Part shown: in pieces, positions 1 to 64,000 of the stretch
Layout: the number at the start of each line of letters is the position of its first letter
Numbering within the stretch: position 1 is the first letter of the stretch
Assembly (NCBI RefSeq): GCF_000300005.1
Contig: NC_018691.1
Span: 4,421,001-4,485,000 of the forward strand
Reading direction: 5' to 3'
Source: Alloalcanivorax dieselolei B5
Lineage (GTDB): Bacteria; Pseudomonadota; Gammaproteobacteria; Pseudomonadales; Alcanivoracaceae
Length of the DNA stretch: 64,000 nucleotides
The notes under the pieces: generated by a model
Seen by the model: only the letters and a program-made list of their open reading frames with translations
Told to the model about the DNA's origin: nothing
Database searches by the model: none
Made by a program: the position numbers and the translations under genes

Positions 1-1
1 G

Positions 2-2167
2 GTCCCCCTGCCAGGCTGTTTTGACTATTCCCTGCCACCGGAGACGCCGGTGCCGCCCCGTGGCGCCCGGGTGGAAGTGCCGTTCGGCAAACGGACCCTG
101 GTGGGCGTGGTTCACGGCCATCAGCCCAGTAGCCTGAAGACCCTCAAACCGGTCAAACAGGTACTCGACGAAGCGCCGATCATCGATGAGCGGCTCTACG
201 CCCTGTGCGAATGGGCCGCCGGCTACTATCACCATCCCCTCGGCGAAGTACTGAACTTCGTGCTGCCGACGCTGCTGCGCCAAGGGCAGGCGGCACGGCC
301 GGACGCCGAGATCCGCTGGCGCATCACCGATCGCGGCCGGCACGTGACGCCGGACCGCCTGAAGCGGGCGCCGCGCCAACAGGAAGCCCTGGCCCTGCTG
401 GCCGAACACCCGGACGGCCTCACCCCGGCCATGCTGGAAGCACTGTCGGTATCGCGTCCGGCGCTCCAGGCCCTGCGCGAGAAGCAGTGGGCGGAGCGCG
501 AAGAGCACCTGCCCCAGGTCCCGCCGCTGCCAGCGGATGTGCTGGCCGAGCCTGCTCTGAGCGCCAGCCCGGAGCAGCGTCTGGCGATCGAAGCGATCAA
601 TCAGGCCAGCGGTTTTCAGCCGTTTCTGCTGGATGGCGTCACCGGCAGCGGCAAAACCGAAGTGTATCTGCAAGCCATGGCGCCAGTGTTGGCGGCCGGC
701 CATCAAGTACTGGTGCTGGTGCCGGAAATCGGCCTGACGCCGCAGACACTGCGCCGTTTCCGCCAACGTTTCGCGGTGCCGGTGACGGTCATGCATTCGG
801 GCCTGAACGACCGCGAGCGGCTGGAAGCCTGGCTTGCCGCCGGCGAAGGCCGGGCACGCATCATTATCGGCACCCGCTCGGCGATATTCACACCGTTGCA
901 TTCTCCGGGGCTGATCATCGTCGACGAAGCCCACGACGGATCCCTCAAACAACAGGACGGTTTGCGCTATCACGCCCGGGATCTGGCCACCTGGCGCGCC
1001 CGCCAATGGAATATTCCGGTGGTCCACGGCAGCGCCACTCCGGCCCTGGAAACCCTGCATCTGGCCCACACCGACCGCTACCAGTGGCTGCGTTTGCGCG
1101 AACGGGCGGGCGGCGCCGCGCTGCCGGATATCGAGCTGCTGGATGCCCGCGATGCCGCCCCGGACGCGCCCCTGCTGCCCTCCGCCCTGGCCGCCATCGA
1201 AGACACCGTGCGCCGTGGCGAGCAGGCCCTGGTGTTCCTCAACCGGCGCGGCTTCGCCCCAGTGATCCTGTGCCGGGATTGCGGCTGGCAGGCGGAATGC
1301 CCGCGCTGCGACAGCGTCATGACCTGGCATCGCAGCTTGTCGCAGTTGCGTTGCCACCATTGCGATCATCAGCAGCGGGTACCACGCCGCTGCCCGGAAT
1401 GCGGCTCCAGCAATCTGATTGACGCCGGCGCCGGCACGGAAAAACTGGAGGCCCTGTTAAGTGATCACTGCCAGGCGCCGGTGGTCCGCATCGATCGTGA
1501 TACCACCCGCCGCAAGGGCAGCCTGGATGCCAAACTGGCGGAAATCCGGGGCGGCGCGCCGGCGGTGCTGGTGGGCACGCAGATGCTGGCGAAAGGTCAC
1601 CATTTCCCCCGTCTGAGCCTGGTGGTGATCACCAATCTGGACGCGGGCTTTCTCAGCGCCGATTTCCGCGGCCCCGAACAGGCCGCGCAATTGCTGCTGC
1701 AAGTGGCCGGCCGCGCCGGCCGCAAGGACCTGCGTGGCCGGGTGCTGCTGCAAAGCCGCCATACCGATCATCATTTGGTGCGCCTAGCCGCCGCCGGCGA
1801 CTATCACGCCCTTGCCGACACGCTGCTGGAGGAACGGCGGATGGCCGGGCTGCCCCCGTTCGGTCATCTCGCTCTGCTGCGCTGCGAGGCCATGTCCATG
1901 GACAAGGCCCTGGCCTTTCTTGATGAGTGCGCGGCGCCCTTTCTGCAGCACAGTAACATCGATGATGACAGCGTGAATCTGCTCGGACCGGCGCCGGCGC
2001 CGATGGAAAAACGGGCCGGCCGCTATCGCGCCCAACTACTGCTGCAGGCGCGGCAGCGTCCAGCTCTGCACGCCGTACTCGACGCCCTGGTGCGGCACGC
2101 CCGCGGCCTGCCCTCCGCCCGCCACTGCCGCTGGCATCTGGATGTGGATCCCACCGAAATGGTGTAA
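2..2167 (+). CDS. priA: Primosomal protein N' (replication restart helicase PriA), 5' end outside window
   Basis: PriA is a 3'-5' superfamily 2 DNA helicase that recognises stalled forks and reloads the replisome. The frame is open from base 2 and the first codons read as the typical PriA start region (VPLPGCFDYSLP), so only about ten residues are missing. The GTG at 50 is internal. Visible features are the Walker A motif GVTGSGKTE, a DEAHD box (many homologues have DEEHD), the KQQDGLRYHARDLA motif, and eight zinc-binding cysteines in the stretch from CRDCGW to CPECGS. The 721 codons present fit the usual 730 or so. The next gene downstream starts 92 bases on. Confidence 0.97.
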   Translation, partial: VPLPGCFDYSLPPETPVPPRGARVEVPFGKRTLVGVVHGHQPSSLKTLKPVKQVLDEAPIIDERLYALCEWAAGYYHHPLGEVLNFVLPTLLRQGQAARPDAEIRWRITDRGRHVTPDRLKRAPRQQEALALLAEHPDGLTPAMLEALSVSRPALQALREKQWAEREEHLPQVPPLPADVLAEPALSASPEQRLAIEAINQASGFQPFLLDGVTGSGKTEVYLQAMAPVLAAGHQVLVLVPEIGLTPQTLRRFRQRFAVPVTVMHSGLNDRERLEAWLAAGEGRARIIIGTRSAIFTPLHSPGLIIVDEAHDGSLKQQDGLRYHARDLATWRARQWNIPVVHGSATPALETLHLAHTDRYQWLRLRERAGGAALPDIELLDARDAAPDAPLLPSALAAIEDTVRRGEQALVFLNRRGFAPVILCRDCGWQAECPRCDSVMTWHRSLSQLRCHHCDHQQRVPRRCPECGSSNLIDAGAGTEKLEALLSDHCQAPVVRIDRDTTRRKGSLDAKLAEIRGGAPAVLVGTQMLAKGHHFPRLSLVVITNLDAGFLSADFRGPEQAAQLLLQVAGRAGRKDLRGRVLLQSRHTDHHLVRLAAAGDYHALADTLLEERRMAGLPPFGHLALLRCEAMSMDKALAFLDECAAPFLQHSNIDDDSVNLLGPAPAPMEKRAGRYRAQLLLQARQRPALHAVLDALVRHARGLPSARHCRWHLDVDPTEMV

Positions 2168-2259
2168 TTCGCCATTGGAATGCGTCACCTCACTTGACTA
2201 AACTGGCGGCTTCCCGCGCACCCCGCCCGGGTGCTTCGGGTCCCCCGTCAGGAGCATGC

Positions 2260-3849
2260 ATGAGTCAGGTGGACATTCTGTTCCAGCGCTACGGCCCGCG
2301 TTACCGTCTGTGGGTAACGCTCACCGTCATGCTCGGTCTGGTGGCGCTGGGCATGTCGATCACCATCGTCAACGTCGCCATTCCTTATATAAAGGGCGCC
2401 TTCGGCATGAGCGACAGCCAGGTGCAATGGCTGTCCACTGGTTTTCTGGCTTCCACCACCGTATCCCTGCTGGTGGCCCCCTGGCTGGTTTCGGCGGTGG
2501 GCCAGCGCGCCACCTTCATGGGGTTGTTGCTGGTGTTCATCGCCGCCTCCCTACTCGGCGGTCTGGGCGAGGGCATGGCGGCGCTGGTGGCGGCCCGGGT
2601 CATTCAGGGCGCGATGACCGGACTGATCCGGCCGGTGGCCATGGAAGCGCTGTTCGCCGCCTATCCGCCGGAAGGCCGTGGCATGGCCACCGCCATGTAC
2701 GGCATGTGTCTGGGGCTGCCGCTGACCCTGGCCACGGTGATCGGCGGCTGGCTGGTGGAGAATTTCACCTGGCGTTACGTCTTCTTCATCACCCTGCCGA
2801 TCTGTGTCGCCGCGGTGGTGATGGGCTACTTCTTTTTACCGCCTCGCGAAGGTAAAGGACCGCGTTCACCGTTTGACTGGGCCGGCGTGGTGATCTCCTT
2901 CGCCGCCGTTTTCTCCCTGCTGGCGGCACTGTCCAATGGTCAGCGCTGGGGCTGGGATGATCCCCGGGTGCCCATACTGATTGTCACCGGCGTCCTGCTG
3001 GGCACCGCTTTTTTCCTTTGGCAGAAGTGCTGCCGCCACCCGTTGCTGGATCTGGCCATCTTCCGCAACCGCGTGTTCGTTACCGGAACCTCCGCCATGT
3101 TCCTGTTCGGCGGCACTTTCTACGGCATCATGTATCTGCTGCCCCAATTCGTGCAGACCGTTCTGCATTACAGTCCGGTCAGTGCCGGCAAAATATTCCT
3201 GCCTTCCACCCTAGTGCTGGCGATTCTGGTGCCGCTGGTGGGCCGCCTCAGTGACCGCTATCCGGCTCATTGGCTGACGCTGCCCGGGCTGGCCTGCGCT
3301 CTGTTCGCGGTCTGGCACATGGCCTTGATGGACTGGGATACCTCCTTCGCCTACCTCGCCACCACCATGGCGATTCTCTCCGTGGGCATGGCGGCGTTCC
3401 CACCACCCACCCTATCCAAGGCCATCGCCGCGCTGGAGCCCCGCCTTACCGGCCACGGCTCCGGTGCCATCAACTTCGCCATGCAGCTCGGCGGCGCGCT
3501 CGGCACCGCCGGCCTGGTGATCATGCTGGAACGCCGCACCGTACAGCATGGCCAGCAACTCAACGCCGGCGTGCATGCCGGCAACACCACCGCCCAGCAG
3601 CAACTGAGTCAACTGGCCGAACTGGCCGGCCGGCTGGGGGTACCGGACACCCAGCTACAGGCCATGGCCGGGCATTTAATGGGGCGGCTGGAAACCATCT
3701 GGGCATCGATTTTCGCTTACCAGGACGGGTTCTGGATTCTGGTGGCCAGCCTGGTGCTGGTGGCGATTCCCTCGGCGCTGTTGAGCCGCCTGCATAACCG
3801 GCCCCGCCCCGTGACCGATGCCCCCGCCAACAACCCGGCTATACGATGA
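2260..3849 (+). CDS. DHA2-family MFS drug efflux transporter (EmrB-like)
   Basis: This is a predicted inner-membrane proton antiporter of 529 residues with many hydrophobic segments, consistent with the 14-helix DHA2 family. Visible marks include an early NVAIPYIK segment after the first helix and WLSTGFLASTTV in the second, as in EmrB. The ATG at 2260 is chosen because AGGAG (2250-2254) lies five bases before it; a longer frame from 2194 has no such site. Its stop overlaps the start of the HlyD-like gene by four bases (ATGA), so the two are translationally coupled and probably form one pump. No outer-membrane TolC partner is present here. The substrate is unknown. Confidence 0.9.
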   Translation: MSQVDILFQRYGPRYRLWVTLTVMLGLVALGMSITIVNVAIPYIKGAFGMSDSQVQWLSTGFLASTTVSLLVAPWLVSAVGQRATFMGLLLVFIAASLLGGLGEGMAALVAARVIQGAMTGLIRPVAMEALFAAYPPEGRGMATAMYGMCLGLPLTLATVIGGWLVENFTWRYVFFITLPICVAAVVMGYFFLPPREGKGPRSPFDWAGVVISFAAVFSLLAALSNGQRWGWDDPRVPILIVTGVLLGTAFFLWQKCCRHPLLDLAIFRNRVFVTGTSAMFLFGGTFYGIMYLLPQFVQTVLHYSPVSAGKIFLPSTLVLAILVPLVGRLSDRYPAHWLTLPGLACALFAVWHMALMDWDTSFAYLATTMAILSVGMAAFPPPTLSKAIAALEPRLTGHGSGAINFAMQLGGALGTAGLVIMLERRTVQHGQQLNAGVHAGNTTAQQQLSQLAELAGRLGVPDTQLQAMAGHLMGRLETIWASIFAYQDGFWILVASLVLVAIPSALLSRLHNRPRPVTDAPANNPAIR

Positions 3850-5009
3850 AGGATGACGACACCATGACCGACAGCTCGTCCCGTTCCCGCTATCTGCACC
3901 GTCCCTCGCGGCGGCTGAAGCTCGCCGCGCTGGTGGCTCTGGTGGTGGCGTGCCTGATCTGGATGGCCTTCGCCATCCATCATCGGCTCACCCACGTCAG
4001 CGCCCAGGACGCCCGGGTGATGTCCAGCCAGGTCACCGTCAGCAGCCGGCTGCCCGGCTGGGTCCCGGAGTTCACCCTCACCGAGGGAGACCGGTTGCAA
4101 AAGGGCGACGTGGTGGCTCGTCTGTACAGCGAACCGGATCAACAGCAACTGAAGACCCTGCAGGCCAACGTCGCCGCGATGCAGGCCAGACTCGACTACG
4201 AACAGGCCCGACTGGACCTCGGCCAACAGCAATTCGAGGGCGGTCTGCACATCACCAGCCAGCAACTGCAATCGGTCAAAGCGGCGGAAAGAGCAGCCCA
4301 GGCACGGCTGACTCAGGCCCGCAAGGATTTTGAACGTTCCGACGCCCTGCACCAACGCGGCGCCGTTTCACAGCAACAACGGGATCAGGACTACTACACC
4401 TATCAGGCCGCCCAGGCGGAATATCAACGCTCGCGGGAAGAGGTGGCGGTCGGTCAGGCGCAGGCCGACAACGCCCACGTCGGTTTTCTCAATGGCGTGC
4501 AAGTGCCTCTGCCGCCGCCGACGGTGATGAAAGCCCAGGTTGGAATCGCCCGGCAACAACTGGAAGAGGCCAAGGCACGACTGGCGCAGCAGGAACTGCG
4601 CCTGGAGGATCTCACCGTACGCAGCCCGATCAACGGTGTGGTCAACAAGACCCTGATCGATGAGGGCGAGTACGTGTCACCGGGGCAACCGATTCTGATG
4701 ATGCACGATCCGGAGGACCTGTGGGTGGCGGCCAACATCAAGGAAACCGATGTGGCCGAGCTGCGCCTTGACCAGCCGGTGAAAATCACCGTTGATGCCT
4801 ATCCGGAGGAGTCTTTCAGTGGCTCGGTGCAGGTCATCGGCCGCGCCGCCACCAGCCAGTTCGCGCTGTTGCCGGATCCCAACCCTTCCGGCAATTTCAC
4901 CAAGATCACCCAGCGCCTGCCAGTGCGCATCCGCCTGGAGGATGGCCCACTGGATCTGATCGGTCCGGGGATGATGGTGGAAGTGGATATCGATGTGAGG
5001 GGGAATTGA
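3846..5009 (+). CDS. HlyD/EmrA-family membrane fusion protein
   Basis: Periplasmic adaptor of a tripartite efflux pump, 387 residues. It has a short cytoplasmic N-terminus, one membrane helix (about residues 25-45), a split biotinyl-lipoyl-like domain (VTVSSRLPGWVPEF and later LTVRSPINGVVNKTLIDEGEYV), and between the halves a long Gln/Ala/Arg-rich coiled-coil hairpin (about 90-240). The C-terminal beta-barrel part (DLWVAANIKETDVAEL) follows. This is the EmrA/HlyD architecture. The start overlaps the upstream transporter stop; an alternative ATG lies at 3864. Pairing with the DHA2 transporter supports an EmrAB-type export system. Confidence 0.9.
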   Translation: MKDDDTMTDSSSRSRYLHRPSRRLKLAALVALVVACLIWMAFAIHHRLTHVSAQDARVMSSQVTVSSRLPGWVPEFTLTEGDRLQKGDVVARLYSEPDQQQLKTLQANVAAMQARLDYEQARLDLGQQQFEGGLHITSQQLQSVKAAERAAQARLTQARKDFERSDALHQRGAVSQQQRDQDYYTYQAAQAEYQRSREEVAVGQAQADNAHVGFLNGVQVPLPPPTVMKAQVGIARQQLEEAKARLAQQELRLEDLTVRSPINGVVNKTLIDEGEYVSPGQPILMMHDPEDLWVAANIKETDVAELRLDQPVKITVDAYPEESFSGSVQVIGRAATSQFALLPDPNPSGNFTKITQRLPVRIRLEDGPLDLIGPGMMVEVDIDVRGN

Positions 5010-5105
5010 GGACCGGCTCGGACCTCCGGCGCGCCTTCCGGGGGGCGGCAATTCGATCCGGATTCACGTACAATCGCCGCCCAATCGAACCCGTCTTGAG
5101 AAACC

Positions 5106-6860
5106 ATGAAAGACCGTCTGATCGCGCTGATCGACAGCGCCCTGGATACCCTGACCGCCAACGGCGTGCTGCCCGCGGAAGCGCGCCGGCCGGTGCAGAT
5201 CGAGCGTACCAAGGATAAAAGCCACGGCGACTTCGCCACCAACATCGCGTTGATGCTGGCGAAACCCGCCGGTGTGAAGCCCCGTGATCTGGCCCAGGCC
5301 CTGGTGGACGCCCTGCCGGAAGACCCGGCCCTGGCGAAAACCGAGATCGCCGGCCCCGGTTTTATCAATTTTTTTCAATCCGACAACTGGCTCGCCTCGC
5401 AGCTGGAAGCGGCCCTGGCCGACGAGCATCTGGCGGTCCCCCGTCCACAGCAGCCACAAACCGTGGTGGTGGACTATTCCGGCCCCAACCTGGCCAAGGA
5501 AATGCACGTCGGCCATCTGCGTTCCACCATTATCGGCGATGCCGTGGTGCGCTCGCTGGAGTTTCTCGGCCACAAGGTGATCCGGCAAAACCACGTGGGC
5601 GACTGGGGCACCCAGTTCGGCATGCTGCTGGCGTATCTGGAGGAACAGAAAGCCGAGGAAGGCGATACCGAACTGAGCCGCGAACTGGCCAATCTGGAAA
5701 CCTTCTACCGCGCCGCCAAGCTGCGTTTCGATGAGTCCCCGGAATTCGCCGATCGTGCCCGTGCTTTGGTGGTGAAGCTGCAGTCCGGTGACGAGTACTG
5801 TCTGAAATTGTGGAACGAGTTCAACCAGGTTTCCCTGAGCCATTGTTACGCCGTCTATGAGCGTCTGGGCGTCAGCCTCACCGCCACCGACGTGCGCGGT
5901 GAAAGCACCTATAACGATGACCTGCCAAAAGTCGTGGCGGACCTGGACGCCGCCGGCCTGCTCACCGAGGACCAGGGCGCCCTGTGTGTGTTCCTGGACG
6001 AGTTCCGCAACAAGGACGGTGACACCCTGCCGGTGATCGTGCGCAAGGCGGACGGCGGCTACCTCTATGCCACCACCGATCTGGCGGCCCTGCGTTACCG
6101 CGCCAACCAGTTGCAGGCTGATCGCATCCTGTATTTCGTTGATCAGCGTCAGGCCCTGCACTTCCAGCAAATGTTCGCGGTGGCCCGCGAGGCCGGTTTT
6201 GTCGGCGCCGGGGTGGATCTGGCCCACATGGGCTTCGGCACCATGAACGGCCCCGATGGCAAGCCGTTCAAAACCCGCGACGGCGGCACCGTGAAACTGA
6301 TCGACCTGCTCGACGAAGCGGAGCAGCGGGCCTACCAACTGGTCAGCGAGAAGAATCCGGAGCTGGATCAGGACGAGTTGCGCGCCATCGCCCACGCCGT
6401 TGGTATCGGCGCGGTGAAATACTCGGATCTGAGCAAGAACCGCACCAGCGACTACGTGTTCAATTTCGATCTGATGCTGAGCTTCGATGGCAACACCGCG
6501 CCCTATCTGCTGTACGCCTACACCCGGGTGGTCAGTGTGTTCCGCAAGGCCGGCCTGTCGCTGAATCAGGTGGATGGCGAATTGCTGTTGCGCGAGGAAG
6601 CGGAGCAGGCCCTGGCGGCCCGTCTGGTACAGTTCGGCGAGGCCGTGCAGTCGGTGGCGGACAAGGGCCAGCCCCATCTGTTGTGCGCCTACCTCTACGA
6701 CGTGGCCGGGCTGTTCTCCAGCTTCTACGAGCACTGCCCGATCCTGTCCGGCGATGACGACGCCCTGCGCGCCAGCCGCCTGAAGCTGGCCGCCCTGACC
6801 GCCCGCACCCTGTCCGAGGGCCTGCGACTGCTTGGACTGACGCCGCTGGAGCGTATGTAA
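5106..6860 (+). CDS. argS: Arginine--tRNA ligase
   Basis: Class I aminoacyl-tRNA synthetase charging tRNA-Arg, 584 residues (E. coli 577). An N-terminal additional domain precedes the HIGH-type signature, here HVGH (residues 134-137) within [17 protein letters not shown]. The KMSK-equivalent loop is [17 protein letters not shown], the degenerate form normal for ArgS. A DALR-type anticodon-binding domain forms the C-terminus ([12 protein letters not shown], ending LGLTPLERM). The ATG follows a 96-base gap with a TACAAT (5069-5074) as a possible -10. It overlaps the SPOR gene by one base. Confidence 0.97.
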
Positions 6861-7513
6861 TGGCAAAGAACACCCGCGGCGCCAGCCGCAGCCCTCGCAA
6901 GAACAGCAAAAAGCGTCAGGTCCCGGGCTGGGTCTGGTTGTTCACCGGCGTGGTGGCCGGTCTGTTCCTGGCGTTCCTGGTGCATCTGGCCCAGGTACAG
7001 AAAGAAGCGGGCACCGCCACCCTGGTGAAAGCCCCGGAACAGTCCGGCCAGGGCAAGGGCAAAAACGACGGCAAACCCAAGGCCAGTGGCGACGAGCCGA
7101 CCTTCGACTTCTACGCGGTGCTGCCGAAGATGGAAGTGATCGTGCCCAAATCCAAGGACGAGAAACCGGCACCGGCGAAAAAACCGGCCACCTCCGACCG
7201 CGATGCCAAACCAGCCACCGCCGCCAAACCCGACACCAGCACGAACGGCGGCACCACCGCCGATGCCGGCGACGGCAAGATCTATATGCTTCAGGCCGGT
7301 AGTTTCCGCAACGCCAGCGACGCCGACCGCCGCCGCGCCGAGCTGATCCTCAAGGGCTATGAAGTGCGCCTGCAACCGGTAAAGCTGGAAAACGGCGACA
7401 CCTGGCACCGGGTCATGATCGGCCCTTACAACAGCGTCAACACCTTGCACAAGGCCCAGGACCAACTGGCCTCCAACGGCGTGGAAACCCTGCCGATCCA
7501 GGTGAAAAAGTAA
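6860..7513 (+). CDS. SPOR-domain membrane protein (FtsN-like)
   Basis: Single-pass inner-membrane protein of 217 residues. A basic cytoplasmic N-terminus rich in Arg/Lys is followed by a helix (about 24-45, VWLFTGVVAGLFLAFLVHL), a long Lys/Ala/Pro linker, and a C-terminal SPOR domain (about 138-215: YMLQAGSFRNASDADRRRAE, then WHRVMIGPYN) that binds denuded septal peptidoglycan. The layout matches FtsN-type division proteins. The ATG shares one base with the argS stop (TAATG). The argS-SPOR-hslV order is as in Pseudomonas. Whether it is the essential FtsN cannot be told from sequence alone. Confidence 0.88.
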   Translation: MAKNTRGASRSPRKNSKKRQVPGWVWLFTGVVAGLFLAFLVHLAQVQKEAGTATLVKAPEQSGQGKGKNDGKPKASGDEPTFDFYAVLPKMEVIVPKSKDEKPAPAKKPATSDRDAKPATAAKPDTSTNGGTTADAGDGKIYMLQAGSFRNASDADRRRAELILKGYEVRLQPVKLENGDTWHRVMIGPYNSVNTLHKAQDQLASNGVETLPIQVKK

Positions 7514-7651
7514 TCGCTTACACACGCAACACGCCGGCACGCAAACACGCTAAGCGGACCGGCCTCTGTTGGCTCAGCCCTGATTCCCGGGCAATCCGGC
7601 CTTTCCATCTGGCCGCGGGGCTGGCAAGCATGGCGTGCCAGCGATTTCGCC

Positions 7652-7679
7652 ATTGAAATCCCGCCCTCCACCCGCATAT
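7652..7679 (+). promoter_or_regulatory. Candidate sigma32 heat-shock promoter of hslVU
   Basis: ATTGAAA (7652-7658) matches the sigma32 -35 CTTGAAA except at the first base. Thirteen bases later CCGCATAT (7672-7679) matches CCCCATNT with one mismatch. It lies about 30 bases before the hslV start, which agrees with the known heat-shock control of hslVU in E. coli. This is a by-eye motif match. Confidence 0.6.
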
Positions 7680-7709
7680 CCCCCGGAACACGAATAAGGA
7701 GATAGACGC

Positions 7710-8231
7710 GTGACCACTATCGTATCCGTTCGACGCGGCACCAATGTGGTGATCGGCGGCGACGGCCAGGTAAGCCTGGGAAACACCGTTATGAAAGGCA
7801 ACGCCCGCAAAGTACGCCGCCTTTACCACGGCAAGGTGATCGCCGGTTTCGCCGGCGGCACCGCGGACGCCTTCACTCTGTTTGAGCGTTTCGAGGCGCA
7901 ATTGGAAAAACACCAGGGCCATCTGGTCCGGGCCGCCGTGGAACTGGCCAAGGACTGGCGTACCGACCGCGCCCTGCGCCGCCTGGAAGCGCTGCTGGCG
8001 GTAGCCGACAAGGACAACTCCCTGATCATCACCGGCAATGGCGACGTGGTGGAACCGGAACAGGGACTGATCGCCATCGGCTCCGGCGGCCCCTTCGCCC
8101 AATCCGCCGCCACGGCACTGCTGGAAAACACCGACCTGAGCGCCCGCGACATCGTTGAAAAAAGCCTGAAGATCGCCGGCGACATCTGTATTTACACCAA
8201 CCAGAATCACGCCTTCGAGGAGCTGACATAG
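7710..8231 (+). CDS. hslV: ATP-dependent protease subunit HslV
   Basis: Proteolytic subunit of the HslUV (ClpQY) protease, 173 residues. It is closely similar to E. coli HslV from MTTIVSVRR to [14 protein letters not shown]. The N-terminal threonine (Thr2 after Met removal) is the catalytic nucleophile, and the [11 protein letters not shown] and GTADAFTLF segments are conserved. The start is GTG at 7710, preceded by AAGGAGA (7697-7702... spacing about eight). The stop overlaps the hslU GTG by one base, as expected for two subunits of one complex. Confidence 0.97.
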
Positions 8232-9562
8232 TGGCTTCCCTGACACCGAGAGAAATCGTATCCGAACTGAATCGGCACATTGTTGGCCAGGAAGAGGCCA
8301 AGAAAGCGGTGGCCCTGGCCCTGCGCAACCGCTGGCGTCGCATGCAGCTGCCGGCGGAAATGCGTGCCGAAGTCGCCCCCAAGAACATCCTCATGATCGG
8401 CCCCACCGGGGTTGGTAAAACCGAGATTGCCCGCCGCTTGGCCAAACTGGCCGACGCCCCTTTCCTGAAAGTGGAAGCCACCAAATTCACCGAAGTGGGC
8501 TACGTCGGCCGGGACGTGGAATCAATCATCCGCGACCTGGTGGAAATGGCGGTCAAGATGCTGCGCGAAAAAGCCATCGAGCGAGTCGGCTCCAAAGCCG
8601 ATGACGCCGCCGAGGAACGCATTCTCGACGCCCTGCTGCCCGCCGCCCGCGGCGAAGAGACCAGTGCCACCGACTCCACTACCCGGCAGGTTTTCCGCAA
8701 GAAGCTGCGGGAAGGAGAATTGGACGACCGCGAGATCGATGTCGAGGTCAGCGCCAACCCGGCCGGCGTGGAAATCATGGCACCGCCGGGCATGGAGGAA
8801 ATGACCAGTCAGCTGCAGCAGATGTTCTCGCGCATGGGCGGCCAGAAGAAACGCCACCGCAAACTGAAAGTGCGCGACGCCCTGCGCCTGCTGCGTGACG
8901 AGGAAGCGGCCCGCTTCATCAACGAGGACGAGCTGAAAGTGGAAGCCATCGACGCGGTGGAAAACAACGGCATCGTCTTCCTCGATGAAATCGACAAGGT
9001 CGCCAAGCGCTCCGAAACCGGCGGCACCGACGTGTCCCGCGAAGGGGTGCAGCGGGATCTGCTGCCGCTGATCGAAGGCAGCACGGTGAGCACCAAGTAC
9101 GGCATGGTACGCACCGACCACATCCTGTTCATCGCTTCCGGCGCCTTCCACCTGGCCAAGCCCAGTGATCTGATCCCGGAACTGCAGGGTCGTCTGCCGA
9201 TCCGCGTGGAACTGAGCGCGCTCACTCCGGAAGATTTCGAGCGCATCCTCACCGAGCCGCGCTGTTCGCTCACCGAGCAATACAAGGCGCTGCTGGCCAC
9301 CGAAGGCCTCAAAGTCGAGTTCACCGAGGACTGCATCCGCCGCATCGCCGAAGTGGCTTGGCAGGTGAACGAGAAGACCGAGAACATCGGTGCCCGCCGG
9401 CTGCACACGGTGCTGGAGAAACTGCTGGAGGAAATCAGCTACGACGCCGACGACCTCGCCACCCAGTACCACGACACACCGCTGAGCCTGGACGCCGAAG
9501 CGGTCAATCGCTACCTGGGCGAGTTGGCGGACAACGAGGATCTGAGCCGCTACATCCTCTAA
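8231..9562 (+). CDS. hslU: ATP-dependent protease ATPase subunit HslU
   Basis: AAA+ unfoldase partner of HslV, 443 residues, same as the E. coli protein. Seen in order: N-terminal [16 protein letters not shown], Walker A GPTGVGKT (57-64), pore-loop GYVGRD (90-95), an insertion (I) domain rich in acidic and basic residues (about 105-245), Walker B VFLDEIDK, and sensor/C-terminal segments including [21 protein letters not shown]. It ends in YIL, and the C-terminal tail normally docks into HslV. Translation begins at GTG overlapping the hslV stop. Confidence 0.97.
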
Positions 9563-9572
9563 GCCGCCCTCC

Positions 9573-9603
9573 TTCGACATCCGTCTTCGCGGCGGATGTC
9601 GAA
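9573..9603. terminator. Stem-loop between hslU and ilvD
   Basis: A perfect 11-bp inverted repeat (TTCGACATCCG at 9573-9583 with CGGATGTCGAA at 9593-9603) lies ten bases after the hslU stop. No T-run follows, so it may protect the 3' end or act as a weak terminator. Confidence 0.5.
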
Positions 9604-9686
9604 CCCGTCATCGCCGTTATTTCGCATCCCTCACGCCTTGGCTATACAATAGCCGCCCCCGGTTTTCACGATGACGCGAGGTCAGC

Positions 9687-11534
9687 ATGCCCGAGTACCG
9701 CTCCCGCACCACCACCCACGGCCGCAACATGGCCGGGGCCCGCGCCCTGTGGCGCGCCACCGGCATGAAAGACGGTGATTTCGGCAAGCCGATCATCGCC
9801 ATCGCCAACTCCTTCACCCAGTTCGTGCCCGGGCACGTGCACCTGAAGGATCTGGGCCAGCTGGTGGCCGAGGAAGTGGAAAGAGCGGGCGGCATCGCCA
9901 AGGAATTCAACACCATCGCGGTGGACGACGGCATCGCCATGGGCCACGACGGCATGCTTTATTCGCTGCCCAGCCGCGACATCATCGCCGACTCGGTGGA
10001 GTACATGGTCAACGCCCACTGCGCCGACGCCATGGTCTGCATCTCCAACTGTGACAAGATCACCCCCGGTATGCTGATGGCCGCCATGCGGCTGAATATC
10101 CCGGTGATTTTTGTCTCCGGCGGGCCCATGGAAGCGGGCAAAACCAAACTGTCGGAGCACAAACTGGATCTGGTGGACGCCATGGTGATGGCCGCCGACG
10201 ACAGCGTCGACGACGAAACCGTCAATGAGGTGGAGCGCTCCGCCTGCCCCACCTGCGGCTCCTGTTCCGGCATGTTCACCGCCAATTCCATGAACTGCCT
10301 GACCGAGGCCCTGGGCCTGTCGCTGCCGGGCAACGGCTCACTGCTGGCGACCCACGCCGACCGCCGCGAACTGTTCCTGGAAGCGGGCCGCCGTATCGTC
10401 GATCTGGCCCGGCTCTACTACGAGCAGGACATGGACAGCGTGCTGCCGCGTAATATCGCCTCCCATCGGGCGTTCGAGAACGCCATGAGCCTGGACATCG
10501 CCATGGGCGGATCCACCAACACCGTGCTGCACTTGCTGGCCGCCGCCCAGGAAGGTGAAGTGAACTTCACCATGGAAGACATCGACCGCCTCAGCCGCAA
10601 GGTGCCGTGCCTGTCCAAGGTGGCGCCGGCGACCCAGAAATACCATATGGAAGACGTGCACCGCGCCGGCGGCGTCATGGCTATCCTCGGCGAACTGGAC
10701 CGCGCCGGCCTGCTGCACCGGGATCTGCCCATGGTGCATTCCGCCACGGTGGCGGAAGCGTTGGAGAAGTACGACGTGACGCGCACCGGCGACGACGCGG
10801 TGAAGAAAATGTACAGCGCCGGCCCGGCCGGCATCCCCACCCAGACCGCCTTTAGCCAGGATACCCGCTGGGAGAGCCTCGATGTCGATCGCGCCAACGG
10901 CTGTATCCGTGACTACGAGCACGCCTACAGCAAGGACGGCGGTCTGGCGGTGCTGTACGGCAACATCGCCGAGCGCGGCTGTATCGTCAAAACCGCCGGC
11001 GTCGACGAGTCCATTCTCACCTTTACCGGCCGTGCCCGCGTGTTCGAATCCCAGGATTCCGCGGTGCGCGCCATCCTCGCTAATCAGATCGTCGCCGGCG
11101 ACGTGGTGGTGATCCGCTATGAGGGCCCGAAAGGCGGGCCCGGCATGCAGGAAATGCTCTACCCCACCAGCTATCTGAAATCCAAGGGCCTGGGCAAGAG
11201 CTGCGCGCTGCTCACCGACGGCCGCTTCTCCGGCGGCACCTCCGGCCTGTCCATCGGCCATGCTTCCCCGGAAGCGGCGGAAGGCGGCGCCATCGGTCTG
11301 GTCGAGGAAGGCGACACCATCGAGATCGACATTCCCGATCGCCGCATCCACCTGGCCATCGACGATGGCGAACTGGCCCAGCGGCGTGAGCGCATGGAAA
11401 AACGCGGCAAGCTGGCCTGGAAGCCCAAGGAAATCCGCCAGCGCAGCGTCTCCACCGCGCTCAAGGCTTATGCCGCCCTGGCCACCAGCGCCGACCGCGG
11501 CGCGGTGCGCGATCTCAGCCAGATCGGGGAGTAA
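9687..11534 (+). CDS. ilvD: Dihydroxy-acid dehydratase
   Basis: Fe-S enzyme of valine/isoleucine/leucine and CoA-precursor synthesis that dehydrates 2,3-dihydroxy acids to 2-oxo acids. The 615 residues match E. coli IlvD (616) nearly end to end. Cluster and metal motifs visible are [24 protein letters not shown] (Cys122) and [21 protein letters not shown] (around 186-205), plus [11 protein letters not shown] near the C-terminus. A TACAAT (9645-9650) about 40 bases upstream is a possible -10 without a good -35. It appears monocistronic: the next gene is on the opposite strand. Confidence 0.97.
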
Positions 11535-11620
11535 CCGACTACCAACCGAACCCTTCCCGGTTGGCGAAATAATCAACTGCCGGTGCAGGCTTGAGAGCGT
11601 TGCTCAAACCTGCACCGGGC

Positions 11621-12394
11621 TCATCGACAGACCAGTTTGGCGGCCAGTTCGGAGATAATGGCGCCATACCGCTTGATCTTGTCTTTTTTGGCCTCCGCAC
11701 TGGTCATGGAAATGGCAATACCGGCCGCGGGCTGGCCCTGAATATCCATGATCGCGGCGCCCAGGCAGACCATGCCTTCTCTTATTTCCCCTCTATCCAG
11801 AGCATAGCCCAGGCCCCGCCAGCGCACCGCTTCCTCCTCGAAGCTGCTGGCATCTTTCACCGCATTGTCGGTAAGAGGCGCCGCCCAGTACTCCGTCACG
11901 ATGCGTTGGCGTGCCGCCTTCGGCATGGCCGCCAACATCGCCTTGCCGGTAGCGGTATAGATGGCCGGCAGGCGCATGCCAATCTGAAAAGTAAATCCCA
12001 GAGGTTTGGTGGCATTACGGCAAGCCAGATAGACAACGTCACCGTCCGCCATGGTGGAAAGCGTGACGGTAAAATCGTCGAGCCGGCGATCTTGGGAAAG
12101 CAGGTTCTCGAACTCCCTGACGATGTCCATCCGGTCGAGAAAGGCCGAGCTCCACAGCAACGAACGGCCACCAGGTTCGAAGCCGTCCGTGGAGGACTGA
12201 AGCAGCCCCAGCTCGACCAGGGTTTCACATATACCGTGCACGGAGCTTTTCGGTAATTGCAGCGTGCGGGCCAGTTCAGACACCCCCGGGACACGACCGG
12301 ACGCGGCAACGAAATCCAGAATCCGAACAGCCCGATCGATAGCAGGCACCCGCCGTTTCGATGTCTTTCCGGACATTTCCTCAGTTCCATTCAT
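11621..12394 (-). CDS. IclR-family transcriptional regulator
   Basis: A 257-residue DNA-binding regulator. An N-terminal winged helix-turn-helix (about 15-75: AIDRAVRILDFVAAS, GVSELARTLQLPKSSVHGICETLVELG) is followed by the IclR effector domain (about 85-250; AIYTATGKAMLAAMPKAA, RGLGYALDRGEIREGMVCLGAAI). It is transcribed away from the aldehyde dehydrogenase/alcohol dehydrogenase pair, the usual arrangement for a local regulator. A 16-bp near-palindrome at 12492-12507 in front of the aldehyde dehydrogenase is the likely operator. The effector cannot be named; a substrate or product of the neighbouring enzymes is the natural guess. Confidence 0.9.
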   Translation of the reverse strand: MNGTEEMSGKTSKRRVPAIDRAVRILDFVAASGRVPGVSELARTLQLPKSSVHGICETLVELGLLQSSTDGFEPGGRSLLWSSAFLDRMDIVREFENLLSQDRRLDDFTVTLSTMADGDVVYLACRNATKPLGFTFQIGMRLPAIYTATGKAMLAAMPKAARQRIVTEYWAAPLTDNAVKDASSFEEEAVRWRGLGYALDRGEIREGMVCLGAAIMDIQGQPAAGIAISMTSAEAKKDKIKRYGAIISELAAKLVCR

Positions 12395-12424
12395 CGCCCT
12401 GGCCCTCTATCTCTTCATTCTCTT

Positions 12425-12453
12425 CATTGACATCCACTCATTGACATCCACTC
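12425..12453. repeat. Two tandem 14-bp repeats in the IclR/gabD divergent gap
   Basis: CATTGACATCCACT occurs at 12425-12438 and again directly at 12439-12452. A shorter, related TCTTCATT motif repeats just to the left. The repeats sit 30-60 bases upstream of the IclR start codon, inside the region that must hold its promoter, and each contains a TTGACA box usable as a -35. Confidence 0.6.
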
Positions 12454-12491
12454 GTCCATTGGCCTAATGTTCATCCCAAATATCGAATGTC

Positions 12492-12507
12492 GTTCCATAT
12501 ATTGAAC
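12492..12507. promoter_or_regulatory. Candidate IclR-type operator upstream of gabD
   Basis: GTTCCATATATTGAAC is a palindrome apart from one mismatched pair (GTTC/GAAC arms, AT-rich centre), a form typical of IclR-family sites. It ends 27 bases before the TTG start chosen for the aldehyde dehydrogenase. Confidence 0.5.
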
Positions 12508-12534
12508 GGCATCAGTTTACACTGGAGAGCCGTT

Positions 12535-13980
12535 TTGTCAAAACTCAAAGACCCTTCACTGCTGAAAACCCTTTGCCTGATTGATGGCTCCTGGCAGGCG
12601 GCAGCTTCAGGACGAACCTCGAACGTTTTCAATCCCGCCAATGGCGCCCTTATCGGCAGCGTGCCCAACCTGGACGCCACTGAAATTCCAACGGTGATCG
12701 ACGTCTCGGCGAAAGCCCAACGCCTGTGGGCTGCCCGCTCCGCCAAGGAGCGCGCCATCGTATTACGCCGCTGGTTCGAGCTTATGCTGGAAAACCAGGA
12801 CGACCTGGCTTTGATCATGACCCTGGAACAGGGCAAGCCATTGGCCGAAGCCAAAGGTGAGATCGCCTACGCCGCCTCCTTCATCGAGTGGTATGCCGAA
12901 GAAGCCAAGCGTGTTTACGGCGAAACTATCCCGGCGCCGAACGCCAACCAGCGACTTACCGTACTGCGTCAACCCGTGGGCGTCACCGCCGCCATTACCC
13001 CCTGGAACTTCCCGGCCGCCATGATCACCCGCAAAGCCGCCCCGGCCCTGGCGGCGGGGTGTTCCATGATTCTCCGCCCGGCGGAACTGACGCCGTTTTC
13101 GGCACTGGCGCTCGGAGAGCTGGCCTGTCGCGCCGGCCTGCCAGCGGGCGTGCTGCAAATCGTCACCGGATCGGCGAGCCAGATCGGCAAGCAGCTCACC
13201 GACAGCGAGACGGTTCGCAAGCTGTCCTTCACCGGCTCCACCGAAGTGGGTCGCCTGCTGATGGCGCAATGCGCCGACACCATCAAGAAGCTGTCATTGG
13301 AGCTGGGCGGTAACGCGCCCTTCATCGTCTTTGACGACGCTGACCTGGACAAAGCGGTGGAAGGTGCCATGGCTTCCAAATTCCGCAATGCCGGCCAAAC
13401 CTGTGTCTGCGCCAACCGAATTCTGGTTCAGGAAGGTGTGCACGACGCCTTCGTCGAGAAACTGGCCGCCAAGGTGAAGGCACTGAAGGTCGGGGACGGC
13501 CTTGAACCAGGCACCGATATTGGCCCGATGATCGAGCCCAAGGCGCTGGATAAGGTGGAAGATCACATCAACGACGCTCTGGCACAGGGCGGTCAACTGG
13601 TCTGCGGTGGCAAACGCCTGGGCGGCCAGTTCTTCGAGCCCACCGTTGTCACTGGCGTTACCGCGCAAATGAAAGTGGCCCGGGAAGAGACCTTCGGCGC
13701 GCTTGCTCCGATCTTTTCCTTCGACCGCGAGGAAACGGCCATCGCCATGGCCAACGATACCATCTTTGGCCTCGCCGCCTATTTCTACACCAATGATTAT
13801 CGACGTGTCGCCCGAGTCAGCGAGCAGTTGGAATACGGCATGGTCGGCCATAACACCGGCCTGATTTCCAACGAGATGGCCCCCTTCGGCGGTGTCAAGC
13901 AATCAGGCCTTGGCCGTGAGGGTTCCCACCACGGCATCACCGAATACCTCGAATTGAAATACATCTGTAGCGAGCTGTAG
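12535..13980 (+). CDS. gabD: NAD(P)-dependent aldehyde dehydrogenase, succinate-semialdehyde dehydrogenase (GabD) type
   Basis: Oxidises an aldehyde acid, most likely succinate or glutarate semialdehyde, to the dicarboxylic acid. It resembles E. coli GabD throughout: MTLEQGKPLAEAKGEIAYAASFIEWYAEE, TAAITPWNFPAAMITRK, catalytic base in LELGGNAPF, nucleophile Cys in FRNAGQTCVCANR, and C-terminal APFGGVKQSGLGREGS. The TTG at 12535 is chosen because GGAG (12524-12527) lies seven bases upstream and gives 481 residues (E. coli GabD 482). An ATG at 12487 would add a tail encoded by the operator region. It is followed after 32 bases by the alcohol dehydrogenase. Confidence 0.88.
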   Translation: MSKLKDPSLLKTLCLIDGSWQAAASGRTSNVFNPANGALIGSVPNLDATEIPTVIDVSAKAQRLWAARSAKERAIVLRRWFELMLENQDDLALIMTLEQGKPLAEAKGEIAYAASFIEWYAEEAKRVYGETIPAPNANQRLTVLRQPVGVTAAITPWNFPAAMITRKAAPALAAGCSMILRPAELTPFSALALGELACRAGLPAGVLQIVTGSASQIGKQLTDSETVRKLSFTGSTEVGRLLMAQCADTIKKLSLELGGNAPFIVFDDADLDKAVEGAMASKFRNAGQTCVCANRILVQEGVHDAFVEKLAAKVKALKVGDGLEPGTDIGPMIEPKALDKVEDHINDALAQGGQLVCGGKRLGGQFFEPTVVTGVTAQMKVAREETFGALAPIFSFDREETAIAMANDTIFGLAAYFYTNDYRRVARVSEQLEYGMVGHNTGLISNEMAPFGGVKQSGLGREGSHHGITEYLELKYICSEL

Positions 13981-14012
13981 GCAAGCCCAGGCACACCAAG
14001 GAGAGATTCAGC

Positions 14013-15179
14013 ATGACCGATGGTATCAAACCTTTTGTTTTCAACACCCCGGGTTCCCTGCATATGGAATGGGGCGGCGCCGCTCGCCTCGGTGAACTTA
14101 TGCAAGGCTGGTTCAGCGAACGCAACGTTTTGATCGTGACCGACAAATTCCTTCACGAAAACGGTCTCGTTGATCCGGTCAAGGCCTCCCTGCACAACGC
14201 CGGCTTTAACGTCTCGGTATTCGACGACGTGGTCGCCGACCCGCCGGAGTCCGTGCTGCTCGGTTGCGTGGAAAACGCCCAGCGAGCCAGAGCCGATATC
14301 GTGCTGGGCCTGGGCGGTGGCTCCTCCATGGATATCGCCAAACTGGTGGCGGTGATGCTCAATAGCGATCAGCCCTTGAGCGAGCTCTATGGCATCGACC
14401 AGGTGCGCGGCAAGCGTGTCCCTCTGGTCCAGGCACCCACCACCGCCGGCACCGGTTCCGAGGCCACCAACATCACCATTCTGACCACCGGGGAAACCAC
14501 CAAGATGGGCGTGGTGGCCGAGCAACTCTATGCTGACAAGGTGTTGCTCGACGCGGAACTTTCCCGCGGTTTGCCGCCCTTGCAAACCGCCGCCACGGGC
14601 ATCGATGCCATGGTGCATGCGATTGAATCCTATACATCGGTGGAAAAGAAAAATCCGCTATCCGATGCACTGGCCCGGGAGGCGCTTCGCCTGCTGACCA
14701 CTCATTTGCTCTGCGCTTGCCAGGATGGCGACAATCGTCAGGCCAGGGAAGCCATGTTGCTCGGTGCCAATCTGGCCGGCCAGGCGTTCGCCAACAGCCC
14801 GGTCGCCGCCGTTCATGCCCTGGCTTATCCACTGGGAGGGCATTTTCATCTTTCCCATGGCCTCACGAATGCCCTGATGCTTGGCCCGGTCTTACGCTTC
14901 AACATGAAAGCCGCCGCGCCGTTGTACGCGGAACTCGCCGACGTGGTGCTCGGCCCCTGCGAGGACAACGTGCAGACCCGCTCATCCCATTTCGTCGCCT
15001 TCATGCAGGATCTGATGAACCGTTCCGGGGCCCCCCAACGTCTACGGGACACGGGCGTAACCCAAGACAGCCTCCCGACCCTGGCGAAGGACGCCATGCT
15101 GCAAACCCGACTCCTCAAGAACAACCCGGTGGAAGTTACCGAAGCTGACGCTTTGGCCCTGTACAGGGAAGCGTTCTAA
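14013..15179 (+). CDS. Iron-containing (group III) alcohol dehydrogenase
   Basis: NAD(P)-dependent oxidoreductase of 388 residues. Visible are the dinucleotide motif GLGGGSSMDIAK, the PTTAGTGSEAT motif, and metal ligands in GIDAMVHAIESY (Asp and His) and HALAYPLGGHFHLSHG (two His). It has a strong AAGGAGAG ribosome site (13999-14006). It forms an operon with the GabD-type dehydrogenase, so together they could oxidise an omega-hydroxy acid or diol via the semialdehyde. 4-hydroxybutyrate to succinate is one fit, since known 4-hydroxybutyrate dehydrogenases belong to this family. The substrate is inference. Confidence 0.88.
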   Translation: MTDGIKPFVFNTPGSLHMEWGGAARLGELMQGWFSERNVLIVTDKFLHENGLVDPVKASLHNAGFNVSVFDDVVADPPESVLLGCVENAQRARADIVLGLGGGSSMDIAKLVAVMLNSDQPLSELYGIDQVRGKRVPLVQAPTTAGTGSEATNITILTTGETTKMGVVAEQLYADKVLLDAELSRGLPPLQTAATGIDAMVHAIESYTSVEKKNPLSDALAREALRLLTTHLLCACQDGDNRQAREAMLLGANLAGQAFANSPVAAVHALAYPLGGHFHLSHGLTNALMLGPVLRFNMKAAAPLYAELADVVLGPCEDNVQTRSSHFVAFMQDLMNRSGAPQRLRDTGVTQDSLPTLAKDAMLQTRLLKNNPVEVTEADALALYREAF

Positions 15180-15306
15180 GGAGCTTCTGAATACCTATTA
15201 CGGCGTTTCTGCAAGGCCTGGAAGGCCAGCCACGCTTTCCTCCGTGGCCGTATCAGCAACCCATCGACCACGTTATGATGTCCGCCAGGCTTATTGGAGG
15301 ACTGAG

Positions 15307-15693
15307 ATGACACTTGCCTATTGGTGCGTTCTGGCGGCAATCCTGTTGCCCTACGTCTTCACCGGCTTCGCCAAGTTCCAGGGCGGCTTCGGGCTACGCC
15401 AGAACCACAATCCGCGGGAGTTCCTGGAAACCCTGGAAGGCGGCCGCAAGCGTGCCCACTGGGCTCAACAGAACAGTTTCGAAATCGCTCCGGCGTTCGC
15501 CGCCGCGGTGATCATCGCCCATCTGGCGCAGACCGCGCCGCAACCCACCATTGACGGCATTGCCGTCGCCTTTGTCTTGAGCCGTGTCATGTACGGTGTC
15601 TGCTACATCGCCGACTGGGCCAGCGCCCGTTCCCTGGTGTGGTTTTTCGGCATCGGCTGTATCATTGCACTCTTTATTGGCACCGGTGCCTGA
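15307..15693 (+). CDS. MAPEG-family membrane protein
   Basis: Small integral membrane protein of 128 residues with four hydrophobic helices (about 3-20, 55-72, 80-98, 105-126). The stretch NPREFLETLEGGRKRAHWAQQNSFEIAPAF matches the MAPEG family (membrane-associated eicosanoid/glutathione metabolism), whose bacterial members are mostly uncharacterised. The ATG at 15307 follows GGAGG (15296-15300) by six bases; a longer frame from 15244 lacks one. The methyltransferase starts eight bases after its stop, so they are likely co-transcribed. Confidence 0.8.
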   Translation: MTLAYWCVLAAILLPYVFTGFAKFQGGFGLRQNHNPREFLETLEGGRKRAHWAQQNSFEIAPAFAAAVIIAHLAQTAPQPTIDGIAVAFVLSRVMYGVCYIADWASARSLVWFFGIGCIIALFIGTGA

Positions 15694-15701
15694 GGATTCT
15701 C

Positions 15702-16397
15702 ATGTCGGTTAACGAATTTCTGGAAAAAGCCTGGTCCGACAAGGGCCCGAAGCTGGTCAGCGGCTTTTCACGCCCGCTATACCACAATCTGGTGGGCCTG
15801 CTGAAAGGCCGCAAATACGATAAGCGCGCCTACGGCGGCATGATCCGCCACACCGAGGCCGGCATGCTCACCGAGTGGGCCAGCCAGGTCCCCGCCGGCG
15901 GCGTGATCGTGGAAATCGGCTGCTATGGCGGTCTGTCCACCAGCTACCTGCTCAACGGTTTGCGCAAGAAAGGCGGCAAGATCTACGCCATCGACCCGTT
16001 CAACTCCGACCTGGACAAGCAGGAAGAGCTCACCGACGACTGTGTGCCGCTGGAGAACAAGCCGACCAAATCCCTGGTGGAACAGCGCCTCAAGCGCAAC
16101 GGCTTCGACGGTATGTTCGAGCTGATCGAGGGCTTCTCCCAGGAAGCCGCCCACAACTGGAATCCGGAAGTGAAAATCGACTTCCTGTGGATCGACGGCA
16201 ACCACGAGCAGGCCTACCAGGACTTCAAGGACTTCGAACCGTTCCTCAACCCCGGCGCCCGGGTGGCGGTGCATGATGCCCACCCCCGCTACGGCTACGC
16301 CGCGGTGGTGGAAGACGTGAAGAAGATCTTCGCCGAAGGCGCCTGGGCCGACCTGGAACATGTGAAGAGCATCATTACCGGCCGCAAGGTGGGCTGA
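15702..16397 (+). CDS. Class I SAM-dependent methyltransferase
   Basis: A 231-residue protein with a clear SAM-binding fold: motif I VIVEIGCYGGLSTSYLL (about 70-86), an acidic loop YAIDPFNSD (about 98-106), and KIDFLWIDGNHEQAYQDFKDFEPFLNPGARVAVHDAH, typical of the Methyltransf_24 group. The ATG at 15702 lies just after TGAGGA. The methyl acceptor is not predictable from the sequence. It is probably co-transcribed with the MAPEG gene. Confidence 0.82.
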   Translation: MSVNEFLEKAWSDKGPKLVSGFSRPLYHNLVGLLKGRKYDKRAYGGMIRHTEAGMLTEWASQVPAGGVIVEIGCYGGLSTSYLLNGLRKKGGKIYAIDPFNSDLDKQEELTDDCVPLENKPTKSLVEQRLKRNGFDGMFELIEGFSQEAAHNWNPEVKIDFLWIDGNHEQAYQDFKDFEPFLNPGARVAVHDAHPRYGYAAVVEDVKKIFAEGAWADLEHVKSIITGRKVG

Positions 16398-16437
16398 CCA
16401 CCCGAGCCGACGGGGCGCCGGGCGCCCCCATCATGCC

Positions 16438-17433
16438 ATGCCGTACCGCATACGCATCAACCAGCGTCACACCCTGGACTGCCCGGAATCGAAGACCATT
16501 CTGGAAGCCGCCCGGGAAGCCGGATTTGGTTTCCCTCACGCCTGCCGCAACGGCGTCTGCCGGCGCTGCGAGGGGCGCCTCGAGCGCGGTAGCGTACTCC
16601 TGACCCGCTCTCGCGGCCCGCTGAGCGCGGGAGAAAGCGGCGCCGATGCGGTGCTATACTGCGTGGCCTTTCCGATCAGCGACTGCGAGATCGATGTGCC
16701 AGATATAACCGCCCCCGGAGAGATTCCGGAGCAGACTCTGCGTTGCCAAATTCGCCAGCGGGAGTCCCTCAACCACGACGTCAGTCGGATCTGGTTGCGA
16801 CTGCCCGCCGGCCGGCAAGCCCATTGGTATGCCGGTCAATACCTGATTCTCGACCTGCCCCACGGGCAGTACCCGTTTTCCATCGCCAACGCCCCCGGCG
16901 GCCGTGAGCTGGAACTGCATATCCGTCACGGCCACGACAACCCCGGCGCCCGCCGCATCATGGCGGACCTGGCCGGCGCCAGCACGGTATCGGTGATCCT
17001 GCCCCAGGGCCTGCGCTACCTGGACACGCCACCGCCTCGCCCACTGTGGTTCATTTGCGGTTCCACCGGTTTCGCGCCGGTGAAGGCGATGATCGAACGC
17101 CTGATCCAGGTCGGCTTCGAATACCCGGTGCGGCTGTTCTGGGGCGCCCGCACCGAACAGGACCTGTACCTGCCCGCCCTGCCCTCCCAATGGCAGGACG
17201 CGTTGCCGGACTTCCATGCGGTCACCGCGCTGTCCGACATCAGCAAACCCGGGCACGCCCAGGGGCTGGTCCACGAAGCCGCCCTGGAAGCGTTGGAACA
17301 GCCGGAGCAGCCGCTGTTCTACATCGGCGGCTCACCGGCCATGGTGTGGGCGGTGCACGACGCTCTGGTGGAAGAAGGGGTTCCCGCCAGCAACATGCAT
17401 TCCGACGTGTTCGATTACGCGCCCCGCGATTGA
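16438..17433 (+). CDS. 2Fe-2S ferredoxin--flavin reductase (AscD/phenol-hydroxylase-reductase type)
   Basis: Electron-transfer protein of 331 residues with three domains. A plant-type ferredoxin (about 1-90) has cysteines in CRNGVCRRC and a further Cys in AVLYC. An FAD-binding barrel follows, with GQYLILDLP and YPFSIAN. The NAD(P)-binding domain has FICGSTGFAPVKAM and ends YIGGSPAMVWAVHDALVEEG. Homologues are often annotated CDP-6-deoxy-delta-3,4-glucoseen reductase, but no sugar pathway is present. A GC-rich palindrome (GGGGCGCC/GGCGCCCC, 16412-16428) sits just before the start codon and could hinder initiation; no good ribosome site is visible. Confidence 0.85.
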   Translation: MPYRIRINQRHTLDCPESKTILEAAREAGFGFPHACRNGVCRRCEGRLERGSVLLTRSRGPLSAGESGADAVLYCVAFPISDCEIDVPDITAPGEIPEQTLRCQIRQRESLNHDVSRIWLRLPAGRQAHWYAGQYLILDLPHGQYPFSIANAPGGRELELHIRHGHDNPGARRIMADLAGASTVSVILPQGLRYLDTPPPRPLWFICGSTGFAPVKAMIERLIQVGFEYPVRLFWGARTEQDLYLPALPSQWQDALPDFHAVTALSDISKPGHAQGLVHEAALEALEQPEQPLFYIGGSPAMVWAVHDALVEEGVPASNMHSDVFDYAPRD

Positions 17434-17595
17434 CGTCCCGTGCGCTCGCCGGGCTGCCGGCGGCGCACTATCCCGAAACAATATCTCAAAAAAATGAATA
17501 ATCCGGCGCCGGAGCACGCCGATGACCGTCCCCCCGTCTGGCTCCGGGCTCGGGCAGACGGCACAATGGGCACTGTTTGTCAGCGCGGACCTCTT

Positions 17596-18879
17596 ATGGA
17601 CGATCCGAACACAGCCTCGAAACCCGAGACCCTGGTCGCCTGCCCGGTATGTGACTTGGTACTGCGGGTCTCGGCGCCGGACAAGGGGCAATGGGTGCGG
17701 TGTCCGCGCTGCCGCCACCCGCTGGTGCGTCCGCCGGAGGACCGCCATCTGACCCCGGCCCTGGCCGTCGCCGCGCTGGTGATGCTGGCCGTGGCGCTGT
17801 CGTTTCCCTATATCGAATTCCAACGCTCCGGTATCGGCGAAAGCATGACCGTGCTCGACGCCGCCACCAAACTGGCCGCCTTCCACCATCCGGAACTGGG
17901 CCTGCTGGTGTTCGGCACCATCGTGGTGCTGCCGGCGCTGTACCTGCTGGCGGTATTGTGGATCGAATTCAGCCTGGGCCGGCGCCCGCGTCTAGCGGGC
18001 ACCCGCACTCTGATCCGCGCCCTGCATTACTGCAAACCGTGGATGATGGCCGATGTGTTCGCCATCGCCGCGCTGGTCAGTCTGGTCAAGATCATCGGCA
18101 TGGCGGAGGTGTTTCTGAAACCAGGATTCTGGACCTTCGCCGGTTTCGCCCTGCTCCTGCTGATGGTGGTGCAACGGGTCAATCCACTGGTGATGTGGGC
18201 CCGCCTGGAAGGACCGCCGCAAGCGCCGCCCGCTCTGCGTCCGGGATTGTCCGCGCGCCTGCAGCATTACCAGGGCTGCGAGCAATGCAGCCAGTTGCAG
18301 CCCATCGAACACCAACACTGCGACCGTTGTTCCGCGCGCCTGCATTCACGGCACCCGGACAGCATCCAGCGCACCCTCGCCTATCTGGTGGCGGCCACCA
18401 TCGCCTGCTTCCCCGCCCATCTGTATCCGATCATGGTGACCACCAGCCTCGGCAACACTCAACCCGCCACCATCATCTCCGGAGTATTACAATTCATCGC
18501 TCATGGTGACTGGCCCATTGCCCTGGTGATCTTCACCGCCAGCGTGGTGGTGCCGTTCGGCAAGATCCTGGCATTGAGCTGGTTGTGTCTGGCCAGCCGC
18601 CGCGAGAAACCCCTGGATATGCCGGCGCAAATGGCGCTGTATCGCTTTACCGAATGGATCGGCCGCTGGTCGATGATCGATGTTTTCGTGGTGGCCATCG
18701 TGGTGGCGCTGGTGCGCCTGGGTAATCTGATGTCCATCGACCCCGGCCCGGGAGGGATGGCGTTCGCCGCCGTGGTGATTCTCACCATGCTGGCCGCGCA
18801 CAGCTTCGACCCGCGCCTGATCTGGGACCAACAACAGCGACGAACGGATGACTACGACGCCCTCGAACGCCGCGCCTGA
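17596..18879 (+). CDS. pqiA: Paraquat-inducible protein A (PqiA)
   Basis: Inner-membrane component of the PqiABC (MCE-type) intermembrane lipid-transport system, 427 residues (E. coli 417). Two zinc-ribbon cysteine pairs are seen: CPVCDLVL with CPRC near the N-terminus, and CEQCSQLQPIEHQHCDRC in the middle. Each precedes a block of four hydrophobic helices. PAHLYPIM, GRWSMIDVFVVAIVVALVRLG and SFDPRLIWD are strongly PqiA-like. The ATG at 17596 is preferred because it puts the first zinc ribbon near the N-terminus; an in-frame ATG at 17494 is possible. It overlaps pqiB by 32 bases. Confidence 0.92.
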   Translation: MDDPNTASKPETLVACPVCDLVLRVSAPDKGQWVRCPRCRHPLVRPPEDRHLTPALAVAALVMLAVALSFPYIEFQRSGIGESMTVLDAATKLAAFHHPELGLLVFGTIVVLPALYLLAVLWIEFSLGRRPRLAGTRTLIRALHYCKPWMMADVFAIAALVSLVKIIGMAEVFLKPGFWTFAGFALLLLMVVQRVNPLVMWARLEGPPQAPPALRPGLSARLQHYQGCEQCSQLQPIEHQHCDRCSARLHSRHPDSIQRTLAYLVAATIACFPAHLYPIMVTTSLGNTQPATIISGVLQFIAHGDWPIALVIFTASVVVPFGKILALSWLCLASRREKPLDMPAQMALYRFTEWIGRWSMIDVFVVAIVVALVRLGNLMSIDPGPGGMAFAAVVILTMLAAHSFDPRLIWDQQQRRTDDYDALERRA

Positions 18880-20488
18880 ACGGCGCCCGAAACTCTCGCC
18901 AGTGTGGCTGATCCCGCTGGGCGCCCTGCTGATCGGTCTATGGCTGGCTTTCGACCACTGGGCCAGCCAGGGGCCCACCGTGGTGTTGAAAATGACCGAC
19001 GCCGAAGGTATCGAGGCCAGCAAGACAGCGGTCAAAACCCGCAATGTACAGGTGGGCCAGGTGGAGGAAGTGGCGCTGTCCGAGGATCTCAGCCATACCC
19101 TGGTGACGGTGCGCATGCAGCAGGACACCGCCCGCATGCTCAACGACAAGACCCGTTTCTGGGTGGTGAAACCGCGCATCGGCCGGGAGGGCATCAGCGG
19201 CCTCGGCACGGTGCTCTCCGGCGCCTACATTGAATTGCAACCCGGCGACGGCAAGAAGGAAAAACGCCGCTTCCAGGTGGAAGAAAAGCCGCCGATCACC
19301 GAAGCCGGCGCCAAGGGGCTGTATCTGACCCTGAATGCCCATCCCGGCAGCAGCGTCGCCACCGGCGATCCGGTCACTTACCGCAACCTCACCGTGGGCC
19401 GGGTGGTGGACACCGAATTCCTGGCCGCAGAAAAGATCATTCGCCACCGTATCTTCATCGAGGAGCCCTACGACGTGCTGGTCACCGAGAGCGTGCGCTT
19501 CTGGAACGTATCCGGCGTCACGCTGCAACTGGACTCCGGTGGTTTCAAAGTGGGCATGCAATCCATCGAAACGTTGATCGGCGGCGGCATCACCTTCGGC
19601 GTGCCGGATCAGGACATGCCCGTTGGCGCGCCGGCCGAGCCGGATAGTGAATTCGAACTGTACGCCGACGAGGAAGCCGCCCGCCGTGGTCTGTTCGACC
19701 AGTACCTGGAATATGTGATGCTGGTGCAGGATTCGGTACGCGGTCTGCGCCGGGGCGCACCGGTGGAATACCGGGGCGTGCGCATGGGGACGGTGGAGCA
19801 GGTGCCCTGGCACTTCACCGCCGACCAGCCGGAAGCACTGACGCGTTTCGCCATCCCGGTGCTGATTCGCATTGAGCCCCAGCGGATTCTTGAAGAAGGG
19901 GAAGCGGATCTGGACGAATGGCGCGACCGCCTGGATCGCATGTTTGGTCATGGCCTGCGCGCCACGCTCAAATCCGGCAACCTGCTGACTGGCGCGCTGT
20001 TCGTGGATCTGAATTTCCAGCGCAATGCCGAGCCGTTCGAGCAAGCCCGGTTTGAAGACGTGCCGGTGTTCCCCAGTTCCACGGGCAGTCTGGCCCAGTT
20101 GGAAAGCCAGGTGGCCGAGTTGATGGACAAGATCAACAGCCTGCCGCTGGAACAGATCGGCGACAAGCTGGACCGTAATCTGGCGGCCTCGGAAACCACG
20201 CTCAAGGCCTTCGCCGGTACCGCCGAGCGGTTGCGGCAGTTGCTTGAGGATCCGGCGGTGGCCGGCATGCCGGAGCGTCTCAACGACACCCTCAGCGCCC
20301 TGGAAAAAACCCTGGCGGGTCTGGAGCCCGGCTCCGACGCCTATCGGCAGCTGTCCGGCACCTTGCAACGGATGGAACAGTTACTGCGCGACGCCGAGCC
20401 CTTGATGCGGACCCTCAAGGAACACCCCAACGCCCTGATTTTCAGCACTGACCCGGAGCCGGATTATGAGCCCAAAGCGGCCCGTTAG
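18848..20488 (+). CDS. pqiB: Intermembrane transport protein PqiB (MCE/MlaD domains)
   Basis: A 546-residue protein, the length of E. coli PqiB. It has one N-terminal membrane helix (about 21-38), then three MlaD/MCE repeats (GPTVVLKMTDAEGIEASKT; KGLYLTLNAHPGSSVATGDPVTYRNL; then VQDSVRGLRRGAPVEYRGVRMG) and a C-terminal helical needle segment with coiled-coil character (about 415-530). In E. coli PqiB forms a syringe-like tunnel across the periplasm. It overlaps pqiA and pqiC, confirming a tight operon. Confidence 0.94.
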   Translation: MTTTPSNAAPERRPKLSPVWLIPLGALLIGLWLAFDHWASQGPTVVLKMTDAEGIEASKTAVKTRNVQVGQVEEVALSEDLSHTLVTVRMQQDTARMLNDKTRFWVVKPRIGREGISGLGTVLSGAYIELQPGDGKKEKRRFQVEEKPPITEAGAKGLYLTLNAHPGSSVATGDPVTYRNLTVGRVVDTEFLAAEKIIRHRIFIEEPYDVLVTESVRFWNVSGVTLQLDSGGFKVGMQSIETLIGGGITFGVPDQDMPVGAPAEPDSEFELYADEEAARRGLFDQYLEYVMLVQDSVRGLRRGAPVEYRGVRMGTVEQVPWHFTADQPEALTRFAIPVLIRIEPQRILEEGEADLDEWRDRLDRMFGHGLRATLKSGNLLTGALFVDLNFQRNAEPFEQARFEDVPVFPSSTGSLAQLESQVAELMDKINSLPLEQIGDKLDRNLAASETTLKAFAGTAERLRQLLEDPAVAGMPERLNDTLSALEKTLAGLEPGSDAYRQLSGTLQRMEQLLRDAEPLMRTLKEHPNALIFSTDPEPDYEPKAAR

Positions 20489-21011
20489 ACTTGTCCTTGT
20501 TCTGCCGTTACTGGTGGCACTGCTGGCCGCCTGCGCCAGCAACCCCGCTGGTCCCTCGGTCCAGTATCTACTGCCGGGCGCGGCGCAATCGGCGCTTCGC
20601 GGGGAGCTGCCGGACATCCGGCTGGACACCGCCGGTTACCTGGATCAGTCCGGGGTGATCATGCAAACCAGCGCGGTGGAAGTGCGTGCCGCCCGCCAGC
20701 ATCAATGGGCGGAACCGCTGCCCCGGCAGTTGGCCCGTTCACTGGCGGCGCGGCTGGCCCGGGCCGGAGTTGCCGCTCCCGGGCGCCTGGAAGTTCTGGT
20801 CACCCGTTTCCAGGGCACCGCCGAAGGCGAGGCGGTGATCGAGGGGCAGTGGCGTTTCCTGGGCGATCAGGGTACCCGTTCCGGCGCGCACTTCCTGGAA
20901 CGGCGGCCGCTGCCACGGGACGGCTATCCGGCCCTGGTGGAACAATTGGATGCCGGCTGGAACGCGGTGGCGGATGGCATCGCGAACGGTTTGACCGGCG
21001 CGGCCCGGTAA
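20466..21011 (+). CDS. pqiC: PqiC outer-membrane lipoprotein (ABC-type transport auxiliary)
   Basis: A 181-residue lipoprotein. The signal peptide ends in a lipobox LLAAC (Cys about 20), followed by the PqiC/YmbA-type domain with YLLP near the start and EVLVTRFQGTAEGEAVIEGQWRF in the middle. In E. coli PqiC sits in the outer membrane and caps PqiB. It overlaps the pqiB 3' end by 23 bases and closes the operon. A large REP-like hairpin follows. Confidence 0.9.
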   Translation: MSPKRPVRLVLVLPLLVALLAACASNPAGPSVQYLLPGAAQSALRGELPDIRLDTAGYLDQSGVIMQTSAVEVRAARQHQWAEPLPRQLARSLAARLARAGVAAPGRLEVLVTRFQGTAEGEAVIEGQWRFLGDQGTRSGAHFLERRPLPRDGYPALVEQLDAGWNAVADGIANGLTGAAR

Positions 21012-21048
21012 TCGAAATTCACGGCCCGGCTTCCCATGAAGGGAATTA

Positions 21049-21126
21049 CGAAGCCGCTGTAGGAGCTTGCCTGCAAGCGAATCTTTTGCCCCGTTCGCTT
21101 GCAGGCAAGCTCCTACAGCGGCTTCG
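21049..21126. repeat. REP-like hairpin, copy 1 (pqiC/hemY)
   Basis: Two perfect 33-bp arms (21049-21081 and 21094-21126) enclose a 12-base loop. The arm contains GCCGCTGTAGGAGCTTGC and TGCAAGCGAA. Near-identical copies lie at 49938-50015 and, diverged, at 55682-55765. All three sit between convergent genes. No T-run follows, so it is a REP-type element that may also stop or protect both transcripts. Confidence 0.9.
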
Positions 21127-21147
21127 CGGAGACTGACCGGGACCTGT

Positions 21148-22368
21148 TCAGTTCGGCATGGGCAGGGACGGCAGCGCGCTGTCCAGCCGGGAAACCCGGC
21201 GCTCCAGCGCCTGATCCGCTTTGCTGTGATCGCCGAGCGCCCGATACAGCCGCGCCAGTTCCGCCAGGGCGGTGGCGCTCTGGCTGGAATTGGCCGCGGC
21301 CTCGAAGAAGCTCTGCGCCTTGCCCCACAGGCGCGCTTTCAGCGCCACCCGCCCGGCGGTGATCAACACCGCGGCATTACCGGGCCGTTCCGCCAGCCAC
21401 CCTTCCAGAACCTGCAGCAAGTCATCCGGCGGCACATCGTCGATGGCCTCCAGCACCGGGGGCAAACGGTCATCCCACTCCTTGCCCAGTTGCTCGCGCA
21501 CCAGGCCCAGAGCCACTTTGCCCTGGCCCAGCTGCGCCAGGAAGCCGGCGTAGCGGGCTTTCATCGCCGGATCGTTCTTCAGTGCCACCGGCACCGATTT
21601 CCACAACCGTCGCAACTCGGCGGCGCGGGACTCGGCATCATTGAACCCGGGCTTCTGCGCTACTTCCTGCACCCTCGCCAGCCAGGCCCGGCGCTCGCGG
21701 CGCGCCACACTCTGCTCGTCGAGCACCTTGCGCAGCCGGGGAATCAGGTCGCACAGTGCCGGCCAGTCATGCAGCCGGTCCAGCACATCGGCGTACAACG
21801 TCAGAATCCGGCGATTGTTGGGCGCCTGTTTGAGCAGCGCTTCCAGTTCATGACGGGCCTGTTCCGGCTGGCCATCGTCCAGAGCAAACCGGGCCCGCAT
21901 CAGACCGCTCATCAGCAGCCCCCGGCGATCCGCCGACGCCTCGCCCAGATACTGCTCCAGCGCCTCACCATCGCCGCGCTCGCGGGCGCATTCCGCCGCC
22001 AGCAACCAGGCCGCCAGCGGCCAGTCCCCTTCACGGCCGGCGGCGCTCAGCAGCCGTTCCGCCTTTTTGATATCACCGTCCACCAGCAGCACCAGGCCGC
22101 TCTTCAGACGGCGACGGGCCACCGCACGACGGAACCGGCGTGTGGCACGCACCGGTTCCGCCAATTGCCACAATCCGTTGAGAATCAGGGTCACCACCAC
22201 CAGTGCCACCGCCGCCAGTACCGTCACCAGCACGGCGAAACCCAACGTGGTATCCATTTCCCAATTACCGCGCACCAGCAGCAGATAGCCGGAATCCGCC
22301 GCCATCCAGCGGCCCAGCGCGGCCGCCGCGATCAGTGCCAGAACCAGCAACAGGAGGATTTTTTTCAT
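21148..22368 (-). CDS. hemY: HemY-like haem biosynthesis-associated protein (HemY N domain, TPR)
   Basis: Inner-membrane protein of 406 residues, not an oxidase despite the shared symbol. Two N-terminal helices (about 3-18 and 40-63) frame the HemY_N motif MAADSGYLLLVRGNWEMDTTLGFAV. The remainder is alpha-helical TPR-like repeats (EQARHELEALLKQAPNNRRIL, LARLYRALGDHSKADQAL). It is the last gene of the hemCD-hemX-hemY run and overlaps hemX by four bases (ATGA). Its exact biochemical role in the family is not established. Confidence 0.9.
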   Translation of the reverse strand: MKKILLLLVLALIAAAALGRWMAADSGYLLLVRGNWEMDTTLGFAVLVTVLAAVALVVVTLILNGLWQLAEPVRATRRFRRAVARRRLKSGLVLLVDGDIKKAERLLSAAGREGDWPLAAWLLAAECARERGDGEALEQYLGEASADRRGLLMSGLMRARFALDDGQPEQARHELEALLKQAPNNRRILTLYADVLDRLHDWPALCDLIPRLRKVLDEQSVARRERRAWLARVQEVAQKPGFNDAESRAAELRRLWKSVPVALKNDPAMKARYAGFLAQLGQGKVALGLVREQLGKEWDDRLPPVLEAIDDVPPDDLLQVLEGWLAERPGNAAVLITAGRVALKARLWGKAQSFFEAAANSSQSATALAELARLYRALGDHSKADQALERRVSRLDSALPSLPMPN

Positions 22369-23345
22369 GCGTCACCCTCCTTGCGCTTGAGCTCACGAAT
22401 CGCCGCCAGACCGCCGCCAATATCCGGCAACGCCTGACTGACCGCTTCCTCGTCCAGCTCATCCAGTGCGGAAAGCAGATGGCGGGTGGCCGGATTGTCT
22501 CCACGGAACCACTGTGTGATGGTTTCCCGGGCCTGATTCAGAGCCTGTCCGTAACTCTCCGCGCGCCCCTGCAACAACGCCAGTTGCGCCTGCTGCAGGC
22601 TGGTATTGATGCTCAACCGCACCAGCGCTGCTTCGCTTAGCGTCATCGGCAGCGGCTCGGCGCCATCGTGATGGCGAATGTTCACCGGCAGATGGGAAAG
22701 GAATTGTTGCCACCAGGAAGGCTTGGCGTTGTCGTCACCGGCGTGGCTGTTTTGCGGACGCTCGCGCAACGGGACCGCCAGTTCATCGACCCGCTCGCGC
22801 AGAGCGCCGAGCCGCAGCACCAAAGCCTGGACGTCCATTTGCAGGGCCGCGTTGAGCGCTTCCATGTCGGCGGCCAGGGCACGGCGGGCCGGCAGTGTCT
22901 GCGGATCATCCAAACGGGCCAGGGTTTCGTCGGCGGCCTTGAGCAAACGCCGCGCCGCTTCGGCGTCGCCGGTGAGCAGCAGACGCTGGCTGGCCAGACT
23001 GGCCAGCGATTCCGCCTCGGTGATCAGCCACAGGCGCTGGCCGCCCTGGCTCATGTCATTCAGTTTTTCGCGATCCCGCGCCATGCGGGCTTCGGTTTCT
23101 TCCTGGGTATGGCGCAAAGCCGCCAGCGCCTGACGCTGTTTCCGGCTTTCCTCACCCTGCTGGTCCAGCCGTTTTTCCAGACCGGCCACCTGCTGTTCCA
23201 GACCACTGCGCTGCCCTTCCAGGATCTGCCACTGCTGCCATCCCCACCAACCGGCGCCCGCCAGCGCGGCGATCACGATCAGCAGAATAATCAACGGCCA
23301 TAGAGCCAGGCCCCGCTGGGACGAAAGTGGACGGTACAGCGTCAT
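22365..23345 (-). CDS. hemX: HemX: uroporphyrinogen-III C-methyltransferase-like membrane protein
   Basis: A 326-residue protein with one N-terminal membrane helix (LALWPLIILLIVIAALAGAG), then a coiled coil (about 45-100, QWQILEGQRSGLEQQVAGLEKRLDQQ...) and a helical HemX domain (ETLARLDDPQTLPARRALAADMEAL). It is annotated in databases as a uroporphyrinogen-III methyltransferase, but I see no SAM-binding fold, so that activity is doubtful. The ATG at 23345 is chosen because GGGAG lies five bases before it; another ATG seven codons upstream exists. About 200 bases separate it from hemD, with no gene seen between. Confidence 0.88.
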   Translation of the reverse strand: MTLYRPLSSQRGLALWPLIILLIVIAALAGAGWWGWQQWQILEGQRSGLEQQVAGLEKRLDQQGEESRKQRQALAALRHTQEETEARMARDREKLNDMSQGGQRLWLITEAESLASLASQRLLLTGDAEAARRLLKAADETLARLDDPQTLPARRALAADMEALNAALQMDVQALVLRLGALRERVDELAVPLRERPQNSHAGDDNAKPSWWQQFLSHLPVNIRHHDGAEPLPMTLSEAALVRLSINTSLQQAQLALLQGRAESYGQALNQARETITQWFRGDNPATRHLLSALDELDEEAVSQALPDIGGGLAAIRELKRKEGDA

Positions 23346-23551
23346 GGGAGCTCCCTTTTTTGTCATCCCGTGTTGTCATCCCGGCGCCCCGCGCCGGTGA
23401 TCGCCAAAATGGCGGCATTTCCTTTGATACGATCCGGAACAAGCCTGAAAAGCCGGGCGACGAAACGCCCAACAAGCCACAGCATAACCCGCTCCGGAAA
23501 GAAGAAAACCTTTGAATCACGGCCGTTGCGCCACGGTTGCAATTTTTTACG

Positions 23552-24259
23552 TCAATCGCCGCTGGCGACCAACGCCGTCACCATATCCCGATCATGGGCA
23601 CTGGCGGCCACCGTCACCGGCCCCCGGTGGTCTTCGCGCACCGCCCGCGCCACCCGTTCCCCGGCGCTCACCACCGTGGCCGCGGCGGGCACCCGCGCCG
23701 CTATCGCGCGCCAGCCATCGACACTGGTGACCAGCACCACCGAAGCCGTATCGGGCCAGTGAAAGGAGGGATCGGCACAGCGCCGGTAGAAGGGAATGAT
23801 GTCGACCTCGGCACCGCGTTCGCGCAACCGAGCGGCGAGCCAGTCACGGCCGCTGTCCGCGCGGCAAATCAGGATGCGCTGCTCCGCCACGTCCGCCAGA
23901 CAGGGCAGCGCCAGCACCGCTTCGGAGTTGAAACCGGCGCCAGGGTATTCCGGCGTCATCCCCGCCGCCGACAGCACCCGGGCGGTGGCCTCGCCCACCG
24001 TCAGCCAGTGCACGCCCACCGGCCATTGCGGCCAGACATCGGCGAACGCCTCCAGCGCCAGCTCGGCGGCGTTGGCGCTGACGAAGAACACCGCGTGGTA
24101 AAGGTCCAGATCCAGGATTCGCCGCCGGTCCGCCGCCGACAGTGGCAACGGCTCGATGGCCAGCGCCGGCTGGTGAACGGGGACATGGCCGGCATCACGC
24201 AACAGCGCCGCCAGCGTCTCGCCCTGCCCCCGCGGCCGGGTGATCAGCACCGTACTCAT
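23552..24259 (-). CDS. hemD: Uroporphyrinogen-III synthase
   Basis: Closes and inverts ring D of hydroxymethylbilane to give uroporphyrinogen III. The 235-residue length fits the family. The sequence starts [22 protein letters not shown], typical for HemD, and carries the [14 protein letters not shown] and [23 protein letters not shown] segments. HemD is poorly conserved overall, and the call is fixed by its position: its start overlaps the hemC stop by four bases. Confidence 0.92.
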
Positions 24260-25185
24260 GAGCGTTGATACAGCTCCGCCAGAATGCGCTCGGCGCCCTG
24301 CTCCAGCAGCGACTCGGCCACCCGCACACCCAGTGCCGCGGCCTGTTCACGAGGCGCCCGGGCCTCGGCCCGCAGCACGGTATCGCCGCTTTCGCTGGCC
24401 ACCAGGCCACGCAGCCAGAGGGTATCGCCCTCCAACAGGGCAAAACCCGCGATCGGCACCTGGCAACCGCCTTCCAGACGGCGATTCATGGCCCGCTCGG
24501 CGCTGACCCGGTCCCAGGTAAGCGGGTCATTGAGCGGTGCCAGCAAAGCCTGCACCGGCTCATCTCCAGCCCGGCATTCAATACCCACCGCGCCCTGGCC
24601 CACCGCCGGCAGGGACTCTTCCGGCGGCATTTCATAGCGGATACGATCGTGCATCTCCAGCCGTTTGAGGCCGGCGGCGGCCAGAATGATGGCGTCGAAG
24701 TCACCACTGTCCAGCTTGCCGAGCCGGGTCTGTACGTTGCCGCGCAGACTGGAGACCTTCAGATCCGGCCGGTTGGCCAGCACCTGGGCCTGGCGCCGCA
24801 GGCTGGAGGTGCCGACACAGGCGCCTTCCGGCAAGGCGGACAGGGCATCGTGGTGGTTGGAAACGAAGGCGTCACGGGGGTCCTCCCGTTCACAGATCAC
24901 CGGCAAAGCCATGCCTTCCGGGAGTTCCATCGGCACGTCCTTCATGGAATGCACGGCGATGTCGGCGCGGCCGTCCATCATCGCCTGCTCCAGTTCCTTC
25001 ACGAACAGGCCCTTGCCGCCGATCTTGGCCAGCGGCGTATCGAGAATCTTGTCGCCCTGCGTCTTGATCCGCACCAGTTCCACCGAGAGGCCCTCGTGCA
25101 GGGCTTCCAGCCGCCGCTGGACATACTCGGCCTGCCAGATGGCCAGGGGGCTGGAACGGGTGGCGATGCGCAGAATGCGGCTCAT
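24256..25185 (-). CDS. hemC: Porphobilinogen deaminase (hydroxymethylbilane synthase)
   Basis: Polymerises four porphobilinogens into hydroxymethylbilane. The 309 residues are highly conserved: [55 protein letters not shown], and the dipyrromethane cofactor cysteine in GIECRAGD. The substrate-binding Asp is in HSMKD. It begins the hemCDXY cluster, downstream of algR on the same strand, the arrangement known from Pseudomonas. hemB lies separately at 52 kb. Confidence 0.97.
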
Positions 25186-25252
25186 GAAGCTCTCCTGAAC
25201 AGGTAAGGAACCGTGGGCCGCACATTCTACCGGAAAGAGGACCGGGTCGGCG

Positions 25253-25996
25253 TCAATTCCGATTCAGCAGCGCCTGCCGCAGCCCGGACAGGTGGCGGCG
25301 ACTGACCGGCAGGCGCGCATCCAGATCGCGCAGGCGCACTTCATAGCCGCCGTCGGAGCCACTGTGCTCCAGCGCTTCGATGTAATGCAGCGCCACCAGG
25401 GTGCTGCGGTGGGTGCGCACGAACAGGCCGTCGAATTCCTTCTCCAGATCCTTGAGCGGTTCGTTGATCACCACCGATCCGCCGGTGTGATAGACGGTGA
25501 CGTATTTCTGATCGGCCTGGAAATAGCGCACGTCCTCCACCTGCACCAGTTCCAGGCCACGGTAAGTGCGGGCGCTGATATGACGGCGCTGACGCGGCCG
25601 GTTGGCGGCCATGCGATGCTGCACTTCCGCCAGTTGCACCTGATTCAGGGCGCGGACTTTCTCCAGCGCCTGGCGCAGATCGGCCTCGCTCACCGGCTTG
25701 AGCAGATAATCCAATGCGTGGACCCGGAAGGCTTGCAGCGCGTGTTCCTCGAAAGCGGTACAGAAGATCACCGCCGGTGCCGGTTCCAGGCAGGTCAGGT
25801 GGGCACTGGCCTCGAGGCCGTCCATATCCGGCATGCGGATGTCCATCAGCACCACATCCGGGTGCAAACGGCTGGCGCTGGCCAAGGCTTCACGTCCGGT
25901 GCCGGCCTCGGCCACCACTTCCATGTCGCATCGTTCCACCAGCCGCTTCAGTCGCATTCGGGCCAGGGCTTCGTCGTCACAGACCAATACGCGCAT
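25253..25996 (-). CDS. algR: LytTR-family response regulator (AlgR-like)
   Basis: A 247-residue two-component regulator. The N-terminal receiver has the acidic pair Asp7/Asp8, phospho-acceptor Asp52 in [13 protein letters not shown], and the conserved Lys in [12 protein letters not shown]. The C-terminal LytTR DNA-binding domain (about 140-245) contains [15 protein letters not shown] and [15 protein letters not shown]. In P. aeruginosa AlgR lies beside hemC and controls alginate, twitching and virulence. The synteny supports orthology, but no alginate or pilus genes are in this window, so the regulon here is unknown. Confidence 0.88.
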
Positions 25997-26021
25997 GCGT
26001 CCCCCTTTTCCTGTCCGTGCT

Positions 26022-27107
26022 TCATTCTGTCGTTATGTCTTCCGGCACGTTTTCCCGCCCCTGCCCGGCCTCCGCTCCGGGACAGGCGGGAAAACGGATT
26101 TCCACATCATAATGCCGCTTCAGATCGCGGGCGCGCACCTCCACCTGATTGCCATGCAGCACTTCCAGACGATGGCGCACATTTTCCAGCGCCATGCGGT
26201 TGCCGCGGTGATGGCCTTCCCCTTCCGGTTTCGGGTTGCGCACGCTCAACACTATACGGCCTTCCTGGCACCGGGCTCTGATGGTGATCACACCCCCGCC
26301 GGGCAGCGGTTGAATGCCGTGATAAATGGCGTTTTCCAACAAGGGCTGCAGGGTCAGCAGCGGCATTTCCTGAAGCCGTGGATCCAGATCGACACGCCAA
26401 TTCACCCGCAGCCGCTCTCCGAGACGCAGTTGCTCGATATTGATATAGCGCTCACACAGCGACAATTCCTCGGTCATGGGCACCGGGTCCGCGTTGTCCT
26501 TGAGGCTGGCCCGGAACAGCTTGGACAGATCCTCCACGGCCCGCTCAGCGGCATCCGGGTCGATACTGATCAGACTGGCGATGATGTTCATGGAATTGAA
26601 CAGGAAATGCGGCCGGATCCGCGACTGCAGCGCCTGCAAACGGGCCTGCAACTGGGCCTGCCCCTGACGCCGCAGCTGTTCCTGCACATAGACGTAACGC
26701 ATCACCAGACCGGCCAGGATGGTGGCGATCAGCACGTTGATGAGGATATTCGGGTGCCAGAGGGTGTTGCCCGACGGTGACCAGGATAGCCAGCCGGTGA
26801 GCATGTTGGCGGCGGCGCTGAACACCAGCGTGTTCGCCGATACCACCACGACCACCGCCAGGGCCGCCCAGGAATGAGGCAAGCGATTCAGCCAGCGGCG
26901 CAGCAGACAAATCAGCGCCGCGGAACTGAGCGCCACCCACTGGATGAACAGCGAGGTCAACGCCAGCCGGCCGAGACTGAACGCCTGGTAGTAACTGGCC
27001 ACCAGCGCCACCACGATGGCCATCAGCTCCGCCACCACCACCACCACCAGCACCGCCCGGGCGGAGCACAGATCGGGCAGGAAAGCATTTTGCGAGGAGG
27101 TATCCAT
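26022..27107 (-). CDS. algZ: LytS-type sensor histidine kinase (AlgZ/FimS-like)
   Basis: A 361-residue membrane kinase. Four hydrophobic segments lie within residues 18-140. The His_kinase domain follows, with probable phospho-acceptor His167 in [17 protein letters not shown] degenerate ATPase domain includes [22 protein letters not shown] and [18 protein letters not shown]. It lies 25 bases upstream of algR on the same strand, so the two form the cognate pair. It is divergent from argH, as in Pseudomonas. Signal input is not evident: the membrane part has no obvious periplasmic domain. Confidence 0.88.
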
Positions 27108-27219
27108 GCCAGCGGTTATACCCTGCCGGGCGCACCACAGCCAGCCCCGGGGTGTTATACTGCGCGCCCGTTATCCGGCCGTCTGGCGACCGGCGCCTTC
27201 AACCGAATGCGAGAGCAAG

Positions 27220-28614
27220 ATGAGCGACAAGCAACAGCAAAACAAACTCTGGGGCGGCCGCTTCAGCGAATCCACCGACGCCTTCGTGCAGGCGTTCACC
27301 GCCAGTGTGCTGTTCGACCAGCGCATGTACCGCCAGGACATCCAGGGCTCCCAGGCCCACGCCAGCATGCTGGCGGAAGTCGGTGTGCTCACCACCGAGG
27401 AGCGCGACGCCATCCTCAAGGGGCTGGACGAAATCCGCCAGGAGATCGAGGACGGGGAATTCCAATGGTCGGTGGCGCTGGAAGACGTGCACATGAACAT
27501 CGAGGCGCGGCTCACCGACAAAATCGGCATCACCGGCAAGAAGCTGCACACCGGCCGCTCCCGCAACGACCAGGTGGCCACCGACATCCGCCTGTGGCTG
27601 CGTGACGAGATCGACCTGCTGGACGGCGAACTGCTGCGCCTGATGAGCGGCCTGCTGGATCTGGCCGAACGCGAAGCCGCCACCATCATGCCCGGCTTCA
27701 CCCACCTGCAGACCGCCCAGCCGGTGACCTTCGGCCACCATCTGCTGGCCTGGTTCGAGATGCTCAAGCGCGACCGCGAGCGGCTTCTGGACTGCCGCAA
27801 AAGAGTCAATCGCATGCCCTTGGGTGCCGCCGCGCTGGCCGGTACCACCTATCCGATCAAGCGGGAACGCACCTGCGAGTTGCTCGGCTTCGACGCCGTG
27901 TGCGAGAACTCCCTGGACGCGGTCAGCGATCGCGACTTCGCCATCGAGTTCTGTGCCCTGGCGGCGCTGTCCATGACCCACCTGTCACGGATCAGCGAGG
28001 AACTGGTGCTGTGGACCAGTGCCCAGTTCAACTTCATCGACCTGCCAGACCGGTTCTGCACCGGCAGCTCGATCATGCCGCAGAAGAAAAACCCGGATGT
28101 GCCGGAACTGGTGCGCGGCAAGACCGGCCGCGTCAACGGCCATCTGATCAGCCTGCTGACCCTGATGAAAAGCCAGCCGCTGGCCTACAACAAGGACAAC
28201 CAGGAAGACAAGGAACCGCTGTTTGACGCCGTGGACACCCTGGCTGGCAGCCTGCGCGCCTTCGCCGACATGATCCCGGCGCTGGAACCGAACCGGGAAG
28301 TAATGCGCGAAGCGGCCCGCCGCGGCTTCGCCACCGCCACCGACCTGGCCGACTACCTGGTGCGCAAGGGCATCCCGTTCCGCGACTCCCACGAGATCGT
28401 CGGCAAGGCGGTGGCCTACGGCGTCAGCAAGAAGAAGGACCTGGGCGACATGAGCCTGTCCGAGCTGCGCCAGTTCAGCGACCAGATTGATGACGACGTG
28501 TTCGAAGTGCTGACCCTGGAAGGCTCGGTGAGCGCCCGCAACCATATCGGCGGCACCGCCCCGGAACAGGTACGCGCCGCCGTGGCCCGTGCCCGCGAGG
28601 CGCTCGGCGCCTGA
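27220..28614 (+). CDS. argH: Argininosuccinate lyase
   Basis: Last enzyme of arginine synthesis, splitting argininosuccinate to arginine and fumarate. It has 464 residues (E. coli 457). Starts [22 protein letters not shown], and carries [13 protein letters not shown] and the superfamily signature [19 protein letters not shown] with the catalytic Ser. The ATG at 27220 matches homologue starts; the frame is open further upstream into the algZ promoter. A TATACT (27156-27161) in the gap is a plausible -10. Confidence 0.97.
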
Positions 28615-28626
28615 GACATCCGCGCT

Positions 28627-28661
28627 ATCGCGGTCCTCTTCATACAGGAAAGGACCGCGAT
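28627..28661. terminator. Stem-loop between argH and vapC
   Basis: Perfect 11-bp arms ATCGCGGTCCT (28627-28637) and AGGACCGCGAT (28651-28661) lie between convergent genes. No T-run on either side, so it is a probable bidirectional 3'-end hairpin rather than a textbook terminator. Confidence 0.55.
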
Positions 28662-28668
28662 TCCCGGC

Positions 28669-29064
28669 TCAGAACCAATCCTCGAGCGGCAGTCCCGGCA
28701 CCCGATCGAATTCCTTGGTGTTGTGGGTCACCAGCGCCAGCCCATTCGCCAATGCCGTACCCGCAATCAGGGTGTCCAGCGGGCCAATGGGCGTACCGGT
28801 GTTTTCCAGATACGCACGTACCCTGGCCGCATGACGGGCCTCATTCGCCGCGAAGGGCAACAGCCTGACCACGCTCAGCAGGCCATCAAACTGATTTCGT
28901 AACCGGTCCGGGTTAGCTGATTTGGCGATTCCGGTTTCGATTTCGTAGGCGACGACCGCGGGGATGGCGACATTCGCCGGTGATGTGGCCATCAGCCGAT
29001 CAACAACCCGCCCCTTCCCTTTGAAGAAATAGATCAGGGTATTGGTGTCCAGCGCATACATCAA
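28669..29064 (-). CDS. vapC: VapC-type PIN-domain ribonuclease toxin
   Basis: A 131-residue PIN domain. Predicted Mg-binding acidic residues are Asp6 (YALDTNTLIYFFKG), Glu41 (VVAYEIETGIAKS) and Asp97 (IGPLDTLIAGTAL), with a conserved VTHNTKEFDRVPGL tail. VapC toxins cleave tRNA or rRNA, halting translation until inhibited by VapB. The first ATG overlaps the antitoxin stop (ATGA); a second ATG follows immediately. Confidence 0.9.
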   Translation of the reverse strand: MMYALDTNTLIYFFKGKGRVVDRLMATSPANVAIPAVVAYEIETGIAKSANPDRLRNQFDGLLSVVRLLPFAANEARHAARVRAYLENTGTPIGPLDTLIAGTALANGLALVTHNTKEFDRVPGLPLEDWF

Positions 29065-29291
29065 AGGGGCTCTCGCGGCGCGTCCGGGCCGCTGTCTGGA
29101 CGTAATTCGGCTTCATCGGGGAAGTCCGGCCATGCGCCCGCCAAGTCGCGGACTTCCTTGGGCCAATCCGTCCTGGTCTTTTCCTTGATCAGCTCCGCTA
29201 TCCATCGGCTCACCGGCACACCGGAAGACGCCGCCGCTGCGCGCAACGATTTTTCGCTTTCGTCATCCAGGTAGATCGTCACTTGTCCCAT
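29061..29291 (-). CDS. vapB: VapB-type ribbon-helix-helix antitoxin
   Basis: A 76-residue protein whose N-terminus (MGQVTIYLDDESEKSLRAAA, then SGVPVSRWIAELIKEK) is a ribbon-helix-helix DNA-binding domain. The acidic, proline-rich C-terminus would bind and inhibit VapC. The ATG at 29291 is chosen for its GGAGAAG ribosome site; a longer frame to 29312 exists. It precedes vapC with a four-base overlap. A palindrome at 29321-29334 is a likely autoregulatory operator. Confidence 0.85.
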   Translation of the reverse strand: MGQVTIYLDDESEKSLRAAAASSGVPVSRWIAELIKEKTRTDWPKEVRDLAGAWPDFPDEAELRPDSGPDAPREPL

Positions 29292-29320
29292 CGATGCTTC
29301 TCCACGAACCACTTATATGT

Positions 29321-29334
29321 CCAATTATATTTGG
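29321..29334. promoter_or_regulatory. Candidate vapBC operator/promoter
   Basis: CCAATTATATTTGG (CCAA/TTGG arms, one mismatched inner pair) lies 30 bases upstream of vapB. On the minus strand its centre reads TATAAT, a -10 box, so a repressor bound here would block vapBC transcription. Confidence 0.5.
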
Positions 29335-29504
29335 TTATTTTTTAAACGCAAACTGGGAGAATCTCAGCCCCGGAGGCTGATTCGAAGCAAGCGGTTTCAG
29401 AGCTCATGGAGAGTCGGCGGGCAGCGTTCCAGGACCGTGTGCGGCACCCTGACTCACCACCTGCCTGAATTCATCTCTACCAGGACAGCCCGACCGCAAT
29501 ACCT

Positions 29505-31907
29505 TCAGAAATCCGCGCTCACCGACAGCACCGCCGTGCGCGGCGCGCCCACGGTGAGCATGCTCCAGCTGTTGGCACTGGCCCAGTACGCTCTGTCCCC
29601 CACGTTCTGCACGGTGAATCGCACCGTCACCGGGGTTCCGGCCAGGTCCGCCCGGTAACGCGCGCCCACATCCCAGGTGGTCCAGGACGGCAGTTCGCGG
29701 TCGTTGCTGCTGTCCAGGTACTGCTCTGCGGTGTGGGTGGCGGACGCCGACAAGGTCAGGTTCGGTAGCGGAGCCGGATCCCACTCAACGGTCATATTGG
29801 CTTGAAAGTCCGGAACACCGATCGGCGTGTTGCCTTTTTTGGCGGGGTCTTCGCTGCGTGTGTATTCGGCGTCCATGATCATCAACCCGGACATTAACCG
29901 GAGACGCTCGGTGAGACGGCCGAACAGCATCGCTTCGATGCCCCGGTTGCGCTGTTCACCGCTGCTTCGGTAAACCGTGCCGTCCAGTTCCGCCGACGGT
30001 TTGGTGATTTGGAACGCATCCAGGGTGGCGCCGAGCCCGCCCCGGTCCAGCTTGACGCCCACTTCGTACTGTTTGGCCACGTACGGCGCCAACGCCTGCC
30101 CGGCGTTATCGGCGGTCACCGGCGCGATGTCGCCACGGCTGAGCCCTTCGGTGTAATTGCCATAAAAGGACACGCCGGACCAGGGCGACACCACCACTCC
30201 GCCGAACAGCGCTGTCTCGCCTTTGTCATAGCGGTTGCCGCGCACACCGGCGTTGTAATTATCGGTTTCGATGCGCTGGCGGCGGGCGCCCAGCGTCACC
30301 TGCAAACGCCGATCAAGAAACGACAGGGTATCGGCCACCGCCACGCCGCTGAATTCGGATTCGGACAGCTTGGGAATGCCGGCAGGCCGCGCCACCGGGA
30401 TTTCCGCGTGATCCACCGGATCATAAATGTTCGAGTCCCAATCATCGGTGGCGTAAACCGCGCCACGCCGATAGGTTTCCCGGTAGCGGCTGACCTGCAA
30501 CGACATTTCGTGACTCACCCAGGCGCTATCCAGCAGGGCCCGCAGCCCGACATCGGCGGTACGACGCTGATTGCGGAACAGCATATAGGACGGGGAATCC
30601 TTCACATCTCCGGCGCTGTTCTGAATCACCGGATAGCCGAACAGGCGGTCCACCTCACTGTCACCACCGCCCACGTTGGCGAACAGCATCAACTGATCGT
30701 CAAGATCGTATTCGGTGGACAGCAGCATCGACTGGTCATCCACGCGGGACCATTCCCACGGCTGGGTCACGTTGCGCCGGCCGTCGGGCGCACCGGGCAA
30801 AGGTACGCCGGCGGCGATCATCAGTTCCCGGGACGGGGCATCGTAGTCCTCGCGCTGATCCAGCAGATCCAGGCTGGCGCGCAGCCGATCCCCCTGATAA
30901 TCCACCGCCAGGGCGGCATAGCCGGAGGTCCGTTCCTGATTGTCCAAACGGGTGTCTCCGTCGGTGTGACCGCCGTTGAAGCGGACGCCCCAGCGGCGCT
31001 GTTCACCGAACCGGCGGCTCACATCCACGGCACCCCCGAATTGCCGGTCCTGGGTAAATTGCAGCTCCGCCCGATTGAGGTCGGTGTCCTGGGCGCGCTT
31101 GGGCACCACATTGATGGTGCCGCCGACGCTGCTGTTGGGAGACAGACCATTGAGCAGGGTGGACGGCCCCTTGAGCACTTCCACCCGCTCGGCGTAACCG
31201 GTCAGCACCCGGTAGTTGGGCGCCACCCCGAACACACCGTTGTAGGACACCTCGCCGGAGTTGCCCTCGTTCATGGCAAAGCCACGGATGAAGAAGGAAT
31301 CTAGCATGCCGCCGGCACCACTGGCGTTACGCACCGAGGGGTCATTGCGGACCATTTCCGCCACCGTGCGCGCCTGGAGATTATCGATGGTCTCGCGGGT
31401 ATAGCTGGTGATGTTCACCGGCGCGTCCATGTAATCCTTGTTGCCGAGCATGCCGACCTGACCGCCGCTGGCGAGCTGGCCGCCCTCGTACGGCACCGGA
31501 AGCGCCACCGCCGGCGAGCCGCCAATGCCGGCGCTCACCTCCACCCGGTCCAGTACTTGTGCGTGTTCGGCACGGATCACATAGACCGCCTCGGCGGCGC
31601 GGCGGGCGGCCAATCCGGTGCCGGCCAGCAACTGGCGCAGGCCCTCGTCCACGGTGTATTCACCGCGCAGACCGGGGCAATGCCCGCCGTCCAGCAAACC
31701 GGCGCCAGCCTGCACGCTGATACCGGCGATGTCGGCGAAACGGTACAGCGTCGGTGCCAGGGCTCCGGGCGGCAGATCATAGGACTGGCGCGGTGCCGGG
31801 TCGGCCATCGCCAGCAGCGGCAGCAGCAGGAGCAGGAGCAGTGCCCACCACGGCCGTGACCACACGGCACTGCGTTGAACGCGGAGAAACGGAAGCATCA
31901 CGGTCAT
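29505..31907 (-). CDS. TonB-dependent siderophore receptor with STN signalling domain (module 1)
   Basis: Outer-membrane receptor of 800 residues. A signal peptide (ALLLLLLLPLLAMADPAP) is followed by a secretin/TonB N-terminal domain (about 40-115: LAPTLYRFADIAGISVQAGAGLL, GLRQLLAGTGLAARR) that contacts a FecR-type anti-sigma factor. A plug domain (about 150-270: YTRETIDNLQARTVAEMVRNDPSVR) and a 22-strand barrel ending in aromatic Phe (VLSVSADF) complete it. Resembles ferrichrome/ferrioxamine-type receptors. It lies downstream of fecR and fecI on the same strand. The siderophore cannot be named from sequence, and no siderophore synthesis genes are present. Confidence 0.92.
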   Translation of the reverse strand: MTVMLPFLRVQRSAVWSRPWWALLLLLLLPLLAMADPAPRQSYDLPPGALAPTLYRFADIAGISVQAGAGLLDGGHCPGLRGEYTVDEGLRQLLAGTGLAARRAAEAVYVIRAEHAQVLDRVEVSAGIGGSPAVALPVPYEGGQLASGGQVGMLGNKDYMDAPVNITSYTRETIDNLQARTVAEMVRNDPSVRNASGAGGMLDSFFIRGFAMNEGNSGEVSYNGVFGVAPNYRVLTGYAERVEVLKGPSTLLNGLSPNSSVGGTINVVPKRAQDTDLNRAELQFTQDRQFGGAVDVSRRFGEQRRWGVRFNGGHTDGDTRLDNQERTSGYAALAVDYQGDRLRASLDLLDQREDYDAPSRELMIAAGVPLPGAPDGRRNVTQPWEWSRVDDQSMLLSTEYDLDDQLMLFANVGGGDSEVDRLFGYPVIQNSAGDVKDSPSYMLFRNQRRTADVGLRALLDSAWVSHEMSLQVSRYRETYRRGAVYATDDWDSNIYDPVDHAEIPVARPAGIPKLSESEFSGVAVADTLSFLDRRLQVTLGARRQRIETDNYNAGVRGNRYDKGETALFGGVVVSPWSGVSFYGNYTEGLSRGDIAPVTADNAGQALAPYVAKQYEVGVKLDRGGLGATLDAFQITKPSAELDGTVYRSSGEQRNRGIEAMLFGRLTERLRLMSGLMIMDAEYTRSEDPAKKGNTPIGVPDFQANMTVEWDPAPLPNLTLSASATHTAEQYLDSSNDRELPSWTTWDVGARYRADLAGTPVTVRFTVQNVGDRAYWASANSWSMLTVGAPRTAVLSVSADF

Positions 31908-31973
31908 TACTGGGTTTCCTGAAATGTCTTTGCCAGTAAGGACACGCGAAATGGAAAAAAGGGACAGCGATGT

Positions 31974-32993
31974 TCAGCGACCACGCACCGTTACCCAGTA
32001 GGGCGTCAGAAAGGCCACGTCCACCGGCACCGTGGCCGGCAGCGCCGCCAGGATCTGGTCACTGTGATCAAGCTGGAAAGTACCGCTGATACGCAGCGCG
32101 CCGGCATCTTCATCGCAACGCACCACGCCATGACGATAGCGCGCCAGTTCTTTCAGGAAGCGACTCAGCGGCATGTTATCGGCCACCAGCCGCCCTTCGG
32201 TCCAGGCCGCCAGTTCCGGCCGTGCCATCGTGGCGGGGGCAATCGTATCCTGGCTGAAGCGGGCCTGCTGACCGGCATGCAGTACCCGTGGTGGCGCCGA
32301 TGCCGAAGCAGCGCCCGGGCGAATCGCCACCGCGCCGTCGAACACGGCCACCCAGGTGGACGCCGCCGAGCCGCGCCGTACCAGGAAGCGAGTGCCCAGG
32401 GCCTCGATCAGGCCCTCGCTGGTGCGTACCCGCAGCGGTCGATGCCGTTGCGGTGGTGGCGAGCCATCGTCACCACTGGTCACCAGAATCTCGCCGGCAT
32501 GCAACAGCAACAGCCGTTGTTCCCGATCAAACAGCAGGTCCAGAGCGGAGTCGGTGTTGAGCATGACCCGGGAGCCGTCATCAAGGACCAGCTCGCGGCG
32601 CTCCCCGATACCGGTGCGATAGCTGGCGTTCCACTCACTCCAGGGCAGCGCGCGCGCCGCCAGATACGCCGCCGGCGCCAGACCGATCAATACCGCCAGA
32701 TGCTTGAGCGCGCCGCGCCGGTCCAGACGCTGGCGGCGATCCAGGGTACGCATGCCCACTTCGGCGGGGATACGCTCGAACGTTTCGGTAAGACGCAGGG
32801 CTCGCTGCCAGGCCCGTTCGTGATCCGGGTGCGCGGCACGCCAGCGTTCCAGATCGGCGCGTTCGGCATCGTCCAGATCAGCCTCGCGCCAGCGCAGGAA
32901 CCAGTGAGCCGCGCGTCGCGCCACCTCGCGCTGCAACGGCGGGCTGCTGTTCTTGTTCCGCCCGTCAGAGTTCAGTCCATCAGCAGAATGCAT
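31974..32993 (-). CDS. FecR-family anti-sigma/sigma regulator (module 1)
   Basis: Transmembrane signal relay of 339 residues. The N-terminal DUF4880 part (REVARRAAHWFLRWREADLDDAERADLERWRAAH) binds the sigma factor. A hydrophobic helix lies near residue 100 (LAVLIGLAPAAYLAA), and the periplasmic FecR domain follows (GERRELVLDDGSRVMLNTDSALDL, LHAGEILV). The start at 32993 overlaps the fecI 3' end by 22 bases. The longer open frame upstream lies inside fecI and is rejected. The downstream receptor begins 66 bases after the stop. Confidence 0.9.
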   Translation of the reverse strand: MHSADGLNSDGRNKNSSPPLQREVARRAAHWFLRWREADLDDAERADLERWRAAHPDHERAWQRALRLTETFERIPAEVGMRTLDRRQRLDRRGALKHLAVLIGLAPAAYLAARALPWSEWNASYRTGIGERRELVLDDGSRVMLNTDSALDLLFDREQRLLLLHAGEILVTSGDDGSPPPQRHRPLRVRTSEGLIEALGTRFLVRRGSAASTWVAVFDGAVAIRPGAASASAPPRVLHAGQQARFSQDTIAPATMARPELAAWTEGRLVADNMPLSRFLKELARYRHGVVRCDEDAGALRISGTFQLDHSDQILAALPATVPVDVAFLTPYWVTVRGR

Positions 32994-33493
32994 TCTTCCA
33001 GGGCCCGGGCCATGTAGCGTTTCACGGTGCGTTCGCTCACCGCCAGATGTTCGGCGATGGCGGCATAGGTCAGCCCCTCCAACTGGGACAGGAGAAAAGC
33101 GGTGCGCACCTGTTCCGGTAACCGGTCCAGCAGAGCATCCACTTCCTGCAGCGTTTCCAGCAAGGCCAGCCGCCACTCCGGCGAAGGCGCCTGCTCCGGC
33201 GGTAGCAGCGCCAGGGTTTCCTTGTAGGTGCGTTCCAGGGACAGGCGCCGATAGTGGTTCACCAGCAAGCGACCGGCCACGGTGCTCAGGTAAGCGCGCG
33301 GCTCGCGCACCGCCAGCACCCCGCCCCGGTCACGGGCGGTCAGCAGCCGCATGAAGGTGTCCTGGGTCAGATCCTCGGCGCTGTGCGAGCAATCCAGACG
33401 CCGCCGCAGCCACCCCCTCAGCCAACCGGAATGGGAGTGATACAACTGGTCGATACGGCGCTCGAAGGCCTCCCTCTCACCGGTGATCGTCAT
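32972..33493 (-). CDS. FecI-type ECF sigma factor (module 1)
   Basis: Iron-starvation sigma factor of 173 residues. Region 2 is seen as LYHSHSGWLRGWLRRRLDCSHSAEDLTQDTFMRLL, and region 4 as EQVRTAFLLSQLEGLTYAAIAEHLAVSERTVKRYMARAL. The ATG at 33493 follows GGGGA by five bases; the alternative TTG at 33514 is unlikely. A Fur-box-like site lies 26-44 bases upstream, so it is expected to be repressed by Fe-Fur and to activate the adjacent receptor when the siderophore binds. Confidence 0.9.
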   Translation of the reverse strand: MTITGEREAFERRIDQLYHSHSGWLRGWLRRRLDCSHSAEDLTQDTFMRLLTARDRGGVLAVREPRAYLSTVAGRLLVNHYRRLSLERTYKETLALLPPEQAPSPEWRLALLETLQEVDALLDRLPEQVRTAFLLSQLEGLTYAAIAEHLAVSERTVKRYMARALEECILLMD

Positions 33494-33518
33494 AGCAGTC
33501 CCCACCCGATTCAATAAT

Positions 33519-33537
33519 GCGAATTATTATCATTATA
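33519..33537 (-). promoter_or_regulatory. Fur box upstream of fecI (module 1)
   Basis: Read on the minus strand, TATAATGATAATAATTCGC matches 15 of 19 positions of the Fur consensus GATAATGATAATCATTATC. It stands in a notably AT-rich patch just upstream of the sigma-factor gene. Confidence 0.7.
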
Positions 33538-33583
33538 TCACTTTAGTGGAAACCGCCTCCATCATTCCCAATGACCACGCCGG

Positions 33584-34057
33584 CTAGGCGGCTGCGGAGA
33601 GTCGCCGCCGCAATACGCGGTGCCGATGGGTAAAGACCCGGCGGATGAACCATCGCGTCAGGGGGGCCGCTAGGCGGGGCTTGAACGTCAGTTGGTCCAC
33701 CAACAGATGGCTGTCCGGGTCATCGTCGCAAGGCAGGATACGCCGCTCATGACGCCACAGGGTCATGGATCCCATGGGCGACTGTTCCAGGAAGCCTTTG
33801 CCCGGATCCAGCGCCACCAGCGTCATGTCCGAATAATCGATGGGCAGAACGCCGAACAGAAAAATATAGCTGCGGAACAGGCGTGTTCCGCAGCGCACCT
33901 GCACGTCATCCAGAGAATGAATCCCCTTCGGCGCCGTCATGCGTAACCACGGGCGCAGTTCCGCGGCGATGCCGTCCAGCGAAGTGATCCATTGCCAGAT
34001 TCGGGATTCCGGTACGGATAAGCGGGATTCAAATCGCAGTGTGATCGGGTCGCTCAT
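33584..34057 (-). CDS. SRPBCC-like protein of unknown function
   Basis: A 157-residue soluble protein whose start (ITLRFESRLSVPESRIWQWITSLDGIAAELRPWLRM) looks like the SRPBCC/START ligand-binding fold, in which VPESRIWQWI is the usual first strand/helix. The C-terminus is very basic (RRVFTHRHRVLRRRL). The ATG at 34057 is chosen for its AAGGAG ribosome site; a longer frame to 34111 has none. It is divergent from a TetR regulator, which probably controls it. Ligand unknown. Confidence 0.65.
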   Translation of the reverse strand: MSDPITLRFESRLSVPESRIWQWITSLDGIAAELRPWLRMTAPKGIHSLDDVQVRCGTRLFRSYIFLFGVLPIDYSDMTLVALDPGKGFLEQSPMGSMTLWRHERRILPCDDDPDSHLLVDQLTFKPRLAAPLTRWFIRRVFTHRHRVLRRRLSAAA

Positions 34058-34160
34058 GGTTGCTCCTTGCCGGCTATCGGCGGGCTGCGTATTGCACGTC
34101 GACACAAACACGAGTAAATCTCACATTTCAGGCCGTCCGCCGCTACTCGCATTCACCGCC

Positions 34161-34778
34161 ATGACCGGCATCCGCAAAAAGCCCCGCCAACAGCGCTCCC
34201 GCGCCACCTGGGACGCGATTCTGGAGGCGGCGGCTCAGCTTTTCGGGGAACGGGGCTATACCGGCACCACCACCAACAAGGTGGCGGAGCGGGCCGGTGT
34301 GTCCATCGGCTCGCTGTATCAGTATTTCCCAAACAAGGAGGCGCTGCTGCTGGCGTTGAGCGAGCGGCATATGGAGGAAAGCGGCTCGACCTTGAGCGTC
34401 GTCTTCCAACAATTGGAACAGGAACGTCCGGACCTGGAAACGACCCTGGCCCTGTTGATCGAAGCCACCGTGGCCCTGCACCGGCACAACCCCGCCATGC
34501 ACCGCCTGCTGTTCGAGCAAACACCCCGATCGGCGGCACTGATGTCGAGGTTCCGGCGCCTGGAGACGTTGATGGCCACGGCGGTGGCTGGGCAATTGAC
34601 CCGTCTTGGTGTTGGCGGCCCCCATCCCGAGGCCCGCGCCCTGCTGCTGGTGCAAGGCGTGGAGGCACAGGTCCACGGCGTAGTACTGGCGCCTCCCGAA
34701 GGTCTCTCCAGCGACACTCTGGTGGAAGAAATCAAGGCTCTGTGGCTGGCCGCATTACGAAGTGGGCACCACCGGTGA
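34161..34778 (+). CDS. TetR-family transcriptional regulator
   Basis: A 205-residue regulator. The N-terminal helix-turn-helix (about 8-60: QRSRATWDAILEAAAQLFGERGYTGTTTNKVAERAGVSIGSLYQYFPNKEALLLAL) is unmistakable. The C-terminal ligand domain (TVALHRHNPAMHRLLFEQTP) is of the common AcrR-like type. Transcribed away from the SRPBCC gene with a 103-base gap, in which I see no convincing palindrome. The start at 34161 places the helix-turn-helix at the usual position. Confidence 0.88.
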   Translation: MTGIRKKPRQQRSRATWDAILEAAAQLFGERGYTGTTTNKVAERAGVSIGSLYQYFPNKEALLLALSERHMEESGSTLSVVFQQLEQERPDLETTLALLIEATVALHRHNPAMHRLLFEQTPRSAALMSRFRRLETLMATAVAGQLTRLGVGGPHPEARALLLVQGVEAQVHGVVLAPPEGLSSDTLVEEIKALWLAALRSGHHR

Positions 34779-34854
34779 CCCCGCGCCGCCAAGTCCGCTA
34801 TGCTGCGGGTCAGTGTTCCATCGACATCGCCACCTGCTTTAAGGGAAGCCAGTC

Positions 34855-35421
34855 ATGACAATAATGATTATCGGACTCCTGCTGTTTCTGGGCGTCCATT
34901 CCATCCGTGTCTTCGCCGAGCCCTGGCGCCAGGCGCAGATTCAGCGCTTCGGCGAGCCGGCCTGGAAGGGGATCTATTCACTGGTGGCCCTGATCGGGCT
35001 GGTATTGACGATCTGGGGGTACGGTCAGACCCGGCTGGATCCGGTGTTTGTCTGGAACCCGCCGATGGCGTTGCGCCATCTCACCGTGCTGCTGATGATT
35101 CCGGCGCTGATTCTGCTGGTGGCGGCCTATGTCCCCGGCAACGCCATCAAGGCCCGCCTGGGCCACCCGATGATGCTGTCGGCGAAGGTCTGGGCCCTGG
35201 CTCACCTGCTGTCCAACGGCCGGCTCGGCGATATTGTTCTGTTCGCGGCCTTCCTGGTCTGGGCGATTATGGCATTCCGCGCCGCCCGCCGGCGGGAGCC
35301 GGCCAGCGGTGCCGGCGGCCGGTCCAGCGCCACCATTACCACCGTGGTAGTGGGGCTGGTGGCCTATGGCCTGTTCGCCGCTTTCCTGCATCCCTGGTTG
35401 ATCGGCGTGCCGGTGATGTGA
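34855..35421 (+). CDS. NnrU-family membrane protein
   Basis: An integral membrane protein of 188 residues with five or six hydrophobic segments. It starts MIIGLLLFLGVHSIRVFAEPWR, characteristic of NnrU, first found beside nitric-oxide/nitrite reductase genes. Conserved histidines occur in GVHSIR, LGHPMM, LAHLLSNG and FLHPWL. The last three segments resemble isoprenoid-metabolism NnrU/MttB-like homologues. No denitrification gene is present here, so the role is open. AAGGGAAG precedes the ATG. Its stop lies 16 bases from the convergent receptor. Confidence 0.8.
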   Translation: MTIMIIGLLLFLGVHSIRVFAEPWRQAQIQRFGEPAWKGIYSLVALIGLVLTIWGYGQTRLDPVFVWNPPMALRHLTVLLMIPALILLVAAYVPGNAIKARLGHPMMLSAKVWALAHLLSNGRLGDIVLFAAFLVWAIMAFRAARRREPASGAGGRSSATITTVVVGLVAYGLFAAFLHPWLIGVPVM

Positions 35422-35437
35422 GGCCCTGCCGCCATAC

Positions 35438-37852
35438 CTAGAAGGCGTGGCGCACGGTAAGCGTGACGTTGCGCGGCTCGCCGAAATAGGTCTGTCGGGT
35501 TCCCCCCAGGCTGGCGTAATAGTACTCGTCGAAAAGGTTATCGATGGTGAGCGTGACCTCCGACCCGGGGGCGTATTCATAGCCCGCCTGCAGGGTCGCC
35601 ACGGTGTGGTGCTCCTGGGTCATTCGTATTCCCGACGTCTCATACCAGATCTTGCTCTGCGCGCGCACGCCGCCACCCACCGACAAGCCGTTCAGCGGCC
35701 CGGGGGCGAACCGGTAACGGGTCCAGAGGGTGAAGGCGTGCCGCGGGGTCTGGCTGCTGAACACCCCTTCCCCACCTTCCTTGAATTCGGTCTCGGTGTA
35801 GGTGTAACCGGCCTTGAGGTTCCAACGCGGCAGAATCTCGCCGTTGATCTCGACCTCGCCCCCCTGGCTGACCACTTCCCCGGAAGCAATGGCGAACCCG
35901 GCACCAGGGGGCGCGGCGGGATCGGTCATGGAACGGTTGCGATCCTCGATGCGGAACAGGGCGGCATGGGCATTAAGGCGACGCTCGAACGATTCGCCCT
36001 TGAGGCCAATCTCGTATTGCCGGCCCTCTCTCGGCTCGAGAAGATCGCCGTCGCGACCCTGCGAGGTCTGCGGGGCGAAGATGGTGCTGTAGCTGCCGTA
36101 CACCGATACCCTTGGGGTCAGGTCGTAGAGCACGCCGGCGTAGGGCACGAATTCCCTGGGCAGACTTTGCGCCGCCCCGGGCCTCACCCGGTCGCTGGTC
36201 TTCCACCAGGCCAGGCGCCCGCCCAGCAATACCGTGGTGCGTTGCCAGGGCCGCAGACGGGCCTGACCGTATAACGCCGATTGATCGGTCTTGGTCTCCC
36301 GGTTGTTGCGCACCGCCAGCTCCGGCTCGGGCACGTGGACATCGGGATCGAAGATGTCCTGATAAACCCCGCCCTGCCCGTAGGAGTCGATGCTGTAGCC
36401 GTTGTCGGTGCGGTTACGTTGCCAGGACGCCCCCAGCAATGCCTCGTGCTGGCCGCCAAAGGCGCTGAACGGCAGGTTCAGGCGCGCATCCAGTCCGGTA
36501 TCCACCTCATCGGTTTCGATGGCGATGGGCAACATCAGCACTTCGCCGGTATCCGGGTCGATCGGCGTGGCGCCCCAGCCCAGATGTTTGCTGTCGGTAC
36601 GGCGGTGCGACCGGCGCGCGCTCAGCGTGGCCTGGCCGCCGCCCTGCAGCGAATGCGCCAGTTCGGCGAAGTAGCTGGTCATGCCCTCGTCTTTCTGGTT
36701 CCAATCCGCGCCGACGAAAGTGGACCGGGACAGATGGGCGAGCTCGCCGTCGGGGTAAACCGAGACGCCGTAAAAGGGCCGATGATCACCGCTTTGGTGG
36801 GCAGCGCCCAGGGTCAGCGTGGTGGCCTCCCCCAGATCCTGGGAGAGTGTGCCGAACACCGCCTTTTTCTTGGAGTAAACGTAATCGGTGAAGGACTGGC
36901 GGTCGTCGTAGACCGCCACCGCCCGGCCACGCAGGGAACCGTCCTGGGTGAGCGGGCCAGTGACGTCCAGCTCTCCCCGGTAGGCGTCCCAGGAACCCGC
37001 CGACAGGCTGCCTCTGGCCTGGAACTGGCGCTGGGCCCGTTTGCGCACGAAGTTCACCGTGCCACCGGGATCACCGGCACCGTCGAGCAGCCCCGACGGG
37101 CCACGCCAGATCTCCACCCGGTCATAGAGCGCCAGATCGAAAAAGCTGCTGCTCCAACTGCCCTTGCCGGTGCTCACCGGCATGCCGTCGATCTGATAGT
37201 TACTGAAGTCATAGCCCCGCGCCGAAATATTGTCGGTGCCGGTACCGTAGTGTCTGACGGTGACCCCGGTGGCGTAGCGCATGGCTTCGCTGACGGTGTG
37301 GGCGTTTTGCTCGTCCAGTTGCTGGCGGGTCACCACCGACACGGACTGCGGCGTTTCACGCAGGGATTGAGCGGTCTTGCCGATGGTGATGGCATCCGTG
37401 GTATAGGCGCCGGTCCCTTCGGTGCGACCGGCGTCCACCGCCGCGCTGCTGCCGCGTACCGAAACCGGTTCCAGTCGGCGCGCTTGCGGTTCGGCCACGA
37501 TGGTGACGTTACGCGCGCCCTCGAAATCCGCGCGCAGCCCGGTCCCGGACAGCAGTCGCCGCAGCCCCTCTCGCGGTGTGTAGGTGCCCCGCAAACCGGC
37601 GCTGGTCTTGCCTGAGGTGAGGCCGGCATCGGCGGAAAGCACCAGCCCGGCGGCAATGGCGAAGCGATTGAGTACGCCATCCAGGTTTCCGCCGTCGATA
37701 TCGAAACGCAGAGCAGCGCTTTCCTGCACGGACCCGCTCTGGGCCATGGCGGGAACGGAAAACAGTGGTGCAATGGACAAGGCGGCAAAAGCGCAAGTCC
37801 GCAACACACCCAGTAATGAGTGTCGCGGGACGCGGCAACAGGTTACCAACAT
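35438..37852 (-). CDS. TonB-dependent siderophore receptor with STN signalling domain (module 2)
   Basis: Outer-membrane receptor of 804 residues. Signal peptide (FAALSIAPLFSVPAMAQ), STN domain (about 45-120: FDIDGGNLDGVLNRFAIAAGLVL, GLRRLLSGTGLRADF), plug (LRETPQSVSVVTRQQLDEQNAHTV with the ISARGYDFSNYQIDGMP segment) and a barrel ending VTLTVRHAF. The plug and barrel style is that of the FhuE/FpvA/FoxA hydroxamate-type receptors. It lies downstream of fecR and fecI copies on the same strand. It is clearly not a recent duplicate of the module 1 receptor, since the two share architecture but little run-by-run identity. Confidence 0.92.
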   Translation of the reverse strand: MLVTCCRVPRHSLLGVLRTCAFAALSIAPLFSVPAMAQSGSVQESAALRFDIDGGNLDGVLNRFAIAAGLVLSADAGLTSGKTSAGLRGTYTPREGLRRLLSGTGLRADFEGARNVTIVAEPQARRLEPVSVRGSSAAVDAGRTEGTGAYTTDAITIGKTAQSLRETPQSVSVVTRQQLDEQNAHTVSEAMRYATGVTVRHYGTGTDNISARGYDFSNYQIDGMPVSTGKGSWSSSFFDLALYDRVEIWRGPSGLLDGAGDPGGTVNFVRKRAQRQFQARGSLSAGSWDAYRGELDVTGPLTQDGSLRGRAVAVYDDRQSFTDYVYSKKKAVFGTLSQDLGEATTLTLGAAHQSGDHRPFYGVSVYPDGELAHLSRSTFVGADWNQKDEGMTSYFAELAHSLQGGGQATLSARRSHRRTDSKHLGWGATPIDPDTGEVLMLPIAIETDEVDTGLDARLNLPFSAFGGQHEALLGASWQRNRTDNGYSIDSYGQGGVYQDIFDPDVHVPEPELAVRNNRETKTDQSALYGQARLRPWQRTTVLLGGRLAWWKTSDRVRPGAAQSLPREFVPYAGVLYDLTPRVSVYGSYSTIFAPQTSQGRDGDLLEPREGRQYEIGLKGESFERRLNAHAALFRIEDRNRSMTDPAAPPGAGFAIASGEVVSQGGEVEINGEILPRWNLKAGYTYTETEFKEGGEGVFSSQTPRHAFTLWTRYRFAPGPLNGLSVGGGVRAQSKIWYETSGIRMTQEHHTVATLQAGYEYAPGSEVTLTIDNLFDEYYYASLGGTRQTYFGEPRNVTLTVRHAF

Positions 37853-37923
37853 GGAATCCCCTTATTGGTGTCGTCGAAATTCAGTGTCTTCTACCTGTCT
37901 TCCGAACGAGCCCCACTTCCCCC

Positions 37924-38871
37924 TCAATGTTTTTTCTCGATGCGCACCCAGAACGGCGTGTAATACGTCACCTTCACCGGCAGCGCCCGGGCCAGGGCCG
38001 CCAGTGCCTGATCCGTGTCGGTGAGGGGAAACACCCCGGTGACCCGCAGCGCCGCCACCTCGGGCTCGCAATCCACCCGCCCGTAGCGATAGCGGGCCAG
38101 TTCCCCTGAGAACTGAGACACCGTCATGCGCTCGGCGATCAGCCGGCCGTTCTCCCACTCCGCCGCGTTCGCCGACAGGGCGGACACCGGCGTGATGCCG
38201 CCCGCGCCGAAAGTCGCCTGCCCGCCCGCGGCCAGAGACACCGGATCGCCGCCGCCTTGCCGCCACTCCACGGCGCCCTCGAACACCCCAACCTGAGTCG
38301 CCCTCTCCATAAGGCGGACGAAAAAGCGGGTGCCCACCGGGCGGATGACACCGTCACCGGCGCGTACCCGCAACGGACGAGCTTCCCTGGCTCCGGTGGT
38401 CACCAGGATCTCGCCACGGCGCAGCAGGATCTCCCGCGTGGTTTCGTTGAAGCGCACGTCAACGGCGGTATCGGTATTCAGCACCAGACGGGTCCCATCG
38501 GACAACGTGACGGCCCGGGTCTCCCCCACGCCGGAGGCGTAATCCGCCCATTGCCGCTGCCACAGTCCCGAGCGCACACCGCCATAGCCCAGCGCCCCGG
38601 ACAGCAGCGTCACCCCACCCCAGCCGAGCAGTTGGCGCCGGGACAACGTCCCCCGACGCTCCAGCAAGTCACTGCGAGAAGCGTGGGACGGCAGGGACTG
38701 GAACGCATTCTGCAAAGCGGCCATCTGCTGCCAGACCCATTCATGATGAGGGTCCGCCCGCCGCCAGCGCTGGCAAGCCTGATGGTCCGCTTCAGTGACA
38801 TCCTCGCTGCCGAGGCGGGCCAGCCAGCGGCCGGCTTCCCGCACCACCAGCGGGTCCACTCCGGCCGTCAC
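37924..38871 (-). CDS. FecR-family anti-sigma/sigma regulator (module 2)
   Basis: A 315-residue FecR protein. DUF4880 N-terminus (REAGRWLARLGSEDVTEADHQACQRWRRADPHHEWVWQQM), membrane helix near 80-95 (LLGWGGVTLLSGALGYGG) and periplasmic FecR domain (GETRAVTLSDGTRLVLNTDTAVDV, LRRGEILVTTG). It starts at GTG overlapping the sigma-factor stop by four bases (GTGA). The receptor gene begins 72 bases after its stop. Confidence 0.9.
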   Translation of the reverse strand: MTAGVDPLVVREAGRWLARLGSEDVTEADHQACQRWRRADPHHEWVWQQMAALQNAFQSLPSHASRSDLLERRGTLSRRQLLGWGGVTLLSGALGYGGVRSGLWQRQWADYASGVGETRAVTLSDGTRLVLNTDTAVDVRFNETTREILLRRGEILVTTGAREARPLRVRAGDGVIRPVGTRFFVRLMERATQVGVFEGAVEWRQGGGDPVSLAAGGQATFGAGGITPVSALSANAAEWENGRLIAERMTVSQFSGELARYRYGRVDCEPEVAALRVTGVFPLTDTDQALAALARALPVKVTYYTPFWVRIEKKH

Positions 38872-39395
38872 GGTCGCTGCTCCAGAGCGGCGATAAAACA
38901 GGCTTCCAGGGCGCGGGCGATGTACTTCTCCACCGAGGACACGGAAACCTCTAGCCGTTGCGCGATCTGCGGGTAGGACAAACCATCCAGGCGGGACAGA
39001 AGAAAGGCGCGCCGGGGTTTGGCCGGCAACTTGTGCAGCAGGGCATCGATGCGCACCAGGGTGTCGATCACTTCGGCCCGGGTTTCCTCCGATGGCACTT
39101 CCGGCTCAGGCAGGGCGCTCAGCGCACCCCGGTAGGCGGCTTCGATGCGGCGGCGGCGATGGTGGTCGATCATCAAACCACTGGCGATCCGCCTCAGGTG
39201 GCGACGGGACTGCTCCGGCTCCGGCAGATAACCCCGCACCAGCAAACGCACATAGGTGTCCTGGGCCAGGTCCGCGGCGGTATGGGAGCAGCCCAGACGG
39301 GCCTGTAACCAGGACGACAACCAGCCGTGGTGGTCCACATAGAGGGTGCCCAGCTGTTTGCGCAGCCGAGCGCCGGCCGCTTTGCCCTGTGCCAT
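38868..39395 (-). CDS. FecI-type ECF sigma factor (module 2)
   Basis: A 175-residue ECF sigma factor. Region 2: LYVDHHGWLSSWLQARLGCSHTAADLAQDTYVRLL. Region 4: KPRRAFLLSRLDGLSYPQIAQRLEVSVSSVEKYIARALEACF. A Fur-box-like site lies 40-54 bases upstream of the ATG. It is translationally coupled to its fecR, giving the same three-gene order as module 1. Confidence 0.9.
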   Translation of the reverse strand: MAQGKAAGARLRKQLGTLYVDHHGWLSSWLQARLGCSHTAADLAQDTYVRLLVRGYLPEPEQSRRHLRRIASGLMIDHHRRRRIEAAYRGALSALPEPEVPSEETRAEVIDTLVRIDALLHKLPAKPRRAFLLSRLDGLSYPQIAQRLEVSVSSVEKYIARALEACFIAALEQRP

Positions 39396-39434
39396 GCCGG
39401 TGTCCGAAGGAAAGGGTGAAGCGCAGAGAATAAA

Positions 39435-39449
39435 TAATAAGCATTCTCA
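39435..39449. promoter_or_regulatory. Fur-box-like site upstream of fecI (module 2)
   Basis: TAATAAGCATTCTCA fits the 7-1-7 Fur model TGATAATNATTATCA at 11 of 14 informative positions. It is the only AT-rich patch between ybaK-like and fecI. Confidence 0.55.
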
Positions 39450-39481
39450 TCGCAAACCCCGCCCCCGGGCCGGCGGCAAAA

Positions 39482-39964
39482 TCACGACTCGTTGGCCGGC
39501 TCCGGCAGTTGGCAGACGTCCACCCATTCGCCTTCCACCAGCTCCGCCAGTCGCAGCGGCGCGATACGTACCGCGCTGTGGGTGGCGCCGGCGGCGGGAA
39601 GCACTTCGTCGTAGATACGCAGGGATTGATCGCAGTACACCGGCAGAGGCGTGGCCAGTCCGAAAGGACAGACGCCGCCCACCGGATGACCAGTGAGCGT
39701 GAGCACGGTCTCCGCGTCGAGCATTTTCGCTTTGCCCTCGAATACCGCGCGCATTTTGCGGTTATCGATACGGGCGTCGCCGCGAGCCACCACCAGGACT
39801 TCCCGCCCCCCGACCCGGAACGCCAGCGTTTTGGCGATCTGTCCGGGCTCGACACCGTGGGCCTGGGCGGCCAGCGCCACCGTGGCGGTGCTGGTGTCCA
39901 GCTCGATGATACGAATCTCCGGTGCTTTTTCGGCGAAAAACGCGCGTACGCTATCCAGGCTCAT
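39482..39964 (-). CDS. YbaK/aminoacyl-tRNA deacylase-like protein
   Basis: A 160-residue protein of the YbaK/ProX/EbsC family, whose members hydrolyse mischarged aminoacyl-tRNAs. The family core is visible in GVEPGQIAKTLAFRVGGREVLVVARGDARIDNRKM, including the conserved lysine (AKTLAF), and in HPVGGVCPFGLATPLPVYCD. The ATG at 39964 (MSLDSVRAFF) is preferred over the upstream frame because GGAGAG precedes it. The rnk stop overlaps the longer frame. Specificity (Cys-tRNA-Pro, Ala-tRNA-Pro) cannot be read off. Confidence 0.8.
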   Translation of the reverse strand: MSLDSVRAFFAEKAPEIRIIELDTSTATVALAAQAHGVEPGQIAKTLAFRVGGREVLVVARGDARIDNRKMRAVFEGKAKMLDAETVLTLTGHPVGGVCPFGLATPLPVYCDQSLRIYDEVLPAAGATHSAVRIAPLRLAELVEGEWVDVCQLPEPANES

Positions 39965-40029
39965 GGCGGATATCTCTCCGGGTAGGAAAATCGGTAAGGT
40001 CGGGAACGCCGGGCGAAGGCCCGGCGCGA

Positions 40030-40434
40030 TCACAGGTCGTAGTCGCCGGCGGCTTCCGGCTGGTACTCGACGTCGAGGATGACGATGCGCAGGGTACGGC
40101 CGTTACGGCCCGGCCAGTCGATGCTCTGGCCCTTGGCCAGTCCCAGCAAGGCCGCACCCACCGGCGCCAATATCGACACGGTGTCCGGTTTGCCGGCGTC
40201 TTGCGGGTACACCAGCGTCACCGACCACTCCCGGCCGCTGTTTTCCTCACGGCAGCGGACCCGGGAGTTCATCGTCACCACATCCGCCGGCATGCTGCGG
40301 GGTTCCACCACCGTGGCCCGCAGCAATTCGTCCTCCAATCCCAGCACCTGGTCGTCATCCAGGTCGTCCAGCAGCGGCTCAATGCGGCTGACATCCAATC
40401 GCGACACCGTAATAGGCGGCGGCAACATGTTCAT
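40030..40434 (-). CDS. rnk: Regulator of nucleoside diphosphate kinase (Rnk), GreA/GreB C-domain family
   Basis: A 134-residue protein matching E. coli Rnk: an N-terminal coiled-coil remnant with DVSRIEPLLDDL, then the Gre C-terminal FKBP-like domain (MPADVVTMNSRVRC, LVYPQDAG, SILAPVGAALLGLAKGQSIDWP, and the closing LDVEYQPEAAGDYDL). Rnk binds RNA polymerase without the transcript-cleavage tip of GreA/GreB. Its own mRNA leader holds a promoter at 40593-40620 and a terminator hairpin at 40551-40576, suggesting attenuation. Confidence 0.93.
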   Translation of the reverse strand: MNMLPPPITVSRLDVSRIEPLLDDLDDDQVLGLEDELLRATVVEPRSMPADVVTMNSRVRCREENSGREWSVTLVYPQDAGKPDTVSILAPVGAALLGLAKGQSIDWPGRNGRTLRIVILDVEYQPEAAGDYDL

Positions 40435-40545
40435 ACTCCTGTGGAAGCGCCCCTTCCGCGGGGCGCGGGCATAACATCACCGGCAACGATTTTTGATATC
40501 GGCCCGGCGATGGTCCGGGAATGACCGCCATGGACGACGGCCACT

Positions 40546-40576
40546 ATAAAAACGGCGTTCCGAAGGGAACGCCGTT
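40546..40576 (-). terminator. Premature terminator (attenuator) in the rnk leader
   Basis: On the minus strand, arms of 11 bp (AACGGCGTTCC with GGAACGCCGTT, plus-strand 40551-40561 and 40566-40576) with a four-base loop run into a stretch of five T (TTTTTATAG). It is an intrinsic terminator 117 bases upstream of the rnk start and only about 10 bases after the expected transcription start. Confidence 0.75.
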
Positions 40577-40592
40577 GAGTTGTTGTTCTCTG

Positions 40593-40620
40593 ATATTAGG
40601 CCAGTGGTGTTTTTTGGCAA
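40593..40620 (-). promoter_or_regulatory. Promoter of rnk
   Basis: Minus strand TTGCCA (40620-40615), a 16-base spacer, then TAATAT (40598-40593). Five of six and four of six matches to the sigma70 boxes. It points towards the attenuator and rnk. Confidence 0.65.
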
Positions 40621-40734
40621 GCCCGGGGAAGAGAATCCCTTGCCGAACGCCGTCAAAGTGACCGGCGGCGGTGTTATCCACCCCCGGTAACCCGCTATAC
40701 TCGCGGCATTCAACCCTGCTTCCCGGAGCCTTTC

Positions 40735-40905
40735 ATGCGTGCATTGAGCCTGTTGGTGTTGGTGCTGTTGAGCGGTTGTGGCCAGAAAGGCCCGCTCTAC
40801 TTCGCCGAGCCGGCACCGCCGCCCCAGCCCCAGGATCAACCGTCGGCGCCGGAGACGGCACCGGCTACGGACCACGACGACGATTCGGATCAGGACCCGC
40901 ATTAA
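40735..40905 (+). CDS. lptM: Small lipoprotein LptM (YifL/LppL)
   Basis: A 56-residue lipoprotein. The signal peptide ends in a lipobox LLSGC (Cys15), directly followed by the family motif GQKGPLYF; the rest is a Pro/Gln/Asp-rich tail. In E. coli LptM stabilises LptD folding. Location immediately upstream of lysA is conserved in gammaproteobacteria. TATACT (40696-40701) is a plausible -10. CCCGGAG precedes the ATG. Confidence 0.9.
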   Translation: MRALSLLVLVLLSGCGQKGPLYFAEPAPPPQPQDQPSAPETAPATDHDDDSDQDPH

Positions 40906-40918
40906 CAGGATGAGCCCC

Positions 40919-42160
40919 ATGGATCACTTCCCCTACCGCGACGGTACCCTGTACGTCGAGGAACTGCCCCTGACACTGCTGGCCGAACGCTTTGGCACGC
41001 CGTTGTATGTCTATTCCCGAGCCGCCCTGGAAACGCATTACCGTGCCTTCGATGACGCCTTCGGCGACCATCCCCATCAGGTTTGCTACGCGGTGAAGGC
41101 CAACAGCAATGTGGCGGTGCTCAATGTACTGGCCCGCTGCGGCGCCGGCTTCGACATTGTCTCCGGCGGCGAACTGGAGCGGGTGCTGCGTGCCGGCGGT
41201 GATCCGGACAAGATCGTTTTCTCCGGCGTCGGCAAGACCGCCGATGAGATGGCCCGTGCCCTGCAGATCGGCATTCACTGTTTCAACGTGGAATCCGCGG
41301 CGGAACTGGAACTGCTCAACCTGGTGGCCGGCGAACTGGGCCAGGAAGCGCCCATCGCCATCCGGGTGAATCCGGACGTCGACGCCCAGACCCATCCGTA
41401 CATCTCCACCGGCCTCAAGGAAAACAAATTCGGTGTCGATATCCGCAAGGCGCCGGCGCTGTATCAGCGGGCGGCGGAACTGCCGCACATCCGGATTCTC
41501 GGCATCGACTGCCACATCGGCAGCCAGTTGACCCGTCTGGAGCCGTTCGAGGACGCGCTGGAGCGGGTGCTGGCCCTGCTGACCGAACTGCAGGAACTGG
41601 GCATCGAGATCCATCATCTGGATCTGGGCGGCGGTCTCGGCGTCACCTACAACGACGAAACACCGCCGGCCCACGAGGACTATGTGGCCGCCCTGCTGCG
41701 GCACATTCCCGGCGAATTGCCGGTGCATATCGAACCGGGCCGCGCCATCGCCGCCAATGCCGGCGTGTTCCTGACTCAGGTGCTGTTCCTGAAACCCACC
41801 GAGCATCGCAACTTCGCCATTGTCGACGGCGCCATGAACGACCTGATCCGCCCCAGCCTCTATTCCGCCTGGCAGGACATCGTGCCGGTGACGCCGCATG
41901 AGGCGGACTGTCGGGACTGGGATATCGTCGGCCCGGTGTGCGAAACCGGCGATTTTCTCGGCAAGGACCGGGCCTTGGCCCTGGAGGCCGGCGACCTGCT
42001 GGCGGTGCGTTCCGCTGGCGCCTACGGTTTTGCCATGGCCAGCAATTACAACAGCCGTGGCCGGCCGGCGGAGATTCTGGTGGACGGCGATCAGGCCTTC
42101 GTGGTGCGTCAGCGGGAAACCATCGAGGATCAGCTCAAGCTGGAAACGCTGCTGCCCTGA
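40919..42160 (+). CDS. lysA: Diaminopimelate decarboxylase
   Basis: PLP enzyme making lysine from meso-diaminopimelate, 413 residues. The PLP lysine is Lys60 in CYAVKANSN. Further marks are FDIVSGGELERVL, GLKENKFGVD, the HIGSQ and LDLGGGLGVTY motifs, EPGRAIAANAG, and GPVCETGDFLGKDR with the catalytic Cys at the dimer interface. The start at 40919 (MDHFPYRDGT) is chosen by spacing to AGGA; an ATG three codons upstream sits too close to it. lptM-lysA-dapF would normally be one operon, but here rlmJ, a hydrolase and the monooxygenase genes separate dapF. Confidence 0.96.
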   Translation: MDHFPYRDGTLYVEELPLTLLAERFGTPLYVYSRAALETHYRAFDDAFGDHPHQVCYAVKANSNVAVLNVLARCGAGFDIVSGGELERVLRAGGDPDKIVFSGVGKTADEMARALQIGIHCFNVESAAELELLNLVAGELGQEAPIAIRVNPDVDAQTHPYISTGLKENKFGVDIRKAPALYQRAAELPHIRILGIDCHIGSQLTRLEPFEDALERVLALLTELQELGIEIHHLDLGGGLGVTYNDETPPAHEDYVAALLRHIPGELPVHIEPGRAIAANAGVFLTQVLFLKPTEHRNFAIVDGAMNDLIRPSLYSAWQDIVPVTPHEADCRDWDIVGPVCETGDFLGKDRALALEAGDLLAVRSAGAYGFAMASNYNSRGRPAEILVDGDQAFVVRQRETIEDQLKLETLLP

Positions 42161-42170
42161 CGGGGACACA

Positions 42171-42205
42171 AGCACCCAATATCGCGGTCCGCGATATTGG
42201 GTGCT
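42171..42205. terminator. Perfect 17-bp palindrome after lysA
   Basis: Arms 42171-42187 (AGCACCCAATATCGCGG) and 42189-42205 are exact complements around one central base. They lie between convergent lysA and rlmJ with no T-run, so it probably serves as a shared 3'-end hairpin. Confidence 0.6.
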
Positions 42206-42211
42206 GAACGC

Positions 42212-43051
42212 TCACTCCCCAGTAAGTTGCGCCACCCGATGGTGGCCATGCCCCTCCCCCAGCGCCGCCTGCAACACCGGCATCGCCTGCTCCATGTTTG
42301 CCGCCAGGGTGTAAGGCGGATTGATCACCAGCAGTCCGGAGCCGGTCATGCCACGTCCGCTGGCGTCGGCGCGCACGCAACATTCCAGACGCAGCAGGTT
42401 GGGAATGTCCGCTTCCACGAACCGGCGCACGAAGCGCTCGGTGCGGTTGCGCTCCAGCACCGGATACCAGATCGCGCAGGTGGCGGTGGCGAATTTGCGC
42501 AACGCCTGGCGCACCGCTCCTACCACCTGGGTGTAGTCCGCTTCCAGTTCATAGGACGGGTCGATCAGCACCAGTCCACGACGGTGCTCCGGCGGCAGCA
42601 ACGCCTTGAGGCCCTGCCAGGCGTCCAGCTTCTCCACACGGACTCTTCTGTCACCGGCGAATTCCTGCCGCAGCAGCTCAAAGTCGGTGCTGTGCAGCTC
42701 GGTACACTGCAGACGGTCCTGCTCACGAAGCAGGTGGGCGGCAATCAGGGGGGAGCCGGGATAATGACTCAGGCGCCCCACCGGATTGAGTTGCGCCACC
42801 ACCGACAGATAGCGGTCCACCGCCGCCACGCCGGTACGCTCACCGAACAGACGGGCGATACCGTCCACATACTCCCCGGTCTTCTGCATGTGTGCGTCGT
42901 CAATGGCATAGCGCCCGGCGCCGCCGTGGGTATCGTGCACGGTGAACGGCTTCGGTTTGAGCCGCAGATGATCAAGGATCGCCACTTCCACCAAATGCTT
43001 GAGGACATCGGCGAAACTGCCGGCGTGATAACTGTGACGGTAACTGAGCAT
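42212..43051 (-). CDS. rlmJ: 23S rRNA (adenine(2030)-N6)-methyltransferase RlmJ
   Basis: A 279-residue methyltransferase. It starts MLSYRHSYHAGSFADVLKH, the RlmJ hallmark, has VHDTHGGAGRY (SAM site), a catalytic DPSYE motif in GLVLIDPSYELEADY (the NPPY-like loop), and GSGLLVINPPYTL. It modifies A2030 of 23S rRNA during ribosome assembly. Monocistronic, convergent with lysA. Confidence 0.93.
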   Translation of the reverse strand: MLSYRHSYHAGSFADVLKHLVEVAILDHLRLKPKPFTVHDTHGGAGRYAIDDAHMQKTGEYVDGIARLFGERTGVAAVDRYLSVVAQLNPVGRLSHYPGSPLIAAHLLREQDRLQCTELHSTDFELLRQEFAGDRRVRVEKLDAWQGLKALLPPEHRRGLVLIDPSYELEADYTQVVGAVRQALRKFATATCAIWYPVLERNRTERFVRRFVEADIPNLLRLECCVRADASGRGMTGSGLLVINPPYTLAANMEQAMPVLQAALGEGHGHHRVAQLTGE

Positions 43052-43136
43052 GGCGGGTTCCGAAGCGGTAAACCGGCATTGTACGCGGGGAGCAACCAGC
43101 GCGCCTATACTCGCTGCGGCCCCGGCTTTCCCGGAC

Positions 43137-44096
43137 TCAAGCGGGCGGCAAGGCCCGCATGCTGCGCCGGATGAAATCCGTGGTCACCTCCGGCTGGGTC
43201 AGCGGCAACATATGGCCCCCTTCGATGAGTTCCAGTTCCACTTTGTCCGGGAACAGGTCCACCATCCCCTGCCCCTGTTCCCGGGGGTCGAGAATGCGGT
43301 CGTCGCGGCCATAGAGAATCCGGATCGGCACTTGCAGATCGGTGTAGCGCTGCTGCATTTCCGGCACCACCCCATCCAGCGCCAACAGATCCCGTGACGC
43401 CGCAATGAAATGACTGGGTCTCAGCCCGAGCGCGCCGCCACCCCGGATCGCATAGTCCGCCGGCACTGGCTCCGGTCCGAACACGATATCCAGCACCTTT
43501 TCCCGGTAGCGCATGGTCATCGGCACCATCAGCGTCCAGGCCACCAACAGGCGCAACCAGGACTGGCGTATGCCCAGCGCCGCGAACGCCTTGGAGGGAC
43601 CGGCGGAAGGCATGTGAGTCAGCGGCGCGATCAGCGTCAACCCCCGCACTTTATCCGGATACCGCAACGCGGTGGCCAGCGACAGCGCCCCGCCCAGCGA
43701 GTGCCCCACCAACATCGGCTTACCCAGTTGCAAGGCGTCGATGACGCCGGCCACCACATCGGCCTGGACCGCCAGGGAGGCGGAGGAACGCGCCGCGCGT
43801 TCCGAATAGCCGCTGCCGGGGCGATCAATGGCCACCACCCGGTAATCCTTGGCCAGTTCGCCGAGCACTTTGTAGGAGAAGTGCTGGGAAACCCCGCTCA
43901 GCCCATGAATCAGCAACAGGGTTTCCGGCCCGCTGCCTTGCTCGATGTAGTGGATACGGTTGCCCATGACCGTGACGAAACGGCCCTCCGGCGGCAAGCC
44001 GAACTGCACTTTGCGCACCGTCATCCAGGTGAAAACGAAAAGTCCCGCCGCGATCAGGATCACCACGATCAACAGGCCGCTCAGCACATACCCCAT
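43137..44096 (-). CDS. Membrane-anchored alpha/beta hydrolase
   Basis: A 319-residue hydrolase. One N-terminal helix (about 5-24) anchors it. The catalytic triad is suggested by Ser133 in GHSLGGALS, Asp in LYGRDDRIL and His in EGGHMLPL; the oxyanion-loop motif is LLIHGLSG. It lies 47 bases downstream of the AlmA/BVMO-like gene on the same strand. Baeyer-Villiger enzymes make esters, so a coupled esterase is a sensible reading. Substrate unknown. Confidence 0.85.
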   Translation of the reverse strand: MGYVLSGLLIVVILIAAGLFVFTWMTVRKVQFGLPPEGRFVTVMGNRIHYIEQGSGPETLLLIHGLSGVSQHFSYKVLGELAKDYRVVAIDRPGSGYSERAARSSASLAVQADVVAGVIDALQLGKPMLVGHSLGGALSLATALRYPDKVRGLTLIAPLTHMPSAGPSKAFAALGIRQSWLRLLVAWTLMVPMTMRYREKVLDIVFGPEPVPADYAIRGGGALGLRPSHFIAASRDLLALDGVVPEMQQRYTDLQVPIRILYGRDDRILDPREQGQGMVDLFPDKVELELIEGGHMLPLTQPEVTTDFIRRSMRALPPA

Positions 44097-44143
44097 AGCC
44101 GTTTCCTTCGCTTTTCTTCCATAAAGTTATTGAAACAGTGCGG

Positions 44144-45463
44144 TTATTGGAACTGCAGCACGCCGTCATCCAGTCTGCCGTACTGGATCATGTATTTGTC
44201 TTTCAGGTAATTCTGATGCACGCGCCAGCATTCGCGATCGCCTTGTTGCGGCATGACATCCACGCCACGCTGGACATAGCCGGAACTGAAATCGAGGAAC
44301 GGCAGCGCCTTGACGGCCGGATCGCGCCGCGCCACCGCTATCCGTGCGCCCTTCCTGTCCATGTAACGCAACAGGCGGGTCATGTAGTTGCAGGTCAGTT
44401 CGGCCTTCAACGTCCAGGACGCGTTGGTATAACCAAAGGTGAGCATCAGGTTCGGCACATCGCTGAGCATCATGCCTTTGTAAGCCATGCAGTCGGCCAC
44501 CGCCATCGTCTTGCCGTCCACTTCCAGTCGCACATCGCCCAGGGCGTTCAACTTCAGCCCGGTGGCGGTGACGATGATGTCCGCCTCCAGCTCCTGGCCG
44601 GAAGCAAGGCGGATGCCGCCCGGCGTGAAGCGGTCGATGGTATCGGTGACGATATCCACCCGCCGGGAGCGCAGCATATGGAACAGGTCGCCGTCCGGCA
44701 CCGCGCAAACACGCTGATCCCAGGGGCGGTAGTCGGGTGTGAAGTGTTTCATGTCCACCTCCGAGCCGACCTGACGCTGTGCCAGATGCAGCAGGTATTC
44801 CCGGGTGGGACCGGGCCGGGTGCGGGCATTGCGAAAGAAGCGCTGGCCGAGCAGCACGTTCTTCCAGCGGGTCAGGCGATAGGCCAGCGGCAGGGGCAAC
44901 CAGCGCTGCATGGCGTGGGCAAGCCGGTCCACCAGGGGGCGCGCGAAGATATAGCTGTGGGAGCGCTGCAGCATGGTGACCCGCGCGCCCTGTTCGGCCA
45001 GCGCCGGCACCAGGGTGACGGCGGTGGCGCCGCTGCCGATAACGACAATCCGCTTGCCCTGGTAGTCCAGTTGTTCCGGCCAGAACTGCGGATGAATGAT
45101 TTGTCCGGTAAAGTCCGATTCGCCGGGAAATTCCGGCCGGTAGCCCTCGTCGTAGCTGTAGTAGCCCGAGCAGGAGGCGATGAAGCGGGTCCGGATGCGC
45201 TCCTCCCGCGTCTGGCCGGTCCGGTCGGTGGCCTTGACCCGCACCGTCCACAACCCTTCGTCACTGGACCAGCTGGCCGACATCACCTGATGGCAGAAGC
45301 GAATGTTGTGAATGGCTCCGGACTCTTCGGCGATTTCCTCGATATAGCGCTTGTCCGGACACTTGTCGGTCAGGGCCCGGGCCGCGCCAATGCCGGACAG
45401 GCCCGCGCCGATGATCAGGACATCCAGGGGGGCGGGTTGAAATTGTTCTTGTTGTTTATTCAT
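44144..45463 (-). CDS. AlmA-like flavin monooxygenase with internal deletion
   Basis: Resembles AlmA, a BVMO-like flavoprotein linked to long-chain alkane oxidation: GAGLSGIGAA, the BVMO signature FTGQIIHPQFW (residues 118-128), second NADPH site VIGSGATAV (141-149), and MKHFTPDYRPWDQRVCAVPDGDLF. After CPDKRY (residue 40) the text runs straight into IEEIAEESG. The expected stretch of roughly 50-55 residues with ERxxxxGGTWDLFRYPGIRSDSDM is absent, and the total of 439 is short of the usual 490-500. The frame stays open. FAD binding is probably lost or altered. The start at 45463 follows GAGGAT. A TetR gene is divergent. Confidence 0.8.
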   Translation of the reverse strand: MNKQQEQFQPAPLDVLIIGAGLSGIGAARALTDKCPDKRYIEEIAEESGAIHNIRFCHQVMSASWSSDEGLWTVRVKATDRTGQTREERIRTRFIASCSGYYSYDEGYRPEFPGESDFTGQIIHPQFWPEQLDYQGKRIVVIGSGATAVTLVPALAEQGARVTMLQRSHSYIFARPLVDRLAHAMQRWLPLPLAYRLTRWKNVLLGQRFFRNARTRPGPTREYLLHLAQRQVGSEVDMKHFTPDYRPWDQRVCAVPDGDLFHMLRSRRVDIVTDTIDRFTPGGIRLASGQELEADIIVTATGLKLNALGDVRLEVDGKTMAVADCMAYKGMMLSDVPNLMLTFGYTNASWTLKAELTCNYMTRLLRYMDRKGARIAVARRDPAVKALPFLDFSSGYVQRGVDVMPQQGDRECWRVHQNYLKDKYMIQYGRLDDGVLQFQ

Positions 45464-45546
45464 GCTGATATCCTCTGTGCCTCGCACCAATACGGACTTC
45501 CGCACTTGCGATGAAACGGCCTCGGGCCTTCGCTGGTGAGCATAGA

Positions 45547-45564
45547 TGACAATTTATATTGTCA
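45547..45564. promoter_or_regulatory. TetR-type operator between monooxygenase and tetR
   Basis: TGACAAT-ttat-ATTGTCA, perfect 7-bp arms, lies in the divergent gap. On the minus strand TATAAA inside it is preceded by TTGTCA (15 bases earlier), so it would cover the -10 of the monooxygenase promoter. Confidence 0.65.
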
Positions 45565-45599
45565 CTTATAACTTGACAACGCCGCTTTTCAGAATCCTC

Positions 45600-46208
45600 A
45601 TGGCTACAGAAACCACAGGCAAGCGACCGTACCGGGGCACCGCCGCGCGGGAACGGCGCGCGCAGCGCCGCCAGCAGTTGATCGATGCCGCGACCGAGGT
45701 CTACGGCCACAACGGCTACCGGCATTCCAGTGTCAAACAGGTGTGCGACGCCGCCGGCCTGACCCAGCGCTATTTCTATGAGTCCTTCGGCCACAGTGAT
45801 GAACTTCTGATCGCCTGTTATGAGCAGGCCACCCGACGCCTGCGTGAGCACAACATGGCCGCCGCCGAGGCCGCGGGGGACGATCCGCAGGCTCGCAGCC
45901 GCGCCATGCTGCACTCCTATTTCCAGGAGCTGAAGGACAAACCAAATGTGGCCCGGCTGTTGCTGATCGATATTCGCGGCATCAGCCCGGCGGTGGACCG
46001 GGCCATCAACGATGCCCTGCGGGCCGGCATCCAGAACATGACCCAGGCCCTGGCCCGGCCCGGTCAGCAGTTCGACCCCATGCTCCAGGCCGGCATCCAG
46101 GGCGGCTTCATCCATATCGCGCTGTATTGGATGGCCACCGGTTACGCCCAGCCGGTGGACGCGGTGACGGAAACCGCGCTGAAGATTTGCGCCGCCCTGC
46201 TGGAATAA
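45600..46208 (+). CDS. TetR-family transcriptional regulator
   Basis: A 202-residue regulator with N-terminal helix-turn-helix (ERRAQRRQQLIDAATEVYGHNGYRHSSVKQVCDAAGLTQRYFYESFGHSDELLIACYEQ, about 14-72). The C-terminal ligand domain is helical. It is divergent from the monooxygenase-hydrolase operon, with the palindrome at 45547-45564 between them, so it most likely represses that operon and itself. The ATG at 45600 was preferred to an upstream in-frame one inside the operator. Confidence 0.88.
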   Translation: MATETTGKRPYRGTAARERRAQRRQQLIDAATEVYGHNGYRHSSVKQVCDAAGLTQRYFYESFGHSDELLIACYEQATRRLREHNMAAAEAAGDDPQARSRAMLHSYFQELKDKPNVARLLLIDIRGISPAVDRAINDALRAGIQNMTQALARPGQQFDPMLQAGIQGGFIHIALYWMATGYAQPVDAVTETALKICAALLE

Positions 46209-46278
46209 TCCCCGCCCTACTGCTCCCCGGCAAATCCCCGTACAATGGTGGTTTTCGTTATCTGTGCGGATGCGTCGC

Positions 46279-47157
46279 ATGCGACTGAAATTCACCAAAA
46301 TGCACGGGCTGGGCAACGATTTCGTGGTCGTGGACGGCGTGCGCCAGCCGTTGCCTGAAAACGGCCCGCCATTACCGGCGGAAGAATTACGGCGCCTGGG
46401 CGACCGGCATTTCGGCATCGGCTTCGATCAGATGCTGGTGGTGCAACCGGCCCGCAAAGAAGGCGTGGATTTTCGCTACCGCATTTTCAACAGCGATGGT
46501 TCCGAAGTGAACCAGTGCGGCAACGGCGCCCGCTGCTTCGCCCGCTTCGTCCGTGACGAGGAACTCACCGACAAACACGAGATCCGCGTGGAGACCGCCG
46601 CCGGTGAAATGACGTTACGGGTCACCGACGACGGCCTGGTGACCGTGGATATGGGCGCGCCACGCTGGGCTCCCGAAGCCATTCCCTTCACCGCCAAGGC
46701 GGAAGCGGACCGCTATTTTCTGGTGGCCGGCAACAACGGCTATGAAGTCTCCGCCGTGGGACTGGGCAATCCCCATTGTGTGCTGTTGGTGGAAAACGTG
46801 GACAACGCCCCGGTGGACACCGTCGGGCCGTTACTGGAAAGCCACGAACAGTTTCCCGAGCGGGTCAACGTGGGGTTCATGCAGGTGATCGGCCGTAACG
46901 AGATCCGGCTGCGGGTCTATGAGCGCGGCGCCGGTGAAACCCTGGCCTGCGGCTCCGGTGCCTGCGCCGCGGTTTTGTGCGGCCAGCGCCTCGGCCTGCT
47001 CGACGATACCGTCACCGTGCACCTGCTCGGCGGCACCCTGCAGGTCCACTATCCTTACAGCAGCCAGGACGGCCACAGCGGCGTATTGATGACAGGGCCG
47101 GCAAGCCGTGTCTATGATGGCGCCATCGACATTCCGCAGCCGAGCAAAGCCCGTTGA
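46279..47157 (+). CDS. dapF: Diaminopimelate epimerase
   Basis: Interconverts LL- and meso-diaminopimelate for lysine and peptidoglycan. It is 292 residues with the two catalytic cysteines visible in CGNGARCFARF and GETLACGSGACAA. The start region TKMHGLGNDFVVVDG is typical. Three possible starts (46264 GTG, 46270 and 46279 ATG) lie close together; 46279 best matches homologues. Opens the dapF-DUF484-xerC-yigB run known from both E. coli and Pseudomonas. Confidence 0.95.
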   Translation: MRLKFTKMHGLGNDFVVVDGVRQPLPENGPPLPAEELRRLGDRHFGIGFDQMLVVQPARKEGVDFRYRIFNSDGSEVNQCGNGARCFARFVRDEELTDKHEIRVETAAGEMTLRVTDDGLVTVDMGAPRWAPEAIPFTAKAEADRYFLVAGNNGYEVSAVGLGNPHCVLLVENVDNAPVDTVGPLLESHEQFPERVNVGFMQVIGRNEIRLRVYERGAGETLACGSGACAAVLCGQRLGLLDDTVTVHLLGGTLQVHYPYSSQDGHSGVLMTGPASRVYDGAIDIPQPSKAR

Positions 47158-47179
47158 GCCAACCCACGGGGATGATTTC

Positions 47180-47893
47180 ATGAGCGAGCAAAAGCCCACC
47201 AGCGCCGACCAGGTCGCCGCTTTCCTGCGCCAGCACCCGGACTATTTCCAGCAACGGCCGGAGCTGCTGGAGCTGCTGCGGCTGCCGGACGCCCGCGGCC
47301 AGGCGGTTTCTTTGCTGGAACGCCAGGCGGCGATCCTGCGCGAACGCAATCAGGAGTTACGCGAACGCCTGAACGGCCTGCTTGATGTGGCACGGGAAAA
47401 TGACCGTCTGTTCGAACTGACGCGAAGCCTGACCCTGGCCCTGCTGGAAGCACGCACCCCCGACAAGCTGTTCCGGGGCCTGGTGCGTACCCTGGAAGAC
47501 GACTTCCATTGCGACGCCGTGGCTTTGCTGCTGCACGACCGCGAGATCCCGATTCTCGGCGAATTGCGCAAGCAGGTACGGCTGATCGACGATGAAGCGC
47601 TGCCCTCCGGCCTGGCGCCGATGCTACGTCCGGGCAAGTCGGTGTGCGGCGTGTTCCGCCAGGAAGAGCTGAAAGCACTGTTCCAGGACCAGGGCGAGCA
47701 GGTGCAATCCGCCGCCCTGATCCCGCTGGATTTCCATGGCCCGGTCGGTCTGCTGGCCATCGGCAGCCGCGACGCCATGCACTTCCGCAGCGGCATGGAC
47801 ACCCTGTTCATCAACCACCTGGGCGACATTCTGGCACGCCGTCTCAGCGAAGTGGGCCGTTCCAGTACCGCCCGCCAGGCGCAACGGGCCTGA
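47180..47893 (+). CDS. DUF484-family protein
   Basis: A 237-residue cytoplasmic protein. It contains an N-terminal helical part (VAAFLRQHPDYFQQRPELLELLRLPD), a coiled coil (about 45-90) and a GAF-like domain with DFHCDAVALLLHDRE and GLLAIGSRDAMHF. The family always stands between dapF and xerC, but its function is unknown. The ATG at 47180 starts 22 bases after dapF; GGGGA precedes it. Confidence 0.88.
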   Translation: MSEQKPTSADQVAAFLRQHPDYFQQRPELLELLRLPDARGQAVSLLERQAAILRERNQELRERLNGLLDVARENDRLFELTRSLTLALLEARTPDKLFRGLVRTLEDDFHCDAVALLLHDREIPILGELRKQVRLIDDEALPSGLAPMLRPGKSVCGVFRQEELKALFQDQGEQVQSAALIPLDFHGPVGLLAIGSRDAMHFRSGMDTLFINHLGDILARRLSEVGRSSTARQAQRA

Positions 47894-47897
47894 CCCG

Positions 47898-48806
47898 GTG
47901 ACCGCCGCCAGCGACGCTGATTGGGTGGCGGATTTTATCCGTCATCTGGACAGCGAGCGGCGGCTTTCCGCCAACACCGTCAAACATTACCGCCGTGACC
48001 TTGAGCGCGCCCGACAGGCCCTGGACAGCCTCCACTGGCGCCGCGTCACGGTGCACGATCTGCGTGCCCTGGTGGCACGGCTGCACCGGCAGGGTCTCGG
48101 CGGACGAAGCCTGCAACGCCTGCTGTCCACGTTGCGCACCTTTTTTCACTTCCTGATCCGGGAAGGCCGGGTCAGCGACAATCCAGCCCTGGATATCCGT
48201 GCTCCGAAAAGCGGTAAACGGCTGCCCAAGGCCCTGGACGCCGACCAGACCCGCCATTTGCTCGATAGCGAAGGGGCCAGCGGCACGCCTCTGGACCGGC
48301 GCGACCAGGCCATGATGGAACTGCTCTATGGCGGCGGCCTGCGGCTGGCGGAATTGATCAGCCTGGATCTGGACAGCGTCGATATCAACGCCGGCCAGGT
48401 GCGGGTCACCGGCAAGGGCAACAAAACCCGCCTGCTGCCCGTGGGCAAGCCGGCCCTGGCCGCCCTGCGCCGCTGGCTGTCGGTGCGGGGCCAGTTCACA
48501 TCCCCGGACCAGCGAGCCCTGTTCGTCAGCCAGCGCGGGCGGCGGGTGTCACCGGCCACGGTGCAGCAGCGGCTGCGTCAGGCCGCGGTTAAGCGGGGCC
48601 TTGGCGAGCATCTGCACCCGCATAAGCTGCGCCATTCCTACGCCACCCATCTGCTGGAGTCCTCCGGCGATCTGCGCGCGGTGCAGGAGCTGCTCGGCCA
48701 CGCCAATCTCAGCACCACCCAGGTCTATACCCACCTGGATTTCCAGCATCTGGCACGGATCTACGACGGCGCCCACCCGCGTGCCCAGCGCAAGAAAGAC
48801 GATTGA
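47898..48806 (+). CDS. xerC: Tyrosine recombinase XerC
   Basis: Site-specific recombinase resolving chromosome dimers at dif with XerD, 302 residues. The N-terminal core-binding SAM-like domain (5-90) precedes the catalytic domain. Catalytic residues are Arg149 ([10 protein letters not shown]), His242 and Arg245 ([14 protein letters not shown]), His268 ([15 protein letters not shown]) and nucleophile Tyr277. The start is GTG at 47898, four bases after the DUF484 stop. Confidence 0.95.
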
Positions 48807-48875
48807 TCGCGGCGGATTGATCGGGGATAGTGGATAGCCTGCTGCCCCGATCAACCCGCTGTTCGCCGATTTCCT

Positions 48876-49583
48876 ATGACTGGACTGAAACTGATCACCT
48901 TCGACCTGGACAATACCCTCTGGCCGGTGGACGAGGTGATTCGTCAGGCGGAACGCACCTGCGGTGCCTGGATCACCGAGCATCATCCGGAGGCGTCCGC
49001 GGCGCTGACCGCCGAGCGCATCCGCTCGGTACGTGACCGGCTGATCGGCGAGCAACCGGACTATCTCAACAATCTGACCCGGCTGCGCCGGGACGCCATG
49101 GCCCAGGCCTTTATCGAGGCCGGCTTCGCTGAGCGCGAGGCCCGCCACATCGCCCAGGATGCCTTTCTGGTGTTCCACGAAGCGCGCAATAAAGTCAGTT
49201 TTTTCCCCGGCGCGCTGGAAGTGCTGGAAACCCTGGCGGACAGCTACACCCTGGGCGCGCTCAGCAACGGCAACGCCGACCTGGAGCGAATCGGCATTCG
49301 CGATCTGTTTGCTTTCCACCATTCAGCGGAAAGCATCGGCAAACGCAAACCGGAAGCGGACATGTTCCGCGCCGCCCTGCACAGCGCCGGCGTCACCGCC
49401 ACCCAGGCGGTGCATGTGGGCGACCATCCACTGGAGGATGTGGACGCGGCACGTCAGCATGGTTTCCATGCGGTGTGGGCCAATCTGATCGATCTGTCCT
49501 GGCCTTCGGATCTGGATCAGCCGAGCCATTACATCCACAACCTTCACGAACTCACCGACCTGCTGCCCCTGTTCGATGACTGA
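48876..49583 (+). CDS. yigB: HAD-superfamily phosphatase, YigB-like
   Basis: A 235-residue HAD hydrolase. Motif I FDLDNTLWPVDEV (nucleophile Asp10, acid/base Asp12), motif II GALSNGNAD, motif III Lys in GKRKPEADMF, and motif IV HVGDHPLEDVDAAR. Position after xerC matches E. coli yigB, an FMN/pyrimidine phosphatase of riboflavin synthesis. Activity assignment rests on that position and the motifs. It overlaps the next gene by eight bases. Confidence 0.85.
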   Translation: MTGLKLITFDLDNTLWPVDEVIRQAERTCGAWITEHHPEASAALTAERIRSVRDRLIGEQPDYLNNLTRLRRDAMAQAFIEAGFAEREARHIAQDAFLVFHEARNKVSFFPGALEVLETLADSYTLGALSNGNADLERIGIRDLFAFHHSAESIGKRKPEADMFRAALHSAGVTATQAVHVGDHPLEDVDAARQHGFHAVWANLIDLSWPSDLDQPSHYIHNLHELTDLLPLFDD

Positions 49584-49899
49584 TCAAACGCAACGTCTCA
49601 CCACCCTGCTCGACCAACTGCAACGGGAACTGCAACGGCTGGATCTGTGGGAAACACGGCCGCCCGCGCCCGAGGCCTTCGAGAGCCTTACCCCGTTTTT
49701 CGCCGATACCATGGTGTTCAGCCAGTGGCTGCAATGGGTGTTCATCGCCCGATTCCGGGCCCTGCTGGAAGGGGAGTACCCGCTGCCGGCGCAGTGCGAC
49801 GTGGCACCGATGGCGGAGGAAGCACTGAAGGATCTGCCTCAGGACACCGAGGCGCTGGTGACGGTGCTGAAGGAATTCGACGACCACTTTCCGGGGTAA
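49576..49899 (+). CDS. yqcC: YqcC-family protein
   Basis: A 107-residue helical protein with the family text LQRELQRLDLWE, ESLTPFFADTMVFSQWLQWVFIARF, and a pocket motif PLPAQCDVAPMAEEAL. The structure of the E. coli homologue is known to be a four-helix bundle but its function is not. Translationally coupled to yigB by overlap. A REP-like hairpin follows. Confidence 0.85.
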   Translation: MTDQTQRLTTLLDQLQRELQRLDLWETRPPAPEAFESLTPFFADTMVFSQWLQWVFIARFRALLEGEYPLPAQCDVAPMAEEALKDLPQDTEALVTVLKEFDDHFPG

Positions 49900-49937
49900 C
49901 CCGGCCTCGCGAACAAGAATTCCAAGGTTTCTACAAG

Positions 49938-50015
49938 GCCGCTGTAGGAGCTTGCCCTGCAAGCGAATCTTCTAGGGTCAAACCCTTCGCTTGCAGGGCA
50001 AGCTCCTACAGCGGC
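49938..50015. repeat. REP-like hairpin, copy 2 (yqcC/elbB)
   Basis: Perfect 30-bp arms (49938-49967 and 49986-50015) with the same core as copy 1, except CTTGCCCTGC in place of CTTGCCTGC on both arms. Compensated change on both sides keeps the stem. A small inner stem GGGT/ACCC extends it. Confidence 0.9.
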
Positions 50016-50085
50016 TTCGTAGTCCGGTCTGTGGGAAACGGCCGGGCGGCCCTCCGCTCAAGAGCCGCGACCGGTCCGCCTCCGA

Positions 50086-50736
50086 TCAGCCCGCCATGGA
50101 CAGAATCTTGTCCACCAGCTTCTCGATACCCGCGGCGGCTTCCTTGATGCTGCCGGCTTCCATGTAGGCCGGCGTGGTCACCAGACGGTTTTCCTCGTCG
50201 ACGACAAAGTCGTCCACCGGACACGGTTGATGGCGCCCGCCCATCTGTTCGATGGCGGCGGCCACTTCGGTGTTGGAGCCGATGGTACAGGTGGCGTCGC
50301 CGAACAGCAGACCGGTCATGGTCGGGGAAATGCAGATCAGGCCCACGGGCTTGCCGGCCTTGTGCACGGCCTGGATGAAGTCCTTCACCGGCGGATGGAT
50401 GCTCATCTCCGCCCCTTTGAAGGCGAAGTCACACAGGTTCTTGGCGACACCGAACCCACCGGGCACGATCAGGGCGTCATAGTCTTCCGCTTTCGCCTGA
50501 CCCAGCTCGATCACTTCACCGCGCGCCAGCCGCGCCGCTTCCTTGAGCACATTGCGGGTCTCGCCCTCGTCCACCTCGCCGGTGAGGTGATTGATCACAT
50601 GCGCCTGCTCGATGTCCGGCGCGATGCACTGATAGGTCACACCGGCCCGGTCCAGGGCCAGCAAGGTAATGGTGGTCTCATAGATTTCGCTGCCGTCATA
50701 GACGCCACAGCCTGCCAGTAATACGGCTACTTTCAT
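50086..50736 (-). CDS. elbB: Glyoxalase/isoprenoid-biosynthesis-associated ElbB
   Basis: A 216-residue DJ-1/PfpI-fold protein matching E. coli ElbB: AVLLAGCGVYDGSEIYETTITLLALDRAG, LIVPGGFGVAKNL, and the nucleophile elbow VGLICISPTMTG with the Cys. E. coli ElbB has weak glyoxalase activity. The ATG overlaps the DUF502 stop (ATGA), placing it last in the greB-DUF502-elbB run. A REP-like hairpin lies beyond its 3' end. Confidence 0.92.
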   Translation of the reverse strand: MKVAVLLAGCGVYDGSEIYETTITLLALDRAGVTYQCIAPDIEQAHVINHLTGEVDEGETRNVLKEAARLARGEVIELGQAKAEDYDALIVPGGFGVAKNLCDFAFKGAEMSIHPPVKDFIQAVHKAGKPVGLICISPTMTGLLFGDATCTIGSNTEVAAAIEQMGGRHQPCPVDDFVVDEENRLVTTPAYMEAGSIKEAAAGIEKLVDKILSMAG

Positions 50737-51386
50737 GAATGCTCTCCTCGTATTTCGGATCCGTCACTGTCACCCCGCAACAACTGACCACTGCCAGCGC
50801 CGCAGGCCACCACGGATTTCATCATCTGCTCGACACCCACTTGCGGGTGCCGGGTCACCAGATCTTCGTGCACATGGTATATGAAACCGGTGGTGGGATT
50901 GGGCCCGGTGGGCACGAACACGGTCACCCGGCCATTATCATGGTGCGAGGTTATCAAACCCATCACCGAGACGTCCGCCTGACGTCCGTACAGCCATATC
51001 TGGGCCACTTCACCCCGATGAAAAGGACTGTCCTCATCCTTGCCGAAAACCTGAAGAATGATTTCCTTGACCAGCCGGTAGCCCGGCAACCGGGTCATGG
51101 TGCGCGCCTCGAAGCGCTGCCACAACCAGCTTCCCAGGCGGGTCGCCACCAGGGTGCCCACCAGAAAACAGAACACCACCAGCACCGCCACCACCACCCA
51201 GTCGGCGGCGAACTTCGGCAACCCGAAGGTATGCACCACGAATCGGGTGAACGGCGCGATCAGGCTGGTGACCGCATCGTAAAGCCACTTGAAGAAGAAC
51301 GCGATGATCGAGATCGGCAGCAGAATGATGACACCGCCGATCAGCGATTTGCGCACGAAAAACCAAAAACCTCGGTCCGCTTTCAT
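50733..51386 (-). CDS. DUF502-family membrane protein
   Basis: A 217-residue protein with two hydrophobic segments (about 12-34, GGVIILLPISIIAFFF, and 62-84, VVVAVLVVFCFLVGTLVA) and a soluble C-terminal part rich in VFVPTGPNPTTGFIYHV. DUF502 proteins are of unknown function. The start at 51386 overlaps the greB stop (ATGA); a longer frame reaches into greB but is unsupported. The middle gene of three translationally coupled genes. Confidence 0.85.
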   Translation of the reverse strand: MKADRGFWFFVRKSLIGGVIILLPISIIAFFFKWLYDAVTSLIAPFTRFVVHTFGLPKFAADWVVVAVLVVFCFLVGTLVATRLGSWLWQRFEARTMTRLPGYRLVKEIILQVFGKDEDSPFHRGEVAQIWLYGRQADVSVMGLITSHHDNGRVTVFVPTGPNPTTGFIYHVHEDLVTRHPQVGVEQMMKSVVACGAGSGQLLRGDSDGSEIRGEHS

Positions 51387-51898
51387 GGGGCTGCTTCCGG
51401 AAACTGATACCAGATTTTGTTGACGTAGAGACAACGTTCCCCGGCGGGGGTTCTCACCCAGGCTTCGTCGTCCTCCCGTTTGCCAAGCAAGGCGCGGGCC
51501 AGGGGCGCATCGACGCTGATGTAACCGCGTCCGCCGTCGGCCTCATCCGGCCCGACCAGGCGGTACCGGTGAGTCGCGCCGTCCTCGTCTTCCACTTCCA
51601 CCCAGGCGCCAAAGAAGACCTTGCCGGTATCCTCCGGCGGACGGTCCACCACCACCATGCCGTCCAGGCGTTTGCTGAGAAAGCGAATCCGGCGATCGAT
51701 TTCGCGCAGCTGCTTCTTGCCGTAGATATACTCGGCATTCTCCGAACGATCCCCCTGGGCGGCGGCCTCCTGTACCGCCTGCGTCACCTGGGGGCGGGTC
51801 TCTTTCCACAGGGTCTGCAATTCCCGGTTCATGGCTTGATAGCCCTCGGGCGTGATGTATTTTGAACCCGGTTTGCCTTGGGGTCGCCAACGTCCCAT
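51383..51898 (-). CDS. greB: Transcription elongation factor GreB
   Basis: A 171-residue Gre factor that rescues backtracked RNA polymerase. The N-terminal coiled coil contains SKYITPEGYQAMNRELQTLW and the acidic tip GDRSENAEYIYGKKQLREIDRRIRFL (Asp and Glu needed for cleavage). The C-terminal FKBP-like part has VFFGAWVEVEDEDG and VDAPLARALLGK. The start at 51898 follows GAGGAAA; an upstream frame reaches 51994 without a ribosome site. It is slightly longer than E. coli GreB (158). Confidence 0.93.
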   Translation of the reverse strand: MGRWRPQGKPGSKYITPEGYQAMNRELQTLWKETRPQVTQAVQEAAAQGDRSENAEYIYGKKQLREIDRRIRFLSKRLDGMVVVDRPPEDTGKVFFGAWVEVEDEDGATHRYRLVGPDEADGGRGYISVDAPLARALLGKREDDEAWVRTPAGERCLYVNKIWYQFPEAAP

Positions 51899-52100
51899 AA
51901 CTTTCCTCAGAACCTGTTTACCGATCCAGTCCGCCGGCATTGGTGCCCTTTTGCCGGCGCTGCTACACTGCCCACGCGCGCACCGCGCTATCATCTCTCG
52001 ATTGTCACGCCACGGCCAGCGGCGACCCCGGGGCCCGGCGTTGATCCGTTACCGAGACCGCTTACCGAGTCCCTTTATCGAGGCTCTTTGATCGAGGTAG

Positions 52101-53120
<1,020 letters not shown>

Positions 53121-53265
53121 GCAGGCCGCCGCCCTGATCGCGGTCCATGGACCACTACTGTCCCGCAGTTTTATTCATCAAATTGGGAAGATCTGGCTTT
53201 GCCGTACTTTCCGATGCAACGTGGTCTTGACGTCATGAATCAGGGACAGCGCCGCTAAGGACGTC

Positions 53266-53370
53266 TCACCCTCTCCCCCGGCCCCTCTCCCCTCAAGGGA
53301 GAGGGGAGCAAACCAAACCTGTCTATTCGGTCCCCTCTCCCTTGAGGGGAGAGGGACAGGGAGAGGGTGA
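53266..53370. repeat. CCCTCTCCC-type inverted repeat element between hemB and ppk
   Basis: In the 430-base gap, outer 12-bp arms (TCACCCTCTCCC at 53266-53277, complement at 53359-53370) enclose perfect 25-bp inner arms (53283-53307 and 53331-53355) around a 23-base centre. Each inner arm is itself self-complementary, so several alternative folds exist. Resembles widespread palindromic intergenic elements of proteobacteria. No ORF inside. Confidence 0.85.
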
Positions 53371-53447
53371 AACAGCGGCCAAATTTGGCACAGACTCAAC
53401 TGTGTGGGACAGCACTGGTCCACGGAGCGCGACGTTTTCCGCTGTTC

Positions 53448-53471
53448 ACTGTTAACTATCAACTGTTAACT
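53448..53471. repeat. Two ACTGTTAACT direct repeats upstream of the Pho box
   Basis: ACTGTTAACT occurs at 53448-53457 and 53462-53471, spaced 14 bases, each containing the palindrome GTTAAC. Confidence 0.6.
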
Positions 53472-53487
53472 GCTCCATCCCCTCTTC

Positions 53488-53516
53488 CTGTCATTCTCTT
53501 GTCACGTTAATGTCAT
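53488..53516 (+). promoter_or_regulatory. Pho box (three repeats) upstream of ppk
   Basis: Three copies of the PhoB half-site with 11-base periodicity: CTGTCAT (53488-53494), TTGTCAC (53499-53505), ATGTCAT (53510-53516). Consensus half-site is CTGTCAT. It ends 34 bases before the ppk ATG, so PhoB activation during phosphate starvation is expected. Confidence 0.8.
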
Positions 53517-53550
53517 CTAATGAGCGCCTCCCCCGGGCCAGGATGACATC

Positions 53551-55635
53551 ATGAACGCCAACACCAATCAGCCGTCCATGGACTTGAACAGCCCCGAGCA
53601 CTACATCAACCGCGAACTGAGCCTGCTGCAGTTCAACCTGCGGGTGCTGGAGCAGGCCATGGATGAGCGTCACCCTCTGATGGAGCGTCTCAACTTCCTG
53701 CTGATCTTCTCCTCCAACATGGATGAGTTCTTCGAGATCCGGGTGGCGGGGCTGCGCAATCAGATGGAGACCGGCACCGGCACGCCGGGACCGGACGGCA
53801 TGCTGCCCCAGGAAGTGCTGGCGGACATCTCGCGCATTACCCACGAAGCAGTGCAGCGCCAGTATCATATTCTCCAGGGCATCATTTTGCCGGCGTTGGC
53901 GGAAGAGGGCGTGCATTTCCTGCGTCGTGAAGACTGGAACGCCGCCCAGGCCGAATGGGTCAAGAAATACTTCCGTGACCAGGTCTACCCGGTGCTCACG
54001 CCCATCGCCCTGGACCCGGCCCACCCGTTCCCGCGACTGGTCAACAAGAGTCTCAACTTCATCGTGCCGCTGGACGGAAAGGACGCGTTCGGCCGCTCCA
54101 CGGGGCTGGCCATCGTGCCCGCACCGCGCTCACTGCCGCGCCTGATCCGACTGCCCGACGAAGTGTGCGAAAACGGCGACGACAATTTCATCTTTCTCTC
54201 CTCCATGATCCATGCCCACGTCAGCGATCTGTTTCCAGGCATGAAAGCCACCGGCTGCTACCAGTTCCGCGTCACCCGCAACGCGGATCTGGAGGTGGAC
54301 GAGGACGTGGAGGATCTGGCCAGCGCGCTCAAAGGGGAGCTGCTGTCCCGGCGCTACGGCGATGAGGTGCGGCTGGAAGTGGCGGATAACTGCCCGCAGC
54401 ATCTGATCGATTATCTGCTGGAACAGTTTGAACTGGGTCAGGTAGACGCCTATAAGGCCAACGGGCCGGTGAACCTGGCGCGCATGTTCACCAGCGTCAA
54501 CCGGCCGCGCCTGCACTATCCGCCTTTCACCCCGCGGGTGCCGGCACCGGTGCGCAAGTACGAAAGCATTTTCGATGCCATCGATCAGGGCGATATCCTG
54601 CTGCACCACCCGTTCGAGAGTTTCAGCCCAGTGGTCAATCTGCTGGCCGAAGCGGCCCGGGATCCCAAGGTTCTGGCGATCAAACAAACCCTGTATCGCA
54701 CCGGCACCAACTCGGAAATTCTGGATCATCTGGAAACCGCCGCCCGTAATGGCAAGGAAGTTATCGCCGTGGTGGAACTGCGCGCCCGCTTCGACGAGGA
54801 GTCCAACATCGAGGGCGCCCGCCGCCTGCAGGAAGCCGGCGCCATCGTGGTGTACGGCGTGGTGGGTTATAAAACCCACTCGAAGATGCTGCTGGTGCTG
54901 CGCCGGGACGGCGACGGCATGAAGCGCTACGCCCATCTGGGCACTGGCAATTACCACACCAAAACCACCAAGTTCTACACCGACTACGGGCTGCTCACCG
55001 CCGAGCCGGGAATCTGCCAGGACGTGCACAAGATCTTCCAGGAACTCACCGGCATGGGTAAGGCGGCACGGCTCAAGCAACTCAAGCATGCGCCGTTCAC
55101 CCTGCATCCAAGCCTGATGGAATGGATCGAGTTCGAGACCGAGCAGGCCCGTGCCGGCAAACCGGCGCGGATCATCGCCAAGTTCAACTCCCTGACCGAA
55201 GAACGCATCATGCAGGCGCTGTACCGGGCCAGCCAGGCGGGGGTGGAGATCGATTTGATCGTGCGCGGGATCTGCTGTTTGCGACCGGGCATCCCCGGTC
55301 TGTCGGAAAATATCCGGGTACGCTCCATCATCGGCCGCTTCCTGGAGCACACCCGCATCTACCATTTCCACCACGCCGGCGAGGATCTGGTGTACTGCGC
55401 CAGTGCCGACTGGATGGACCGCAATCTGTTCAATCGGGTGGAAACCTGCTTCCCGGTCAATGACCCCAAACTCAAGAAGCAAATACTGGAAGAAGGACTG
55501 CACTTCTATCTGCGAGACAATACCCAGGCCTGGCTGTTGAGCGCGGATGGCAGCTATCAACGCGCCGAACCGGCCGCCGGCGAGGAGCCGTTCCTGGCTC
55601 AACAGGCTTTGCTGGAAGCACTGAGCAACGGCTGA
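53551..55635 (+). CDS. ppk1: Polyphosphate kinase
   Basis: Makes polyphosphate reversibly from ATP. The 694 residues span the four PPK1 domains: N-terminal [23 protein letters not shown], head, and two PLD-like catalytic domains. The phosphorylated histidine is His443 ([14 protein letters not shown]), and a second conserved one is His462 ([15 protein letters not shown]). A Pho box precedes it. ppx, the opposing exopolyphosphatase, lies convergently downstream across a REP-like hairpin. Confidence 0.96.
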
Positions 55636-55681
55636 CCGGCCTCCTCGTGAGCCCGCAGCTTCCCATTGAGGGGGCTACGAA

Positions 55682-55765
55682 GCCACTGTAGGAGCCAGCC
55701 CTGCTGGCGAATCTCTCGGGATGCCCAGAGCTCAATTCGCTTGCAAGGCAAGCTCCTACAGTGGC
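55682..55765. repeat. REP-like hairpin, copy 3, diverged (ppk/ppx)
   Basis: Outer arms pair perfectly over 14 bp (GCCACTGTAGGAGC at 55682-55695 and its complement at 55752-55765). The inner halves differ: left reads CAGCCCTGCTGGCGAAT, right ATTCGCTTGCAAGGCAA. The right half matches copies 1 and 2, while the left is a different REP subtype, so this copy looks like a composite. Confidence 0.85.
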
Positions 55766-55840
55766 CTTGCAGCAATCGCTGAATCCGGGTCCCCGAAACC
55801 CGCCAGAATTTGGGGTAGCGGAGGGTCCACGGATCGCGAT

Positions 55841-57373
55841 TCAGGTCACGACAAGGCGATAGCCGCTGCTCTGGAAGAACTCCTGCTCCTGTTCCAGATC
55901 CGCCTGGGTCAGCGGGTGCTCGGCCAGCCAGCCTGGCGGGAAGCTCAGGGTCACCACCTCGCCGTCGACGGCCAGGGTCAGCGGCGGCAGCGGCTCGTCG
56001 CTGCGCGCATGGTGCAGGCGACAAGCCAGACGCAGCAGCAGACACAACCGCAGCAGCGGCTCCCGTTCTTCATCGTCCCACTCCGATAGCGCCGACAGCG
56101 GCAGTTTGCGGCGGTGACCACGCACCAGTAGCGCCACCGCCGCCTGTTCCTGGCGCGAGAAGCCGGGCAGGTCGGCGTTGGAAAGCATGTAGGCGCCGTG
56201 CTTGTGGAATTGGCTGTGAGAGACGGTCAGGCCCACTTCATGCAATAACGCCGCCCAGCGCAGGGTGTCCAGCAGGGCCTCATCATTCAGCGACCACTGG
56301 TCCGCCACCGACCGGTGCAACGTCATCACGGTGTCGTGTACGCGGCGCGCCTGGGCCGGCTCCACCCGATAACGATCCATTACCGCCTGCACGCTGCGCT
56401 CACGAACATCCTCGTGGGTAAAACGCCCCAACAGGTCATAGAGCAACCCTTCGCGCAGGGCACCGGCGGATACCGTCATATGGGTAATGCCCAGCTGCCG
56501 GAAGATCCCCAGCAAGATGGCCAGTCCGGAGGCAAAAATCGGCTTGCGGTCCTCGCGCAGGCCTTTCAGGGACAAGGCGTCCACGGAACCGGCTTTCACC
56601 GCCTTGCGGGCAATTTTCTCCAGCGCCTCCACAGTAATGCCCTGATCGGTCAGGCCGCCTTCCTCGCACACCTGGGCAATGGCCTTGATAGTGCCGGAAG
56701 CACCCACCGCCTGGGTCCACCCCATCCGCCGGTAATTGGCCTCGATCGACAGCACTTCCTGGCGGGCGGCGGTGACCGCTCTGGCCATGCCCGATTCGGT
56801 GATACGGCCATCGGCGAAGAAGCGCTGGCGGAAACTGACACAGCCCATATGCAGGGACTCGGTTTCCACTGCCTCGAACCCCTCGCCGATGATCAGCTCA
56901 CTGGACCCGCCGCCAATATCCACCACCAGCCGGCTGCCGCCGTTGGCGGCGAGACTGTGCGCCACACCGAGATAGATCAGGCGCGCTTCTTCGCGGCCGG
57001 CCACCACCTCGATGTCATGGCCCAGAACCTGCTCGGCGCGGGCGATAAACGCCTTGGCGTTACGGGCCATGCGCAGGGTGTTGGTACCCACCACCCGGAC
57101 ATTGCCCCGGCGCACTCCGGTGATCCGCTGAGCAAACCGCGCCAGGCATTCCAGTGCCCGCTGCTGGGTTTCCTCATCCAGCCGGTTATCGCTGTCCAGA
57201 CCGCTGCCCAGCTGCACTTTTTCCGAGAGACCTTCCAGCAGGCGTACTTCTCCCTGATCCTGACGCGCCACCACCATATGAAAACTATTGGAGCCCAGAT
57301 CGATGGCCGCCAGTTGCTCGCCTTGTCGCAAATTGTTCCCTCTCTGCCAAGCTGCGGAAGTGGCGACCGTCAC
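55841..57373 (-). CDS. ppx: Exopolyphosphatase
   Basis: Degrades polyphosphate and possibly pppGpp. ASKHA fold of about 510 residues: phosphate-1 motif AAIDLGSNSFHMVVA, GREEARLIYLGVAHSL, phosphate-2 VVDIGGGSSELIIG, and HD-like C-terminal part (LRWAALLHEVGLTVSHSQFHKHGAYML). No ATG lies near the expected start. GTG at 57373 (510 residues) and TTG at 57331 (496 residues, preceded by AGAGGGA) are both possible; a TTG at 57421 opens the frame. It is divergent from trxA and convergent with ppk. Confidence 0.92.
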   Translation of the reverse strand: MTVATSAAWQRGNNLRQGEQLAAIDLGSNSFHMVVARQDQGEVRLLEGLSEKVQLGSGLDSDNRLDEETQQRALECLARFAQRITGVRRGNVRVVGTNTLRMARNAKAFIARAEQVLGHDIEVVAGREEARLIYLGVAHSLAANGGSRLVVDIGGGSSELIIGEGFEAVETESLHMGCVSFRQRFFADGRITESGMARAVTAARQEVLSIEANYRRMGWTQAVGASGTIKAIAQVCEEGGLTDQGITVEALEKIARKAVKAGSVDALSLKGLREDRKPIFASGLAILLGIFRQLGITHMTVSAGALREGLLYDLLGRFTHEDVRERSVQAVMDRYRVEPAQARRVHDTVMTLHRSVADQWSLNDEALLDTLRWAALLHEVGLTVSHSQFHKHGAYMLSNADLPGFSRQEQAAVALLVRGHRRKLPLSALSEWDDEEREPLLRLCLLLRLACRLHHARSDEPLPPLTLAVDGEVVTLSFPPGWLAEHPLTQADLEQEQEFFQSSGYRLVVT

Positions 57374-57474
57374 CGGCGCGCCCTGTGAGTTGATTTTCGG
57401 CGCCGCAACGGCGCGCCGCAACCAGCAATCGACCTTGCCATAGGGTCCGACTGTCAGCGTAATCGACCCTCACG

Positions 57475-57503
57475 CTTGAAATCCCGCGTTGCCGGCCCGA
57501 TAG
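57475..57503 (+). promoter_or_regulatory. Candidate sigma32-like promoter of trxA
   Basis: CTTGAAA (57475-57481) is an exact -35 match. Fourteen bases later CCCGATAG (57496-57503) fits CCCCATNT at five of seven defined positions. A sigma70 reading (TTGAAA, 19-base spacer, TAGTAT) is the alternative. Confidence 0.4.
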
Positions 57504-57539
57504 TATCAATCCCGCGAAACCCTTAAGCAGGAGATATTC

Positions 57540-57866
57540 ATGAGCGGCGAGATTATCAACGTCACCGACGCCGACTTCGAGGACAAGGTCCTCAAGGCGG
57601 ACGGTCCGGTTCTGGTGGACTACTGGGCACCGTGGTGCGGCCCGTGCAAGATGGTGGCGCCGATCCTGGAAGACCTGTCCAAGGAATACGCCGACAAGCT
57701 GACCATCGCCAAGCTGAACATCGACGAGAACCCGGATACCCCGCGCAAGTACGGCGTACGGGGCATCCCGACTCTCACCGTGTTCAAGAACGGCGACGTC
57801 GAAGCCACCAAAGTGGGGGCGCTGTCCAAGTCCCAGCTCTCCGCTTTCCTGGACAGCACCCTGTAG
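57540..57866 (+). CDS. trxA: Thioredoxin 1
   Basis: General disulfide reductase, 108 residues. The active site WCGPC is at 32-36 ([16 protein letters not shown]), the buried Asp is in LVDYW, and the cis-proline is in [12 protein letters not shown]. Start ATG with GCAGGAGA upstream. Followed by a hairpin and then the long rho leader. trxA-rho linkage is conserved in gammaproteobacteria. Confidence 0.96.
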
Positions 57867-57883
57867 TACGCTGTCAGTCCCGG

Positions 57884-57929
57884 CCAGCCCGTAATCAATT
57901 CGTCCCCGATCAGTTTGATTATGGGCTGG
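57884..57929. terminator. Hairpin after trxA
   Basis: 15-bp arms (57884-57898 CCAGCCCGTAATCAA and 57915-57929) pair with one G-T wobble; no T-run follows. Confidence 0.55.
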
Positions 57930-58316
57930 ACAGGCGCCGACTCACGGTGGTACATTCCAAAACCAGCGTTTTCGCACCCTCAAGCAGGGGATCTCTAATT
58001 CGTTTGTTCTTGAGTTAAGATTCACCCATGGCCTCGCGTCAGGGGCGGCATCGGTGGGTGATTTTCGGCAGGGGGACATCCCTTCATTATCCATGATTCG
58101 ACAACGGGCCTGAGCACACCGGCCGGATGTCCTGATATTTCCCACCGAAACCTCACGAACCAATCAATTAGAGATTTCCACGGCTTTGCCGGCTAAGCGC
58201 TCCAGAACGACGTGCCCTCATCGTAGGGACAACGAATCCGATAATCGGACTTTCATAAAACAACACCGTCCCCAGGTGTTTTCCAATCATTCATTCTCTA
58301 GACACCCAACACACCA
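57930..58316 (+). promoter_or_regulatory. Long structured leader of rho
   Basis: The 387 bases before rho contain no convincing gene. Two nested complementary pairs can form a long-range stem: TCGGTGGG (58051-58058) with CCCACCGA (58141-58148), and inside it GGACATCC (58074-58081) with GGATGTCC (58125-58132). A small hairpin TCCGA-TCGGA (58237-58249) follows near the start. TTAAGAT (58015-58021) is a possible -10. A long leader is normal for rho, which autoregulates by premature termination, and attenuating leaders have been described upstream of Pseudomonas rho. Confidence 0.55.
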
Positions 58317-59576
58317 ATGAATCTGACCGAACTGAAGCAGAAGCCTATTGGCGAACTCCTGGACATCGCCAAGGAACTGGGCCTGGAAAACCTGGCCCGT
58401 ACCCGCAAACAAGACGTCATCTTCTCGATTCTGAAGAGAGCCGCCAAAAACGGCTCGGACATTTACGGCGACGGCGTCTTGGAGATTCTTCAGGATGGCT
58501 TTGGCTTTTTACGTTCCGCCGAAGGCTCCTATCTGGCGGGACCGGATGACATCTATGTGTCACCGAGCCAGATTCGTCGCTTCAATCTGCGCACCGGCGA
58601 TACCATTTCCGGCAAGATCCGGCCTCCCAAGGATGGCGAACGCTATTTCGCCATGCTCAAGGTCAACGAGATCAATTTCGACAAGCCGGAAAACGCCAAG
58701 AACAAGATTCTGTTTGAAAACCTGACGCCGCTGTTTCCCACCGAGCGGCTGGTCATGGAAGTGGGCAACGGCTCCACCGAGGACATCACCGCCCGGGTGA
58801 TCGATCTGGTGGCGCCGATCGGCAAAGGGCAACGCGGCCTGATCGTGGCCCCGCCGAAAGCCGGTAAAACCATGCTCCTGCAGAACATCGCCCACTCCAT
58901 CGCCCGCAACAACCCCGAATCCCACATGATCGTGCTGCTGATCGACGAACGTCCCGAAGAGGTGACGGAGATGTCGCGCACGGTACGCGGTGAGGTCGTG
59001 GCCTCCACCTTCGACGAACCGCCCGCTCGCCACGTGCAAGTAGCGGAAATGGTGATCGAAAAGGCCAAGCGTCTGGTCGAGCACAAGCAGGACGTGATCA
59101 TCCTGCTGGATTCCATCACTCGTCTGGCGCGCGCCTACAACACCGTGCAGCCCAGCTCCGGCAAGGTTCTGACCGGTGGTGTGGATGCCCACGCCCTGGA
59201 GAAACCGAAACGTTTCTTCGGTGCCGCCCGGAACATCGAGGAAGGGGGCAGCCTGACCATTCTCGCCACCGCGCTGGTGGAAACCGGCTCCAAGATGGAC
59301 GAGGTAATCTACGAGGAGTTCAAGGGCACCGGCAACATGGAACTGCACCTGGACCGCAAGGTATCCGAAAAGCGTGTGTTCCCGGCCATCAACATCAGGA
59401 AGTCCGGCACCCGTCGCGAAGAGCGGCTGGTCAGCGAAGACGAACTGCAGAAGATGTGGATCCTACGCAAAGTGCTGCATCCGATGGATGAGATCGGCGC
59501 CATGGAGTTCCTGTTGGACCGCATGAAACAGACCAAGACCAATCTGGAATTCTTCGAGTCAATGAAGCGCAAATAA
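58317..59576 (+). CDS. rho: Transcription termination factor Rho
   Basis: Hexameric RNA helicase, 419 residues like E. coli Rho. N-terminal [31 protein letters not shown]-binding S1-like fold ([45 protein letters not shown]), Walker [11 protein letters not shown], and the Q- and R-loop regions ([30 protein letters not shown]). The ATG closely follows AACACACCA; the ribosome site is weak, consistent with control of translation or leader structure. Confidence 0.97.
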
Positions 59577-59600
59577 TCCGCGCTGACCTCGAGAAAGACA

Positions 59601-59640
59601 GCGAAAGGCCCGTCCCGGATACCCGAGACGGGCCTTTCGC
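59601..59640. terminator. Bidirectional terminator rho/ycaC
   Basis: 14-bp arms GCGAAAGGCCCGTC (59601-59614) and GACGGGCCTTTCGC (59627-59640) with a 12-base loop. The right side runs into TTTCGCGTTCT. It lies 25 bases after rho and 15 before the convergent ycaC. Confidence 0.75.
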
Positions 59641-59654
59641 GTTCTCACACCGGA

Positions 59655-60281
59655 TTATTTACCGGCGGTGAGCGTGTTGTAGCTGGTCATCAGATTCCGG
59701 TAATCCGGAATATGTTTCGAGAACAGCGCAGCCAGCCCTTCAACGTCGTTACGCCAGTCACGGTGCAGTTCGCAGGCGGTACCGAACCAGGTCATCAGTT
59801 GCGCGCCGGCGGCGGACATCCGATCCCAGGCGGCATCCCGGGTAAGCGGATCGAAGGTACCGGAGGCATCGGTAACCACGAACACCTCGAAATCCTCCTC
59901 CAGTGCCGACAGAGCCGGAAAGGCCACACACACTTCCGTCACCACACCCGCGATGATCAGTTGCTTCTTGCCGGTGGCTTTCACCGCCTTGACGAAATCC
60001 TCGTTATCCCAGGCGTTGATCTGACCCGGCCGGGCGATGTACGGCGCATCGGGGAACAGCGCTTTCAGTTCCGGGATCAGCGGACCGTTGGGGCCGTCCT
60101 CGAAGCTGGTGGTCAGGATGGTGGGCAGATTGAAGTACTTGGCCAGATCCGCCAGCGCCAGCACGTTGTTGTTGAACTTGTCCGGCTCGATGTCCCGAAC
60201 CAGCGACAACAAGCCTGCCTGATGATCAACCAATAACACGGCGGCATCATCTTTGTTCAAACGGTTGTATTGCTTACCCAT
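59655..60281 (-). CDS. ycaC: Isochorismatase-family hydrolase YcaC
   Basis: A 208-residue hydrolase very similar to E. coli YcaC (208): NKDDAAVLLVDHQAGLLSLVRD, PTILTTSFEDGPNGPL, and the nucleophile Cys in GVVTEVCVAFPALSALE. Function unknown, though YcaC is often induced by stress. The ATG at 60281 follows GAGGAGA; a frame to 60296 is longer without a ribosome site. It is divergent from a LysR regulator. Confidence 0.9.
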   Translation of the reverse strand: MGKQYNRLNKDDAAVLLVDHQAGLLSLVRDIEPDKFNNNVLALADLAKYFNLPTILTTSFEDGPNGPLIPELKALFPDAPYIARPGQINAWDNEDFVKAVKATGKKQLIIAGVVTEVCVAFPALSALEEDFEVFVVTDASGTFDPLTRDAAWDRMSAAGAQLMTWFGTACELHRDWRNDVEGLAALFSKHIPDYRNLMTSYNTLTAGK

Positions 60282-60385
60282 GATCAATCTCCTCAATTGG
60301 TTTGCCTTGCCCGTTGGGTTATCGCTGCCGACAACCTCGTCGAAGGATCAAGATATCGCGGGTGCGAACATCTTGATGATCATGT

Positions 60386-60448
60386 TATTAATGGAACTCT
60401 GAGTCGTGTAGATAGTAAATTTGTCACTCAGTGTTCTATTAATGGAAC
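60386..60448. promoter_or_regulatory. Two repeated TATTAATGGAAC sites in the ycaC/lysR gap
   Basis: TATTAATGGAAC occurs at 60386-60397 and 60437-60448, 51 bases apart (about five helical turns). The second extends into a near-palindrome GTTCTATTAATGGAAC (60433-60448). They lie in the divergent gap, as LysR-type sites do. Confidence 0.5.
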
Positions 60449-60464
60449 GATAACAGGCCTGATC

Positions 60465-61370
60465 TTGGAAAACCTCAACGACCTCTATTACTACGTGAAG
60501 ACCGTGGAACACGGCGGTTTTGCCCCCGCCGGCCGCGCCCTGGGCCAGCCGAAATCGAAACTCAGCCGGCGCGTGGCGGCGCTGGAGGAACGCCTGGGCG
60601 TGCGTCTGTTACACCGCTCCACCCGGCATTTCTCCGTCACGGAGATCGGGCGCACCTACTACGACCACTGCAAGGCGATGCTGGTGGAAGCCGAGGCCGC
60701 CCAGGACGCCATAGACAGCGTACGCGCCAGCCCCAAAGGGGTCATCCGGCTGACCTGCCCGGTGACCCTGCTGCATGTGCATATTGGCGCCTTCCTGGCG
60801 GACTTCATGACCCGCTACCCGGAAGTCACCGTGCATCTGGAAGCCACCAATCGGCGCGTGGATGTGATCAACGAGGGCATTGATGTGGCGATTCGGGTGC
60901 GGCCTCCGCCGCTGGAAGACAGTGATCTGGTGCTGAAGGTGCTCTCGGACCGCCATCCGGCAATGGTGGCCAGCCCGGCAATGGTGGCGCGTCACGGGCT
61001 ACCGGCAACGCCTGAAGCGCTGAGTGAATGGCCGAGCCTGGCACTGAGCAACCCGCAATCCAGCTATGTCTGGGTTCTGTACGGCCCCGATGAGCACCAG
61101 GCCACCGTGCCTCACCATCCCCGCTTCGTCACCACCGACATGATTGCCCTGCGCCGGGCGGCGGTGGCGGGAGTAGGCGTGGTGCAGTTGCCGTTGCTGG
61201 CCGTGCGTCGGCAGTTGGACGACGGCAGCCTGATTCATCTGCTGCCGGACTGGGCACCACGCCGGGATATCATCCACGCGGTGTTTCCATCACGACGGGG
61301 CCTGTTACCGGCGGTGCGGACCCTGATCGACGAACTGGCTCTGTTTTACCAGTCCTTCGAGGAACGCTGA
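60465..61370 (+). CDS. LysR-family transcriptional regulator
   Basis: A 301-residue regulator. N-terminal winged helix (LENLNDLYYYVKTVEHGGFAPAGRALGQPKSKLSRRVAALEERLGVRLLHRSTR, 1-58) and a LysR substrate-binding domain (about 88-295; GVIRLTCPVTLLH, DVAIRVRPPPLEDSDL). Start TTG at 60465 is inferred because the helix-turn-helix starts at once and no ATG is near. Divergent from ycaC, likely its regulator. Confidence 0.85.
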   Translation: MENLNDLYYYVKTVEHGGFAPAGRALGQPKSKLSRRVAALEERLGVRLLHRSTRHFSVTEIGRTYYDHCKAMLVEAEAAQDAIDSVRASPKGVIRLTCPVTLLHVHIGAFLADFMTRYPEVTVHLEATNRRVDVINEGIDVAIRVRPPPLEDSDLVLKVLSDRHPAMVASPAMVARHGLPATPEALSEWPSLALSNPQSSYVWVLYGPDEHQATVPHHPRFVTTDMIALRRAAVAGVGVVQLPLLAVRRQLDDGSLIHLLPDWAPRRDIIHAVFPSRRGLLPAVRTLIDELALFYQSFEER

Positions 61371-61420
61371 ACGGACAGCCTCCCCCGCTTTTGCCGCACC
61401 ACCACAACTCGCGGGCGGGA

Positions 61421-62338
61421 TCAGTGGATAAACAGCCAGTAGAACAGCGCACCGATCATCACCCACTTGAGAATGTAGTACAGGCCGCGGTTACGCTTCT
61501 TCAGATCCTTGGCTTTGGCCCGGGCCTTGTAGACCACATCGAACACTTTATTCAGCAGGCCGACGCGATCCCCCGCCATATTCTCCGTACTGGTGGCGCG
61601 CACCACCACGGTCTTGAAGACCCGGTTGATGGCCGTGGCAAAACGGTAACGCAACGGCCGTTCCACATCGCAGAACAGGATCAGCCGATCCTGATCGGTG
61701 TTGTTTTCCGCCCAATGGATGAAGGTTTCATCGAACACCACGTCTTTACCGTCGTGCCAGACGTGCTGCTCACCGTCGACGTAGATGGCGCAGCGGTCGT
61801 CGTTGGGGGTCACCAGGCCCAGGTGATAACGCAGGGAGCCCGCGAACGGATCACGGTGCCTGCCCAGCTTGGCGCCGGCGGGCAACATGGCGAACATGGC
61901 CGCGTTGACGCTGGGCACCTGATTGACCAGCGCCACCGAACGGGGACACAGCGCTTCCGCGGAAGGCTGGGAATCGTCGTACCATTTCAGATAGAAGCGC
62001 TTCCAGCCGGTACGGAAAAACGAATGAAACGCCAGATCATTATCGCTGGCGGCCTGGCGAATATAGCCTTCGTCGAACAGCTTCATGGCCTCGTCGCGGA
62101 AGACTTGCCAGTTGTCGCGCAGCAAATCCAGGTCGGGGAAGGCGGAACAGTCCAGTAACGGCGTGTTTTCCACTTCGCTGGTGGCGTACACGAAGCAGTT
62201 ATAGGGCCCCATGATGGTGGAATGATCCAACAACTGGCGGCTGAAGGAATGCCGGATCCGACCGCGAAAATGCACATAGGTCCCGCACACGATGAAGGTG
62301 TACAACACCAGCATCTTTCCTGACCATAACCATGCCAC
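61421..62338 (-). CDS. lpxO: LpxO-like aspartyl/asparaginyl beta-hydroxylase
   Basis: A 305-residue Fe(II)/2-oxoglutarate dioxygenase anchored by hydrophobic N- and C-terminal segments (about 5-20 and 285-303). Iron-binding motif HRDPF in [18 protein letters not shown], second His in [26 protein letters not shown]. The double-anchored form resembles LpxO, which 2-hydroxylates lipid A acyl chains. The symbol is a family-level call; peptide hydroxylases of the same family are the alternative. Confidence 0.8.
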
Positions 62339-62446
62339 GAGTCATCCTCCCCTGGGCTGAGCGGTGTACAAAGCGGTATTGTACACCCGGACTGTGGCAA
62401 CATAGTGTTAACATTTTTTCATCTTGACCGGGAAAGTAAATCGCCC

Positions 62447-63913
62447 ATGAAATACCGCGATCTGCGCGACTTCATTCAGCAACTGGAACAGCAAGGCGAA
62501 TTGAAACGGATCCAAGCCGCCGTGGATCCGCGCCTGGAAATGACGGAAATCTGCGACCGTACCCTCAAGGCCGGCGGCCCGGCGTTGTTGTTCGAAAACC
62601 CCAAAGGCTTTTCCATTCCGGTTTTGGGCAATCTGTTTGGCACCGAGCGCCGGGTGGCACTGGGTATGGGCCGGGATTCCATCGATGAACTGAGAGAATT
62701 GGGAGAGTTGCTGGCGTTTCTCAAGGAGCCGGAGCCGCCCAAGGGATTCCGTGACGCCTGGAGCAAACTGCCGATTTTCCGCAAGGTCCTGAGCATGGGA
62801 CCGAAGCTGCTGAGCAGCGCGCCCTGCCAGGAACAGGTACTCGAAGGCGGCGACGTGGACCTGTTCCAACTGCCGATCCAGACCTGCTGGCCGGAAGACG
62901 CCGGCCCCCTGGTGACCTGGCCGCTGGTGATTACCCGTGGCCCCAACAAGGAGCGTCAGAATCTGGGGATTTACCGCCAGCAACTGATCGGCCGCAATAA
63001 ACTGATCATGCGCTGGCTGAGCCACCGCGGCGGCGCCCTGGATTTCCAGGAATGGCGTCAGGCCCATCCCGGTGAGCCGTTCCCGGTGGCAGTGGCGTTG
63101 GGCGCCGATCCGGCCACCATTCTCGGCGCGGTGACGCCGGTACCGGATACCCTCAGCGAATACGCTTTCGCCGGGTTGTTGCGTGGCGGCAAAACCGAAC
63201 TGATCAAGGCCATCGGCTCTGACCTGCAGGTTCCCGCCAGCGCCGAGTTCGTGCTGGAAGGGCATATTTATCCCAACGAGTACGCCGACGAGGGCCCCTT
63301 CGGCGACCATACCGGCTATTACAATGAAGTGGAGCGTTTCCCGGTCTTCACGGTGGAGCGCATCACCCACCGCCGCGACCCGATCTACCACAGCACCTAC
63401 ACCGGCCGTCCCCCGGATGAGCCTGCGGTGCTGGGTCTGGCGATGAACGAGATCTTCGTGCCGATCCTGAAAAAGCAGTTCCCGGAAATCGAGGATTTCT
63501 ACCTGCCGCCGGAGGGCTGCTCCTACCGCATGGCGGTGGTGACCATGAAGAAGCAATACCCCGGCCATGCCAAAAGGGTAATGATGGGGGTGTGGTCGTT
63601 CCTGCGGCAGTTCATGTACACCAAATTCGTCATTGTCTGCGACGACGACGTCAACGCCCGCGACTGGAAGGACGTGATCTGGGCCATTACCACCCGCATG
63701 GACCCCCGGCGCGACACCGTGCTGGTGGACAATACCCCCATCGATTATCTGGATTTCGCCTCCCCAGTGGCGGGGCTGGGCTCGAAGATGGGGTTGGACG
63801 CCACCAGCAAATGGCCCGGCGAGACCGACAGGGAATGGGGCCGTGCCATTACCATGAGCGAAACCGTGAAGATGCGGGTGGATGAGATCTGGGACAGCCT
63901 CGGCATCGACTAG
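62447..63913 (+). CDS. ubiD: 3-octaprenyl-4-hydroxybenzoate decarboxylase UbiD
   Basis: Decarboxylase of ubiquinone synthesis using prenylated FMN from UbiX. The 488 residues match E. coli UbiD (497): [45 protein letters not shown], and the active-site Arg/Glu region [17 protein letters not shown]. The C-terminal half includes [26 protein letters not shown]. The ATG at 62447 gives the family N-terminus. The next gene starts about 45 bases on. Confidence 0.95.
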
Positions 63914-63957
63914 CCGGCGGGCTGTGCCACAAACCGCCCGGTACCGACGAGGACGCG

Positions 63958-64000
63958 ATGATGAGCTGGAGCCCGCAAGACATTCCGGACCAACAATCCC
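63958..64000 (+). CDS. Start of a further gene, cut by the window edge
   Basis: GAGG followed by two adjacent ATG codons (63958 and 63961) opens a frame reading MMSWSPQDIPDQQS to the window end. Too short to identify. Confidence 0.4.
   Translation, partial: MMSWSPQDIPDQQS

Follow-up and report, generated by a model that had tools for sequence, protein, structure and literature searches.

The locus analysed here lies in a 64,000-nucleotide stretch of the Alloalcanivorax dieselolei B5 genome (contig NC_018691.1, positions 4,421,001 to 4,485,000), hereafter the window. Its central gene encodes a flavin monooxygenase of AlmA or Baeyer-Villiger monooxygenase (BVMO) type and is flanked by a divergent regulator gene and a downstream hydrolase gene, as follows.

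44144..45463, minus strand: AlmA/BVMO-like flavin monooxygenase gene, 439 aa, with 52 internal codons of its orthologues missing and the frame open
45392..45409, minus strand: first dinucleotide-binding motif GAGLSG, retained, residues 19-24 (coordinates derived from the gene start)
45344..45353, minus strand: deletion junction, at which a 10-bp direct repeat, CAAGCGCTAT, is left in one copy
43137..44096, minus strand: alpha/beta hydrolase, the downstream partner, 319 aa, open frame intact
45600..46208, plus strand: TetR-family regulator, divergent, 202 aa from its ATG, open frame intact

The monooxygenase gene starts with an ATG at 45463 and remains open through 439 codons to 44144 on the minus strand. 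Its product retains GxGxxG, the first Rossmann fingerprint for FAD (GAGLSGIGAA at residues 19-28), as well as FxGxxxHxxxWP, the fingerprint of the BVMO type (present as FTGQIIHPQFWP), and the second Rossmann fingerprint VIGSGATA together with FTGQIIHPQFWPEQ. Downstream of the first Rossmann motif, CPDKRY is joined directly to IEEIAEESG, and the protein is without the second-strand acidic residue, the GGTW and the YPG.R.D segment, all of which are taken to contact the flavin in BVMO/FMO-like monooxygenases. Pfam still assigns the protein to the FMO-like family at 42.8 bits (cut-off 22), and its Rossmann-like NAD_binding_8 match, just over the cut-off of 21.9, scores 23.9 bits over residues 17-34, as against 45.5 bits over residues 17-65 in the orthologue of A. 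balearicus. Among the 25 of 28 NCBIfam matches listed, the monooxygenase had no family above cut-off. Both flanking genes are open and 96-99% identical to their counterparts in A. balearicus and A. xenomutans, so that the survival of the TetR and hydrolase partners, as originally predicted from this DNA, holds.

A scan of genome contigs returned 22 loci, from which 21 whole relatives were read; one locus (L014) was left out of the alignments because its match begins at a contig end, and it has no GGTW in it. The nearest orthologues, those of A. balearicus MACL04 (L009), A. xenomutans JC109 (L010) and Alcanivorax sp. 24 (L011), are each 491 aa long and, outside the gap, share 99%, 98% and 93% amino-acid identity, respectively, with the window protein. 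They sit at the same locus, like the window gene with TetR divergent upstream and the hydrolase downstream, but unlike it they are of full length and carry the 52-residue FAD block. The block, with GGTWDLF.YPG(I/V)RSDSD, is present in 21 of 21 whole relatives, down to 41% identity. In our reference alignment of 20 sequences (A3; L030 was excluded for ambiguous residues, although it too keeps the motif with one of its residues ambiguous), the core columns of GGTWDLF, YPG and RSDSD are invariant in all 20, and the acidic residue is nearly so. Since the block is shared by all three of the nearest orthologues and by more distant relatives, the short form is derived. The loss is of exactly 52 residues against orthologues of 491 aa, which sharpens the 50-55 residues and the lengths of about 490-500 that had been proposed; the proposal that an internal block including the GGTW/FAD segment is gone from an intact frame is confirmed by a 156-bp gap in an open 439-aa reading frame.

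A survey of the order (390 genomes, 160 with a match at 1e-100) and a search of 38 relatives report frame lengths and no alignments, and are to be read as a survey, not as proof for each homologue. Among the order-survey matches listed, all frames were at least 476 aa from stop to stop, the window gene excepted, which measures 469 in that way (439 from its ATG). Likewise, among the matches listed in the 38-relative search, those with E below 1e-75 had frames of at least 489, again with the window gene excepted, and the weaker matches include shorter frames, e.g. 414 aa (at a contig start) and 474 aa. In the 393 plasmid records that a search returned, the best place in each lay below 60% identity, and the best record was without an annotated feature. 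Within the window's own genome, the two nearest paralogues of the window gene are 47-48% identical to it and both keep the GGTW...RSDSD block; weaker ones follow. A second, near-identical copy of the window gene in its own genome was considered and rejected, the best paralogues being only that similar. Equally short orthologues, which had been named as evidence that would speak against the deletion, were found neither in the 12 other genomes of the genus nor among the matches listed. The idea that the short form is an ancestral or alternative normal architecture of the subfamily was therefore rejected as hardly credible, given the block in 21 of 21 whole relatives (to 41% identity) and in both own-genome paralogues.

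At the DNA level, five longer relatives aligned to the window gene reveal in it one clean gap of 156 bp (52 codons). The A. balearicus gene carries the 10-mer CAAGCGCTAT twice, at positions 111 and 267 and thus with a spacing of exactly 156 bp, and A. xenomutans has the same pair at the same spacing; in Alcanivorax sp. 24 the pair was not found as an exact 10-mer. The window holds a single copy, which reads ATAGCGCTTG on the plus strand and CAAGCGCTAT on the minus strand. A 121-bp query spanning the junction matched in one piece solely in the window's own genome when 13 genomes of the genus were compared, one genome per species as in all genome collections used here. The orthologue is present in three of the 12 others, where the query splits into positions 1-77 and 68-121, which overlap by just the 10-bp repeat. 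Upstream of the exact 10 bp the repeat continues imperfectly, with CCGGACA on both sides and three additional bases in the second copy. A deletion junction placed at random would be spanned by a 10-bp match with a chance of about 2e-5, and in the A. balearicus gene only 2 of 656,355 position pairs at a spacing of 30-599 share a 10-mer, one of them being this pair.

One repeat copy and all of the intervening DNA are thus gone, exact to the base. The single copy left, the exact 156-bp gap and the overlap equal to the repeat together make up the anatomy of a short-direct-repeat deletion, from which we infer slipped mispairing as the mechanism of the 156-bp loss. A deletion between short repeats had been suggested in the original prediction, and the spacing and the single remaining copy bear this out, but the repeat is of 10 bp, not 6: the CGCTAT at 45344-45349, where the event had been placed, is the end of the full copy at 45344-45353.

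The lost 52 residues comprise the second FAD Rossmann strand with LERR, the turn at GGTW, and YPGIRSDSD, which in alignments falls on the YPG region of BVMOs of known structure. Structures were predicted with AlphaFold from alignments of 20 sequences for the intact A. balearicus protein and 22 for the window protein. The intact model (pTM 0.87) has a strand at residues 40-44 and a helix at 86-100, and is weak inside the lost block, where residues 61-70 have a mean pLDDT of 56. The model of the window protein (pTM 0.76) has no equivalent of strand 40-44, just a short helix at 42-47, and its mean pLDDT, 83 overall, falls to 66 over residues 21-30, 46 over 31-40 and 56 over 41-50. The best folds for both models are still BVMOs, with a first-match TMq of 0.72 for the intact and 0.69 for the window protein, and the rest of the window chain thus keeps its BVMO resemblance. 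Given that the lost block holds the second FAD strand, the GGTW and the YPG stretch, conservation, the predicted structures and family knowledge together suggest that the 439-aa product should neither bind FAD nor have monooxygenase activity. The same conservation and models argue for the word "disables" in the original prediction; for its alternative, "repurposes", we have no positive evidence.

How old the deletion is can be approached through the substitutions in the rest of the gene, with A. xenomutans and Alcanivorax sp. 24 serving to polarise them. Eight synonymous and 2 non-synonymous changes fall on the window branch, against 10 and 0 on that of A. balearicus; one further change of each kind was assigned to neither. 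On the window branch the neighbouring control genes gave synonymous/non-synonymous counts of 6/2 (hydrolase), 5/1 (TetR), 12/2 (dapF), 13/3 (rlmJ) and 10/2 (DUF484); xerC was left out of the controls, just 33 outgroup codons having aligned. In its remaining 439 codons the window gene has thus changed no more at the amino-acid level than its neighbours did along this branch. Under full neutrality 76% of changes are expected to be non-synonymous, and the 2 in 10 on the window branch reject decay as a pseudogene along that whole branch (binomial P 3e-4). The difference from the 0 in 10 of A. balearicus is not significant (Fisher P 0.47), and in a simple mixture the neutral share of the branch since the A. 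balearicus split is at most roughly 30%. These sequence-derived counts would fit both a recent deletion and a short protein that is still constrained. Of the two we favour the recent deletion, since the lost block does not vary elsewhere.

Of the two private amino-acid changes, an Arg to Cys lies at a variable site (position 109 of the A. balearicus protein). The other is a Pro to His at position 221 (window codon 44957-44959), in a column that is invariant in A3. It falls in the QRSP stretch, the site of the QR(S/T)P fingerprint, about 20 residues past VIGSGATA, so that the second fingerprint region keeps VIGSGATA itself and has lost an invariant proline behind it. This may be a second damaging change beside the deletion.

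Taken together, these observations make it very probable, in our judgement, that the window gene is a frame-preserving pseudogene of an AlmA/BVMO-type monooxygenase, produced by a recent short-repeat deletion that should abolish FAD binding. In the proposed course of events, a slipped-mispairing type of event would have acted on a pair of 10-bp direct repeats at a spacing of 156 bp and removed 156 bp including one repeat copy. As 156 is divisible by three, the frame would have been kept and the product shortened by 52 residues, with most of the FAD pocket gone, presumably leaving it FAD-free and inactive. The TetR and downstream hydrolase genes would have stayed open after the event, and the two own-genome paralogues that retain the block may make the loss tolerable.

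The explanation that competes best, although we regard it as improbable, is an artefact, in which the gene is whole in the chromosome and the 156 bp dropped out during sequencing, cloning or assembly, be it in a clone or in the consensus. Library clones, too, delete at short direct repeats, which speaks for such an origin; a misjoin is unlikely, since a 10-bp repeat is far below the usual read or assembly k-mer length. The Pro to His change at an invariant position is compatible with an artefact but not predicted by one. The sequence comes from a single-contig genome of 4,928,223 bp that agrees with coordinates published for A. dieselolei B5 (PMC9788540). Its tmRNA, at 4,307,334-4,307,691, adjoins the reported antisense sRNA4307718, and position 4,758,272, that of sRNA4758272, lies as published between an ORF ending at 4,757,803 and one that, judged by its sequence, is of the antiporter-subunit-G type. 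The reference list of PMC4675940 dates the B5 genome paper to 2012, and the genome is 99.98% complete with 0.03% contamination.

Marginally less plausible still is that the shortened protein, under selection, has kept or acquired a function independent of FAD, for example the binding of NADP(H), of a ligand or of a partner, or a regulatory one. The open frame, as few non-synonymous changes on the branch as in the neighbours, the retention of VIGSGATA with FTGQIIHPQFWPEQ and a chain that is for the most part predicted to be BVMO-like would all be expected of such a protein. However, a recent event explains the low non-synonymous count equally well, the short form occurs in none of the 12 other genus genomes and is absent from the order-survey matches listed, the Pro to His change lies in the QRSP stretch behind the retained nucleotide fingerprint, and local model confidence around the junction is low. 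One particular form of this idea, which we likewise think quite unlikely, would make the 439-aa protein a stable FAD-free relic that binds NADP(H) or a lipid ligand and has a non-catalytic part to play, for instance as a ligand sink or as a partner of the TetR-controlled hydrolase. A recent, disabling deletion thus remains our preferred reading.

We take the AlmA of Acinetobacter and of B5 to belong to the same flavin monooxygenase superfamily as the window gene. Linear interpolation of its position puts the window gene near B5T_04026, and it is therefore none of the three AlmA genes described for A. dieselolei B5, B5T_00581, B5T_00657 and B5T_02052 (PMC4675940). Identity with a published almA was thus rejected on position alone, and the AlmA label of the original prediction stands in the sense of AlmA/BVMO-like only. 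According to passages of PMC12449030 and PMC11784139, AlmA, which acts in long-chain alkane metabolism, is an alkane hydroxylase in B5 and a Baeyer-Villiger monooxygenase in A. baylyi ADP1. A passage of the latter source also reports an Ig-like domain in AlmR, the B5 repressor of almA (PMC11784139), whereas for the TetR protein of the window Pfam gave TetR_N only. The literature searched, with no query by locus tag, made no mention of the window-gene deletion.

The association of the monooxygenase with its two partners varies among relatives. We searched for the neighbours by tblastn at 1e-4 over the 22 loci, a plasmid locus (L068) and the surroundings of the own-genome paralogues. TetR and hydrolase occurred together at 5 of the 22 loci, three from Alcanivorax/Alloalcanivorax and two from Halopseudomonas, and both also stand beside the homologue on the Cupriavidus campinensis plasmid (L068). 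Of the remaining loci, TetR alone was found at two and a hydrolase match alone, partial or weak, at another two; the other 13 had neither. At the same threshold neither partner was found around the two own-genome paralogues.

In Alcanivorax sp. 24 (L011, 6451-7308) and Halopseudomonas pelagia (L016, 6491-7309), the monooxygenase and hydrolase genes are separated by a gene for a short-chain dehydrogenase; in two further loci, L012 and L013, the space between them measures 871 and 885 bp and holds open runs of 277 and 291 codons. The window (at 44097-44143), A. balearicus and A. xenomutans leave no room for it, and the best short-chain dehydrogenase matches elsewhere in these three genomes are 48-50% identical. 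One own-genome paralogue, at 2232339 of the B5 genome (G000), adjoins a 48% relative of this dehydrogenase (2231460-2232248). Either loss in the clade of the window or gain in the others would account for this pattern.

Elsewhere in the window, an intergenic palindromic element at 49899-50089 has 37-nt arms that are 95% complementary and 18 nt apart; it has a weaker match at 55661-55768 and is absent at the corresponding place in A. balearicus. The 80 matches listed for it in its own genome, with many places counted on both strands (40 of 215 candidates were scored), make it look like a REP-like family of many copies.

This locus is a clear example of how misleading an intact frame and a family name can be. 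As the frame survived, an annotation pipeline is likely to call a normal gene here, and the gene is likely to be counted as AlmA-like even though its cofactor site is apparently gone. A model alkane degrader in which one paralogue is likely already knocked out by nature would help to sort out which of its flavin monooxygenases take long-chain alkanes or ketones as substrates. In other respects the loss looks like ordinary, even routine, gene decay in a family with spare paralogues, concealed because the reading frame survived.

Among proteins of known structure, the intact orthologue and its profile match phenylacetone monooxygenase (1w4x), OTEMO (3uov) and cyclohexanone monooxygenase (7v8o), with the likeness strongest over the first 225-245 residues. 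In the alignments shown for two of them, OTEMO and cyclohexanone monooxygenase have the GGTW...YPG segment, in contrast to the window protein, which is without it. At the DNA level the parallel lies in E. coli, where frame-preserving deletions between short direct repeats, attributed to slipped mispairing, have been studied. We know of no respect in which the window deletion differs from these events, in which one repeat copy and the intervening DNA are likewise lost, between repeats of ~10 bp spaced less than 1 kb apart.
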